Of a stretch of DNA of 33,060 nt, positions 1 to 33,060 are shown in pieces. Position numbers and translations under genes: made by a program. The notes under the pieces were generated by a model. The model did no database searches. It was not told where the DNA came from and saw only the letters and a program-made list of their open reading frames with translations. The stretch is from Verrucomicrobiota bacterium (lineage in GTDB: Bacteria; Verrucomicrobiota; Verrucomicrobiia; Opitutales; Puniceicoccaceae): the NCBI GenBank assembly GCA_038744685.1, contig JBCDMB010000032.1, positions 1 through 33,060 on the forward strand, given 5' to 3'. The stretch's first letter is position 1, and each line of letters opens with the position of its first letter.

Positions 1-137
1 CGGCTCGCAGGTTTCCCATAGCCTTCCTTCAGACCCAACCTCGCGGTTACGCCCTTGGCTTCTGGTAATAGTTCGTTCATTCTGATTCTTACTATGCGGG
101 ACTTTAACCCGGTTTACATCGTGCCCATGCCGGGCAC
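1..137. other. Left-edge remnant of a cassette, no gene recognised
   Basis: The stretch lies before the first attC site and should be the end of a cassette that starts outside the window. All forward frames close early: one stays open from the edge to a stop near base 68 and another closes near base 85. I recognise neither peptide. A perfect 6-bp hairpin with arms GTGCCC and GGGCAC sits at 121-137, directly against the attC site, and could be a terminator or part of the fold of the recombination site. The cassette may be non-coding. Confidence 0.4.
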
Positions 138-236
138 ACAAAACGGCATAGGCAACCCGATGAACGTCTCCGTGAAATCGACAACCCATAGAACGCTGGA
201 CCTCTCAGGCCGGGTCGCCTAGCCTTCACGTTCAGC
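138..236 (+). repeat. attC site 1 (family A)
   Basis: The left box is ACAAAAC (138-144) and the right box is GTTCAGC (230-236). The outer arms AACGG..TAGGC.ACCCG and CGGGT.GCCTA..CGTT pair with a few unpaired bases on one side, as in folded attC bottom strands. The same sequence recurs at 996 and 2020, defining family A. Confidence 0.85.
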
Positions 237-244
237 GAAAGAAA

Positions 245-709
245 ATGGAAACCTCCTTCACACAATTGAACACGGACTGGAACGCAGAGCCAAATGAACC
301 TTATCCAGAAGTAAAGATTGAAGGCGACAAGCTAGAGCTGATCTTTGATTTGAACTACTTTCAGTTCTCTCAGTTTAGCGAAGACCAGAAAGGAAAAATT
401 GAATTCACAGGAGCGACCCGATATCGACTCGGCCAGACGAACGATGAAGGCTGGTATTCGGGCCAGTGCAGATTCAGTAAGATTGCTCCCAAATGGGGGG
501 AGTTCTACCTCATCGAGGGGAATAGAAGAATGAGTGAATCCCCTGATGATTGGTTCATAGTTGGAGAATCAAACAGAGAAAGAAATCACTACCTCTTTTA
601 CCTCCGAGACGAGACTTTCGAGTGCGTAGCTGAGTCTTGGAAATTTGAAACCCTTGAAGCTGACCAAAACGGAGCAGGCCAACCCGATAACCATCCCGAA
701 AAACCCTAA
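245..709 (+). CDS. Cassette 1 hypothetical protein
   Basis: A 154-residue soluble protein that I do not recognise. It is acidic and rich in Trp, Phe and Tyr, with no signal peptide, membrane segment or Cys pair, and probably forms a compact beta-rich domain. The ATG lies 8 bases after attC site 1, with the purine run GAAAGAAA just before it, the usual arrangement for a cassette gene. The reading frame runs about 45 bases into the next attC site, so the last 13 residues (starting NGAGQPDN) are encoded by recombination-site sequence and are unlikely to belong to the ancestral domain. The long antisense frame at 555-1076 spans two attC sites and is not a gene. Confidence 0.7.
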   Translation: METSFTQLNTDWNAEPNEPYPEVKIEGDKLELIFDLNYFQFSQFSEDQKGKIEFTGATRYRLGQTNDEGWYSGQCRFSKIAPKWGEFYLIEGNRRMSESPDDWFIVGESNRERNHYLFYLRDETFECVAESWKFETLEADQNGAGQPDNHPEKP

Positions 710-763
710 GAATCAACTGGACTAGGAATCCCACTGACGGGCTGCCTGTCCTCCACGTTCCGC
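664..763 (+). repeat. attC site 2 (family B)
   Basis: The boxes are CCAAAAC (664-670) and GTTCCGC (757-763). Arms AACGGAGCAGGCCAACCCG and CGGGCTGCCTGTCCTCCACG pair with extrahelical bases. Family B is defined by GGAGCAGG..AACCCGAT at the left and GGTTGCCTGTCCT-like sequence at the right; the other members are at 2606, 3344 and 4467. Confidence 0.87.
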
Positions 764-776
764 AAAGGATATCCGA

Positions 777-977
777 ATGAAATTTAGGTGTAAGAAGTGC
801 GGGCAACTTTTCTACACTCGTAGGATTACCCACTGTGAACATTGTGGGGCTCCGCTGCCAGAAGACGTCAAATTGACGAAAGAGCAGCAGCAGAGTTTTT
901 ATGAACAAATCAAAAAAGAGAAGAAAGGAGCTAAGGATTCTGAATACCCACACTACGTCTCCAGCGGGACCTATTAG
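777..977 (+). CDS. Cassette 2 small zinc-ribbon protein
   Basis: A 66-residue protein. Its first third is a zinc ribbon with two pairs of cysteines, CKKCG at residues 5-9 and CEHCG at 20-24, which should bind one zinc ion. The rest is a charged, Lys/Glu/Gln-rich helical tail. The start is well supported: an AAAGGA ribosome binding site at 764-769 lies at proper distance from the ATG and just downstream of the attC core. Small zinc ribbons often mediate protein or nucleic-acid contacts, but nothing here shows which. The neighbouring cassettes give no functional context because cassettes are shuffled independently. Confidence 0.75.
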   Translation: MKFRCKKCGQLFYTRRITHCEHCGAPLPEDVKLTKEQQQSFYEQIKKEKKGAKDSEYPHYVSSGTY

Positions 978-995
978 GCAGACTTGAAGGGAAGA

Positions 996-1094
996 ACCAA
1001 TCGGCATAGGCAACCCGATGAACTCGCCCGTGAAATCGACAACCCAGAGAACTCTGGACCTCTCAGGCCGGGTCACCTAGCCTCGACGTTCGAA
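996..1094 (+). repeat. attC site 3 (family A)
   Basis: The boxes are ACCAATC (996-1002) and GTTCGAA (1088-1094). The body is nearly identical to the sites at 138 and 2020. The left box has ATC where AAC is typical. Confidence 0.85.
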
Positions 1095-1100
1095 AAGAAA

Positions 1101-1658
1101 ATGCGGATTATCCCGATACAAGCGCTTCTATGCCTCCTTTTTTCAACTGTATTTTCGGCGGAGGTATACAACGACACCCATGCTTCCAAGCACATCATTG
1201 ATCCGTTGCTTGGAAACCGGGTAGAAGTCGACGTTTTGGCATGGGATTTCACAAAGGGATTAAGCGGAAGAAAATTGATGCCCTGTGGGCATGAAATCTA
1301 CACTTCCAGCGGCGAATACAGTAACGGCAAACTCTATCGACTTGTAGGCACGCTAACCTTGAAAAAACAAATCGGGTTCCGAAACCTGCCGGGGTTTCAA
1401 GATCCCGACATTATTCTGCAAGGATACTCTAATTCGTTTCACTACCTTTCTATAGAGATCGAATCATTCACTCAAATTGATAGCGCCGAGCATGCCTATC
1501 CGGTGCTCATAGTGAAGAAGGATTCGATCGATCCTTTTTTACCGAGCGAAACCGGTCAGCTTGATCCCGAGATCGAAGCTTACCAGAGTTTCGAAGAATA
1601 CGAGGTTGCTAACTCGGATTCCGCGCCGGTCGTTCCTCCATCTGCTCCATCCGAGTAG
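1101..1658 (+). CDS. Cassette 3 exported protein, unknown function
   Basis: A 185-residue protein with a clear N-terminal signal sequence: MRIIP, then a hydrophobic stretch ILIQALLCLL-like through residue ~18, then a small-residue cleavage region (FSA). It is probably exported. I do not recognise the mature domain, which contains a two-Cys-free body with scattered aromatic residues and an acidic, Ser/Pro-rich C-terminus. I chose the ATG at 1101 although the frame is open from 984, because 984-1100 is attC sequence, the signal peptide begins exactly here, and a purine run (GAAAAGAAA) precedes it. The last ~20 codons overlap the next attC site, whose right arm contains the stop codon. Confidence 0.72.
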   Translation: MRIIPIQALLCLLFSTVFSAEVYNDTHASKHIIDPLLGNRVEVDVLAWDFTKGLSGRKLMPCGHEIYTSSGEYSNGKLYRLVGTLTLKKQIGFRNLPGFQDPDIILQGYSNSFHYLSIEIESFTQIDSAEHAYPVLIVKKDSIDPFLPSETGQLDPEIEAYQSFEEYEVANSDSAPVVPPSAPSE

Positions 1659-1676
1659 CAACTCTCCACGTTCGAA
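1595..1676 (+). repeat. attC site 4 (short, atypical)
   Basis: Imperfect inverted arms at about 1601-1619 (ACGAGGTTGCTAACTCGGAT) and 1649-1664 (ATCCGAGTAGCAACTC) pair with only single-base bulges. The right box is CACGTTCGAAG with core GTT at 1670-1672, as in the other sites. The left box is degenerate (GAATAC instead of an AAC box). The body is unlike families A and B and is only about 80 bp. It lies almost wholly inside the 3' end of the preceding gene. Confidence 0.7.
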
Positions 1677-1687
1677 GAAAAACAAGA

Positions 1688-2014
1688 ATGGGATTTCCAA
1701 AGAAGTTTAAGGAAAAGCTCGAGAAAGAAATCAGCGATGTTGAATGCTTCGAAGGAGCATGGATCACTTGGGCAGTGTGCGGATGTAGCGAGGACGCATG
1801 CGGTTGGGAGGGTTGGATCCTCGAAGATGTCTTTTCCGGAGTTAAGGGTAATCGAGAACACCACTCAGCCTCGACGAATCAAATCTGTCCTGTCTGCGGG
1901 CAAGACTTATTTCGAACTGGAGCTTCCGTGAAGGTAAAACCTGACTCGGACCAGACTCCCGATCTAATCGAAGGTGTAGACTACGAGACATCCCCAATTG
2001 AATATGATCGATGA
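1688..2014 (+). CDS. Cassette 4 Cys-rich protein, likely zinc-binding
   Basis: A 108-residue protein that I do not recognise by family. It has two cysteine clusters: CGCSEDACGW at about residues 31-40 and CPVCGQDLF at about 67-75. The second is a typical zinc knuckle, so a zinc-stabilised fold is likely. No membrane segment or signal peptide is present. The ATG lies 12 bases beyond the attC core, with the purine run GAAGAAAAACAAGA before it. The stop at 2012-2014 is just outside the next attC site, so this protein carries no recombination-site tail. Confidence 0.68.
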   Translation: MGFPKKFKEKLEKEISDVECFEGAWITWAVCGCSEDACGWEGWILEDVFSGVKGNREHHSASTNQICPVCGQDLFRTGASVKVKPDSDQTPDLIEGVDYETSPIEYDR

Positions 2015-2019
2015 TTCGA

Positions 2020-2118
2020 ACCAATCGGCGTAGGCAACCCGATGAACGCGCCCGTGAAATCGACAACCCATAGAACGCTGGACCTCTCAGGCCGGGTCAC
2101 CTAGCCTCCACGTTCTGC
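2020..2118 (+). repeat. attC site 5 (family A)
   Basis: The boxes are ACCAATC (2020-2026) and GTTCTGC (2112-2118). The body matches the sites at 138 and 996 almost base for base. Confidence 0.86.
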
Positions 2119-2139
2119 CGAAAGAAATTGAACTACTCC

Positions 2140-2166
2140 GGAGGCCCAGCTATGTATTCTGAATGA
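2140..2166 (+). promoter_or_regulatory. Shine-Dalgarno plus four-codon mini-cistron coupled to hicB
   Basis: A GGAGG site (2140-2144) sits 7 bases before ATG TAT TCT GAA TGA (2152-2166). The stop of this mini-frame overlaps the hicB start in an ATGA arrangement. hicB has no good ribosome binding site of its own at normal spacing, so its translation could depend on termination of the mini-cistron. This is inferred from sequence layout only. Confidence 0.45.
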
Positions 2167-2384
2167 ATAAGTCGCTAACAGCAGTAATCCGGAAAGAAAA
2201 CGGAGGATATTTTTCTCTCTGCCCAGAGATAGACGTTGCAAGCCAAGGTGACACGATTGAAGAAGCGAAGGAGAATTTGAAGGAAGCCGTCAGCCTATTT
2301 TTCGAATGCGCATCTAAAGAAGAAATCGACGATCGACTCGGCCAAGAATCATACGTTTCCGCGCTGGAGGTAGAAGTTGCCTAG
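2163..2384 (+). CDS. hicB: HicB-family antitoxin (cassette 5)
   Basis: A 73-residue protein of the HicB (UPF0150) family. The signature is clear: an N-terminal strand, then GGYFSLCPEIDVASQGDTIEEA and a helix (KENLKEAVSLFFE), which is the partial RNase-H-like fold that caps the HicA toxin. It lacks a separate C-terminal DNA-binding domain, as in short HicB proteins. In characterised modules the protein neutralises HicA, an mRNA-cleaving toxin. Here hicB comes first and the hicA remnant follows at once, an order also seen in other genomes. The module fills one integron cassette. Start at 2163 is the only ATG in frame before the conserved domain. Confidence 0.85.
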   Translation: MNKSLTAVIRKENGGYFSLCPEIDVASQGDTIEEAKENLKEAVSLFFECASKEEIDDRLGQESYVSALEVEVA

Positions 2385-2598
2385 GCTTCCTACCTAATCA
2401 GGCCGAGAAGTAATCACTATCCTCGAGCAGAATGGTTTCTCTAGAATCCGCCAACGGGGAAGCCATGTGATCATGCAAAAAATAGGGAACAATACCACAG
2501 TTACGGTTCCCGTTCCTGACCATAGAGAGCTGAGAATTGGGACGCTTAGGTCTATTATCCGCCAAAGTCAGCTCCTGCGAGAAGAGTTCGAAAAATAG
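2377..2598 (+). pseudogene. hicA: HicA-family toxin with premature stop (cassette 5)
   Basis: In the frame of base 2377 the translation reads KLPRLPT, then TAA (2395-2397), then SGREVITILEQNGFSRIRQR and GSHVIMQK, ending at TAG 2596-2598. This is the HicA/YcfA fold: a short LPRL lead, the GREVI helix, the F..RQRGSHV motif with the catalytic His, and a final helix. HicA would start just before or at TTG 2377 (overlapping the end of hicB). The TAA falls after about seven codons and no ATG, GTG or TTG follows it before the essential first helix; the next possible start is internal, at about 2452-2456. The toxin is therefore most likely inactivated by a nonsense mutation. A sequencing error or an unusual start cannot be excluded. 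Confidence 0.75.
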
Positions 2599-2605
2599 CG
2601 ACAAA

Positions 2606-2705
2606 ACAAAACGGAGCAGGGCAATCCGATAATCATCCCGGAAATTCCTTAAAATAGACCGGACTAGGCCCCCCACTGGCGGGTTGCCTGTCCTTCACGT
2701 TATCG
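2606..2705 (+). repeat. attC site 6 (family B)
   Basis: The boxes are ACAAAAC (2606-2612) and GTTATCG (2699-2705). Left arm ACGGAGCAGGGCAATCCG and right arm GGCGGGTTGCCTGTCCTTCA pair with bulges. Confidence 0.86.
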
Positions 2706-2750
2706 AGAAAATATCGTCGCAATTTCTCAGCAACTTCACAACCTGTAGAC

Positions 2751-2951
2751 ATGGATTTCGAGTTTGATCGGACGGTTGTGAAAAAGCGTCGATTGCATGA
2801 GGCCAGAGAACCAATTGAGGATTGGGCAAATGAGTCTCCGTCTCAGAGATTGAGAGCTCTGGAGTTTCTGAGGTGCAATCATTCAGGGAAAGAATATGCT
2901 ACCGGACGCATTCAAAGAGTTCATCGAACTACTCGAAAAGCACGAGACTAA
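2751..2951 (+). CDS. Small partner protein upstream of nucleotidyltransferase (cassette 6)
   Basis: A 66-residue charged, mostly helical protein. Its pattern (R.AREPIEDWANESPSQRLRA, LEFLR and a closing RIQRVHR segment) matches short proteins that I recall as frequent companions of small nucleotidyltransferases, often annotated as hypothetical. It overlaps the next gene by about 56 bases in another frame, so the two are probably translated together. Together they resemble a nucleotidyltransferase-type toxin-antitoxin or defence pair; this is an inference from arrangement. Start ATG 2751 is the first in frame after the attC core. Confidence 0.65.
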   Translation: MDFEFDRTVVKKRRLHEAREPIEDWANESPSQRLRALEFLRCNHSGKEYATGRIQRVHRTTRKARD

Positions 2952-3405
2952 GTATCTCGTAGTGGGAGGATACGCCGTGGCAGCCCATGGATATCCCAGA
3001 TATACTGGTGATATTGACCTGTTCGTCGCAATTGGAAGTGATCAGGCTTCAGGAATCGTAAAAGCATTCCGCGAATTTGGATTCAAGGATTTGGATGTAA
3101 CCGAGGACGATTTCCTTTCTGACGACATGATTGTGGAGATTGGTCGAGAGCCACTGAAGATTCAGGTAATGACAGGAATCTCGGGTGTTACGTTTGAAGA
3201 GTGTTATGAATCCAGGGTAGAATTTGATTTGGGAGGGAAGAACAGACCGTTCATCGCTTACAAACATCTCTTGAAGAACAAGATCGCGACAAAACGAGGT
3301 AAAGATAAGGTTGATGTGGAAGAGCTTATGAAGAGAAATACCACCCAAGCGGAGCAGGTCAACCCGATGACCATCCCGAAAAATCCTAAAAATCAACCGG
3401 ACTAG
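2896..3405 (+). CDS. Nucleotidyltransferase-fold protein (cassette 6)
   Basis: A 169-residue protein with the DNA polymerase-beta-like nucleotidyltransferase core. The segment YLVVGGYAVAAHGYPRYTGD, followed by IDLFV, gives the Gly-rich loop and the D-x-D metal ligands. A KHLLKNKIAT...KDKVDVEEL segment near the end matches the usual C-terminal helix that reads K..A...R.KD..D. Such proteins transfer nucleotides to RNA or protein targets, and several are toxins. The natural domain appears to end at about residue 150 (LMKRN). The last ~19 residues, ending VNPMTIPKNPKNQPD, come from the overlapping attC site and recur in the cassette 8 protein. Confidence 0.78.
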   Translation: MLPDAFKEFIELLEKHETKYLVVGGYAVAAHGYPRYTGDIDLFVAIGSDQASGIVKAFREFGFKDLDVTEDDFLSDDMIVEIGREPLKIQVMTGISGVTFEECYESRVEFDLGGKNRPFIAYKHLLKNKIATKRGKDKVDVEELMKRNTTQAEQVNPMTIPKNPKNQPD

Positions 3406-3444
3406 GAACCGCTTTGGCGGGTTGCCTGTCCTCGACGGTTCGAG
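3344..3444 (+). repeat. attC site 7 (family B)
   Basis: The boxes are CCCAAGC (3344-3350) and GTTCGAG (3438-3444). Arms GCGGAGCAGGTCAACCCGAT and GGCGGGTTGCCTGTCCTCGA pair with extrahelical bases. The 3' end of the nucleotidyltransferase frame lies within it. Confidence 0.85.
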
Positions 3445-3490
3445 CGAGAAAAAAATTGAAAATCTCCCGTTTCTCCGTGACTCTCCGTTT

Positions 3491-3670
3491 ATGAGCCTCC
3501 AACAGCTAAAAGACGAAATCAAAGGCTTAGGGCCGGTTGAACTCGATCAGGTAGCTGCTCTGATTTTGCAATTGCGGCGTTCCAACAATCCGGAGAGGAA
3601 AAAAGAACTATCGAGAATGATCGATGATCCGGACACCGTTGTATGGAAACAACCTAAGCAGAGCGGTTGA
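3491..3670 (+). CDS. Antitoxin-like small protein (cassette 7)
   Basis: A 59-residue protein, helical and charged: MSLQQLKDEIKGLGPVELDQ opens it, followed by a helix and a conserved-looking ELSRMIDDPD segment. Its size, position directly before a RelE/ParE-like gene and the 3-base TGATG overlap with it fit an antitoxin of a type II module, although I cannot name the family. The open frame extends back to 3422, but that part is attC sequence, so I start at the ATG at 3491. Confidence 0.55.
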   Translation: MSLQQLKDEIKGLGPVELDQVAALILQLRRSNNPERKKELSRMIDDPDTVVWKQPKQSG

Positions 3671-3924
3671 TGCGAGCATACACCGTGTTTTTGAGGCAGG
3701 AAGCGGCCTCATCCATGGTGGAAATCAAAGGAAATCGCAAGAAAGCCGTCGAAGCCTTCATCTCCTATCTTGCTGAGAATCCTTTTGACGAAGGAGACTT
3801 CTGTGAACCTGACGACACCGGGAGGGTTACCTTCACCAAGATCATAAGAGACTTAGCGGTTACCTTTTTTACTGACCATGCCACTTGCGAGATCAAGATC
3901 CTGGAGGTCGTTCAGACACCGTAG
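3670..3924 (+). CDS. RelE/ParE-like toxin candidate (cassette 7)
   Basis: An 84-residue protein. It opens with a beta strand (RAYTVFLRQEA), then helices, then FDEGDFCEPDDTGR followed by strands (VTFTKIIRDLAVTFFTDHA, CEIKILEV). This order of one strand, helices and three strands, with the EGDF.EPDD.GR turn, matches a family of RelE/ParE-superfamily toxin-like proteins that I recognise. Activity is not certain, since only some members are ribonucleases. The gene starts inside the stop of the upstream antitoxin-like gene (TGATG), a sign of translational coupling. TTG at 3667 is an alternative start adding one residue. Confidence 0.62.
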   Translation: MRAYTVFLRQEAASSMVEIKGNRKKAVEAFISYLAENPFDEGDFCEPDDTGRVTFTKIIRDLAVTFFTDHATCEIKILEVVQTP

Positions 3925-3935
3925 CCCACAATCGC

Positions 3936-4027
3936 TCCAAACGAAACAGACAACCCAGTGAACGCACCCGAAAATCCTAAAAATCAACCGGACGGCTGAG
4001 GCTGGTGGTCTGGACTTCACGTTACAC
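3936..4027 (+). repeat. attC site 8 (chimera of families A and B)
   Basis: The boxes are TCCAAAC (3936-3942) and GTTACAC (4021-4027). The left half CAACCCAGTGAACGCACCCG resembles family A, and the centre AAAATCCTAAAAATCAACCG is family B. The outer arms (CAGACAACC and GGTGGTCTG) still pair with each other but match neither family. Confidence 0.8.
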
Positions 4028-4030
4028 GAA

Positions 4031-4528
4031 GTGAAACTAAATGAAATAAGCGTAAGTCGCGCTGTCGGGGCGAATGAGTGCTACGAGTTTCAAACAGGAG
4101 TATTGAAGCCGTATTTTGTTATTAGCTCTGAACGTATTGATCGAAATATTCTTGATTTTTATTCGTTGACGATGAAGAGGCTAAGATCTGACTCGTGCCT
4201 CCATCTATATGGGAAGCGAAGTCAGAAAGGTTCATGGACCGTTCTCCTCGAGGACACTTACGTAATGAATATAATAAGAGAACTGGCCCTCACCTGCATG
4301 TCCGCGATAAATAATGGAGGTGCCATCTACCTCCTTCAGAACAGTGGAAAGTTTCGATGCGTTATCCCAAATAGAGAATGGTGGACTCTCGTTGAACTTT
4401 CAGAGGAGTTAGATCGACTGACTGACTATTTCGGTTTCTTGGCACGTGGCAGAAACGGAGAGTATGACAAGACGGAACAGATCAACCCAATACCGATCCC
4501 GAAAAATCCTAAAAATCAACCGGACTAG
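4031..4528 (+). CDS. Cassette 8 hypothetical protein
   Basis: A 165-residue protein of unknown function starting at GTG 4031, four bases after the attC core. It is soluble, with mixed helix and strand character and no recognisable motif. Segments such as SERIDRNILDFYSLTMKRLR and WWTLVELSEELDRLTDYFGF suggest helical parts. The last ~18 residues, ending INPIPIPKNPKNQPD, are read from the overlapping attC site and are nearly the same as the tail of the cassette 6 nucleotidyltransferase, although the bodies of the two proteins are unrelated. Confidence 0.68.
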   Translation: MKLNEISVSRAVGANECYEFQTGVLKPYFVISSERIDRNILDFYSLTMKRLRSDSCLHLYGKRSQKGSWTVLLEDTYVMNIIRELALTCMSAINNGGAIYLLQNSGKFRCVIPNREWWTLVELSEELDRLTDYFGFLARGRNGEYDKTEQINPIPIPKNPKNQPD

Positions 4529-4566
4529 GAACCGCTTTGGCGAGTTGCCTGTCCTCGACGATATGG
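4467..4566 (+). repeat. attC site 9 (family B, degenerate core), end of array
   Basis: The left box is ACAAGAC (4467-4473). The body is nearly identical to the site at 3344. The right-hand core reads CTCGACGATATGG, so the GTT needed for strand exchange has become GAT (4560-4562). The site is probably poor or inactive and marks the distal end of the array. Confidence 0.75.
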
Positions 4567-4585
4567 GAAAGAGAAGAATTGGAAC

Positions 4586-4685
4586 CACGGATCACTCGGA
4601 TACACCTTCGCCAAGGCTTCCGCGCACAAGTTGGGCACGGATGTGAAAAGAGAGTTGAAGAGAAATCCTATCCGCGTCATCCGTG
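4586..4685. repeat. Inverted-repeat-bounded intergenic element
   Basis: CACGGATCACTCGGATA (4586-4602) and TATCCGCGTCATCCGTG (4669-4685) are inverted copies matching at 15 of 17 positions. They enclose about 66 bp without a convincing gene. The element lies between the last attC and the amidohydrolase gene. The arms resemble CACGGAT-type dispersed intergenic repeats; copy number in this genome is unknown. Confidence 0.55.
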
Positions 4686-4752
4686 AAATGTGCTGCGCCC
4701 ATTCGGTTGCGTGTCGCGTCGCTCGAAAGTGGTTGGAAAGAGAATGAAATGA

Positions 4753-5613
4753 ATGGAGCAGATCCGTTTGGTATCTCCGGACTGTCCGGAAGCATTCCAC
4801 GCAATATCCCGGCTAGCACAAATGAAGATATTCGACGCTCATTTTCATATTATCGATAAGGCGTTTCCTTTGTTTCCGAATCACGGATTTGTGCCCGATG
4901 AATTCGATTGCGACAGCTACTCGAAGTTTGCGAGCGACTTACAGATCGTTGGAGGGGCTGTTGTATCGGGATCTTTTCAGCAGTTCGATCAGACTTATCT
5001 GATGTCTGCCTTGAAGAGATTGGGACCATCGTTTGTTGGCGTCACACAATTGCCGGCTTCAACCTCGAACGAAAGGATCAAGGAACTGGACGAGATCGGA
5101 ATCAGAGCAGTTCGATTCAATCTACGACGTGGAGGATCAGAAACCATCGAGCATCTCACGAGATTTTCCAGACGTGTGCATGAAGTCGCTGGATGGCATA
5201 CCGAATTGTATGTGGATTCAAGAGAGTTACCGGACTTACGGTCTGCGATAGAGGCGCTGCCATCCGTATCGATCGATCATCTTGGACTTTCCAAAGAAGG
5301 GTTTCCAACCCTGATTGAGTTGGTCAGAAAGGGCGTAAGAGTAAAGGCGACTGGATTCGGTAGGGTTGATTTCGATATACGAGAAGCGTTGAAGCAGATC
5401 GTCGAAGTAAATCCCGATTCATTGATTTTTGGAACAGATTTGCCTTCCACCCGAGCGCCAAGGCCGTTCCAAAAAGAGGATATCTCGATCATTGAAGAGA
5501 TCTTTGAACCTTCTGTCTGCCAAAAGATCTTTTTTGATAACGCAGCCTCATTATACCGACTGGAAAAGGCTAACGACGGAGGTCCAGGGAACACCACGCA
5601 CAATGCCTCTTGA
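4753..5613 (+). CDS. Amidohydrolase-family (TIM-barrel) metal-dependent hydrolase
   Basis: A 286-residue protein of the amidohydrolase-2 type (predicted TIM-barrel hydrolases). Visible marks are FDAHFHI (H-x-H metal ligands) near the start, an SIDHLG strand end in the middle, a KATGFGR strand and SLIFGTDLPSTR, where the Asp is the usual last metal ligand. Family members act as lactonases, hydrolases or decarboxylases; the substrate cannot be told. The domain begins at MKIFDAHFHI (ATG 4822). The 23 residues before it look unrelated to the family (IRLVSPDCPEAFHAI resembles the start of a GNAT acetyltransferase), but only 4753 has a plausible purine-rich site upstream (GGAAAGAG). Either start may be real. 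The sulfatase gene follows 56 bp downstream. Confidence 0.8.
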   Translation: MEQIRLVSPDCPEAFHAISRLAQMKIFDAHFHIIDKAFPLFPNHGFVPDEFDCDSYSKFASDLQIVGGAVVSGSFQQFDQTYLMSALKRLGPSFVGVTQLPASTSNERIKELDEIGIRAVRFNLRRGGSETIEHLTRFSRRVHEVAGWHTELYVDSRELPDLRSAIEALPSVSIDHLGLSKEGFPTLIELVRKGVRVKATGFGRVDFDIREALKQIVEVNPDSLIFGTDLPSTRAPRPFQKEDISIIEEIFEPSVCQKIFFDNAASLYRLEKANDGGPGNTTHNAS

Positions 5614-5669
5614 TCCGAAAGGCGACACGCCCATCATCCCAGACGACCCCATGAAAACCACACGCTAGG

Positions 5670-7067
5670 ATGACTAAGAGGCCGAACATCTTACTTTTCC
5701 TAACCGACGATCAACGTTTTGACACGATTCACGCGTTAGGAAACGAACAAATTCATACACCGAATTTGGATGCACTGGTGAACCGAGGCACCACCTTTAC
5801 GCATGCGCACATCCCCGGAGGGACGTGCCCAGCTGTTTGTATGCCGAGTCGCGCTATGTTGAACACTGGGAGGACATTGTTTCATCTAGAACGCGAGGGC
5901 CAACAGGTTCCATCGGAGCACACCACTATCGGAGGGTGCTTTCGTTCCGCAGGATACAGCACTTTTGGAACGGGTAAATGGCACAACGGTCGAGGCTCCT
6001 ATGCACGAAGCTTCTCCAGTGGAGACGAGATCTTTTTTGGAGGGATGGCAGACCACTGGAATGTCCCTGCGTACCATTTCGATCCTATGGGAAAATATGA
6101 CAGCACCTGCCCACTGGTGGTTGATCCATTCGAATCGAATGAGGTCACCCTGAGAGAGTGCGATCACATCTCCGCTGGAAAACACTCGACAGAACTGTTC
6201 GTCGATTCCTCCGTGCGCTTCGTGAAGTCTCAAGATTCCTCTGCACCCTTCTTGATGTACGTTTCCCTGATGGCTCCTCACGATCCCCGGACGATGCCCG
6301 AAGAGTTTTTAAAAATGTATGACCCAGCAAAGATCGAGTTGCCGGACAATTTCCTTTCCGAGCACCCGATCGATACCGGAGCGTTGAAGGTCAGAGACGA
6401 AATGCTAGCCGCGTTTCCGCGGGATCCGGAGGAAATCAAAAAGCATATCGCTGAATACTACGCCATCATTTCCCATCTCGATCACGAGTTTGGCCGTCTA
6501 GTCGAGACTCTACGTGAGGAAGACAAGCTCGATCACACGATTATCGTTCTAGCCGGAGACAATGGGTTGGCAATTGGTCAGCATGGGTTGATGGGCAAAC
6601 AGAACCTGTATGAACACAGCGTTCGGGTTCCTTTGGTTTTCGCTGGTCCCGGTATTCCCGAAGACCAGCAACGTAGTGACCCAACTTACCTTTTGGATAT
6701 ATTCCCTACCCTCTGCGAGCTCACGGACATAGAAATACCCGAATCCGTGGAAGGTCATAGTCTGGCTGGCAGTATCCGAGAGAGCACTCGTTCTGCGCGG
6801 TCATCCCTTTACCTTGCTTACGGTGACAGCATTCGTGGTGTCTCCAACGGACGCCACAAACTCATCGAGTATGCCTCGGGAGACACTCAGCTATTCGATT
6901 TGTCGAATGATAGCGGAGAGACCAACAACATCGCGCAAGAGGATGAAGCTGCAAATCTTCTTCAGCAGATGAGGACCCAACTACTCACTCATTCTCAAGA
7001 CTGGGATGACAAAAGTCATCCGACGGGCAGAGTATTCTGGTCAAAACGGTGCGACCTGACAGCGTAG
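5670..7067 (+). CDS. Type I sulfatase (formylglycine-dependent)
   Basis: A 465-residue sulfatase of the alkaline-phosphatase superfamily. NILLFLTDDQ carries the two metal-binding Asp residues (about 13-14). CMPSR at 57-61 is the C-x-P-S-R signature whose Cys is converted to formylglycine, the catalytic nucleophile. AGDNGLAIGQHGLMGK carries the later Asp-Asn metal ligands and catalytic His. The enzyme should hydrolyse sulfate esters, but the substrate (glycan, choline or other) is not evident. No signal peptide is seen, so it appears cytosolic, unlike most polysaccharide sulfatases. The maturation enzyme at 29084 does have a signal peptide and may serve other sulfatases. No good Shine-Dalgarno sequence precedes the ATG. 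Confidence 0.92.
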   Translation: MTKRPNILLFLTDDQRFDTIHALGNEQIHTPNLDALVNRGTTFTHAHIPGGTCPAVCMPSRAMLNTGRTLFHLEREGQQVPSEHTTIGGCFRSAGYSTFGTGKWHNGRGSYARSFSSGDEIFFGGMADHWNVPAYHFDPMGKYDSTCPLVVDPFESNEVTLRECDHISAGKHSTELFVDSSVRFVKSQDSSAPFLMYVSLMAPHDPRTMPEEFLKMYDPAKIELPDNFLSEHPIDTGALKVRDEMLAAFPRDPEEIKKHIAEYYAIISHLDHEFGRLVETLREEDKLDHTIIVLAGDNGLAIGQHGLMGKQNLYEHSVRVPLVFAGPGIPEDQQRSDPTYLLDIFPTLCELTDIEIPESVEGHSLAGSIRESTRSARSSLYLAYGDSIRGVSNGRHKLIEYASGDTQLFDLSNDSGETNNIAQEDEAANLLQQMRTQLLTHSQDWDDKSHPTGRVFWSKRCDLTA

Positions 7068-7117
7068 ACCCAGCCCGACAATCTTTGTTGGCAAAAGGGG
7101 AAAGAAGACGAGTCCGA

Positions 7118-7806
7118 TCAGTCCTGCTCCTCGAAGTCGCTTGGGTGAGTGAACATTGTCTTTAACCCGTATTTCTCGCTCGTAGCATTGAATTTTGATC
7201 TCACAGCCTCGCTCAGATCGATGTCTAGCGCTTCGGCCACCCGATCCGCACAGATGATCACATCTGCCAGTTCCTCGGCAAGGGCGGCTCGAGCCGTTTC
7301 AGGATCCTTGCCACCTGTCATCCCGTTCATGAAACGTCTCAGCTTTTTTGCCTCGTTGCACACTTCGCCCGTCTCCCCTGCCAACTCTGTAGTCCGAAAC
7401 AATAATACCAAATTCAAGAAGGATTGATAGTTATGGCGGGATGGGGGATGGGTCTGAGCAAGGCGGCCCGTTTGGAGGCGGGTCTGCGACCCGTGCCAAT
7501 CGGGCAAACACTGCTCAGGCTCATCCCACGCCCGTCCCATGGGGATGCGCCCGGAAACGAAGTTCGCGGCGTTGCAAGGATCGGCGCGTATCCAGATACG
7601 CATCCGATCCCCGCGCCTTGCGCTGCTTCGATTCCGAGCTGCACCATAACTGTCAATCCTTCTTGAATTTGGTATAAGTCATTCCGCTTCTGCTCCGGGC
7701 TCATTTGATGGCCAGTCCACTCATCACCCCGGGTGGTGTTACGCTCTCTCAGTTCATCAAGATTCAATGCATTCATATCAACTATTTCACTCGACCGCCA
7801 ATTCAT
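7118..7806 (-). pseudogene. MazG-like nucleotide pyrophosphohydrolase, broken by insertion
   Basis: The N-terminal part (43 codons from 7806, ending SPEQKRND) and the C-terminal part (from 7405, beginning LLFRTTELAGETGEVCNEAK, with a later ALAEELADVIICADRVAEAL) are separated by the element at 7406-7674. GETGEVCNE and EELADV are the E-x-x-E and E-x-x-D magnesium-binding motifs of MazG-like all-alpha NTP pyrophosphohydrolases. Removing 7406-7677 (element plus one TTA) joins the halves exactly in frame to give 138 residues, about normal for this family. As it stands, the frame shifts and stops at 7414. The gene is third in a run with the cyclotransferase-like gene and folC, 20 bp after folC. A translation restart giving a C-terminal fragment is unlikely. 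Confidence 0.85.
7406..7674. mobile_element. Non-coding structured MITE-like element, copy 1
   Basis: The 269-bp element has terminal inverted repeats of 31 bp pairing with a single G-T wobble (start TACCAAATTCAAGAAGGATT). It is flanked by a 3-bp direct repeat TAA at 7403-7405 and 7675-7677. Internal stems are 7445-7460 with 7512-7527 (GGGATGGGTCTGAGCA and its partner), a nested GGCGGGTC/GACCCGTGCC hairpin, and 7578-7592 with 7595-7610 (GGATCGG.GCGTATC). No credible protein is encoded; the short frames in it are by-products of the palindromes. It is inserted in the MazG-like gene. A second copy with differently sequenced but equally paired stems is at 12291. Confidence 0.85.
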
Positions 7807-7826
7807 GGAAATTCGGCACTTTCGAA

Positions 7827-9134
7827 TCAGATCTTATCCTGCAACCCAAAGTCTAAAGAGGAAGCTTGGGAATCGATTCGCGAGAAAATCTCACCGATTA
7901 GGTAGAGAGATCCGGTGACGAGAACGGGATTCGTTGCCTGAGGAACCCGGATCTCCGAACCTCCCGGGAACAGTTCTCCGACCGAAGCATCGAGCACTTC
8001 TCCTTTGAACTCACTCGGGACCAACTCCCTCATCTCTGCAAAACTCAATGCCCGAGGCTGAGAGGGGCGGACGATATGAATCCTCATTGCGAAGGGCGAC
8101 ACCACTCTGAGCACCGCTTCGGCGCGATCTTTACCCAGAGAGCCAACGACCACGTCCAGAGAATCGGAAGCAGGGCCGATCAGCGTCCGGAGATTCTCTT
8201 CGAGGACTGCTGCTCCCTCGGGATTATGGGTGCTATCGAACACAACCCTCTTTCCACCGATCACCCGAGTCTCCCAGCGTCCGGGCCAATCCGTCCGCAG
8301 AAAAGCATGCTCAAACTCTGCCGGGTCGAGAGAGAGTGGATTGGCTGCCAGCTCCATGGCCAGATGAGCCACCCCGGCATTCCACCGTTGAAAGGCACCC
8401 GCAAGGCTAGTCTGCGGCAATTCCTCTTCAGTGAACCTCTCCCGAACCGAAACGACTGGACACCCTACCAAGGAGGACCGCTTCCGAACGACTTCTTCTG
8501 CCTCCTCCGGCAGAACTCCAATCACAACGGGAACACCTTCTTTAAGTATCCCCGCTTTTTCTGCAGCGATCTTCCCGAGAGTATCTCCTAGGATTTCGGT
8601 ATGATCCAAACCAATTGAAGTAATCACCGAGACCAGGGGCCTCACGATATTCGTTGCATCCAATCGACCCCCAAGACCGACCTCAACCACCGCACAGTCA
8701 ACCGCCTTTTGTGCAAAATAAGAGAAGGCAAGGAGAGTCATGTATTCGAAAAAACTGGGCGAGTCCTCCTCCGATCTGAATTCTCTGAGAGCAATCTTTC
8801 TCAATTCTTCAACCCGTACAACAATCTCGGTTTCAGGGATCGGCTGACGATTGATCTGAATCCGTTCGCCTAAATGGACGAGATGAGGGGAGGTATAAAG
8901 GCCCGTCGACCTACCTTGTGCCCGCAAAGCAGCTTCCACCATCGCGCAGACCGATCCTTTCCCGTTGGTTCCGGCAACATGAATCGCTGGAAACTGCGAC
9001 TGGGGATTCCCGGCACGTTCGGAAAAGCGCACCATCCTCTCCAGACCATACTTTGACCCTTGGTTTCTAAGTGAGTAGAGGAAATCCCTGACCTGATCGA
9101 AGTCTGACCCCGAACTTTCTCCGGTTGCATTCAT
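7827..9134 (-). CDS. folC: Bifunctional folylpolyglutamate synthase / dihydrofolate synthase
   Basis: A 435-residue FolC: a Mur-ligase-family enzyme that adds glutamate to dihydropteroate and/or tetrahydrofolate using ATP. Key marks are the P-loop AGTNGKGSVCA, the TSPHLVHLGERI segment after it, VVEVGLGGRLDATN (Mg-binding and omega-loop region), TSIGLDHTEILG and, in the C-terminal domain, FDSTHNPEGA. Length is typical (about 420-440). I start at ATG 9134 because it overlaps the stop of the upstream gene in an ATGA arrangement; the frame is open 27 bases further to 9161, within that gene. It lies between the cyclotransferase-like gene and the broken MazG-like gene and was probably co-transcribed with both. 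Confidence 0.93.
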   Translation of the reverse strand: MNATGESSGSDFDQVRDFLYSLRNQGSKYGLERMVRFSERAGNPQSQFPAIHVAGTNGKGSVCAMVEAALRAQGRSTGLYTSPHLVHLGERIQINRQPIPETEIVVRVEELRKIALREFRSEEDSPSFFEYMTLLAFSYFAQKAVDCAVVEVGLGGRLDATNIVRPLVSVITSIGLDHTEILGDTLGKIAAEKAGILKEGVPVVIGVLPEEAEEVVRKRSSLVGCPVVSVRERFTEEELPQTSLAGAFQRWNAGVAHLAMELAANPLSLDPAEFEHAFLRTDWPGRWETRVIGGKRVVFDSTHNPEGAAVLEENLRTLIGPASDSLDVVVGSLGKDRAEAVLRVVSPFAMRIHIVRPSQPRALSFAEMRELVPSEFKGEVLDASVGELFPGGSEIRVPQATNPVLVTGSLYLIGEIFSRIDSQASSLDFGLQDKI

Positions 9135-9559
9135 TCCTGCCACTTCCCCGAAACGATCCATTGGCCGCCCGCTCGCTGAATTCTTTCTTCACTCATTACG
9201 TAGGTCCAGATTCCCGAGGCTTCTTCTCCTCCTATCAAGGCCTTCGTTCGACAGCGGGTATACTCCGTTCCAGGAGCATTTGGCTGAAGGGGATTGAAAC
9301 CTTCGAGAAAGTCCAGACCCCGCAATCCATCCGCATGAAGAAACTCGAGAACGCAACCCTCAACCCGCTCGTCACCACCAAGAGTCAGAGCCGGGTATCC
9401 CACCGAAAGCTCGTAGAGTCGGCCATTGACCGAAGCATCCCTGACCGTAGCCACTTTCCCTTCACAATAGGCGGGCCAATAACGCCCGCCCGGTTTCAGC
9501 GTCCCGTAAACAAAAACACGCAGATCGGAAAACCAATCCCCTTTCTTGGAAAGCTCCAT
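9131..9559 (-). CDS. Gamma-glutamylcyclotransferase-like (AIG2/GGCT-fold) protein
   Basis: A 142-residue protein of the GGCT-like superfamily. The signature VFVYGTLKPGGRYW near the N-terminus forms the substrate-binding loop, and an acidic residue in VEGCVLEF-type sequence follows at mid-length. Members open gamma-glutamyl amines or peptides to 5-oxoproline, but many bacterial members are uncharacterised. Start: ATG 9559 has AAAGGA about 9 bases upstream; GTG 9565 is an alternative. Its end overlaps folC by 4 bases (ATGA), so the two are likely translationally coupled; both deal with gamma-glutamyl compounds. A perfect 10-bp inverted repeat (CTCACTCATC at 9561-9570 and 9653-9662) lies at its 5' end and may be regulatory. 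Confidence 0.82.
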   Translation of the reverse strand: MELSKKGDWFSDLRVFVYGTLKPGGRYWPAYCEGKVATVRDASVNGRLYELSVGYPALTLGGDERVEGCVLEFLHADGLRGLDFLEGFNPLQPNAPGTEYTRCRTKALIGGEEASGIWTYVMSEERIQRAGGQWIVSGKWQE

Positions 9560-9786
9560 TCTCACTCATCCTTTGTTCATGGACCTCTTTCAGCAAGACC
9601 GCATCTTCCGAAGAGAAGAGAGCCACCATTTTCAAGCTCCATTATTACAGCCGATGAGTGAGCACTTTTATGGCCCCCGGAACAGAGTTCCGAGGCTACA
9701 AAAAATGAGAGTCAGACTACAAACCTACCTATTCCTGAGCGCGTTTGGCCGTTGCACACTCAGTGGAAATGAAAGAAATTTTCCCC

Positions 9787-10470
9787 ATGAAAGCTTCCGA
9801 CCTGTTCGACCTCTTACCGGATCATCCTTTTTCGGACTGGTTCCCACTCGACGAGGCACCTTGGAAGTGGCTACCGAGAATCAAAGAGGTTCTCAAAAGT
9901 GTAGAGAGCCGACTTCCGGAGAACATCCCCTCCGGGTTTCATATAGAGGGTCCGGTATTCTTCGAAGGAAATGCAAAACTGCCCCCTTTTGGAGCCATCA
10001 CGGGACCTGCGTGGATTGGAGATGGGTGCGAACTCCGTCCAGGAGTATTCGTTCGTGGAAACGTAATCGCCGGGCGCGAGTGTGTCTTGGGCAATTCCTG
10101 TGAATACAAGAACTGTCTCCTCCTAGACAAAGTCCAGACCCCTCATTACAACTACATTGGAGACTCCGTTTTAGGTCATCATGCCCATCTCGGCGCAGGA
10201 GCAATCCTTTCAAACCTCAGGTTTGACCAGAAATCGGTTACCGCTCGGACTCCCGAAGGATCGGTGGAAAGCGGACTACGCAAGTTCGGAGCTATTCTTG
10301 CCGACGGAGCCGAGGCGGGATGCAACGTGGTGCTGCAACCTGGAACCATCCTGGACCGGAACTCCGCTGTAGCACCCGGGCTTGCCTATGGAGGATTTCT
10401 CGAAGCGGAAAAGATCGCCTACTGGAAGCCAAGTCTTCATCGAGTCCACCGCAAGGTTTTGGAGCGGTAG
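9787..10470 (+). CDS. Left-handed beta-helix acyl/nucleotidyltransferase-like protein
   Basis: A 227-residue protein with hexapeptide repeats from about residue 60 onward: IHIEGPVFFEG-type turns, AWIGDGCELRPGVFVRGNVI, YNYIGDSVLGHHAHLGAGAI and later GCNVVLQPGTIL. It resembles the C-terminal half of GlmU-like proteins (UDP-N-acetylglucosamine pyrophosphorylase-related) but lacks the N-terminal nucleotidyltransferase domain. Homologues begin with a MKASDLFDLLPDHPF-like segment, so I start at ATG 9787; an in-frame ATG at 9769 and TTG at 9745 are alternatives. It is probably an acetyltransferase acting on a sugar nucleotide or similar acceptor; the substrate is unknown. It stands alone, divergent from the cyclotransferase-like gene. 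Confidence 0.8.
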   Translation: MKASDLFDLLPDHPFSDWFPLDEAPWKWLPRIKEVLKSVESRLPENIPSGFHIEGPVFFEGNAKLPPFGAITGPAWIGDGCELRPGVFVRGNVIAGRECVLGNSCEYKNCLLLDKVQTPHYNYIGDSVLGHHAHLGAGAILSNLRFDQKSVTARTPEGSVESGLRKFGAILADGAEAGCNVVLQPGTILDRNSAVAPGLAYGGFLEAEKIAYWKPSLHRVHRKVLER

Positions 10471-10837
10471 AGAACGCGAAGAACGAGCGGATAGAAGGCC
10501 AAAAGCCGACCAGCTGCTGCACGTCTATTAAAGGCTGTCACCGAAAGACGGGTCTAGTTACAAGCGCGGGGTATCGGGCTAATCGCACCGATGCGGACTG
10601 AAGTCCGCGCTCCATTGTGGTGGTCTAGAGGAGCGCGGACTTCAGTCCGCTCCGTTGGAGTGGTTTGGTTTCCATAATACCCCGTGGCTCCAATTGCACC
10701 CAGAAAACGAACCCCTTCTCCTTTTTCCTTGAACTTGCTCACCAGCAGTCTACTTTCATCGGTTTTCCTCATCTAAAACACTCACTCAACACTGTAAGAA
10801 ACTCAGTTTCTCCCCTCTCGTAGAAGGGCTTTGAACC
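10471..10837. other. Intergenic region before rpsB
   Basis: No gene is seen in these 367 bases. The middle (10557-10700) is a palindromic repeat described separately. The last 135 bases should hold the rpsB promoter and leader. TTGAAC near 10729 is a possible -35 element, but no convincing -10 follows. A short CCCTCTCGTAGAAGGG imperfect hairpin lies directly before the rpsB start and could be the leader element that often controls ribosomal protein S2 genes; this is weakly supported. Confidence 0.5.
10557..10700. repeat. Palindromic intergenic repeat, copy 1
   Basis: Two 21-bp perfectly inverted arms (10593-10613, beginning GCGGACTGAAGTCCGC, and 10630-10650) surround a 16-base loop. Each arm is itself palindromic (GCGGACT/AGTCCGC). 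Outer GGGGTAT (10568-10574) and ATACCCC (10677-10683) pair as well. The flanks GGCTAATCGCA and CCCCGTGGC..CAATTGCAC recur in a deleted copy at 28919-29024. It is non-coding. Confidence 0.8.
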
Positions 10838-11653
10838 ATGAATATCACACCAAAAGACCTCCTTGATGCCGGGGTACACTTCGGCCACCAAGTCCGTCGC
10901 TGGAATCCGAACTTCAAACCATTCCTGTTTGATCATCGGAACGGCATCTCGATCATTGATCTCGAGAAGACCTTTGCCCAACTGGAGCTCGCCTCTGAAT
11001 TTCTGACCGCGACGGTCAAGAGCGGCAAAAATGTGCTCTTCGTTGGCACAAAACGGCAAGCGCAGGAAATTATCCGCGAGGCTGCTTCGGAAACCCGCAT
11101 GCCTTTCTGTGTCAATCGCTGGATGGGTGGCACCCTGACCAATTTTGCTACCATCAAAAGTAGCCTTCAAAAGTACCGCCGGTTCCTCTCCATGGAAAAG
11201 GACGGCTCTCTGAACGATCTCCCCAAAAAGGAAGGCGCGGCCATTCGTCGTCAGATGATTCGGATGAACCGTAACTTCGAGGGAATCCTCGATATCGAAG
11301 AGATTCCCTCAGCGCTCTTTGTCGTCGACGTTAAGAACGAAGAGATTGCAGTCGAAGAGGCTCAGCGCCTGGGTATCCCGGTCATTGGCCTTGTCGACAC
11401 AAACTCGGACCCATCCCTGGTTGATTTCCCAATCCCAGGTAACGACGATGCAGCCAAGTCGATTCGAATCGTCGTAGAAGCGATCATCGAAGCGATCCAA
11501 AACGGGCTGGAAAGCCGCGAAGCGGTCGCAATGCCGAAGGCCTCTGGACCGATGATCACGCGAAATACATTTTCCGAGGTAGAAAGCGAAGGAGAAGTAA
11601 CCTTGCCCAAAGGTTTTACTCCCGAAGAAGAAGACGCTGCGGAAGCCAAATGA
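10838..11653 (+). CDS. rpsB: 30S ribosomal protein S2
   Basis: A 271-residue S2, a protein of the small subunit that helps bind S1 and mRNA. The typical opening is ITPKDLLDAGVHFGHQVRRW with NPNFKPFLF, followed by FVGTKRQAQEII, RWMGGTLTNF and PVIGLVDTNSDPSLVDFPIP, all in family order. The core ends at about residue 235; the remaining ~35 residues form an acidic tail (FTPEEEDAAEAK), slightly longer than in E. coli. It is followed 21 bp later by tsf, the usual bacterial pair. Confidence 0.98.
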   Translation: MNITPKDLLDAGVHFGHQVRRWNPNFKPFLFDHRNGISIIDLEKTFAQLELASEFLTATVKSGKNVLFVGTKRQAQEIIREAASETRMPFCVNRWMGGTLTNFATIKSSLQKYRRFLSMEKDGSLNDLPKKEGAAIRRQMIRMNRNFEGILDIEEIPSALFVVDVKNEEIAVEEAQRLGIPVIGLVDTNSDPSLVDFPIPGNDDAAKSIRIVVEAIIEAIQNGLESREAVAMPKASGPMITRNTFSEVESEGEVTLPKGFTPEEEDAAEAK

Positions 11654-11674
11654 AACTCCCATTTCCCATACTAA

Positions 11675-12265
11675 ATGAGCCAAATAAGCGCTAAACTCGT
11701 TGCCGATCTCCGCGCGCAAACTGGAGCCGGTCTTATGGACTGCAAAAAAGCCCTCGTGGAATCCGACGGGGATGCCGAAGAGGCTGTAGCGATTCTCCGT
11801 AAGAAAGGTGTCGCAACTGCTGCGAAAAAAGCCGGAAGAGATGCCAGCGAAGGCGTAATCGAGTCCTACATCCACCTTGGTGGCAAAGTGGGTGTGTTGG
11901 TAGAACTTAAATGTGAGACCGATTTCGTCGCGAAGAACGACGACTTCAAAGCTTTGACCAAAGACATCGCTATGCACATTGCAGCGGCTTCCCCGCTTTA
12001 CGTGAGCCGTGAGGATGTACCCGAAGAGGTTGTCGAGAAGGAGCGCGAGATCGCAGCCGGACAAGCAGAAGGCAAACCTCCTCAAGCGATTCAAAAGATT
12101 GTCGAGGGAAAGCTCGACAAATACTTCTCAACAATTTGTCTGCTCGAGCAGCCGTTCGTTAAGAATCCGGATCAATCGATTCGTGACGTCCTCACCGAAA
12201 ACGTCTCCAAGCTCGGCGAAAATCTAGTCGTCGGTCGGTTCTCCCGGTTCCAGCTCGGCGAGTAG
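11675..12265 (+). CDS. tsf: Translation elongation factor Ts, short form
   Basis: A 196-residue EF-Ts, the nucleotide exchange factor that reloads EF-Tu with GTP. The N-terminal UBA-like domain LVADLRAQTGAGLMDCKKAL is canonical. The core contains HLGGKVGVLVELKCETDFVA, including the TDFV motif that contacts EF-Tu, and a final LLEQPFVKN segment. E. coli EF-Ts has ~283 residues; this one lacks the second half of the dimerisation region, like the short forms of Thermus. The structured element at 12291 begins 25 bases after the stop and would be transcribed with this gene. Confidence 0.97.
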   Translation: MSQISAKLVADLRAQTGAGLMDCKKALVESDGDAEEAVAILRKKGVATAAKKAGRDASEGVIESYIHLGGKVGVLVELKCETDFVAKNDDFKALTKDIAMHIAAASPLYVSREDVPEEVVEKEREIAAGQAEGKPPQAIQKIVEGKLDKYFSTICLLEQPFVKNPDQSIRDVLTENVSKLGENLVVGRFSRFQLGE

Positions 12266-12290
12266 GAAACAGATTGTCGGAGAGGGTTTA

Positions 12291-12557
12291 TACCACTTCG
12301 AAAAAATTCTGGCGTTTTGGCGGGATGCAGGAGCCGATGGAGCAAGGCGACCTGCGCGGAGGCGGGTCGAGACCCGTGCCGCGCGGGGCAACGCTGCTCC
12401 ATCGGCTCCTGCGCCCGTCTCACAGAGATGCGGCGTGGATCGAAGTTCGCAGCGTTACAGGCCTTGGGTCGTATCTCGATACGCTCCCAAGGCCTGCGCC
12501 TCGCGCTGCTTCGATTCATGCCTGCACCAAATACGCCAGAATTTTTTCGAAGTGGTA
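12291..12557. mobile_element. Non-coding structured MITE-like element, copy 2
   Basis: The 267-bp element is flanked by TTA direct repeats (12288-12290 and 12558-12560). Terminal inverted repeats of about 30 bp (start TACCACTTCGAAAAAATTCT) pair except for one bulged base. Internal stems are 12327-12344 with 12395-12412 (18 bp, perfect), a nested GGCGGGTC/GACCCGTGCC hairpin, and 12460-12475 with 12478-12494 (GGCCTTGGG.CGTATC). Unpaired segments such as TTGGCGGGATG, GCGGAGGCGGGTC, GAAGTTCGC and CGCGCTGCTTCGATTC match copy 1 at 7406, while the stem sequences differ. It lies just downstream of tsf. Confidence 0.85.
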
Positions 12558-12597
12558 TTACCCCTCGAAGCCTCGGGTTGTTTGTCGAATACTCGTC

Positions 12598-12612
12598 GAG
12601 GCATAAAGCCTC
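12598..12612. terminator. Possible hairpin between convergent tsf and ftsZ
   Basis: GAGGC ATAAA GCCTC forms a small perfect stem in the gap between tsf (+) and ftsZ (-). It lacks a T-run on either side, so intrinsic termination is doubtful. Confidence 0.25.
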
Positions 12613-12640
12613 TTCCTACGGGAGGAGGAGGACACTCACT

Positions 12641-13831
12641 TCAATTCTTCGGCATCGGGATTTTGATCCCCTTGCGTAAGAACGTCGGCTTATCGAGATC
12701 AACGCCGTTGTAGTCTTCCACGTCGAGGCGGCCAAACAGGCCCCGTTCGTTGTGCTCAAGAAGACTGTCGAACTCCGTCTGCAGCTTCTCCTTGGAGGCC
12801 TTCTTTTTCTTGTCCAACTTGGAAGGGTGAACCATCACTTTCTCAAACCGGCGTTCTGGAATCGGTGTTTCCGAAAGGTAAGTTCGGGCAAAAACGCTCA
12901 CTTCAATAGAGTCTCCAAGCGATTCCTCCTCCCACAACCCGACCACTGCCTCCTCCCGTGAACTGAACAGACTCGTGACCGCATCAGCAATTTCCGAAAA
13001 GTCTGCAACTGATAGACCACCTCCGGTTCCGACACTCACCAACAATCGATCCGCCTTCACCCGATCGATCCCAGCTGAGCGAAACGGGCACTCAAAGAGC
13101 GATTTCTTGAGAGCATCCAACCCTGCAGAATACGATACCCGACAGGTAGAGAAGTGCATCCGGTTGACATCCCCTTTCAAAGCCGAACGGAAGGTAGCCA
13201 GATCGACAGACATCGTTCCTGGCCGAAACATCGGACCCAACAACCCAAAAACGGCTCGACCAACCCAGCTATCGGAAACCTCGAAGAGCTGGTCTGCCCG
13301 ATCCGACTCATTCGTCTCCTGAAAAAGGAGGTCATTGGGCAAAACAACGACGCAGTCCGAACCTCGCCGAACCTCGGACAAGGCGTTCTTAGCAACTTGA
13401 GACGGCCTCTTTCCTTCAAATTCAAAAGGGGTGGAAACGATTGAAACCGTCGGTGTTCCTGTTTCCCCGGCCATGCTGGCAACTGCCGGTAATGCCCCGG
13501 AAGCGAACCCTCGTCCCAGACATCCAACCAGGACGATCAGTCCATAACCGTGAAGGATATCTGATATCTGGTTTCGGTCACTGTCTGCAGCCAGCCGGCC
13601 CATTTCCTCATCGCCACCACAACCCAATCCTCTCATGAGGGCACGACCCAATCGGTAGGTTTCTAAGTCTATATACCTTTCAAGATCGCGGACATCGGTA
13701 TCGAAGCCAAAAACGTCTACGCCATCTGGTTTCTCAAGTCGAAAACGGTCCACTACGCGAAGACCCCCTCCTCCAATTCCGACGACACAGGCGCGGGTGT
13801 GTTTGTCCTCTCTATTCCCTTCGTGCATCAA
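12641..13831 (-). CDS. ftsZ: Divergent FtsZ cell-division GTPase homologue
   Basis: A 396-residue tubulin-fold protein in the ftsZ position, 6 bp after ftsA. FtsZ-like marks are CVVGIGGGGLRVVDRF (residues 15-30), FGFDTDVRDL (the NTDAQAL strand), GRLAADSD, STPFEFEGKR and VVLPNDLL. Two catalytic elements are changed. The GGGTGTGAAP loop that binds GTP phosphates reads GCLGRGFASGALP (103-115). The T7 loop NxDFAD reads SVDLAT (208-213), keeping only the first Asp. The C-terminal peptide DKPTFLRKGIKIP, the usual docking site for FtsA, is intact. It probably still forms division filaments with altered or weak GTPase activity; this is an inference. Confidence 0.88.
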   Translation of the reverse strand: MMHEGNREDKHTRACVVGIGGGGLRVVDRFRLEKPDGVDVFGFDTDVRDLERYIDLETYRLGRALMRGLGCGGDEEMGRLAADSDRNQISDILHGYGLIVLVGCLGRGFASGALPAVASMAGETGTPTVSIVSTPFEFEGKRPSQVAKNALSEVRRGSDCVVVLPNDLLFQETNESDRADQLFEVSDSWVGRAVFGLLGPMFRPGTMSVDLATFRSALKGDVNRMHFSTCRVSYSAGLDALKKSLFECPFRSAGIDRVKADRLLVSVGTGGGLSVADFSEIADAVTSLFSSREEAVVGLWEEESLGDSIEVSVFARTYLSETPIPERRFEKVMVHPSKLDKKKKASKEKLQTEFDSLLEHNERGLFGRLDVEDYNGVDLDKPTFLRKGIKIPMPKN

Positions 13832-13837
13832 AGTGAC

Positions 13838-15043
13838 TCAGCGAAACAATCGTGAAAACTTCTTCACGACGCCAGTGGACTTTTGCCTACTCTGGTAGCC
13901 CATCCGATCGGTCTGCCCCTCAAGCGCGTAGTGCAGGACCCCCAACACCGTGCTGAATTCGACTCCCCGCAGCTCATCGGCAACCCATTCAGGATTCTCG
14001 GCGACGCGAGACGGGAAGCCAAACACCCGTTCGGCAAGAGAACTACAACGCTGAAGCCTCGCTCCTCCTCCCGTCAATAATGACCTAACGGCCCCGGACT
14101 TTAACTCCGACTGCCCGCACTCCGATCGAATCAGTTCAAAGAGCTCCTCCATCCTCACCTCCAGAATGCGATTGATGGAAGACGCGTACAACGACTTGTC
14201 GCCGATCTTCAAATCTCCATAGAGATGGTGGGTCCTCCCCTTGTCTTCCGGTAAAACGGTCGCGGATCCGTGCTTGATCTTAAGGTCTTCAGCACCATCA
14301 CGAACAATCCGTAGCCCCACCGACAGATCGTTCGTTAGATGTTCTCCACCCACTGGAATCGAACCTGTCCTGACAATACAGCCCTTACGGTAAAACGCAT
14401 AATCGGTTGTTCCACGGCCGAGATCGACAACCAAACAACCCGCTTTCTTCTCTTCCTCAGTCGCGACCATGCAGGCAGATGCTACACTGGCTACGATCAC
14501 ATCTTCCACTTTGATGTTTTGACTGTTTACCACGTGGATATGCTCCGCGACAGCTTGCGCGTCACCATGGAGAAGCCAATACGTCACTCCCAGTTCCTCC
14601 CCTTCGAAACCGACTGGGTTCTCAATCAACCTGCCGTCCAGCAAATAATGGTTCCGGATGAAGTGTATGAACAAACGATCTGCCGAAATCTCTTTTCCCT
14701 TTGCCTCCGCATTGACCCGATCTACATCCGAGACGGCGACCCGATTATCCGGGCTGCGAACGCGAGTGGTGGCAGGATGAGAAAGACCTTCAAGATGGGG
14801 TCCGGCAACAGCGAGGTAGGCACTTTCAATATTGGCCCCGGCACTCTGCTCGGCCAGATCCAATGCTTCACCCACCCGATCACTTGCCTCTCGAAAATTA
14901 ACAACCCGACCTTTAGTGACTCCACTTGATTCGACCTGACTACGCCCGATAATGTTCAGGCTCTCATCGTCAAAGATCTCGCCAACAAGAACTTTGACCT
15001 CCTCGCTGCCAATTTCGATCGCTGCAACAACCCTTCCTGACAT
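13838..15043 (-). CDS. ftsA: Cell division protein FtsA
   Basis: A 401-residue actin-like ATPase that tethers FtsZ filaments to the membrane. Visible marks are the phosphate-1 loop AAIEIGSEEVKVLVGEI (Glu where most FtsA have Asp), the 1C-domain region SAYLAVAG, the phosphate-2 loop CLVVDLGRGTTDYAFY and the adenosine motif SLLTGGGARL near residue 325. The last residues, VVKKFSRLFR, form the amphipathic membrane-binding helix. It sits between ftsQ and ftsZ as in most dcw clusters, with 83 bp after ftsQ that may hold a promoter. The partner FtsZ is divergent but keeps the FtsA-binding tail. Confidence 0.95.
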   Translation of the reverse strand: MSGRVVAAIEIGSEEVKVLVGEIFDDESLNIIGRSQVESSGVTKGRVVNFREASDRVGEALDLAEQSAGANIESAYLAVAGPHLEGLSHPATTRVRSPDNRVAVSDVDRVNAEAKGKEISADRLFIHFIRNHYLLDGRLIENPVGFEGEELGVTYWLLHGDAQAVAEHIHVVNSQNIKVEDVIVASVASACMVATEEEKKAGCLVVDLGRGTTDYAFYRKGCIVRTGSIPVGGEHLTNDLSVGLRIVRDGAEDLKIKHGSATVLPEDKGRTHHLYGDLKIGDKSLYASSINRILEVRMEELFELIRSECGQSELKSGAVRSLLTGGGARLQRCSSLAERVFGFPSRVAENPEWVADELRGVEFSTVLGVLHYALEGQTDRMGYQSRQKSTGVVKKFSRLFR

Positions 15044-15126
15044 TTACCGCGATTTCTTACAGAGAGGACCTCTTTTGTCCACGGCGGATTCGACTGCAAA
15101 GAGTCCCGAGCGCTCGATCCCGTTGA

Positions 15127-16041
15127 TCATGATCCTCGGTTTCCACCCCAACTATCGAAAACCGGCACAGACTCATCGAAGCGAAGATCCACTCTGCTTA
15201 GCTTGTCGTATCCCTGGTCCCGAGTCAGGGTAATGATATCCTGGAGCCTCAGCAATTGTTCAGAGAATTCATCAGTTCCAAAAAGAATTTCGCTTACATT
15301 CGTCGCTCGCACACGGATTGCGGAAAAAGAAGCTGCAGGGTCCGCGTCGTACAGTGAAAGATCAACGATTCTCCATGATCCGAATAGATCCGGGAAAGAG
15401 GTCTGCGCGAGCTCCACGAGATCGGCAACACGCCGAAAGCCGGGGACCGGAGCATAACCACGAGGAGTCTCCACCAGACTGGTTCCTGTGACAAAGGGCA
15501 TTCGCCGAACCTCACGGGCCTCACGCCCGATTCCTGGAAAAATGGTCCCATCACGGGCGACAAAAACTGTCTCAGCGGTATTTCCCTCTCCCTGAACACG
15601 AAGCCTCAAAACCGGACGATGTTCGACAATTCGAACTTGAAGGGTTTCCGGGAACTTTCGTCGAACGACACAACTTTGGACTTGCGGATGAGATTCGATC
15701 TGTTCGCGCAGACGAAAGATATCCGTCTGCAATAGAGATGCCCCTTCAACCAGATCCAGCCGATCAAGGAGCCAATCTTTGCTAAGTGACCCGTCCGTCT
15801 CGAACGAGATCTGCTCGATCGTGAACTCAGGCCCAGAGCCGAGGATTCGCTCAGGTTCGAATAGGAGCAAATACGACAAGAAAATTAAAGCTACGGAGAA
15901 ACAGACAGCCCCGGCCCAAACAATAAAAGTCTTTCCCTTGCCTCTTCTTCGGGCAGCGGGAGGCCGCGCCACATTCTGCTGAATACTTTTCCAAGACCGG
16001 ACACGGGCCGGGCCTGAAGAACTAGGCCTGCGACGACTCAT
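15127..16041 (-). CDS. ftsQ: Cell division protein FtsQ
   Basis: A 304-residue bitopic membrane protein of the divisome. A basic N-terminal cytoplasmic segment (SRRRPSS..ARRRGKGK) precedes one membrane helix at about residues 38-60. It is followed by the POTRA domain (IEQISFETDGSLSKDWLLDR onward to VVRRKFPETLQVRIVEHRP) and an FtsQ beta domain. The VRRKFPxTL.V.I.EH..V motif is typical of the family. It should scaffold FtsB/FtsL and the septal synthase. The start ATG overlaps the ddl stop by 4 bases, so the two are translationally coupled. Confidence 0.92.
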   Translation of the reverse strand: MSRRRPSSSGPARVRSWKSIQQNVARPPAARRRGKGKTFIVWAGAVCFSVALIFLSYLLLFEPERILGSGPEFTIEQISFETDGSLSKDWLLDRLDLVEGASLLQTDIFRLREQIESHPQVQSCVVRRKFPETLQVRIVEHRPVLRLRVQGEGNTAETVFVARDGTIFPGIGREAREVRRMPFVTGTSLVETPRGYAPVPGFRRVADLVELAQTSFPDLFGSWRIVDLSLYDADPAASFSAIRVRATNVSEILFGTDEFSEQLLRLQDIITLTRDQGYDKLSRVDLRFDESVPVFDSWGGNRGS

Positions 16042-16964
16042 GTCTCGCGAAGTTGAAATCTATCCAACGCTGGGCTCACCATCTCTAAAACAAGATCCTC
16101 GAAAGAAAGACCGCGACAGGAAGCACTTTTTGGAAGAAGACTTTCAGAGGTAAGCCCCGGTAACGAATTGATCTCGAGAAACACCGGTCCCGATTCACCC
16201 AGCCGAAAGTCGACCCTTGCAAAGTCACGGCACCCACAGGCCGTAAAGACGGCCTCAGCGGAGTTTCGTATGGAGGATTCTTCTGAGGAGGACAATACCG
16301 CCGGCGCACGATAAACCGTCTTTCCTGAGGTATACTTATGAGTGTAGTCGTATACTCCTCCATCGGGAATGATTTCTACAATTCCCATTGCGGAACCATT
16401 GAGGACTCCAACCGAAAGTTCTCTTCCCTCAATATAGGTCTCGAAAAGCCAGCGGCGCTCGGTGAGGCTTGAAAGACATTCCTCCAACTCGGCCAACCCG
16501 TTTACGATGGAAAGGAAGGCACTACTACCTGAATCCACCGGCTTAATGACCACCCGAGGTCCGAGCTTCTCAACGATCTCTCTTGCAGTGGGGATATCGG
16601 ATTTCGAAAAAACCAACCCCTTTGCACCCGGAACGCCCATTTCAGCCGCACGGGCTTTCGAGAGTGCTTTATCCATACAGACAGAACTCGAATCGGAGTC
16701 AGACCCAACGTAGTCGAAATCCGCGTCTTCCAGAAGTTTCTGCAACTTGCCGTCTTCTCCAAATTCACCGTGAAGTGCCGGAAACACTACGCCCTTTTTC
16801 GGATTCATCCCGTCAGGCAAAGAAGCTTCGGTGACCTCGATGCCAACTACCCCTTCCCGATTTCCAAGACAATCTAGCACACTTTTCCCAGACCTAAGTG
16901 AAACCTCTCGTTCCGGTCCAACACCACCGTAGAGAACAAATATTTGGGGCATTTCTCTGTTCAT
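16038..16964 (-). CDS. ddl: D-alanine--D-alanine ligase
   Basis: A 308-residue ATP-grasp ligase that makes the D-Ala-D-Ala dipeptide of peptidoglycan. Marks are FVLYGGVGPEREVSLRSGKS at the N-terminus (the GG.S.E..VS motif), PALHGEFGEDGKLQ, VVIKPVDSGSSAFLSIV, FETYIEGRELSVGVL and the end of the active site ARVDFRL..SGPVFLEINSLPGLT. The frame is open to 17069, but I start at ATG 16964, where an ATGA overlap with the end of murC/B gives coupling and the protein begins at the family's usual position. The protein is cytoplasmic and feeds MurF. Confidence 0.96.
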   Translation of the reverse strand: MNREMPQIFVLYGGVGPEREVSLRSGKSVLDCLGNREGVVGIEVTEASLPDGMNPKKGVVFPALHGEFGEDGKLQKLLEDADFDYVGSDSDSSSVCMDKALSKARAAEMGVPGAKGLVFSKSDIPTAREIVEKLGPRVVIKPVDSGSSAFLSIVNGLAELEECLSSLTERRWLFETYIEGRELSVGVLNGSAMGIVEIIPDGGVYDYTHKYTSGKTVYRAPAVLSSSEESSIRNSAEAVFTACGCRDFARVDFRLGESGPVFLEINSLPGLTSESLLPKSASCRGLSFEDLVLEMVSPALDRFQLRET

Positions 16965-19186
16965 GGCCCAGCCTCCCGATTCATCGATAATGGTGGAAGG
17001 GGCTCTATGAATCCATGCCGGCCGACAAATTTTACCTCTGGTTCCAACGTAACTCCAGTCTCCTCCCAAACCTTTTGCCGGACGGCCGCCATCAATTCCA
17101 CCATTTCCAATGCACTCGCATCAACCTGGGGAGTTGCGAAGTTCGCATGTTTCTCAGAGATCATCGCTCCACCTACGGAGAAGCCCTTAAGGCCTGTAAG
17201 ATCGATCAGTCGACCCGCAGAATCCCCGTCGGGATTTCGGAAAAGACAACCTGCACTCGGCCCACCTGGCTGGGCCAAACGACGGCGCAAGGCATAATCT
17301 TTCATTTCACTCCTGATAGCTTCCGGACTCTCTCTTCCCAGGGGTTTCAAAACTGCCTGAATTATGCAGAGCCCCTCCAACTGAGGGCAAGACCGATACC
17401 CGAAATCAAGAGATTTGCGGGAAAGGCTGATTCTCTTTCCTGTTTTATCCAGAGTATCCACCCGAACCACCCGGTCACCAATCCAGCCACCCATTGAGCC
17501 AGCATTCATCCGAAGTGCTCCTCCGACCGTTCCCGGAATTCCTTCACCAAACGAGAATCCGCTCAACCCCTCTCCAGCGGCCCAGCGAGCCAATCTGGGA
17601 AGGGCCAGCCCTGCTCCCAAGACCACTTCCCCGGTCTCCTCGTGGTAAGCAACCTTCTCCCACGGACTTCCAGCGAGGTGAATTGCAAGCCCTTCGAAGC
17701 CTTCGTCCGTTACAAGGATGTTCGAGCCATTTCCCAGATAAACGATAGGCAACTCCAAAAGACGGGCCGTCCGCAATAACCACCCTAGCTCTGCTACACT
17801 ACCGGGACGCGCCAGAATCGAGGCATTTCCCCCTAATCTCATCGTGGTGTAGGGAGCCAAGGGTTGATCCTTTGTCATATCTGAGCTGCGAAGAACAGTC
17901 CTTCCCAGATCAACCAATGCATCGGTCCGTGACTTCGAATTGCTAAGCACCGCCTGAAGAGGCGCCCAGTCGTTTGCGTCACCAGCGCCTACAAAGGCAA
18001 AAGTACCCTCACGTTTTGGAAAGTCATCCAGAAAACGGGCGTGACCCACACGAACACCTCGCTGCTCAAGCCCAGACCGAATCAGCGCGAGCGGATCCGT
18101 CTCCACATCCAGCGTCTCGCCCGCGCCGTAGATGGAATGCAGGTAAACTTCCGTTAAACCGGAAAGTGCCTCGACAAACTCGTCTACAAAACGAGTTGTC
18201 CGGCTAAACCGGTGCGGCTGAAAAAAGACCCGAAGCGGCTGAGGCAAGTCCTGTGCGTCCAACCATGCGAGAAAAGCCGACACCTCGCGCGGATGGTGTG
18301 CATAGTCCTCAACAACGGCAAACTCACGGTCCTTTCGATGAAAAGTCTGGCGTCTCCAGACTCCGGGAAAACCGTTCAGCGCCGAATCTGATAGATCCTG
18401 ACCAGAGGCTACTCGATAGGCCGTCTCCGCTGCCGAAACGTTTCTTTTGAGAAAATTGCCCTGATTGGGAAAGTAGACTCGATCTCCGTCAAAATCCCAA
18501 TCTGAAATCCAGTCTTTCTCATCATCATCGAGAGAGGTCAGGTCCGGTAGAATCAACGAACCAGTCGAACGTTCAGCCAAACGTTTCCAAGCTGCTCTCA
18601 TTTGGCCTCGATCCTTATATCGATCCGTGTGGTCCCAGTCAAAATTCAGAAAGAGAGTCACCTCCGGCGAAAAACTCTCAATCGTTCCGTCGCTTTCATC
18701 GATCTCTGCGATCAGCCACTCCCTTCCCCCGTTACGGGAAGGCGTCAAGGCACCCTCGGGAAGACCGCCTACAACATAGTCTGCCGACCACCCTTCCCGC
18801 TCAGCAAGAAATGCCAATAGGGCACTTGTAGTTGTTTTACCATGACTTCCTGCAACAGCCATCAATCGATAATCTCTGGCAAGTTCAGCTAGAAGCTCCC
18901 CTCTTCGGATCACTGGAATATCAAGCCCTTTGGACTCCAGCTCTCTGTACAACCAATGCCCTGGGAGTATTGCGCTTGAAACCACAATTCGGTCCAGTCC
19001 GTCGGGAATCGCAAAGAGTTCACTGATCTCGACCCCAGCGTCCTCCAAAAGATGCTCCCCTCTAGGCGTAAGATTGTCATCAAAACCGGATACCCGAGCT
19101 CCGCCTGCCCTAGCAAACAAAGCAAGGGGAAGCATTCCCATGCCACCAATGCCGACGAAGAAGAGAGACTGACCAGAGAGACTCAT
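16961..19186 (-). CDS. murC-murB: MurC-MurB fusion: UDP-MurNAc--L-alanine ligase and UDP-enolpyruvyl-GlcNAc reductase
   Basis: One 741-residue protein. Residues 1 to ~430 are MurC: FVGIGGMGMLPLALFARAGG at the start, the ATP-binding AGSHGKTTTSALLAF near 115, AEIDESDGT, NFDWDHTD and VVEDYAHHP. From ~440 it is MurB, an FAD enzyme: PYTTMRLGGNA, YLGNGSNILV, FGEGIPGTVGGALRMNAGS, and GCLFRNPDGDSAGRLID with Cys in place of the more common catalytic Ser, ending EPEVKFVG with the catalytic Glu. It therefore carries the step making UDP-MurNAc and the addition of the first amino acid in one chain. It overlaps murG and ddl by 4 bases each. Confidence 0.96.
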   Translation of the reverse strand: MSLSGQSLFFVGIGGMGMLPLALFARAGGARVSGFDDNLTPRGEHLLEDAGVEISELFAIPDGLDRIVVSSAILPGHWLYRELESKGLDIPVIRRGELLAELARDYRLMAVAGSHGKTTTSALLAFLAEREGWSADYVVGGLPEGALTPSRNGGREWLIAEIDESDGTIESFSPEVTLFLNFDWDHTDRYKDRGQMRAAWKRLAERSTGSLILPDLTSLDDDEKDWISDWDFDGDRVYFPNQGNFLKRNVSAAETAYRVASGQDLSDSALNGFPGVWRRQTFHRKDREFAVVEDYAHHPREVSAFLAWLDAQDLPQPLRVFFQPHRFSRTTRFVDEFVEALSGLTEVYLHSIYGAGETLDVETDPLALIRSGLEQRGVRVGHARFLDDFPKREGTFAFVGAGDANDWAPLQAVLSNSKSRTDALVDLGRTVLRSSDMTKDQPLAPYTTMRLGGNASILARPGSVAELGWLLRTARLLELPIVYLGNGSNILVTDEGFEGLAIHLAGSPWEKVAYHEETGEVVLGAGLALPRLARWAAGEGLSGFSFGEGIPGTVGGALRMNAGSMGGWIGDRVVRVDTLDKTGKRISLSRKSLDFGYRSCPQLEGLCIIQAVLKPLGRESPEAIRSEMKDYALRRRLAQPGGPSAGCLFRNPDGDSAGRLIDLTGLKGFSVGGAMISEKHANFATPQVDASALEMVELMAAVRQKVWEETGVTLEPEVKFVGRHGFIEPLPPLSMNREAGP

Positions 19187-20298
19187 GAATGTTCTTCAAG
19201 GCTTCTTTGTCCTTCGGCCAGAGACTCAAGATCATCAATGAGTTCCTTCTGCCGATTCAAGGTCTCCAACCGCGCCAGCTGAATGCGTATCTCCTCGAGT
19301 CTGGCCTCATCCCTCAGGAGACTTAGGACCACCTTCTCCAATTGATCGATTTCCTCCTGTACAAGAACAAGACAACCTCCTTCTTCGGAGAAATAGCGCG
19401 CATTGAATAGCTGGTGATCGTCCGCGGCAGAAGGAAACGGAACCAGAACTGAGGGAACCTTACACCGAGTCAATTCAGCGATAGAACCTGCTCCAGCCCG
19501 GGATATCACGAGGTCAGATGCCGAAAGCGCCTGCGGCATTTGATCACAAAAATCGATATTCAAGACCCTGTACGTCTCTCCGTCGACCGCCGTTATCGTC
19601 GGCGATTCATCCCGCCCCTTGGACAGCCCACGGATGCAAAGAATGTTCACGCCCTCGCCTAATAGTGCCGAACCCTTTTCGTCTACCCATTCGTTTAGAG
19701 AGCTAGCTCCCTGGCTGCCCCCAAAAACCGTTACAAGTAGACCCCTTTTTTCCAAACCCATTTCTTCTCGGGCCAACGCCTTATCGAGAACGCCGAAACC
19801 CTTTCGGAGGGGATATCCAAAGTCGCGAACCTTTTCTTCTGGATACCCGGGTAGAGACACTTTGGGCGGAAGGTAGATACGACAGGCAAAACGTTTCAGA
19901 AAGCGAATCGCCCGCCCCGGCACTCGATTAGCCTCATGCAAGACGACTGGTATTCCCCTAAGGCGGGCCGCAAAAACCACTCCAACCGAGAGAAACCCGC
20001 CAAAAGCCAACACGAGGTCTGGTTTCTCATTTCTAACGAAAGCAAGACCCTGCCTCAGGGATCGAACGAGTCCTATACAAAATCGAACGATCTCACGGGG
20101 CTTTTTTCCGAACGCGACTCCATCACTCCGAAAAAAACGGAGCGTCTCATGCTTTCGAATCAATCGCGAATCCACCTGCTTTCTGCTGATGACAAGTCCG
20201 CAATGATGGCCGCGGCTGACTAGTTCCTCGGCAACGGCAACTCCCGGAGCGAGGTGTCCTCCCGTTCCACCACAGGCGATCAGAAAGGTGCGGGCCAT
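19183..20298 (-). CDS. murG: UDP-GlcNAc--lipid I GlcNAc transferase MurG
   Basis: A 371-residue GT28 glycosyltransferase that adds GlcNAc to lipid I to give lipid II at the inner face of the membrane. The N-terminal CGGTGGHLAPGVAVAEELVS loop is diagnostic, followed by LAFGGFLSVGVVFAARLRGI and VVLHEANRVPGRA. The donor-binding domain shows VFGGSQGASSLNEWV and, later, LVISRAGAGSIAELTRCKVP and LVPFPSAADDHQLFNAR. It starts 2 bp after ftsW and overlaps the MurC/B start by 4 bases. Confidence 0.97.
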   Translation of the reverse strand: MARTFLIACGGTGGHLAPGVAVAEELVSRGHHCGLVISRKQVDSRLIRKHETLRFFRSDGVAFGKKPREIVRFCIGLVRSLRQGLAFVRNEKPDLVLAFGGFLSVGVVFAARLRGIPVVLHEANRVPGRAIRFLKRFACRIYLPPKVSLPGYPEEKVRDFGYPLRKGFGVLDKALAREEMGLEKRGLLVTVFGGSQGASSLNEWVDEKGSALLGEGVNILCIRGLSKGRDESPTITAVDGETYRVLNIDFCDQMPQALSASDLVISRAGAGSIAELTRCKVPSVLVPFPSAADDHQLFNARYFSEEGGCLVLVQEEIDQLEKVVLSLLRDEARLEEIRIQLARLETLNRQKELIDDLESLAEGQRSLEEHS

Positions 20299-20300
20299 TT

Positions 20301-21452
20301 TTACTCTATTTCCACCGGACGTCGAATAACGGGTCCCTCCCAGTCACGAAAAGTACTTAATATAAACCCTGTAATTATTCCCATCACAACTAGGTTGGAT
20401 CCCCCGTAGCTTAGAAAAGGAAGAGACATACCCTTTGTGGGCAGTAGACCCGTCACCACACCCATGTTGATCGTGGCCTGACCTATCACGAAAAGGAGGG
20501 CTCCGAAAACAAAAGTGAATTGAAACAAGTCCGGGGCCTTTCGGATCTGGGAGAGCGCAAGAACCGTGAAGAGAACGAAAAGCAAAACCACCCCTCCTGT
20601 GGCGAAGAACCCAAGCTCCTCACCCACAACTGCAAAAATGAAATCCGTATGCGCCTCCGGAAGAAAACTCAGATGCTGGCGACCACGGCCAGGGCCAGCA
20701 CCATCCATCCCGCCTACGCTAAAGCCAAGAATGCCCTGCCACAGCTGATAGCCACCGTCGGTTCGATGGCCTTCAGGATCGAGGAACGAAGTTACGCGCT
20801 CCAGCCGTTCCGGATCTCGCAGGACCAAAATGGTAAATCCCACCACCGAAGCACAACCAGCAAGCAAAAGCCCTCCAAACGGAGTCCCCGCAGCAAGAAG
20901 GATTGCACCCGCAACAGCCATGTAGAGAACCGTTGTTCCCAAATCAGGTTCGAGAATCAGAAGGACAGCAAACGGTGCCACGAGGGCTGCAGGGACAAGA
21001 AAACCGGGTAGAAAATGGTCCATTTGGCGCCCATTTCTCGCCACATACCAAGCCAGCAGACAAAGGAAGCCAATCTTGGCAAATTCCGAGGACTGGAGTC
21101 GCATCGGACCCAAGTCAATCCACCGTCGGGCAGCATTCACCTCAATTCCAATTCCGGGAACCAAGACCACAACCAAAAGAACGATTGAAGCAACTACACC
21201 CGGGAGGACCAGCCTCCGCAATCGTGATACGCCGCAAAAAAATGCCGTCCCGCCCGCAATAATCGCCAGAAAAAACCAAACCAGCTGTCTCGCAAAATAG
21301 GTCCCAAGGAAACGGTCGGAGGATCCTCCTGCGCTGAAAAGCACGGTAAGCCCGACCGAAGTAAGTGCGAGGACACAGAGGATAAGCAACCACCCCCGGA
21401 TTGGAAATCTCCCGATGTTCTGCCAGCTACTGCTCAAAGGATTGCCCACCAA
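20301..21452 (-). CDS. ftsW: FtsW, septal peptidoglycan polymerase (SEDS family)
   Basis: A 383-residue polytopic membrane protein with about nine or ten hydrophobic helices. SEDS marks are SSEFAKIGFLCLLAWYVARN, ILEPDLGTTVLYMAVAGA with the catalytic Asp region, GYQLWQGILGFSVGGMDGAG, FLPEAHTDFIFAVVGEELGF and, near the end, GLLPTKGMSLPFLSYGGSNL. It polymerises lipid II with a partner class B PBP, which is not in this window. Its place right before murG and after a LysM gene identifies it as FtsW rather than RodA. A gap of 92 bp separates it from the LysM gene. Confidence 0.95.
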   Translation of the reverse strand: MVGNPLSSSWQNIGRFPIRGWLLILCVLALTSVGLTVLFSAGGSSDRFLGTYFARQLVWFFLAIIAGGTAFFCGVSRLRRLVLPGVVASIVLLVVVLVPGIGIEVNAARRWIDLGPMRLQSSEFAKIGFLCLLAWYVARNGRQMDHFLPGFLVPAALVAPFAVLLILEPDLGTTVLYMAVAGAILLAAGTPFGGLLLAGCASVVGFTILVLRDPERLERVTSFLDPEGHRTDGGYQLWQGILGFSVGGMDGAGPGRGRQHLSFLPEAHTDFIFAVVGEELGFFATGGVVLLFVLFTVLALSQIRKAPDLFQFTFVFGALLFVIGQATINMGVVTGLLPTKGMSLPFLSYGGSNLVVMGIITGFILSTFRDWEGPVIRRPVEIE

Positions 21453-21544
21453 GTGGCAATGGCAGCTAAGGCGACCGAAGGCGCTTTAAAAAAACCTACG
21501 AAACCGCAATCTGCCACATCTGGAAAACCCGACTCGGAATCCAA

Positions 21545-22744
21545 TCAGTCTTCCTCGGATTCGGACCGTTCAACCGGCACTTCCTCCACATCGTCAAAGT
21601 CGGCAAAGATCTCTTCACCGAAGCCTTCTTCGTCGGTAACCGTCTCCGGCTCAACGAGATTCGCCCCGGAAGCAGGAATGATCTCAGGAGCGGTTTGAGC
21701 AGCGTCCTCAGGAGCATTGATTGTTTCCACGGATCGAACGGGCTCTGGAATAGGAACGACCGTCTGATCGGAGGGGACAATGACAGGGCCAGTAGCAAAA
21801 CTCTTAGACCCCAAGGCCGCTGGCTTTACCTTTATCTGCGAACCGGCCCTGAGACTCCTTGGATTACTGATTCCATTGGCCGCGAGAATTTCATCAACCG
21901 TCATACCATATTGATTCGCAATTCCCGAAAGGGTTTGGCCAGGCAATACTTCATGAACGGCAGAGTATTCGGACAAGTCAATGTCCTCTGCGGTTATTGG
22001 TGTAGGCTCGTCATCGACAATGATCTCTCCGGGGACGATCAGCTTTTGACCAATACGAATCCGGTCGCCGGTCATATTGTTGAGCGCCTTGATTCGGGAG
22101 ACCGAAGTACCCGCACGAACCGCAATCTCGGATAGCGTGTCCCCTCGGCGCACCTCATAGATAGAGGTCCCATCGATTGAAGGAGGAGTCTCTTCAGCCG
22201 GTTGAGCGGGCAAGTCACCGTAGCCGGAAGGCACCAGAATTTCCTGACCCAATCTCAGCTGGCTATTACGATCCATACCGTTGGCTTCCAAAAGGGTAGC
22301 AAAAGGAACGTTGTATTCTTTGGAAAGACCCCAGAGGGTGTCGCCGCTTTGGACAGTGTAAGGGACGTATCCGGAGAATGGCGCAGGTTCAACAGGCGCA
22401 AATCCAGCGTTCAAATCGGGATTAAAGAGAGGCTCTGATGGTTCCGGACCGAAGGAAACCACTTCTTCTGTGGGAGGTGCTCCTGCTGGACGGGTCGGCT
22501 GAGCCCGGGCGCGGTTCGGATCTCCAATATAACCCGGACTGTAGTTTAGGTCGACATCAGGCGAATCGACAGGCAGACCCTGCTCCTGCGCAAGCACTTC
22601 ACGTGGAACCTGGACGCTCTGCTTCTCCCGACGATGCTCTTCCCATTGCCGATCAATTGCCTGACACCCCGGTTGAAGAAGAAACGCTCCGACCAGAAGG
22701 AAGTGGCCAAAGGCGACGAGACTGAAAACTTTCAAAGACTTCAT
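21545..22744 (-). CDS. Exported LysM-repeat protein in the dcw cluster
   Basis: A 399-residue protein. Residues 1-27 form a signal sequence ending in LLQPGCQ; the Cys makes a lipoprotein possible, although the lipobox is poor. A Pro-rich linker follows. Three LysM domains come next: YTVQSGDTLWGLSKEYNVP (from ~128), YEVRRGDTLSEIAVRAGTSV (~196) and HEVLPGQTLSGIANQYGMTV (~268). They should bind glycan chains of peptidoglycan. The last ~90 residues are acidic and disordered. It lies between murD and ftsW, suggesting a role in septal wall binding or sensing; that is an inference. The 109-bp gap upstream is the largest in the cluster and may hold a promoter. Confidence 0.85.
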   Translation of the reverse strand: MKSLKVFSLVAFGHFLLVGAFLLQPGCQAIDRQWEEHRREKQSVQVPREVLAQEQGLPVDSPDVDLNYSPGYIGDPNRARAQPTRPAGAPPTEEVVSFGPEPSEPLFNPDLNAGFAPVEPAPFSGYVPYTVQSGDTLWGLSKEYNVPFATLLEANGMDRNSQLRLGQEILVPSGYGDLPAQPAEETPPSIDGTSIYEVRRGDTLSEIAVRAGTSVSRIKALNNMTGDRIRIGQKLIVPGEIIVDDEPTPITAEDIDLSEYSAVHEVLPGQTLSGIANQYGMTVDEILAANGISNPRSLRAGSQIKVKPAALGSKSFATGPVIVPSDQTVVPIPEPVRSVETINAPEDAAQTAPEIIPASGANLVEPETVTDEEGFGEEIFADFDDVEEVPVERSESEED

Positions 22745-22853
22745 TACACCTACGTGATAAGACTCTCCATTTTAAGTCGTAAGGAGCAAACGTTAATTTT
22801 TGTTTTTTCCGGTCATCAACCCTCTGACAACCAATAGTGGAGGGTATAAAATC

Positions 22854-24098
22854 TCAGGACTGAGATCCAGTCCTCAGGCCATCAACTAACTCCCGGAATT
22901 TGTCTCCCCGTTCCGAATATCCGGCAAACTGATCGAAGCTCGCGAATCCTGGACTCAGTAAAATAGTTCCTCCGCCACGTGAGTCCTCCAGCGCTGAGGA
23001 AAAAGCATTTTCCAAGGTCCCGGTGACGTAGACCGGAAGGCCGGCATCCTCCAACTTTTGCCCAAGTTCTGGCCCGATACTTCCGAAAACGTAGCCCGAT
23101 TCACATCGTTTCGCTAGGTCGCCGGAGAACCGCTCAAGATCTCCGCCCTTCGAAAGACCACCTCCTATCCAATAGATCGGAGGATCGGCCTCTTCACAGG
23201 ATGCGAGCACCGCGTGGAAGTTCGTTGCCTTCGAGTCATTGATAAAACGAACGCCGTCAATCACTCCCAAGTCCTCTTGGCGATGGGCGGAAGGCGAGAA
23301 TGAGTCCGAAGCTGCCCTAAGGACAGCTAAGTCACGGCCGGTATCCAACCAAAACGCTTCAGCAAGACCATACAATTGGGAAAACGGATGGCGGGCGAAC
23401 TGGCCTCCCCCGCCATTCGACGGTGATCCGGAGACCCATCGGATATCCTTGGGAAGCACAACACCGAATGCATACGCCGTCTCTTGCAACGAAGCAGGTG
23501 CGTAGACAACCGGAGCGTTTTCCACCAGCTTCCATTTTGCTTTGAAGTAACCGGCGAGAGAGGAGTGCCAATCGAGGTGGTCCTCCGCAAAATTTGTCCA
23601 GAAAGCGAAGTCTGGATGTGGATCTACCCAATCGTGAAGTTGAAACGAACTGGTTTCACAAACTGCCCAGTCCTCGTTCCTTCCCTCCTCTACGATGGAG
23701 CTCAGGGGGGTCCCAATATTCCCACAGGCAAGCGCCCGTTCGCCGTTTGCCAAAAGCGCGCTCTCCAAAAGCTGGGTGAGCGTCGTTTTACCATTAGTCC
23801 CGGTGATGCAGATCAGCTTTCCGGGCCAGAAAGAAGCCGCCAGTTGAATCTCCGCAATCAATTCAACTCCACTTTCCCTCGCAGCTTTCCTCCAAGAATG
23901 GTCTGGATGAAAACCAGGACTAACGACTCCCCATTGCCACTCCTTTGCTTTCGGATCAAACGTAAGGTGCGCGCCTTCCCGTCCTTTCTCGTCGAAAAGA
24001 ATCGGACGTGCATTCTGGCTTCTCAACAAGGCTGCGGCGGCTTTACCACTCATGCCGGCTCCCAAAACCGGAACTTCGCGGCCCGCCCAATCCATCAC
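22854..24098 (-). CDS. murD: UDP-MurNAc-L-alanine--D-glutamate ligase
   Basis: A 414-residue Mur ligase that adds D-Glu to UDP-MurNAc-L-Ala in the cytoplasm. Marks are the Rossmann-type VPVLGAGMSGKAAAALL start, the P-loop ICITGTNGKTTLTQLLES, CETSSFQLHD, TNFAEDHLDWHSSLAGYF, FINDSKATNFHAVLAS and GGLSKGGDL near the C-terminal domain. The length is a little under the usual 430-450. It starts 12 bp after mraY, so both should be on one transcript. Confidence 0.96.
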   Translation of the reverse strand: MMDWAGREVPVLGAGMSGKAAAALLRSQNARPILFDEKGREGAHLTFDPKAKEWQWGVVSPGFHPDHSWRKAARESGVELIAEIQLAASFWPGKLICITGTNGKTTLTQLLESALLANGERALACGNIGTPLSSIVEEGRNEDWAVCETSSFQLHDWVDPHPDFAFWTNFAEDHLDWHSSLAGYFKAKWKLVENAPVVYAPASLQETAYAFGVVLPKDIRWVSGSPSNGGGGQFARHPFSQLYGLAEAFWLDTGRDLAVLRAASDSFSPSAHRQEDLGVIDGVRFINDSKATNFHAVLASCEEADPPIYWIGGGLSKGGDLERFSGDLAKRCESGYVFGSIGPELGQKLEDAGLPVYVTGTLENAFSSALEDSRGGGTILLSPGFASFDQFAGYSERGDKFRELVDGLRTGSQS

Positions 24099-24110
24099 TT
24101 GAACAGATAG

Positions 24111-25211
24111 CTACCGCAACCGCAGCGATGCCAATCCAGCAATTGCGCAGAGTAAGGAAACAATCCAGAACCTGATCACAATCTTGTTCTCTGCCCAACC
24201 CTTGAGCTCAAAGTGATGGTGAATCGGTGCCATCAAAAAAATTCTCTTCCGCCGCGTCTTGTAAGATCCAACCTGCAAAATTACTGACCCGGCCTCGAAG
24301 ACAAAAATACCCCCCACGATAATCAGGGTGAGCGGTTGGTGGATGAGAAATGCTACCGTCCCGATCAGACCGCCAAGCGCAAGTGAACCCGTATCTCCCA
24401 TAAACACCTCCGCTGGATTCGCATTGAACCAGAGGAATCCGAGGCTCGCCCCGAGAAGGGCCGCACAGACCACCGCAAGCTCCTCCGTTCCCGGTAGATA
24501 GCTAATCAAGAGGTAGTCGGCAATGATCACGTTACCCGCGCAGTAGGCCATTATCCCAAACGCGAGAGCCGATGTGACCGTGCATCCAATCGCGAGGCCA
24601 TCGATCCCATCCGTTAAATTGATCGCGTTACTGGAACCCGCCAAAACCAGAAACAAAAACGGAAACAGGACCCAGAGCGGCAAAGACTCCACCGCAATAT
24701 CCTTGTAAAATGGAATCCACAGTTGGCGAACTGTTTCACTGGTCTCAGGATGGAGGAGAAGAATGGAAAGGACTACCGCGACAAGGATCGCCTGGCCAAG
24801 CAGTTTCAGTCGCCCGCTGATTCCATCCGCGTTCTTTTGAATGACTTTACGGTAATCGTCACCGAAACCGATAGCAGTGAGTCCGGCGTAAACAATCCAT
24901 GCCACAACGACGTAGACGTTAGGAACCGCGAAAAGGAAGAGAGAGAGCGAAATCGATCCGAAGAGAATTAGGCCGCCCATGGTCGGAGTGTCCTGTTTCC
25001 CCTGGTGCAAGACGGCAAGATGACCCACTTCCTCCTCACTCCTTCCCACCTCTCTCATCTTTAAACGCTTGAGAAACTCGATGATCCGAGGCCCGAAGAT
25101 CAGGGCGAAAAGAAACGAGAATAGGCCAGCGAGAACCGCTCGCACTGTGATAAACCCGAAAAGCCGGAGAGGCCCCCAGATCGAATCAAGATGTTCAAGA
25201 AAGGAGAGCAT
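24111..25211 (-). CDS. mraY: Phospho-MurNAc-pentapeptide transferase MraY
   Basis: A 366-residue polytopic membrane enzyme that transfers phospho-MurNAc-pentapeptide to undecaprenyl phosphate, giving lipid I. Diagnostic segments are HQGKQDTPTMGGLILFGSIS, GFGDDYRKVIQKNADGIS (the D-D-x-x-K motif), INLTDGIDGLAIG (catalytic NxxxxxDGxDGLA), NANPAEVFMGDTGSLALGGL and the cytosolic MAPIHHHFELKGWAE loop. Ten hydrophobic segments are visible. It is the first wall gene after the ribosomal block here; mraZ, rsmH, ftsI, murE and murF are not in this window. Confidence 0.97.
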   Translation of the reverse strand: MLSFLEHLDSIWGPLRLFGFITVRAVLAGLFSFLFALIFGPRIIEFLKRLKMREVGRSEEEVGHLAVLHQGKQDTPTMGGLILFGSISLSLFLFAVPNVYVVVAWIVYAGLTAIGFGDDYRKVIQKNADGISGRLKLLGQAILVAVVLSILLLHPETSETVRQLWIPFYKDIAVESLPLWVLFPFLFLVLAGSSNAINLTDGIDGLAIGCTVTSALAFGIMAYCAGNVIIADYLLISYLPGTEELAVVCAALLGASLGFLWFNANPAEVFMGDTGSLALGGLIGTVAFLIHQPLTLIIVGGIFVFEAGSVILQVGSYKTRRKRIFLMAPIHHHFELKGWAENKIVIRFWIVSLLCAIAGLASLRLR

Positions 25212-25223
25212 CCAGTCGGCCGA

Positions 25224-25454
25224 TCAAAATCGTAGCGGGATATTCTTAAGACCGCATTGGGGACACTCTGCCTGCTTCACCTCACCGTGAACCCCGTAAA
25301 GCTTCCCGCAACGAACGCACTGGAAAACGGTTTGATTCAGTCGATCATGCCGACGCACCCCGAGCCGGTCATAGTAAATCCATAGTCCAAATATCAGAAC
25401 AAGCCCTACCGATACAAAAGCAGCGAAAAAAACCGGTAGAGGAACATCGAACAT
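25224..25454 (-). CDS. Small membrane-anchored zinc-ribbon protein
   Basis: A 76-residue protein. One membrane helix (about residues 7-28, PVFFAAFVSVGLVLIFGLWI) is followed by a cytosolic or periplasmic zinc ribbon with CVRCGKLY and CPQCGL pairs. It lies 42 bp after rplQ and 12 bp before mraY, linking the ribosomal block to the wall cluster on one strand. I know no function; such proteins are sometimes mislabelled as HypA-like because of the ribbon. Position suggests a role in envelope synthesis or in coordinating it with translation, which is speculative. Confidence 0.75.
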   Translation of the reverse strand: MFDVPLPVFFAAFVSVGLVLIFGLWIYYDRLGVRRHDRLNQTVFQCVRCGKLYGVHGEVKQAECPQCGLKNIPLRF

Positions 25455-25496
25455 ATCTCGGAGGTTCCCTACCGGTAAAAATCCAGGGCGTAAAGA

Positions 25497-26072
25497 CTAC
25501 TTCTTTTCGTTATCCGACTCTTCGGAAACCTCTTCAGAAGAGGGCTCTTCCGCCGCCTCTTCGACCTCTACGGTCTCTTCGTCTTCAATTTCCTCTGACT
25601 CTTCAACAACTTCCTCTACCGCTTCTGCTTTGGCTGCAGCACTTTTCCTCGACCGTTTACGCCCCTTCTTCGGCTTAGTGTAGCCTTCATCATCAGCATC
25701 GATCAGCTCAATGATTGCAAGATCTGCAGCATCGCCTTGTCGGGGAACCAACTTGTAGATCCGGGTATAGCCTCCCGAACGATTGAGAAACTCTTCGACC
25801 CTTTCCGAGAAAAGAAGGGCAACCGCTTCTTGATCCCTTACCTTCGAAACAGCCTGACGGCGGTAATGGAGCTTTTTCTCAGCCGAATCTGCTGCGTGAG
25901 CCTTCTTTGCCAACGTAATCACCTGCTCGGCGAAAGGGCGAAGAGCTTTGGCCTTCGCCAAGGTCGTCTGGATCTTCTTATGGAGAATCAGACTCGCAGT
26001 CATATTGGCGAGTAAAGCGCCTCGATGGGCGGTCTTCACTCCTAATTTATGGCGGTGCTTTAAATGGCGCAT
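25497..26072 (-). CDS. rplQ: 50S ribosomal protein L17 with long acidic tail
   Basis: A 191-residue L17. The first ~120 residues are the normal protein: MRHLKHRHKLGVKTAHRGAL, NMTASLILHKKIQTTLAKAK, the LRPFAEQVITLAKK helix and GGYTRIYKL. After residue ~130 comes a Lys/Arg stretch (KPKKGRKRSRK) and then about 50 residues almost wholly Glu, Val, Ala and Ser. Most bacteria end near 115-130 residues, so the tail is an extension. It closes the alpha operon, 37 bp after rpoA. Confidence 0.96.
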   Translation of the reverse strand: MRHLKHRHKLGVKTAHRGALLANMTASLILHKKIQTTLAKAKALRPFAEQVITLAKKAHAADSAEKKLHYRRQAVSKVRDQEAVALLFSERVEEFLNRSGGYTRIYKLVPRQGDAADLAIIELIDADDEGYTKPKKGRKRSRKSAAAKAEAVEEVVEESEEIEDEETVEVEEAAEEPSSEEVSEESDNEKK

Positions 26073-26109
26073 GGGATGGTCTCCTTCGAAAACGGTTTGG
26101 TTTCCGCAA

Positions 26110-27108
26110 TCAGTCCTTCTTTTTGTCGAGAAGTCTTTCGTCGATTTTCATCCCGAGTGACAAGCCAAGTTGTTCCAACTTCGCCTTGATCTCGTTCAAA
26201 GACTTTTTCCCGAAATTCCTGTACTTGAGCATTTCCTGCTCATTTTTCATCGAAAGCTCACCAACGGTGGTGATGTTCGCATTGTTGAGACAGTTTGCGG
26301 CACGGACGGACAGCTCGATCTCGTTCACGCTCATGTTGAGAAGCTTGCGAAGACGGTTTTGTTCCTCGCTGACCTCGCTTGCCTCGTTCTCGAACTCAAT
26401 TTCTTCTTCGGTCACCTCGTCAAAAACGTCGAGATGGTGGCGCAGAATTGCGGCGGTTTGCTTGAGTGCATCGTCCGGTGAGACGCGGCCGTCGGTAGTG
26501 ATTTCCAAAATCAGCTTATCGTAATCCGTCATTTGGCCGACACGGGTATTTTCGACCGTGTACTTTACGAGCTTGACCGGACTGAATAGAGAATCAATTG
26601 GGATGACTCCAATCGGCTGGTCTTCCTTTTTGTTTTCTTCTCCTGTGCAATAGCCCCGTCCTACCTTGACTTCGATTTCAGCCCGAAACGCCTTTTTCGT
26701 ATCGAGGGTGCAAATGACTTGATCGGGGTTCAGGATCTCGATGTTAGCATCTTCTTGAATGTCAGCTGCCGTTACCGGTCCTTCCCGATCGGCGCTGATG
26801 GTCAGGTATACCGGCTCTTTCGAGTGTGAGACGATCAGGATTCGCTTCAGGTTCAAGACAATATCGGTAACGTCCTCAACGACGCCATCGATAGTCTGAA
26901 ACTCGTGCTGCACCCCGTCGATCTTTACCGACGAGATCGCTCCACCTTCGATCGAGCTCAACAACACGCGACGAAGGGAGTTTCCAATCGTGTGTCCGTA
27001 ACCGGTTTCAAAAGGTTCAGCGACAAACATGGTGTAGGTGTCGGTTGCCGACTCTTCGACCTTGGAAAGACGCTTTGGCAGTTCAAATTTGGCAAGTCTT
27101 CTGGGCAT
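26110..27108 (-). CDS. rpoA: RNA polymerase alpha subunit
   Basis: A 332-residue alpha subunit, which nucleates polymerase assembly and contacts UP elements and activators. The N-terminal domain shows FVAEPFETGYGHTIGNSLRR and VLLSSIEGGAIS, then GVVEDVTDIVLNLK. The C-terminal domain has the ELSVRAANCLNNANITTVGE segment followed by LRYRNFGKKSLNEIK-like sequence, which holds the DNA-binding helices. Length is typical. It lies between rpsD and rplQ. Confidence 0.98.
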   Translation of the reverse strand: MPRRLAKFELPKRLSKVEESATDTYTMFVAEPFETGYGHTIGNSLRRVLLSSIEGGAISSVKIDGVQHEFQTIDGVVEDVTDIVLNLKRILIVSHSKEPVYLTISADREGPVTAADIQEDANIEILNPDQVICTLDTKKAFRAEIEVKVGRGYCTGEENKKEDQPIGVIPIDSLFSPVKLVKYTVENTRVGQMTDYDKLILEITTDGRVSPDDALKQTAAILRHHLDVFDEVTEEEIEFENEASEVSEEQNRLRKLLNMSVNEIELSVRAANCLNNANITTVGELSMKNEQEMLKYRNFGKKSLNEIKAKLEQLGLSLGMKIDERLLDKKKD

Positions 27109-27153
27109 GGTTTCTTTCTGGGTTTTACCTTTAGCGGGATCGGAAAAATTGGA

Positions 27154-27762
27154 TTATCGACTGTAGAACTCAACGATCAGTTGCTCGTTGATGCTGTGTT
27201 CCATCTCATCGCGGTTGGGAACGCGGTTTACTGTCGCTTCAAGGGCGTCGGCATTTACCGAAAGCCACTGCGGGACCGCACGGAACTGGTTGTCCGCGAG
27301 GTTTTGGGTCGCTAACGCACGGGATGAAGTGGCTTCGCGAACGGAGATCTTGTCTCCTGGTGCAACCTGGTAGCTCGGAATATCAACTTTCTTACCGTTT
27401 ACCAAAACGTGCCCATGATTCACGAACTGACGGGCCGCTCGGCGGGTCCGAGCGAGGGCCATCGTGTAAACCACGCTGTCGAGCCGAGTCTCTAAAAGCT
27501 GAAGGAAGATCTCACCAGTAACCCCTCTCCTGCGTTTCGCTTTCGCAAAGGTAATCCGAAACTGCTTCTCGGTAAGACCAAAGAGAAATCTGAGCTTCTG
27601 TTTCTCGTCCAAACCCAGCGCATACTCACTCTTTTTGCGGCGCAAGCGGGGTCCGTGTTGTCCGGGAGGATAAGGTTTGTTCTCAAACGCGCGGTTGGAC
27701 GGGAAAAGAGCCTGACCAAAACGGCGGTTGATACGAGTCGCGGGTCCAGTGTAACGAGCCAT
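27154..27762 (-). CDS. rpsD: 30S ribosomal protein S4
   Basis: A 202-residue S4, a primary 16S rRNA binder and assembly initiator. The opening MARYTGPATRINRRFGQALF and the KPYPPGQHGPRLRRKKSEYA segment are typical. The S4 RNA-binding domain reads LETRLDSVVYTMALARTRRA, ARQFVNHGHVLVNGKKVDIP. The C-terminus (NEQLIVEFYSR) is canonical. It has no zinc-binding Cys cluster at the N-terminus, so it is the Cys-free form. It is within the alpha operon, where S4 represses translation in E. coli; no such structure was tested here. Confidence 0.98.
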   Translation of the reverse strand: MARYTGPATRINRRFGQALFPSNRAFENKPYPPGQHGPRLRRKKSEYALGLDEKQKLRFLFGLTEKQFRITFAKAKRRRGVTGEIFLQLLETRLDSVVYTMALARTRRAARQFVNHGHVLVNGKKVDIPSYQVAPGDKISVREATSSRALATQNLADNQFRAVPQWLSVNADALEATVNRVPNRDEMEHSINEQLIVEFYSR

Positions 27763-27789
27763 CGGTGTAAACTAAAAGTAGGTTATTGA

Positions 27790-28290
27790 CTAAACGCGGC
27801 GACGCTTGGGGGCACGGCAACCGTTGTGCGGAACGGGGGTCACGTCGATAATTTCGGTAACGATGAGGCCGAGAGCTTGTAAGGCCCGCACTGCAGAGTC
27901 ACGTCCCATTCCCGGGCCCTTTAGCTTGACGACGACCTCTTTCAAACCATGCGACATTGCAACTCGACCCGCAGTCTGAGTGACGACCTGAGAGGCATAG
28001 GCAGTCGATTTGCGAGAGCCGCGGAAGTTGCACTTACCAGCGCTCGCCCAGGAAATCACGTTTCCTTTCGAGTCTGCGAACGTTACTTTGGTGTTGTTGA
28101 AAGTGGCCAAGACATTACACACACCAACCGTAATGTTCTTGCTGCCCTTCGCTTTCCGAATCTTCAGGTCACCCAGATCACTCTTCAACAAATCAGCAGC
28201 GGTTTCCTCTTTCTTTTCCGCCTTCTCGTCAGCACCCTCAGGTGCTTGGGAGACCTCTTCGACCTCTTCCTTACTCTGCTCTTCGCTCAT
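27790..28290 (-). CDS. rpsK: 30S ribosomal protein S11 with N-terminal extension
   Basis: A 166-residue S11. The conserved part begins at about residue 48 ([20 protein letters not shown]) and runs through [37 protein letters not shown] and the end [13 protein letters not shown]. It is preceded by ~45 acidic residues rich in Glu, Lys and Ser that most S11 proteins lack. The ATG has no competitor at the domain boundary, so the extension looks genuine. It follows rpsM by 21 bp. Confidence 0.96.
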
Positions 28291-28311
28291 TATTTAAAGT
28301 CCTTACCTGTC

Positions 28312-28686
28312 CTACTTTTTGCGCACGACGCCCACAGTCTTGGGCCCGCCCTTGCGAGTTCGTGCATTTGTGCTGGTTCGTTGGCCACGAACTGGCAATC
28401 CACGCTGATGACGAATTCCACGGTTGGACCGAATCGCCTGGAGCCGCTTTATGTTTCCAGCGATTTCGCGCCTGAGATCTCCTTCTACGATATACTGTTT
28501 TTCAGAAACGATCGAAGCGAGTTGGTTCAACTGCTCCTCAGAAAGCTCATGAGCCCGCATATTCGGGTCCAATCCAGACTCCGAAACGACTAATTCAGCT
28601 CGGGCGGGACCGATCCCGTAAACATAGCGAAGCGCGTAGGAAAGCTTCTTATTTCCGGGTATATCAACTCCTAGGATTCGTGGCAT
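28312..28686 (-). CDS. rpsM: 30S ribosomal protein S13
   Basis: A 124-residue S13 of the small-subunit head, contacting the P-site tRNA. It begins [20 protein letters not shown] and continues [10 protein letters not shown], with the late [20 protein letters not shown] and ARTRKGG segments that define the family. The frame is open back to 28794, but the normal N-terminus starts at 28686. It is the first gene of the minus-strand alpha-operon/dcw run. No rpmJ, infA or secY lies before it in this window. Confidence 0.98.
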
Positions 28687-28816
28687 GATTCGGCGGGTTT
28701 GCGTGAAGAAAAACGACGAGATTGAGGATTTTTTTTGCCGAAGAACAGAAAAAAATAGACGATTTCCGCTTTTTTTGGTTTTTCTCCGGCTCAACCCCTA
28801 ATGGGCCGACTCTTGG

Positions 28817-28822
28817 TGTCAA
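28817..28822 (-). promoter_or_regulatory. Possible -35 element of the rpsM operon
   Basis: A perfect TTGACA lies on the minus strand about 131 bases before the rpsM start. The bases at -10 distance (CATTAG) are a poor match to TATAAT, so the assignment is tentative. Confidence 0.3.
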
Positions 28823-28918
28823 ATGAACACTACCTTATCAGCAGATCTCTGATGTTCCCCGCCAACAAGGATTTTTCCTCCGTAGGCCAACTTTATTCCC
28901 CTTCCCTTCCCTCCGGCT

Positions 28919-29024
28919 GTAATTAAAAGTGCTGGGTATCTGGCTAATCGCATTGATGCGGACTCAAGGCCGCTCCGTTGGAGTGGTGTGGTTTCCGTAT
29001 TACCCCGTGGCCCTAATTGCACGC
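28919..29024. repeat. Palindromic intergenic repeat, copy 2 (shortened)
   Basis: It shares GGGTATC.GGCTAATCGCA, GATGCGGACT, CCGCTCCGTTGGAGTGG, GGTTTCC.TA and TACCCCGTGGC with the repeat at 10557-10700. It lacks about 37 bases covering the loop and one arm of the central palindrome. It lies between divergent genes. Confidence 0.75.
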
Positions 29025-29083
29025 CTTCCCTCACGAGTTGGTCTTAGTTGCATATTTTCCACTGGTGGCCTCATTATTGCCCT

Positions 29084-30247
29084 ATGAAGACCCTCGCGAT
29101 CCTTCCTGTCGCATTTCTCTTAACCCCTCTCGGCTTTCCTCTCCTCGCATCCGAATCAAGCCGGGAAAACAACGGGACCTCTCCGGAAGGAATGGTTCTG
29201 ATCCCAGGAGGAACGTTCAGGATGGGCGGAGACTCTGGCCTAATGGATGGGGGCTCACAATCCCACCAATCGGCATACCCAGTCCATGAGGTGACTGTAG
29301 ATAGTTTTTGGATCGATGAGAAACCGGTCACCAACCAGCAGTTTGCAGAGTTTGTTGACGCGACCGGCTACGTTACCTTTGCAGAAAGACCGCTGCCGGA
29401 AGAGACGATTGCCGAGATGCAGAAAATGGCGGAGGAGAGTATTCGAGAATTGGAAAAGCTTGCCGAGGGTGCGACCGGGCGAGACAAGGAGGGCATTCTC
29501 GACTCCATCGAGCGGATCAAAGAAGCCTCTAAAGCTACTGAGACGTATGGATCCATCGTCTTTGTTCCACCGGATTCGGAGATTTATAATCCGAACGACA
29601 TCACGCAGTGGTGGCGCATCGAACCTGGAGCGAACTGGAAAACCCCTAACGGACCCGGTTCATCATGGGAGGACTTTGCTGATCACCCCGTCGTCAACGT
29701 AACCCATGAGGATGCTACAGCATACGCTGAGTGGACGGGAAAAAGGTTACCCACCGAGGCCGAATGGGAAAGGGCGGCGCGTGGAGGACACGACCACAAA
29801 ATGTATGTATGGGGCGATGAGTTTGCACCTGAGGGCGAGGACTTTTGGATGGCAAACATCTGGCAGGGCGAGTGGCCCTATGGAAATACAGAAGAAGACG
29901 GGTTTCATTCCACTTCGCCCGTTGGAACCTTCCCACCAAATGACTTTGGGCTGTATGACATGGCAGGGAATGTCTGGGAAATTACGGCCGACCTGTATCA
30001 CCCGCGGACCTTTGCGATGAGATTCGGTACAGAGGTCGTAAACCCTACTGGCCCGCACCCGGACGCCATTGCGCGGTTGGGGCAGCGCGTGCCCACTTAC
30101 GTAACGAAAGGTGGATCTTTCCTTTGCTCGGCAGGTTGGTGCTCAGGATACCAACCCGGCTCGCGGCAGGCGTTTGAGAACGACTCACCCTCAAACCATA
30201 CGGGCTTCCGAACCGCCCGCGACGTTCAGACCGAAGACCCAAGTTGA
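29084..30247 (+). CDS. Secreted formylglycine-generating enzyme (sulfatase-modifying factor)
   Basis: A 387-residue FGE-sulfatase domain protein that oxidises the Cys of sulfatases to formylglycine. Residues 1-23 are a signal peptide (MKTLAILPVAFLLTPLGFPL). The domain begins MVLIPGGTFRMGGD and includes EKPVTNQQFAEFVDATGY, VTHEDATAYAEWTGKRLPTE AEWE-type core, and MAGNVWE. The ending GGSFLCSAGWC has Cys348 and Cys353 in the same CxxxxC spacing as the catalytic pair of known enzymes, so it is probably active. An unusual Glu/Lys-rich helical insertion spans about 104-152. I start at 29084 because the signal peptide begins there; the frame is open to 29048. A type I sulfatase is at 5670. Confidence 0.9.
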   Translation: MKTLAILPVAFLLTPLGFPLLASESSRENNGTSPEGMVLIPGGTFRMGGDSGLMDGGSQSHQSAYPVHEVTVDSFWIDEKPVTNQQFAEFVDATGYVTFAERPLPEETIAEMQKMAEESIRELEKLAEGATGRDKEGILDSIERIKEASKATETYGSIVFVPPDSEIYNPNDITQWWRIEPGANWKTPNGPGSSWEDFADHPVVNVTHEDATAYAEWTGKRLPTEAEWERAARGGHDHKMYVWGDEFAPEGEDFWMANIWQGEWPYGNTEEDGFHSTSPVGTFPPNDFGLYDMAGNVWEITADLYHPRTFAMRFGTEVVNPTGPHPDAIARLGQRVPTYVTKGGSFLCSAGWCSGYQPGSRQAFENDSPSNHTGFRTARDVQTEDPS

Positions 30248-30280
30248 CCCACCGGATCAGTTCATGCCCACGCCCACTGG

Positions 30281-30304
30281 ACGGACGTCGGCCTCGACGT
30301 CCGT
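30281..30304. terminator. Hairpin between convergent genes
   Basis: ACGGACGTCG and CGACGTCCGT form a perfect 10-bp stem with loop GCCT, midway between the end of the formylglycine-generating enzyme gene (+) and msrA (-). A T-run is lacking, but position and stability suit a shared terminator or transcript end. Confidence 0.5.
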
Positions 30305-30330
30305 AAGGCCGCATTAAACGGCACTTCGAT

Positions 30331-30822
30331 TCAGAGTTCTTTATACCGATGAAGCACCTGCCGCGGGATGTGGCACTTCTCCTCAGGATATCGGGCAAGC
30401 CTGTCCTGGTGCTCAGGCGCACTTTTCTCATAGCTAGAAAGAGCTACGACTTCCACTACGATAGAGCGTGACTTTGCCTGATCAGCAATTATCGCCCTCG
30501 CCTCCTCTAAGTGGAAATCATCTTCGCTGTAGACCCCGGTACGGTATTTTCTTCCCGTGTCCGGCCCCTGACTATCCAGACTTTCAGGATCGATGATCTC
30601 AAAAAGAAACCCGACCAACTGGCGGACAGATACAACTCTTGGATCAAAGCCTACCTTCACGCATTCGGCATACCCGTTGTAGCCACCTTTTTCTCTACCC
30701 GGATCTCCATTAGCCCTGCCAGCTTCGGTATGCACCACTCCCGGAAGGTGACGCACGAATTCCTGCACCCCCCACAAGCAACCTCCAGCGAGGTAAATTT
30801 CTTCGAGAGCGGAAGTGATCAT
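30331..30822 (-). CDS. msrA: Peptide methionine sulfoxide reductase MsrA
   Basis: A 163-residue MsrA, which reduces methionine-S-sulfoxide in proteins. The catalytic motif AGGCLWGVQEF is present with its Cys and with Leu replacing the usual Phe (GCFWG). It is followed by GVVHTEAGRANGD (GYAGG-like in others), YNGYAECVKVGFDP, LFEIIDPES and GRKYRTGVYSEDDF, all in family order. No second (resolving) Cys is obvious near the C-terminus; the only late Cys is in EEKCHIP. It stands alone between the hairpin and the AraC-type gene and is read toward the formylglycine-generating enzyme gene. Confidence 0.92.
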   Translation of the reverse strand: MITSALEEIYLAGGCLWGVQEFVRHLPGVVHTEAGRANGDPGREKGGYNGYAECVKVGFDPRVVSVRQLVGFLFEIIDPESLDSQGPDTGRKYRTGVYSEDDFHLEEARAIIADQAKSRSIVVEVVALSSYEKSAPEHQDRLARYPEEKCHIPRQVLHRYKEL

Positions 30823-30882
30823 ACAGAAAAGATTTCTTGGAACGTTTACGAATTGTCGACCTGCTTTTACCAGAGTTCAAAA

Positions 30883-31740
30883 CTAGGTTCGACAAAAGTT
30901 TCCTCCAAACGACTTAAATTCTCCTACAGTCATTCCATAAGCTTTCTTGAACGCTCTGGAAAGATGGCTGCTGTCCGTAAAGTTCAACTGATAGGCGATT
31001 TCTTTCAGCGAGAGGTCTGTGTGCAAGATCTTGGTTTCGGCCAAGCGAAGCTTTGATTTCATTACATACGTTACCAAAGGCTCGCCCGCCTGCTTCTTGA
31101 AGTACTCTGAAAAGTAATTTTCAGAGATTGCGAAACGTTTCGCCAAAGCGGTTAAGCTAATTCTGGCCTTATCGGTCAAGTGGTGGTGAATGTAACGAAG
31201 AACCTCTCCAAAATGCCCTTCCATCTTGTTTGCTTCATCCACGTAACGTTTTTCGATGCTTCTGGCCAAAATACTAAGAATAGAGGCAACTACACCAGCG
31301 ATAACCGTCTCAGAGTAACTATCGGAAACCAAATATTCCTGCTGAATGGATTTTATGTTCTGAATGATGAAGCGTCGCTCCCGCTCGGTGGAAATTATGT
31401 CCCCCGGCACTCGATTATAATTCGCAAGAACGTAAGAAATCTTATCAAACCATGAACCGTATTGTGTCTCTCCAAACTCGCTCCTGAAAAGGTAATCCGT
31501 AAATCGCAGGTAGTAGAATTTCGAAGGCTCTGAAACCTTGAAGGAATGACAGTCCAGCGGCGGCAATAGAAAGATGTTGCCCGCTTGATACTGAAATTCG
31601 TGGGTATTGATACACTGCAATCCTTTCCCCTCTTCCACATAGACGATTTCAAAAAAACTGTGTTTGTGGGCCCGTTTCCCCCACTCGGATATCTCCTCAA
31701 CTTGGAGTTCAAAAGTACGGCTGGCAGTCTCTACTTTCAT
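30883..31740 (-). CDS. AraC-family transcriptional regulator
   Basis: A 285-residue regulator. The N-terminal ~120 residues form a cupin sensing domain ([35 protein letters not shown]). The C-terminal ~100 residues hold two helix-turn-helix units: [20 protein letters not shown] and [20 protein letters not shown], followed by [14 protein letters not shown]. The ligand is unknown; AraC proteins with this layout often respond to sugars. It is divergent from the crotonase gene at 31907, which it may control. Confidence 0.92.
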
Positions 31741-31743
31741 TGT

Positions 31744-31767
31744 AAATATATCCGATCAGGTATATTT
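31744..31767. promoter_or_regulatory. Dyad in the divergent araC-type/crotonase promoter region
   Basis: AAATATATCC and GGTATATTT are imperfect inverted arms around GATCA, directly upstream of the regulator's start codon. The dyad could be an operator or part of a -10 region. The rest of the 166-bp gap is A/T-rich with no clear promoter. Confidence 0.35.
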
Positions 31768-31906
31768 TTATGGGATATTTAAAGCCAATTCTTAGTCTAT
31801 TCTTCTCAAAATCGGAATAAATCCAATTTTATTACAATAATAACCAATAATCCTGCCATTCAATCCCATTGAGTTCCAGTTCTTTTAGAGCAGTCTGTGA
31901 GTTCAA

Positions 31907-32752
31907 ATGAAATACGCAGGATACACTACATTCACAGCAGAACAAAATGACGGAGTTCTGTCCGTCACCTTCAACTTCGGAAGCGTCAATGTTCAGGGGC
32001 AGGAAATGCTCGCAGACCTCAACAGCCTGGCCATGCGTCTTGAGCGGGACCGAGAAACCAAGGTCGTTGTCTTCCAGTCCGCGAATCCGGAAATTTGGGT
32101 CTGCCACTACGACACGGAGCTTCTGAAGGACATGTCAACGGAGGCTGTCTCTCGCGGAGAAGTCCAGCTTCTCGATCTACAATCCGTTTGCGAACGTATC
32201 AGCAAGGTTCCACAGGCGACCATCGCCAAACTCGAAGGATTTGCCCGGGGAGGGGGCCATGAACTGGCACTTGCGCTCGACATGCGTTTCGCAGCCCGAG
32301 GAAAATTCAAGTTTATGCAGATGGAAGTCGGGATGGGAATCCTACCCTGCGGCGGCGGAGCTTCCCGAATGGCACGCCAGACTGGTCTTGGTCGAGCACT
32401 GGAGATCATACTCAGCGCGCGCGATTTCGATGCGGATGAAGCGGAGAAATACGGAACGATCAACAAGGCCCTCGATCCGGACGAAATCGGTCCCTACGTC
32501 GACAATCTAGCCAAACGAATCGCGAAGTTCCCTGCAGAATCCATCAACTCATGCAAACAGGCTGTCTATGAATCGATCGACAAGCCGATTGACGAGGCAC
32601 TCAAAGCAGAAGCTTACTGGTTGTATCAAGCCACAAGCAAAACGCCCGCAATCAAGCGGTTTGCGATAGCCGACGAAAAAGGCCTCGAACACGACATCGA
32701 AAACCAGCGCAACTGGAACGAATTGGTTATGAATGTTCAGGAGATCAACTAG
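31907..32752 (+). CDS. Crotonase-family (enoyl-CoA hydratase/isomerase-like) enzyme
   Basis: A 281-residue crotonase-fold enzyme that should act on an acyl-CoA. Marks are the oxyanion-hole segments QSANPEIWVCHYD and AKLEGFARGGGHELALALDM, the MQMEVGMGILPCGGGASRMA segment with a Glu at the first catalytic position, and GLGRALEIILSARDFDADEA with a Glu at the second. Both Glu residues used by hydratases appear to be present. The first half of the oxyanion hole is unusual: VCHYD replaces the common FSAGAD-like turn. The precise reaction is unknown. It is divergent from the AraC-type gene. An imperfect hairpin follows at 32779. Confidence 0.87.
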   Translation: MKYAGYTTFTAEQNDGVLSVTFNFGSVNVQGQEMLADLNSLAMRLERDRETKVVVFQSANPEIWVCHYDTELLKDMSTEAVSRGEVQLLDLQSVCERISKVPQATIAKLEGFARGGGHELALALDMRFAARGKFKFMQMEVGMGILPCGGGASRMARQTGLGRALEIILSARDFDADEAEKYGTINKALDPDEIGPYVDNLAKRIAKFPAESINSCKQAVYESIDKPIDEALKAEAYWLYQATSKTPAIKRFAIADEKGLEHDIENQRNWNELVMNVQEIN

Positions 32753-32778
32753 AGGAACCAAGCGGACCGACGAACTGA

Positions 32779-32807
32779 CCAGATGCACTGAAGTGGCACT
32801 AGTCTGG
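32779..32807 (+). terminator. Possible hairpin after the crotonase gene
   Basis: CCAGATGCACT and AGTGGCACTAGTCTGG form an imperfect stem (CCAGA/TCTGG, TGC/GCA, ACT/AGT). No T-run follows. Confidence 0.3.
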
Positions 32808-32828
32808 GGAATTCACCATTCAAATTCG

Positions 32829-32913
32829 TGCTCGTAATCCGAATCGTAGTCCTAATCGAAGCGATTGATCTAAGAACTTATCAAACCGATTACGATTACG
32901 CGTAGGATTACGA
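32829..32913. repeat. Imperfect inverted repeat of GTAATC-type units
   Basis: The left arm CTCGTAATCCGAATCGTAGT and the right arm CGATTACGATTACGCGTAGG with ATTACGAC are approximate inverted copies built of GTAATC/GATTAC units. The repeat abuts the left end of the IS3-type element, which may have used it as a target. Confidence 0.5.
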
Positions 32914-32919
32914 CTAGAA

Positions 32920-33060
32920 TGTCGCGTCCTGAAATAGGTTGTCGGTTTTTGATCGAAGAACCCGAAACCGATGAAAGAGAAGAAAGTGATGCGATATAGC
33001 GAGGCGTTCCAGCAACAAGTAGTGCGTGAGATAGAGACTGGCCGTTTTAGTGGGGTGCAC
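32920..33060 (+). mobile_element. Left end of an IS3-family insertion sequence (truncated by window)
   Basis: TGTCGCGTCCTGAAATAGGT at 32920 resembles the TGTC-starting terminal repeats of IS3-family elements, and a transposase OrfA frame starts 51 bases further in. The right part lies beyond the window. Confidence 0.65.
32971..33060 (+). CDS. IS3-family transposase OrfA, N-terminal fragment
   Basis: Thirty codons from ATG 32971 to the window edge. MRYSEAFQQQVVREIETGRF is the opening helix of the HTH_Tnp_1 domain found in IS3/IS911 OrfA proteins, which bind the terminal repeats and combine with OrfB by frameshifting. The protein is cut only by the end of the window, so its integrity is unknown. 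Confidence 0.75.
   Translation, partial: MKEKKVMRYSEAFQQQVVREIETGRFSGVH

Follow-up and report, generated by a model that had tools for sequence, protein, structure and literature searches.

In most bacteria, GTP-powered treadmilling of FtsZ is believed to organise cell division. The locus described here, from an Opitutales bacterium of the phylum Verrucomicrobiota, raises the question of whether bacterial division needs a GTP-burning ring, and the organism offers a natural test of that need. The DNA analysed is a stretch of 33,060 nucleotides (referred to here as the window), and its ftsZ encodes a protein with changes in both halves of the composite GTPase site. Our preferred explanation, to which we assign a probability of roughly 0.48, is that this protein is an FtsA-tethered scaffold whose nucleotide pocket is altered yet conserved and whose GTP turnover is very slow or absent. 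If its family lost the FtsZ motor under selection while FtsA was kept, the family would show whether division needs the scaffold or the motor.

An FtsZ orthologue in an intact dcw cluster

The gene and its neighbours lie on the minus strand, as follows:

12641..13828 (-): ftsZ orthologue whose GTPase site is altered; 395 aa from an ATG start (the ORF tool lists a TTG start at 13831)
12665..12700 (-): C-terminal docking peptide DLDKPTFLRKGI, FtsZ residues 377-388
13838..15043 (-): ftsA (261.5 bits against a curated cut-off of 175.85)
15127..16041 (-): ftsQ, POTRA domain
16038..17069 (-): ddl, D-Ala-D-Ala ligase
16961..19186 (-): murC-murB fusion
19183..20298 (-): murG (215.5 bits, under the curated cut-off of 250.25)
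20301..21452 (-): ftsW/rodA-type protein (ftsW score, 329.1 bits; cut-off, 337.5)
22854..24098 (-): murD
24111..25211 (-): mraY

The TTG codon would give an open reading frame at 12641-13831 (-) of 396 aa; the ATG at 13828 is the more likely start, because the homologous start is used in relatives. This start lies 9 bases after the ftsA stop; counted from it, residues throughout the pocket and the T7 loop have the same numbers as in E. coli FtsZ. The dcw cluster is intact and also holds a gene for a LysM protein, listed between ftsW and murD; a fusion of murC and murB is likewise reported for Verrucomicrobium spinosum (PMC12283558). Judged by eye, the C-terminal end of FtsA is basic and possibly amphipathic. 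Scans of the window retrieved one promoter (0.5 expected), four terminators (2.2 expected), and no tRNA.

Kinship with FtsZ is supported by a PF00091 score of 82.7 bits (cut-off, 33) and by a phmmer match to the B. subtilis FtsZ chain 2vam (3.1e-37). The equivalog model TIGR00065 gives 161 bits, short of its cut-off of 295.2; the three other members of the same family score 142 to 154, three members of a second divergent Opitutales family (f4) score 72 to 107, and four Opitutales FtsZs with an intact or near-intact T4 loop divide evenly, two passing (323 and 301) and two missing (291 and 270). Orthology is also supported by synteny and by the docking tail, which reads DLDKPTFLRKGIK. An initial reading of the sequence (the sequence-only reading) had held that the docking peptide is kept and that the gene directly follows ftsA, and both points proved correct. 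On sequence evidence, the protein is an FtsZ by descent that falls outside the canonical FtsZ GTPases. Separately, the linker encoded at 12700-12840, ahead of the docking peptide, carries a motif typical of the order, VHxSKL ... QxEF ... RGxF.

Modelling against known FtsZ structures, a check that had been suggested for this protein, yielded a predicted FtsZ fold. AlphaFold2, run on the window FtsZ with 30 relatives, gave a mean pLDDT of 81.9 and a pTM of 0.77, with 223 of 395 residues at ≥90 and stretches below 50 at residues 1-5 and beyond 323. The top Foldseek match was KpFtsZ (8h1o; TM by target, 0.90; rmsd, 2.0), and VIA-align superimposed the model on KpFtsZ with a Z score of 40.7 and an rmsd of 2.3 over 313 residues. 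The model speaks to the predicted fold rather than to the pocket.

One FtsZ found per genome

The genome that holds the window (G000) comprises 3.64 Mb in 56 contigs and is 97.8% complete. The window FtsZ belongs to a family, f1, known from this genome and three others (G001, G002, and G003; 96 to 99% complete). A PF00091 search returned a single match in each of the four, in every case the altered FtsZ. The sequence-only reading had allowed for another FtsZ elsewhere in the genome. None was retrieved: a profile built from 31 Opitutales FtsZs and run at E≤10 matched no gene in G000 other than the window ftsZ, which it matched in two pieces, and the Tubulin_2 model (PF13809, FtsZl-1) had no match at E≤0.1 in any of the seven f1 and f4 genomes, G000 included. 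A second FtsZ in the assembled genome was thus rejected.

With an assembly in 56 contigs that is 97.8% complete, a canonical FtsZ might sit in the missing part. We consider this barely credible, given the null result of the permissive profile search in G000 and the recurrence of one altered FtsZ in each of the three other genomes. A pseudogene or an assembly error was likewise rejected, since the gene has no internal stops, the same or nearly the same motif occurs in three further genomes, and synonymous sites are saturated.

Changes at the nucleotide-binding site

The altered positions discussed below are encoded as follows:

13193..13210 (-): T7 synergy loop, residues 207-212, SVDLAT (D209 kept; N207S and D212T)
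13403..13405 (-): Pro142, replacing the catalytic Arg (R143 in S. aureus FtsZ)
13496..13516 (-): phosphate loop T4 (residues 105-111), GRGFASG; canonical form, GGGTGTG
13688..13690 (-): Arg47, replacing the Gln by which K+ is locked in T7
13757..13759 (-): Arg24 of T1 (Asn in E. coli), invariant in f1

Counts across the phylum refer to 155 FtsZs, a nonrandom set made up of best matches and family representatives in which family f14 is over-represented. A second FtsZ in genome G187 (G187b), with all six key residues, is probably contamination and was excluded.

The altered phosphate loop that the sequence-only reading had described recurs across f1, as GRGFASG in three of the four genomes and as GKGFATG in the fourth; the window FtsZ also has Cys at residue 103. 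The tubulin signature [SAG]GGTG[SAT]G, found in T4 of 85/155 phylum FtsZs, is missing from the window FtsZ. T7 is altered relative to E. coli as well, and the claim of a change in each half of the composite site stands. Three changes lie beyond those previously listed, namely, R142P, Q47R, and N24R.

The roles of the catalytic Arg and of the K+-locking Gln come from a study of S. aureus FtsZ, in which D46, Q48, R143, N208, D210, and D213 are described as conserved residues that are key to assembly or hydrolysis (PMC8936486). These residues correspond to D45, Q47, R142, N207, D209, and D212 in E. coli. At these six positions the window FtsZ reads D R P S D T, retaining two (D45 and D209), and the three other f1 members read D R P (S, G, or T) D T. 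Across the 155 FtsZs, all six residues are kept in 18, five in 46, four in 32, three in 40, two in 14, one in 4, and none in 1. Pro142 is found in f1 alone (4/155). The substitutions N24R, N43D, Q47R, A70C, G103C, T108F, G109A, and R142P are fixed in f1. Kept in the window FtsZ are D45, G71, G105, G107, G111, E138, N165, F182, and D209, of which E138, N165, and F182 are, we take it, nucleotide-contacting residues.

By these comparisons of sequence, the T4 changes T108F, G109A, and G106R(K) combined with R142P are special to f1, where they occur in 4/4 genomes. We considered whether T108F is common by descent to f1 and f4. For the trees, f14 was capped and three f30 rows were dropped. On the FtsA tree (120 of 150 rows), each of the two families is well supported (SH-aLRT, 100) but their relation is not resolved, and T108F requires at least 5 changes. 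The FtsZ tree (97 rows, without phylum-level rows) has many long branches and does not join f1 with f4; on it, T108F requires at least 3 changes. A70C accompanies T108F in 9 of 12 rows with F108 and occurs in 16 of 143 others, a comparison uncorrected for kinship. T108F also recurs in distant groups (L108-L110 of family f51, L114 of G343, and L123 of G290), and in f51, as in f1, it goes together with loss of R142.

The T7 loop across the order

To our knowledge, NxDFAD is the rule in T7 outside Verrucomicrobiota; we checked it by sequence in E. coli FtsZ, whose residues 207-212 read NVDFAD, and in the B. subtilis chain. For the order, we used the best 80 of 529 confirmed loci, ranked by likeness to the window protein (L159-L238); these include one f1 member (L159) and overlap the sample of 155. 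Set A2 consists of the window and 30/31 nonredundant loci from the same best 80 of 529. D212 is replaced in 79 of these best 80 loci (by T in 54, A in 13, S in 10, M in 1, and H in 1; Asp in 1), with D209 retained as Asp in 79 and N207 as Asn in 78. An intact T4 can go with a replaced D212, as in the FtsZ of Cerasicoccus maritimus (T4, GGGTGSG; T7, NLDFAM) and in that of strain IMCC26134 (T7, NLDFAT). The description of the window T7 loop as SVDLAT holds for N207 and D212, although D209 is kept and the change of D212 is nearly order-wide, and the idea that the T7 change is special to this genome was rejected.

Within the 155 FtsZs, Asp occupies position 212 in 7/83 members of the order (76/83 changed). 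Both T7 aspartates are present in 5/83 order members, 17/46 other members of the class, and 6/26 other members of the phylum (28/155), and the opposite loss, of D209 with D212 kept, occurs in 17/46 of the other class members. Judged from these sequences, the T7 change is mostly common to the order, and the T4 and R142 changes belong to f1. A single early loss of D212 in the order would be the simplest history, though not the only one, because at least 17 changes at this position are needed on the FtsA tree and 7/83 order members have Asp. Low GTP turnover may be an order-wide trait, by analogy with the E. coli D212A mutant, which keeps 7% of GTPase activity (PMC8142252).

Selection on the pocket

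Among f1 pairs, synonymous differences are near saturation (pS, 0.67 to 0.80; pN, 0.15 to 0.38). The T4 codons vary at silent positions, and their residues are fixed save for one R/K and one S/T change. Because the motif is kept in four genomes while silent codon positions differ, the T4 change in f1 is, by this sequence comparison, not due to chance.

Conservation of the nucleotide pocket was assessed over 27 positions (a list compiled in part from general background) with a control of 305 circular shifts. In f1, 22/27 pocket positions are invariant compared to 40% of the core, and 0/305 shifts reach as high; with glycines left out, 13/16 are invariant (p=0.0002). The test was applied to 13 families, those with more than four rows being cut to four. 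Pocket conservation reached p<0.05 in 11, the exceptions being f4 (9/27, p=0.17, with 61/305 shifts as high) and f51 (21/27, p=0.066). On this measure f1, unlike f4, resembles an FtsZ with its pocket in use. The equivalent test of T7 does not discriminate, since in 12/13 families, f14, f8, f2, and f5 included, T7 is no more conserved than background; f1 has 4/10 (p=0.6), and f33 alone passes (10/10, p=0.006).

A further test took 49 FtsZs from families in which T4 is mostly intact and considered the positions where their residue is absent from every f1 row. The replaced residues are fixed within f1 at 9/11 pocket positions compared to 23/65 others (Fisher p=0.0065), and at 1/6 T7 positions; the corresponding figures for f4 are 4/14 in the pocket, 12/69 elsewhere (p=0.46), and 3/5 in T7. 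The f1 figures come from a small sample of four nonindependent sequences of one family. With synonymous sites at saturation and the replacements in the pocket fixed, the pocket of f1 appears both remodelled and conserved, which speaks against simple decay.

This conservation bears on two other explanations. The first is that GTP is hydrolysed at a useful rate by a changed chemistry and treadmilling continues, with D209 placing the water and Arg24, Arg47, and Arg106 replacing R142 and K+. Such a chemistry would fit the retention of D209, D45, E138, N165, F182, and G71, the presence in 4/4 f1 genomes of R24, R47, and Arg or Lys at 106, and the strong conservation of the pocket, also seen in families whose T4 is intact; the K+ of FtsZ has moreover been compared with the arginine finger of other GTPases (PMC8936486). 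T108F and G109A, however, place a bulky side chain in the phosphate loop, and single loss of R142, N207, or D212 is severe in S. aureus FtsZ (PMC8936486). We regard a working altered chemistry as unlikely, while giving it more weight than any other competitor of the scaffold.

The second is that the protein is a plain FtsA-binding adaptor that neither binds nucleotide nor forms FtsZ-type filaments. R143Q, N208L, and D213N each abolish assembly of S. aureus FtsZ (PMC8936486), and f4 illustrates that the pocket can decay while FtsA stays. In f1, however, the pocket is conserved much more strongly than the core around it, which would be unexpected if no ligand bound there, and we judge the adaptor improbable.

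The pace of evolution was expressed as the ratio of FtsZ to FtsA differences, for at most six pairs per family. The ratio is 1.26 to 1.97 in f1 and 1.43 to 1.55 in f4, as against 0.57 to 1.09 in the pairs shown of f5, f8, f11, f14, and f21; the contrast is graded, since f8, f11, and f21 reach about 1. Ratios above 1 also occur in f24 (1.66), which has T4 GGGTGGP and both T7 aspartates, in f17 (1.34 to 1.88), and in class-level families with canonical sites (f33, 1.20 to 1.81). Faster evolution of FtsZ than of FtsA would also be expected under relaxed constraint.

Several other families deserve mention in their own right. In four close pairs of f30 (L096 and L103-L106), the differences in FtsZ are about ten times those in FtsA, with 81 to 82% identity in the FtsZ core and 98% in FtsA. 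The FtsZ of f4 (L037, L038, and L039) is further decayed, with T4 reading GGGFSGG or AGGFAGG, N165 and F182 lost, and N207 changed to Ala; the docking tail and FtsA are kept, and the pocket is no more conserved than background. A class-level family from genomes of 2.2 to 2.5 Mb, f35 (L121, L122, and L125-L129; possibly Methylacidiphilales), has unusual T4 sequences, GGAMGSA and AGATGAT among them, and its T7 can be recognised only with difficulty.

Genomes of the order without FtsZ

Of 275 genomes of the order that are ≥80% complete, 48 have no PF00091 match. Rechecking 20 of these 48 with the FtsZ profile gave no match, and two of two positive controls were recovered. Some FtsZ-less calls are likely assembly gaps, e.g., that of G021, a 4.1-Mb genome congeneric with the FtsZ-bearing G039. 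FtsA scored over its cut-off in 9/9 tested genomes with FtsZ, including f1 (4/4) and f4, and in 1/12 tested of the 48 FtsZ-less genomes; in that one (G058), FtsZ may be missing from the assembly. In G036 (L255, 6798-13446), murG, murCB, ddl, and ftsQ are followed by GAPDH, with no ftsA or ftsZ. A MurG match was found in 7/10 tested FtsZ-less genomes; none scored at the curated cut-off, and neither does the MurG of the window. In Chlamydiota and Planctomycetota, ftsZ and ftsA are reported as lost jointly, with few exceptions for ftsA (PMC12283558). Because FtsA is kept beside the altered FtsZ and the two are elsewhere lost jointly, the evidence points to a working FtsA-FtsZ pair in the window organism.

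Two groups of FtsZ-less genomes were noted along the way. Nine reduced Opitutales genomes of 0.8 to 1.0 Mb (G009, G027, G031, G036, G044, G045, G060, G072, and G084) lack FtsZ and also FtsA over the cut-off; MurG was matched in 7/8 tested (not in G084; G072 is outside the eight) and MreB in 4/5 tested (G009, G027, G036, and G045; not in G031). The second group is G038 and G077 (f17, genus g18; 2.7 Mb in 3 contigs and 2.3 Mb in 1 contig, 95 to 96% complete), in which searches for FtsZ, MurG, and MraY gave no match and FtsA did not reach its cut-off. Their congener G019 has FtsZ, FtsA, MurG (just under the cut-off), and MraY, and G038 and G077 are perhaps a wall-less lineage.

The existence of order members without both FtsZ and FtsA raises the prospect that the window FtsZ is a relic on its way to loss and that MreB or wall enzymes divide the cell, as in Chlamydia. 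All four f1 genomes carry MreB, and FtsZ evolves fast there. A relic is, even so, hard to reconcile with a protein conserved at synonymous saturation, an altered motif that is fixed, and a docking tail and FtsA kept in 4/4 genomes, and we rate it as very improbable.

A broader proposal, which we put forward tentatively as possible rather than probable, is that the order switched off the FtsZ motor stepwise: D212 would have been lost early, f1 and f4 would afterwards have shed what remained of the GTPase and kept FtsZ and FtsA as a static scaffold, and reduced lineages would have dispensed with both proteins while keeping wall synthesis and MreB. Were this true, GTP-driven treadmilling would be dispensable for natural cell division, and a nonhydrolysing FtsZ would be a stepping stone toward division without FtsZ as in Chlamydiae and Planctomycetes. 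Since the order holds milder and more severe FtsZ changes as well as members without FtsZ, the origin of FtsZ-independent division in the PVC superphylum can be addressed by comparison and by purification of a few proteins.

A conserved scaffold as the preferred model

The scaffold model builds on the sequence changes, the single copy found, the synteny, the selection, and the predicted fold. In this model the window FtsZ would be the organism's one working FtsZ, with its fold and its FtsA-docking tail retained, and FtsA would recruit it to the membrane, where the machinery of septal wall synthesis would use it as a platform. Dismantling of the composite GTPase would have taken, most simply, two steps, the first being the loss of D212 early in the order. 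The second step, in f1, would have removed the arginine-finger-like R142 and the K+ ligands N207 and Q47 and altered T4 (T108F, G109A, and G106R/K). Because the altered pocket is under strong selection, it most likely still binds a ligand, either GTP or GDP, perhaps retained for as long as the filament lasts. The arginines at 24, 47, and 106 perhaps stand in for metal ions (K+) and for R142, which is a guess. GTP turnover would be very slow or absent, and constriction would be driven by wall synthesis, not by treadmilling.

Published mutants give this model some precedent. In S. aureus FtsZ, R143K and Q48A lower GTPase activity about sixfold and stabilise polymers (PMC8936486), and E. coli D212N is in use as a stable polymer (PMC12754632); the ftsZ84 strain discussed below points the same way. 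Given that R143Q, N208L, and D213N block assembly, either nature has compensated or the window protein forms no filaments; by analogy, it may be unable to polymerise at all. Some hydrolysis may also remain, because D209, which swings to place the water (PMC8936486), is kept in the window sequence.

Comparison with known FtsZ and tubulin systems

Canonical FtsZs (E. coli, B. subtilis, and S. aureus) resemble the window FtsZ in fold (Z of about 40), in the neighbouring ftsA, in the docking tail, and in D45, D209, E138, N165, and F182, and differ from it in the T4 signature, R142, N207, D212, Q47, and N24. Laboratory mutants (D212A/D212N, R143K/R143Q, N208L, and ftsZ84 G105S) are hit at the same sites or in the same loop, but in the window FtsZ several sites are changed together and appear to be kept by selection. 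The ftsZ84 strain divides at permissive temperature with 0.47 instead of 7 GTP per FtsZ per min, a deficit ascribed for the most part to weaker binding of GTP (higher Km; Vmax, 12 versus 17) (PMC4603965). A natural low-GTPase FtsZ is reported from "Candidatus Thiosymbion oneisti" (PMC8953583); this wild protein with weak GTPase activity comes from a gammaproteobacterium and would parallel the low turnover proposed for the window FtsZ.

Divergent FtsZs are already known from the same phylum. That of V. spinosum keeps the tubulin signature, as GGGTGSG (PMC1845146), and its ftsZ is essential (PMC12283558); ftsZ of Methylacidiphilum infernorum is described as under "accelerated evolution," with ftsA unaffected (PMC2474590), and verrucomicrobial FtsZ is placed among "the most divergent groups" (PMC9871819). 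The portions of the V. spinosum and M. infernorum papers available to us (PMC1845146 and PMC2474590) contained no residue-level loss of the catalytic site, and the available excerpts of the open-licence literature contained no report of D212 loss in Opitutales or of an FtsZ combining the f1 T4 with R142P.

Tubulin provides a further parallel. In beta-tubulin, K254 of T7 faces a GTP that is not hydrolysed. The position equivalent to D212 is nonacidic there, as in the window FtsZ, and the GTP that it faces need not be hydrolysed. In tubulin this holds for every second subunit, whereas in the window FtsZ it would apply to every subunit.
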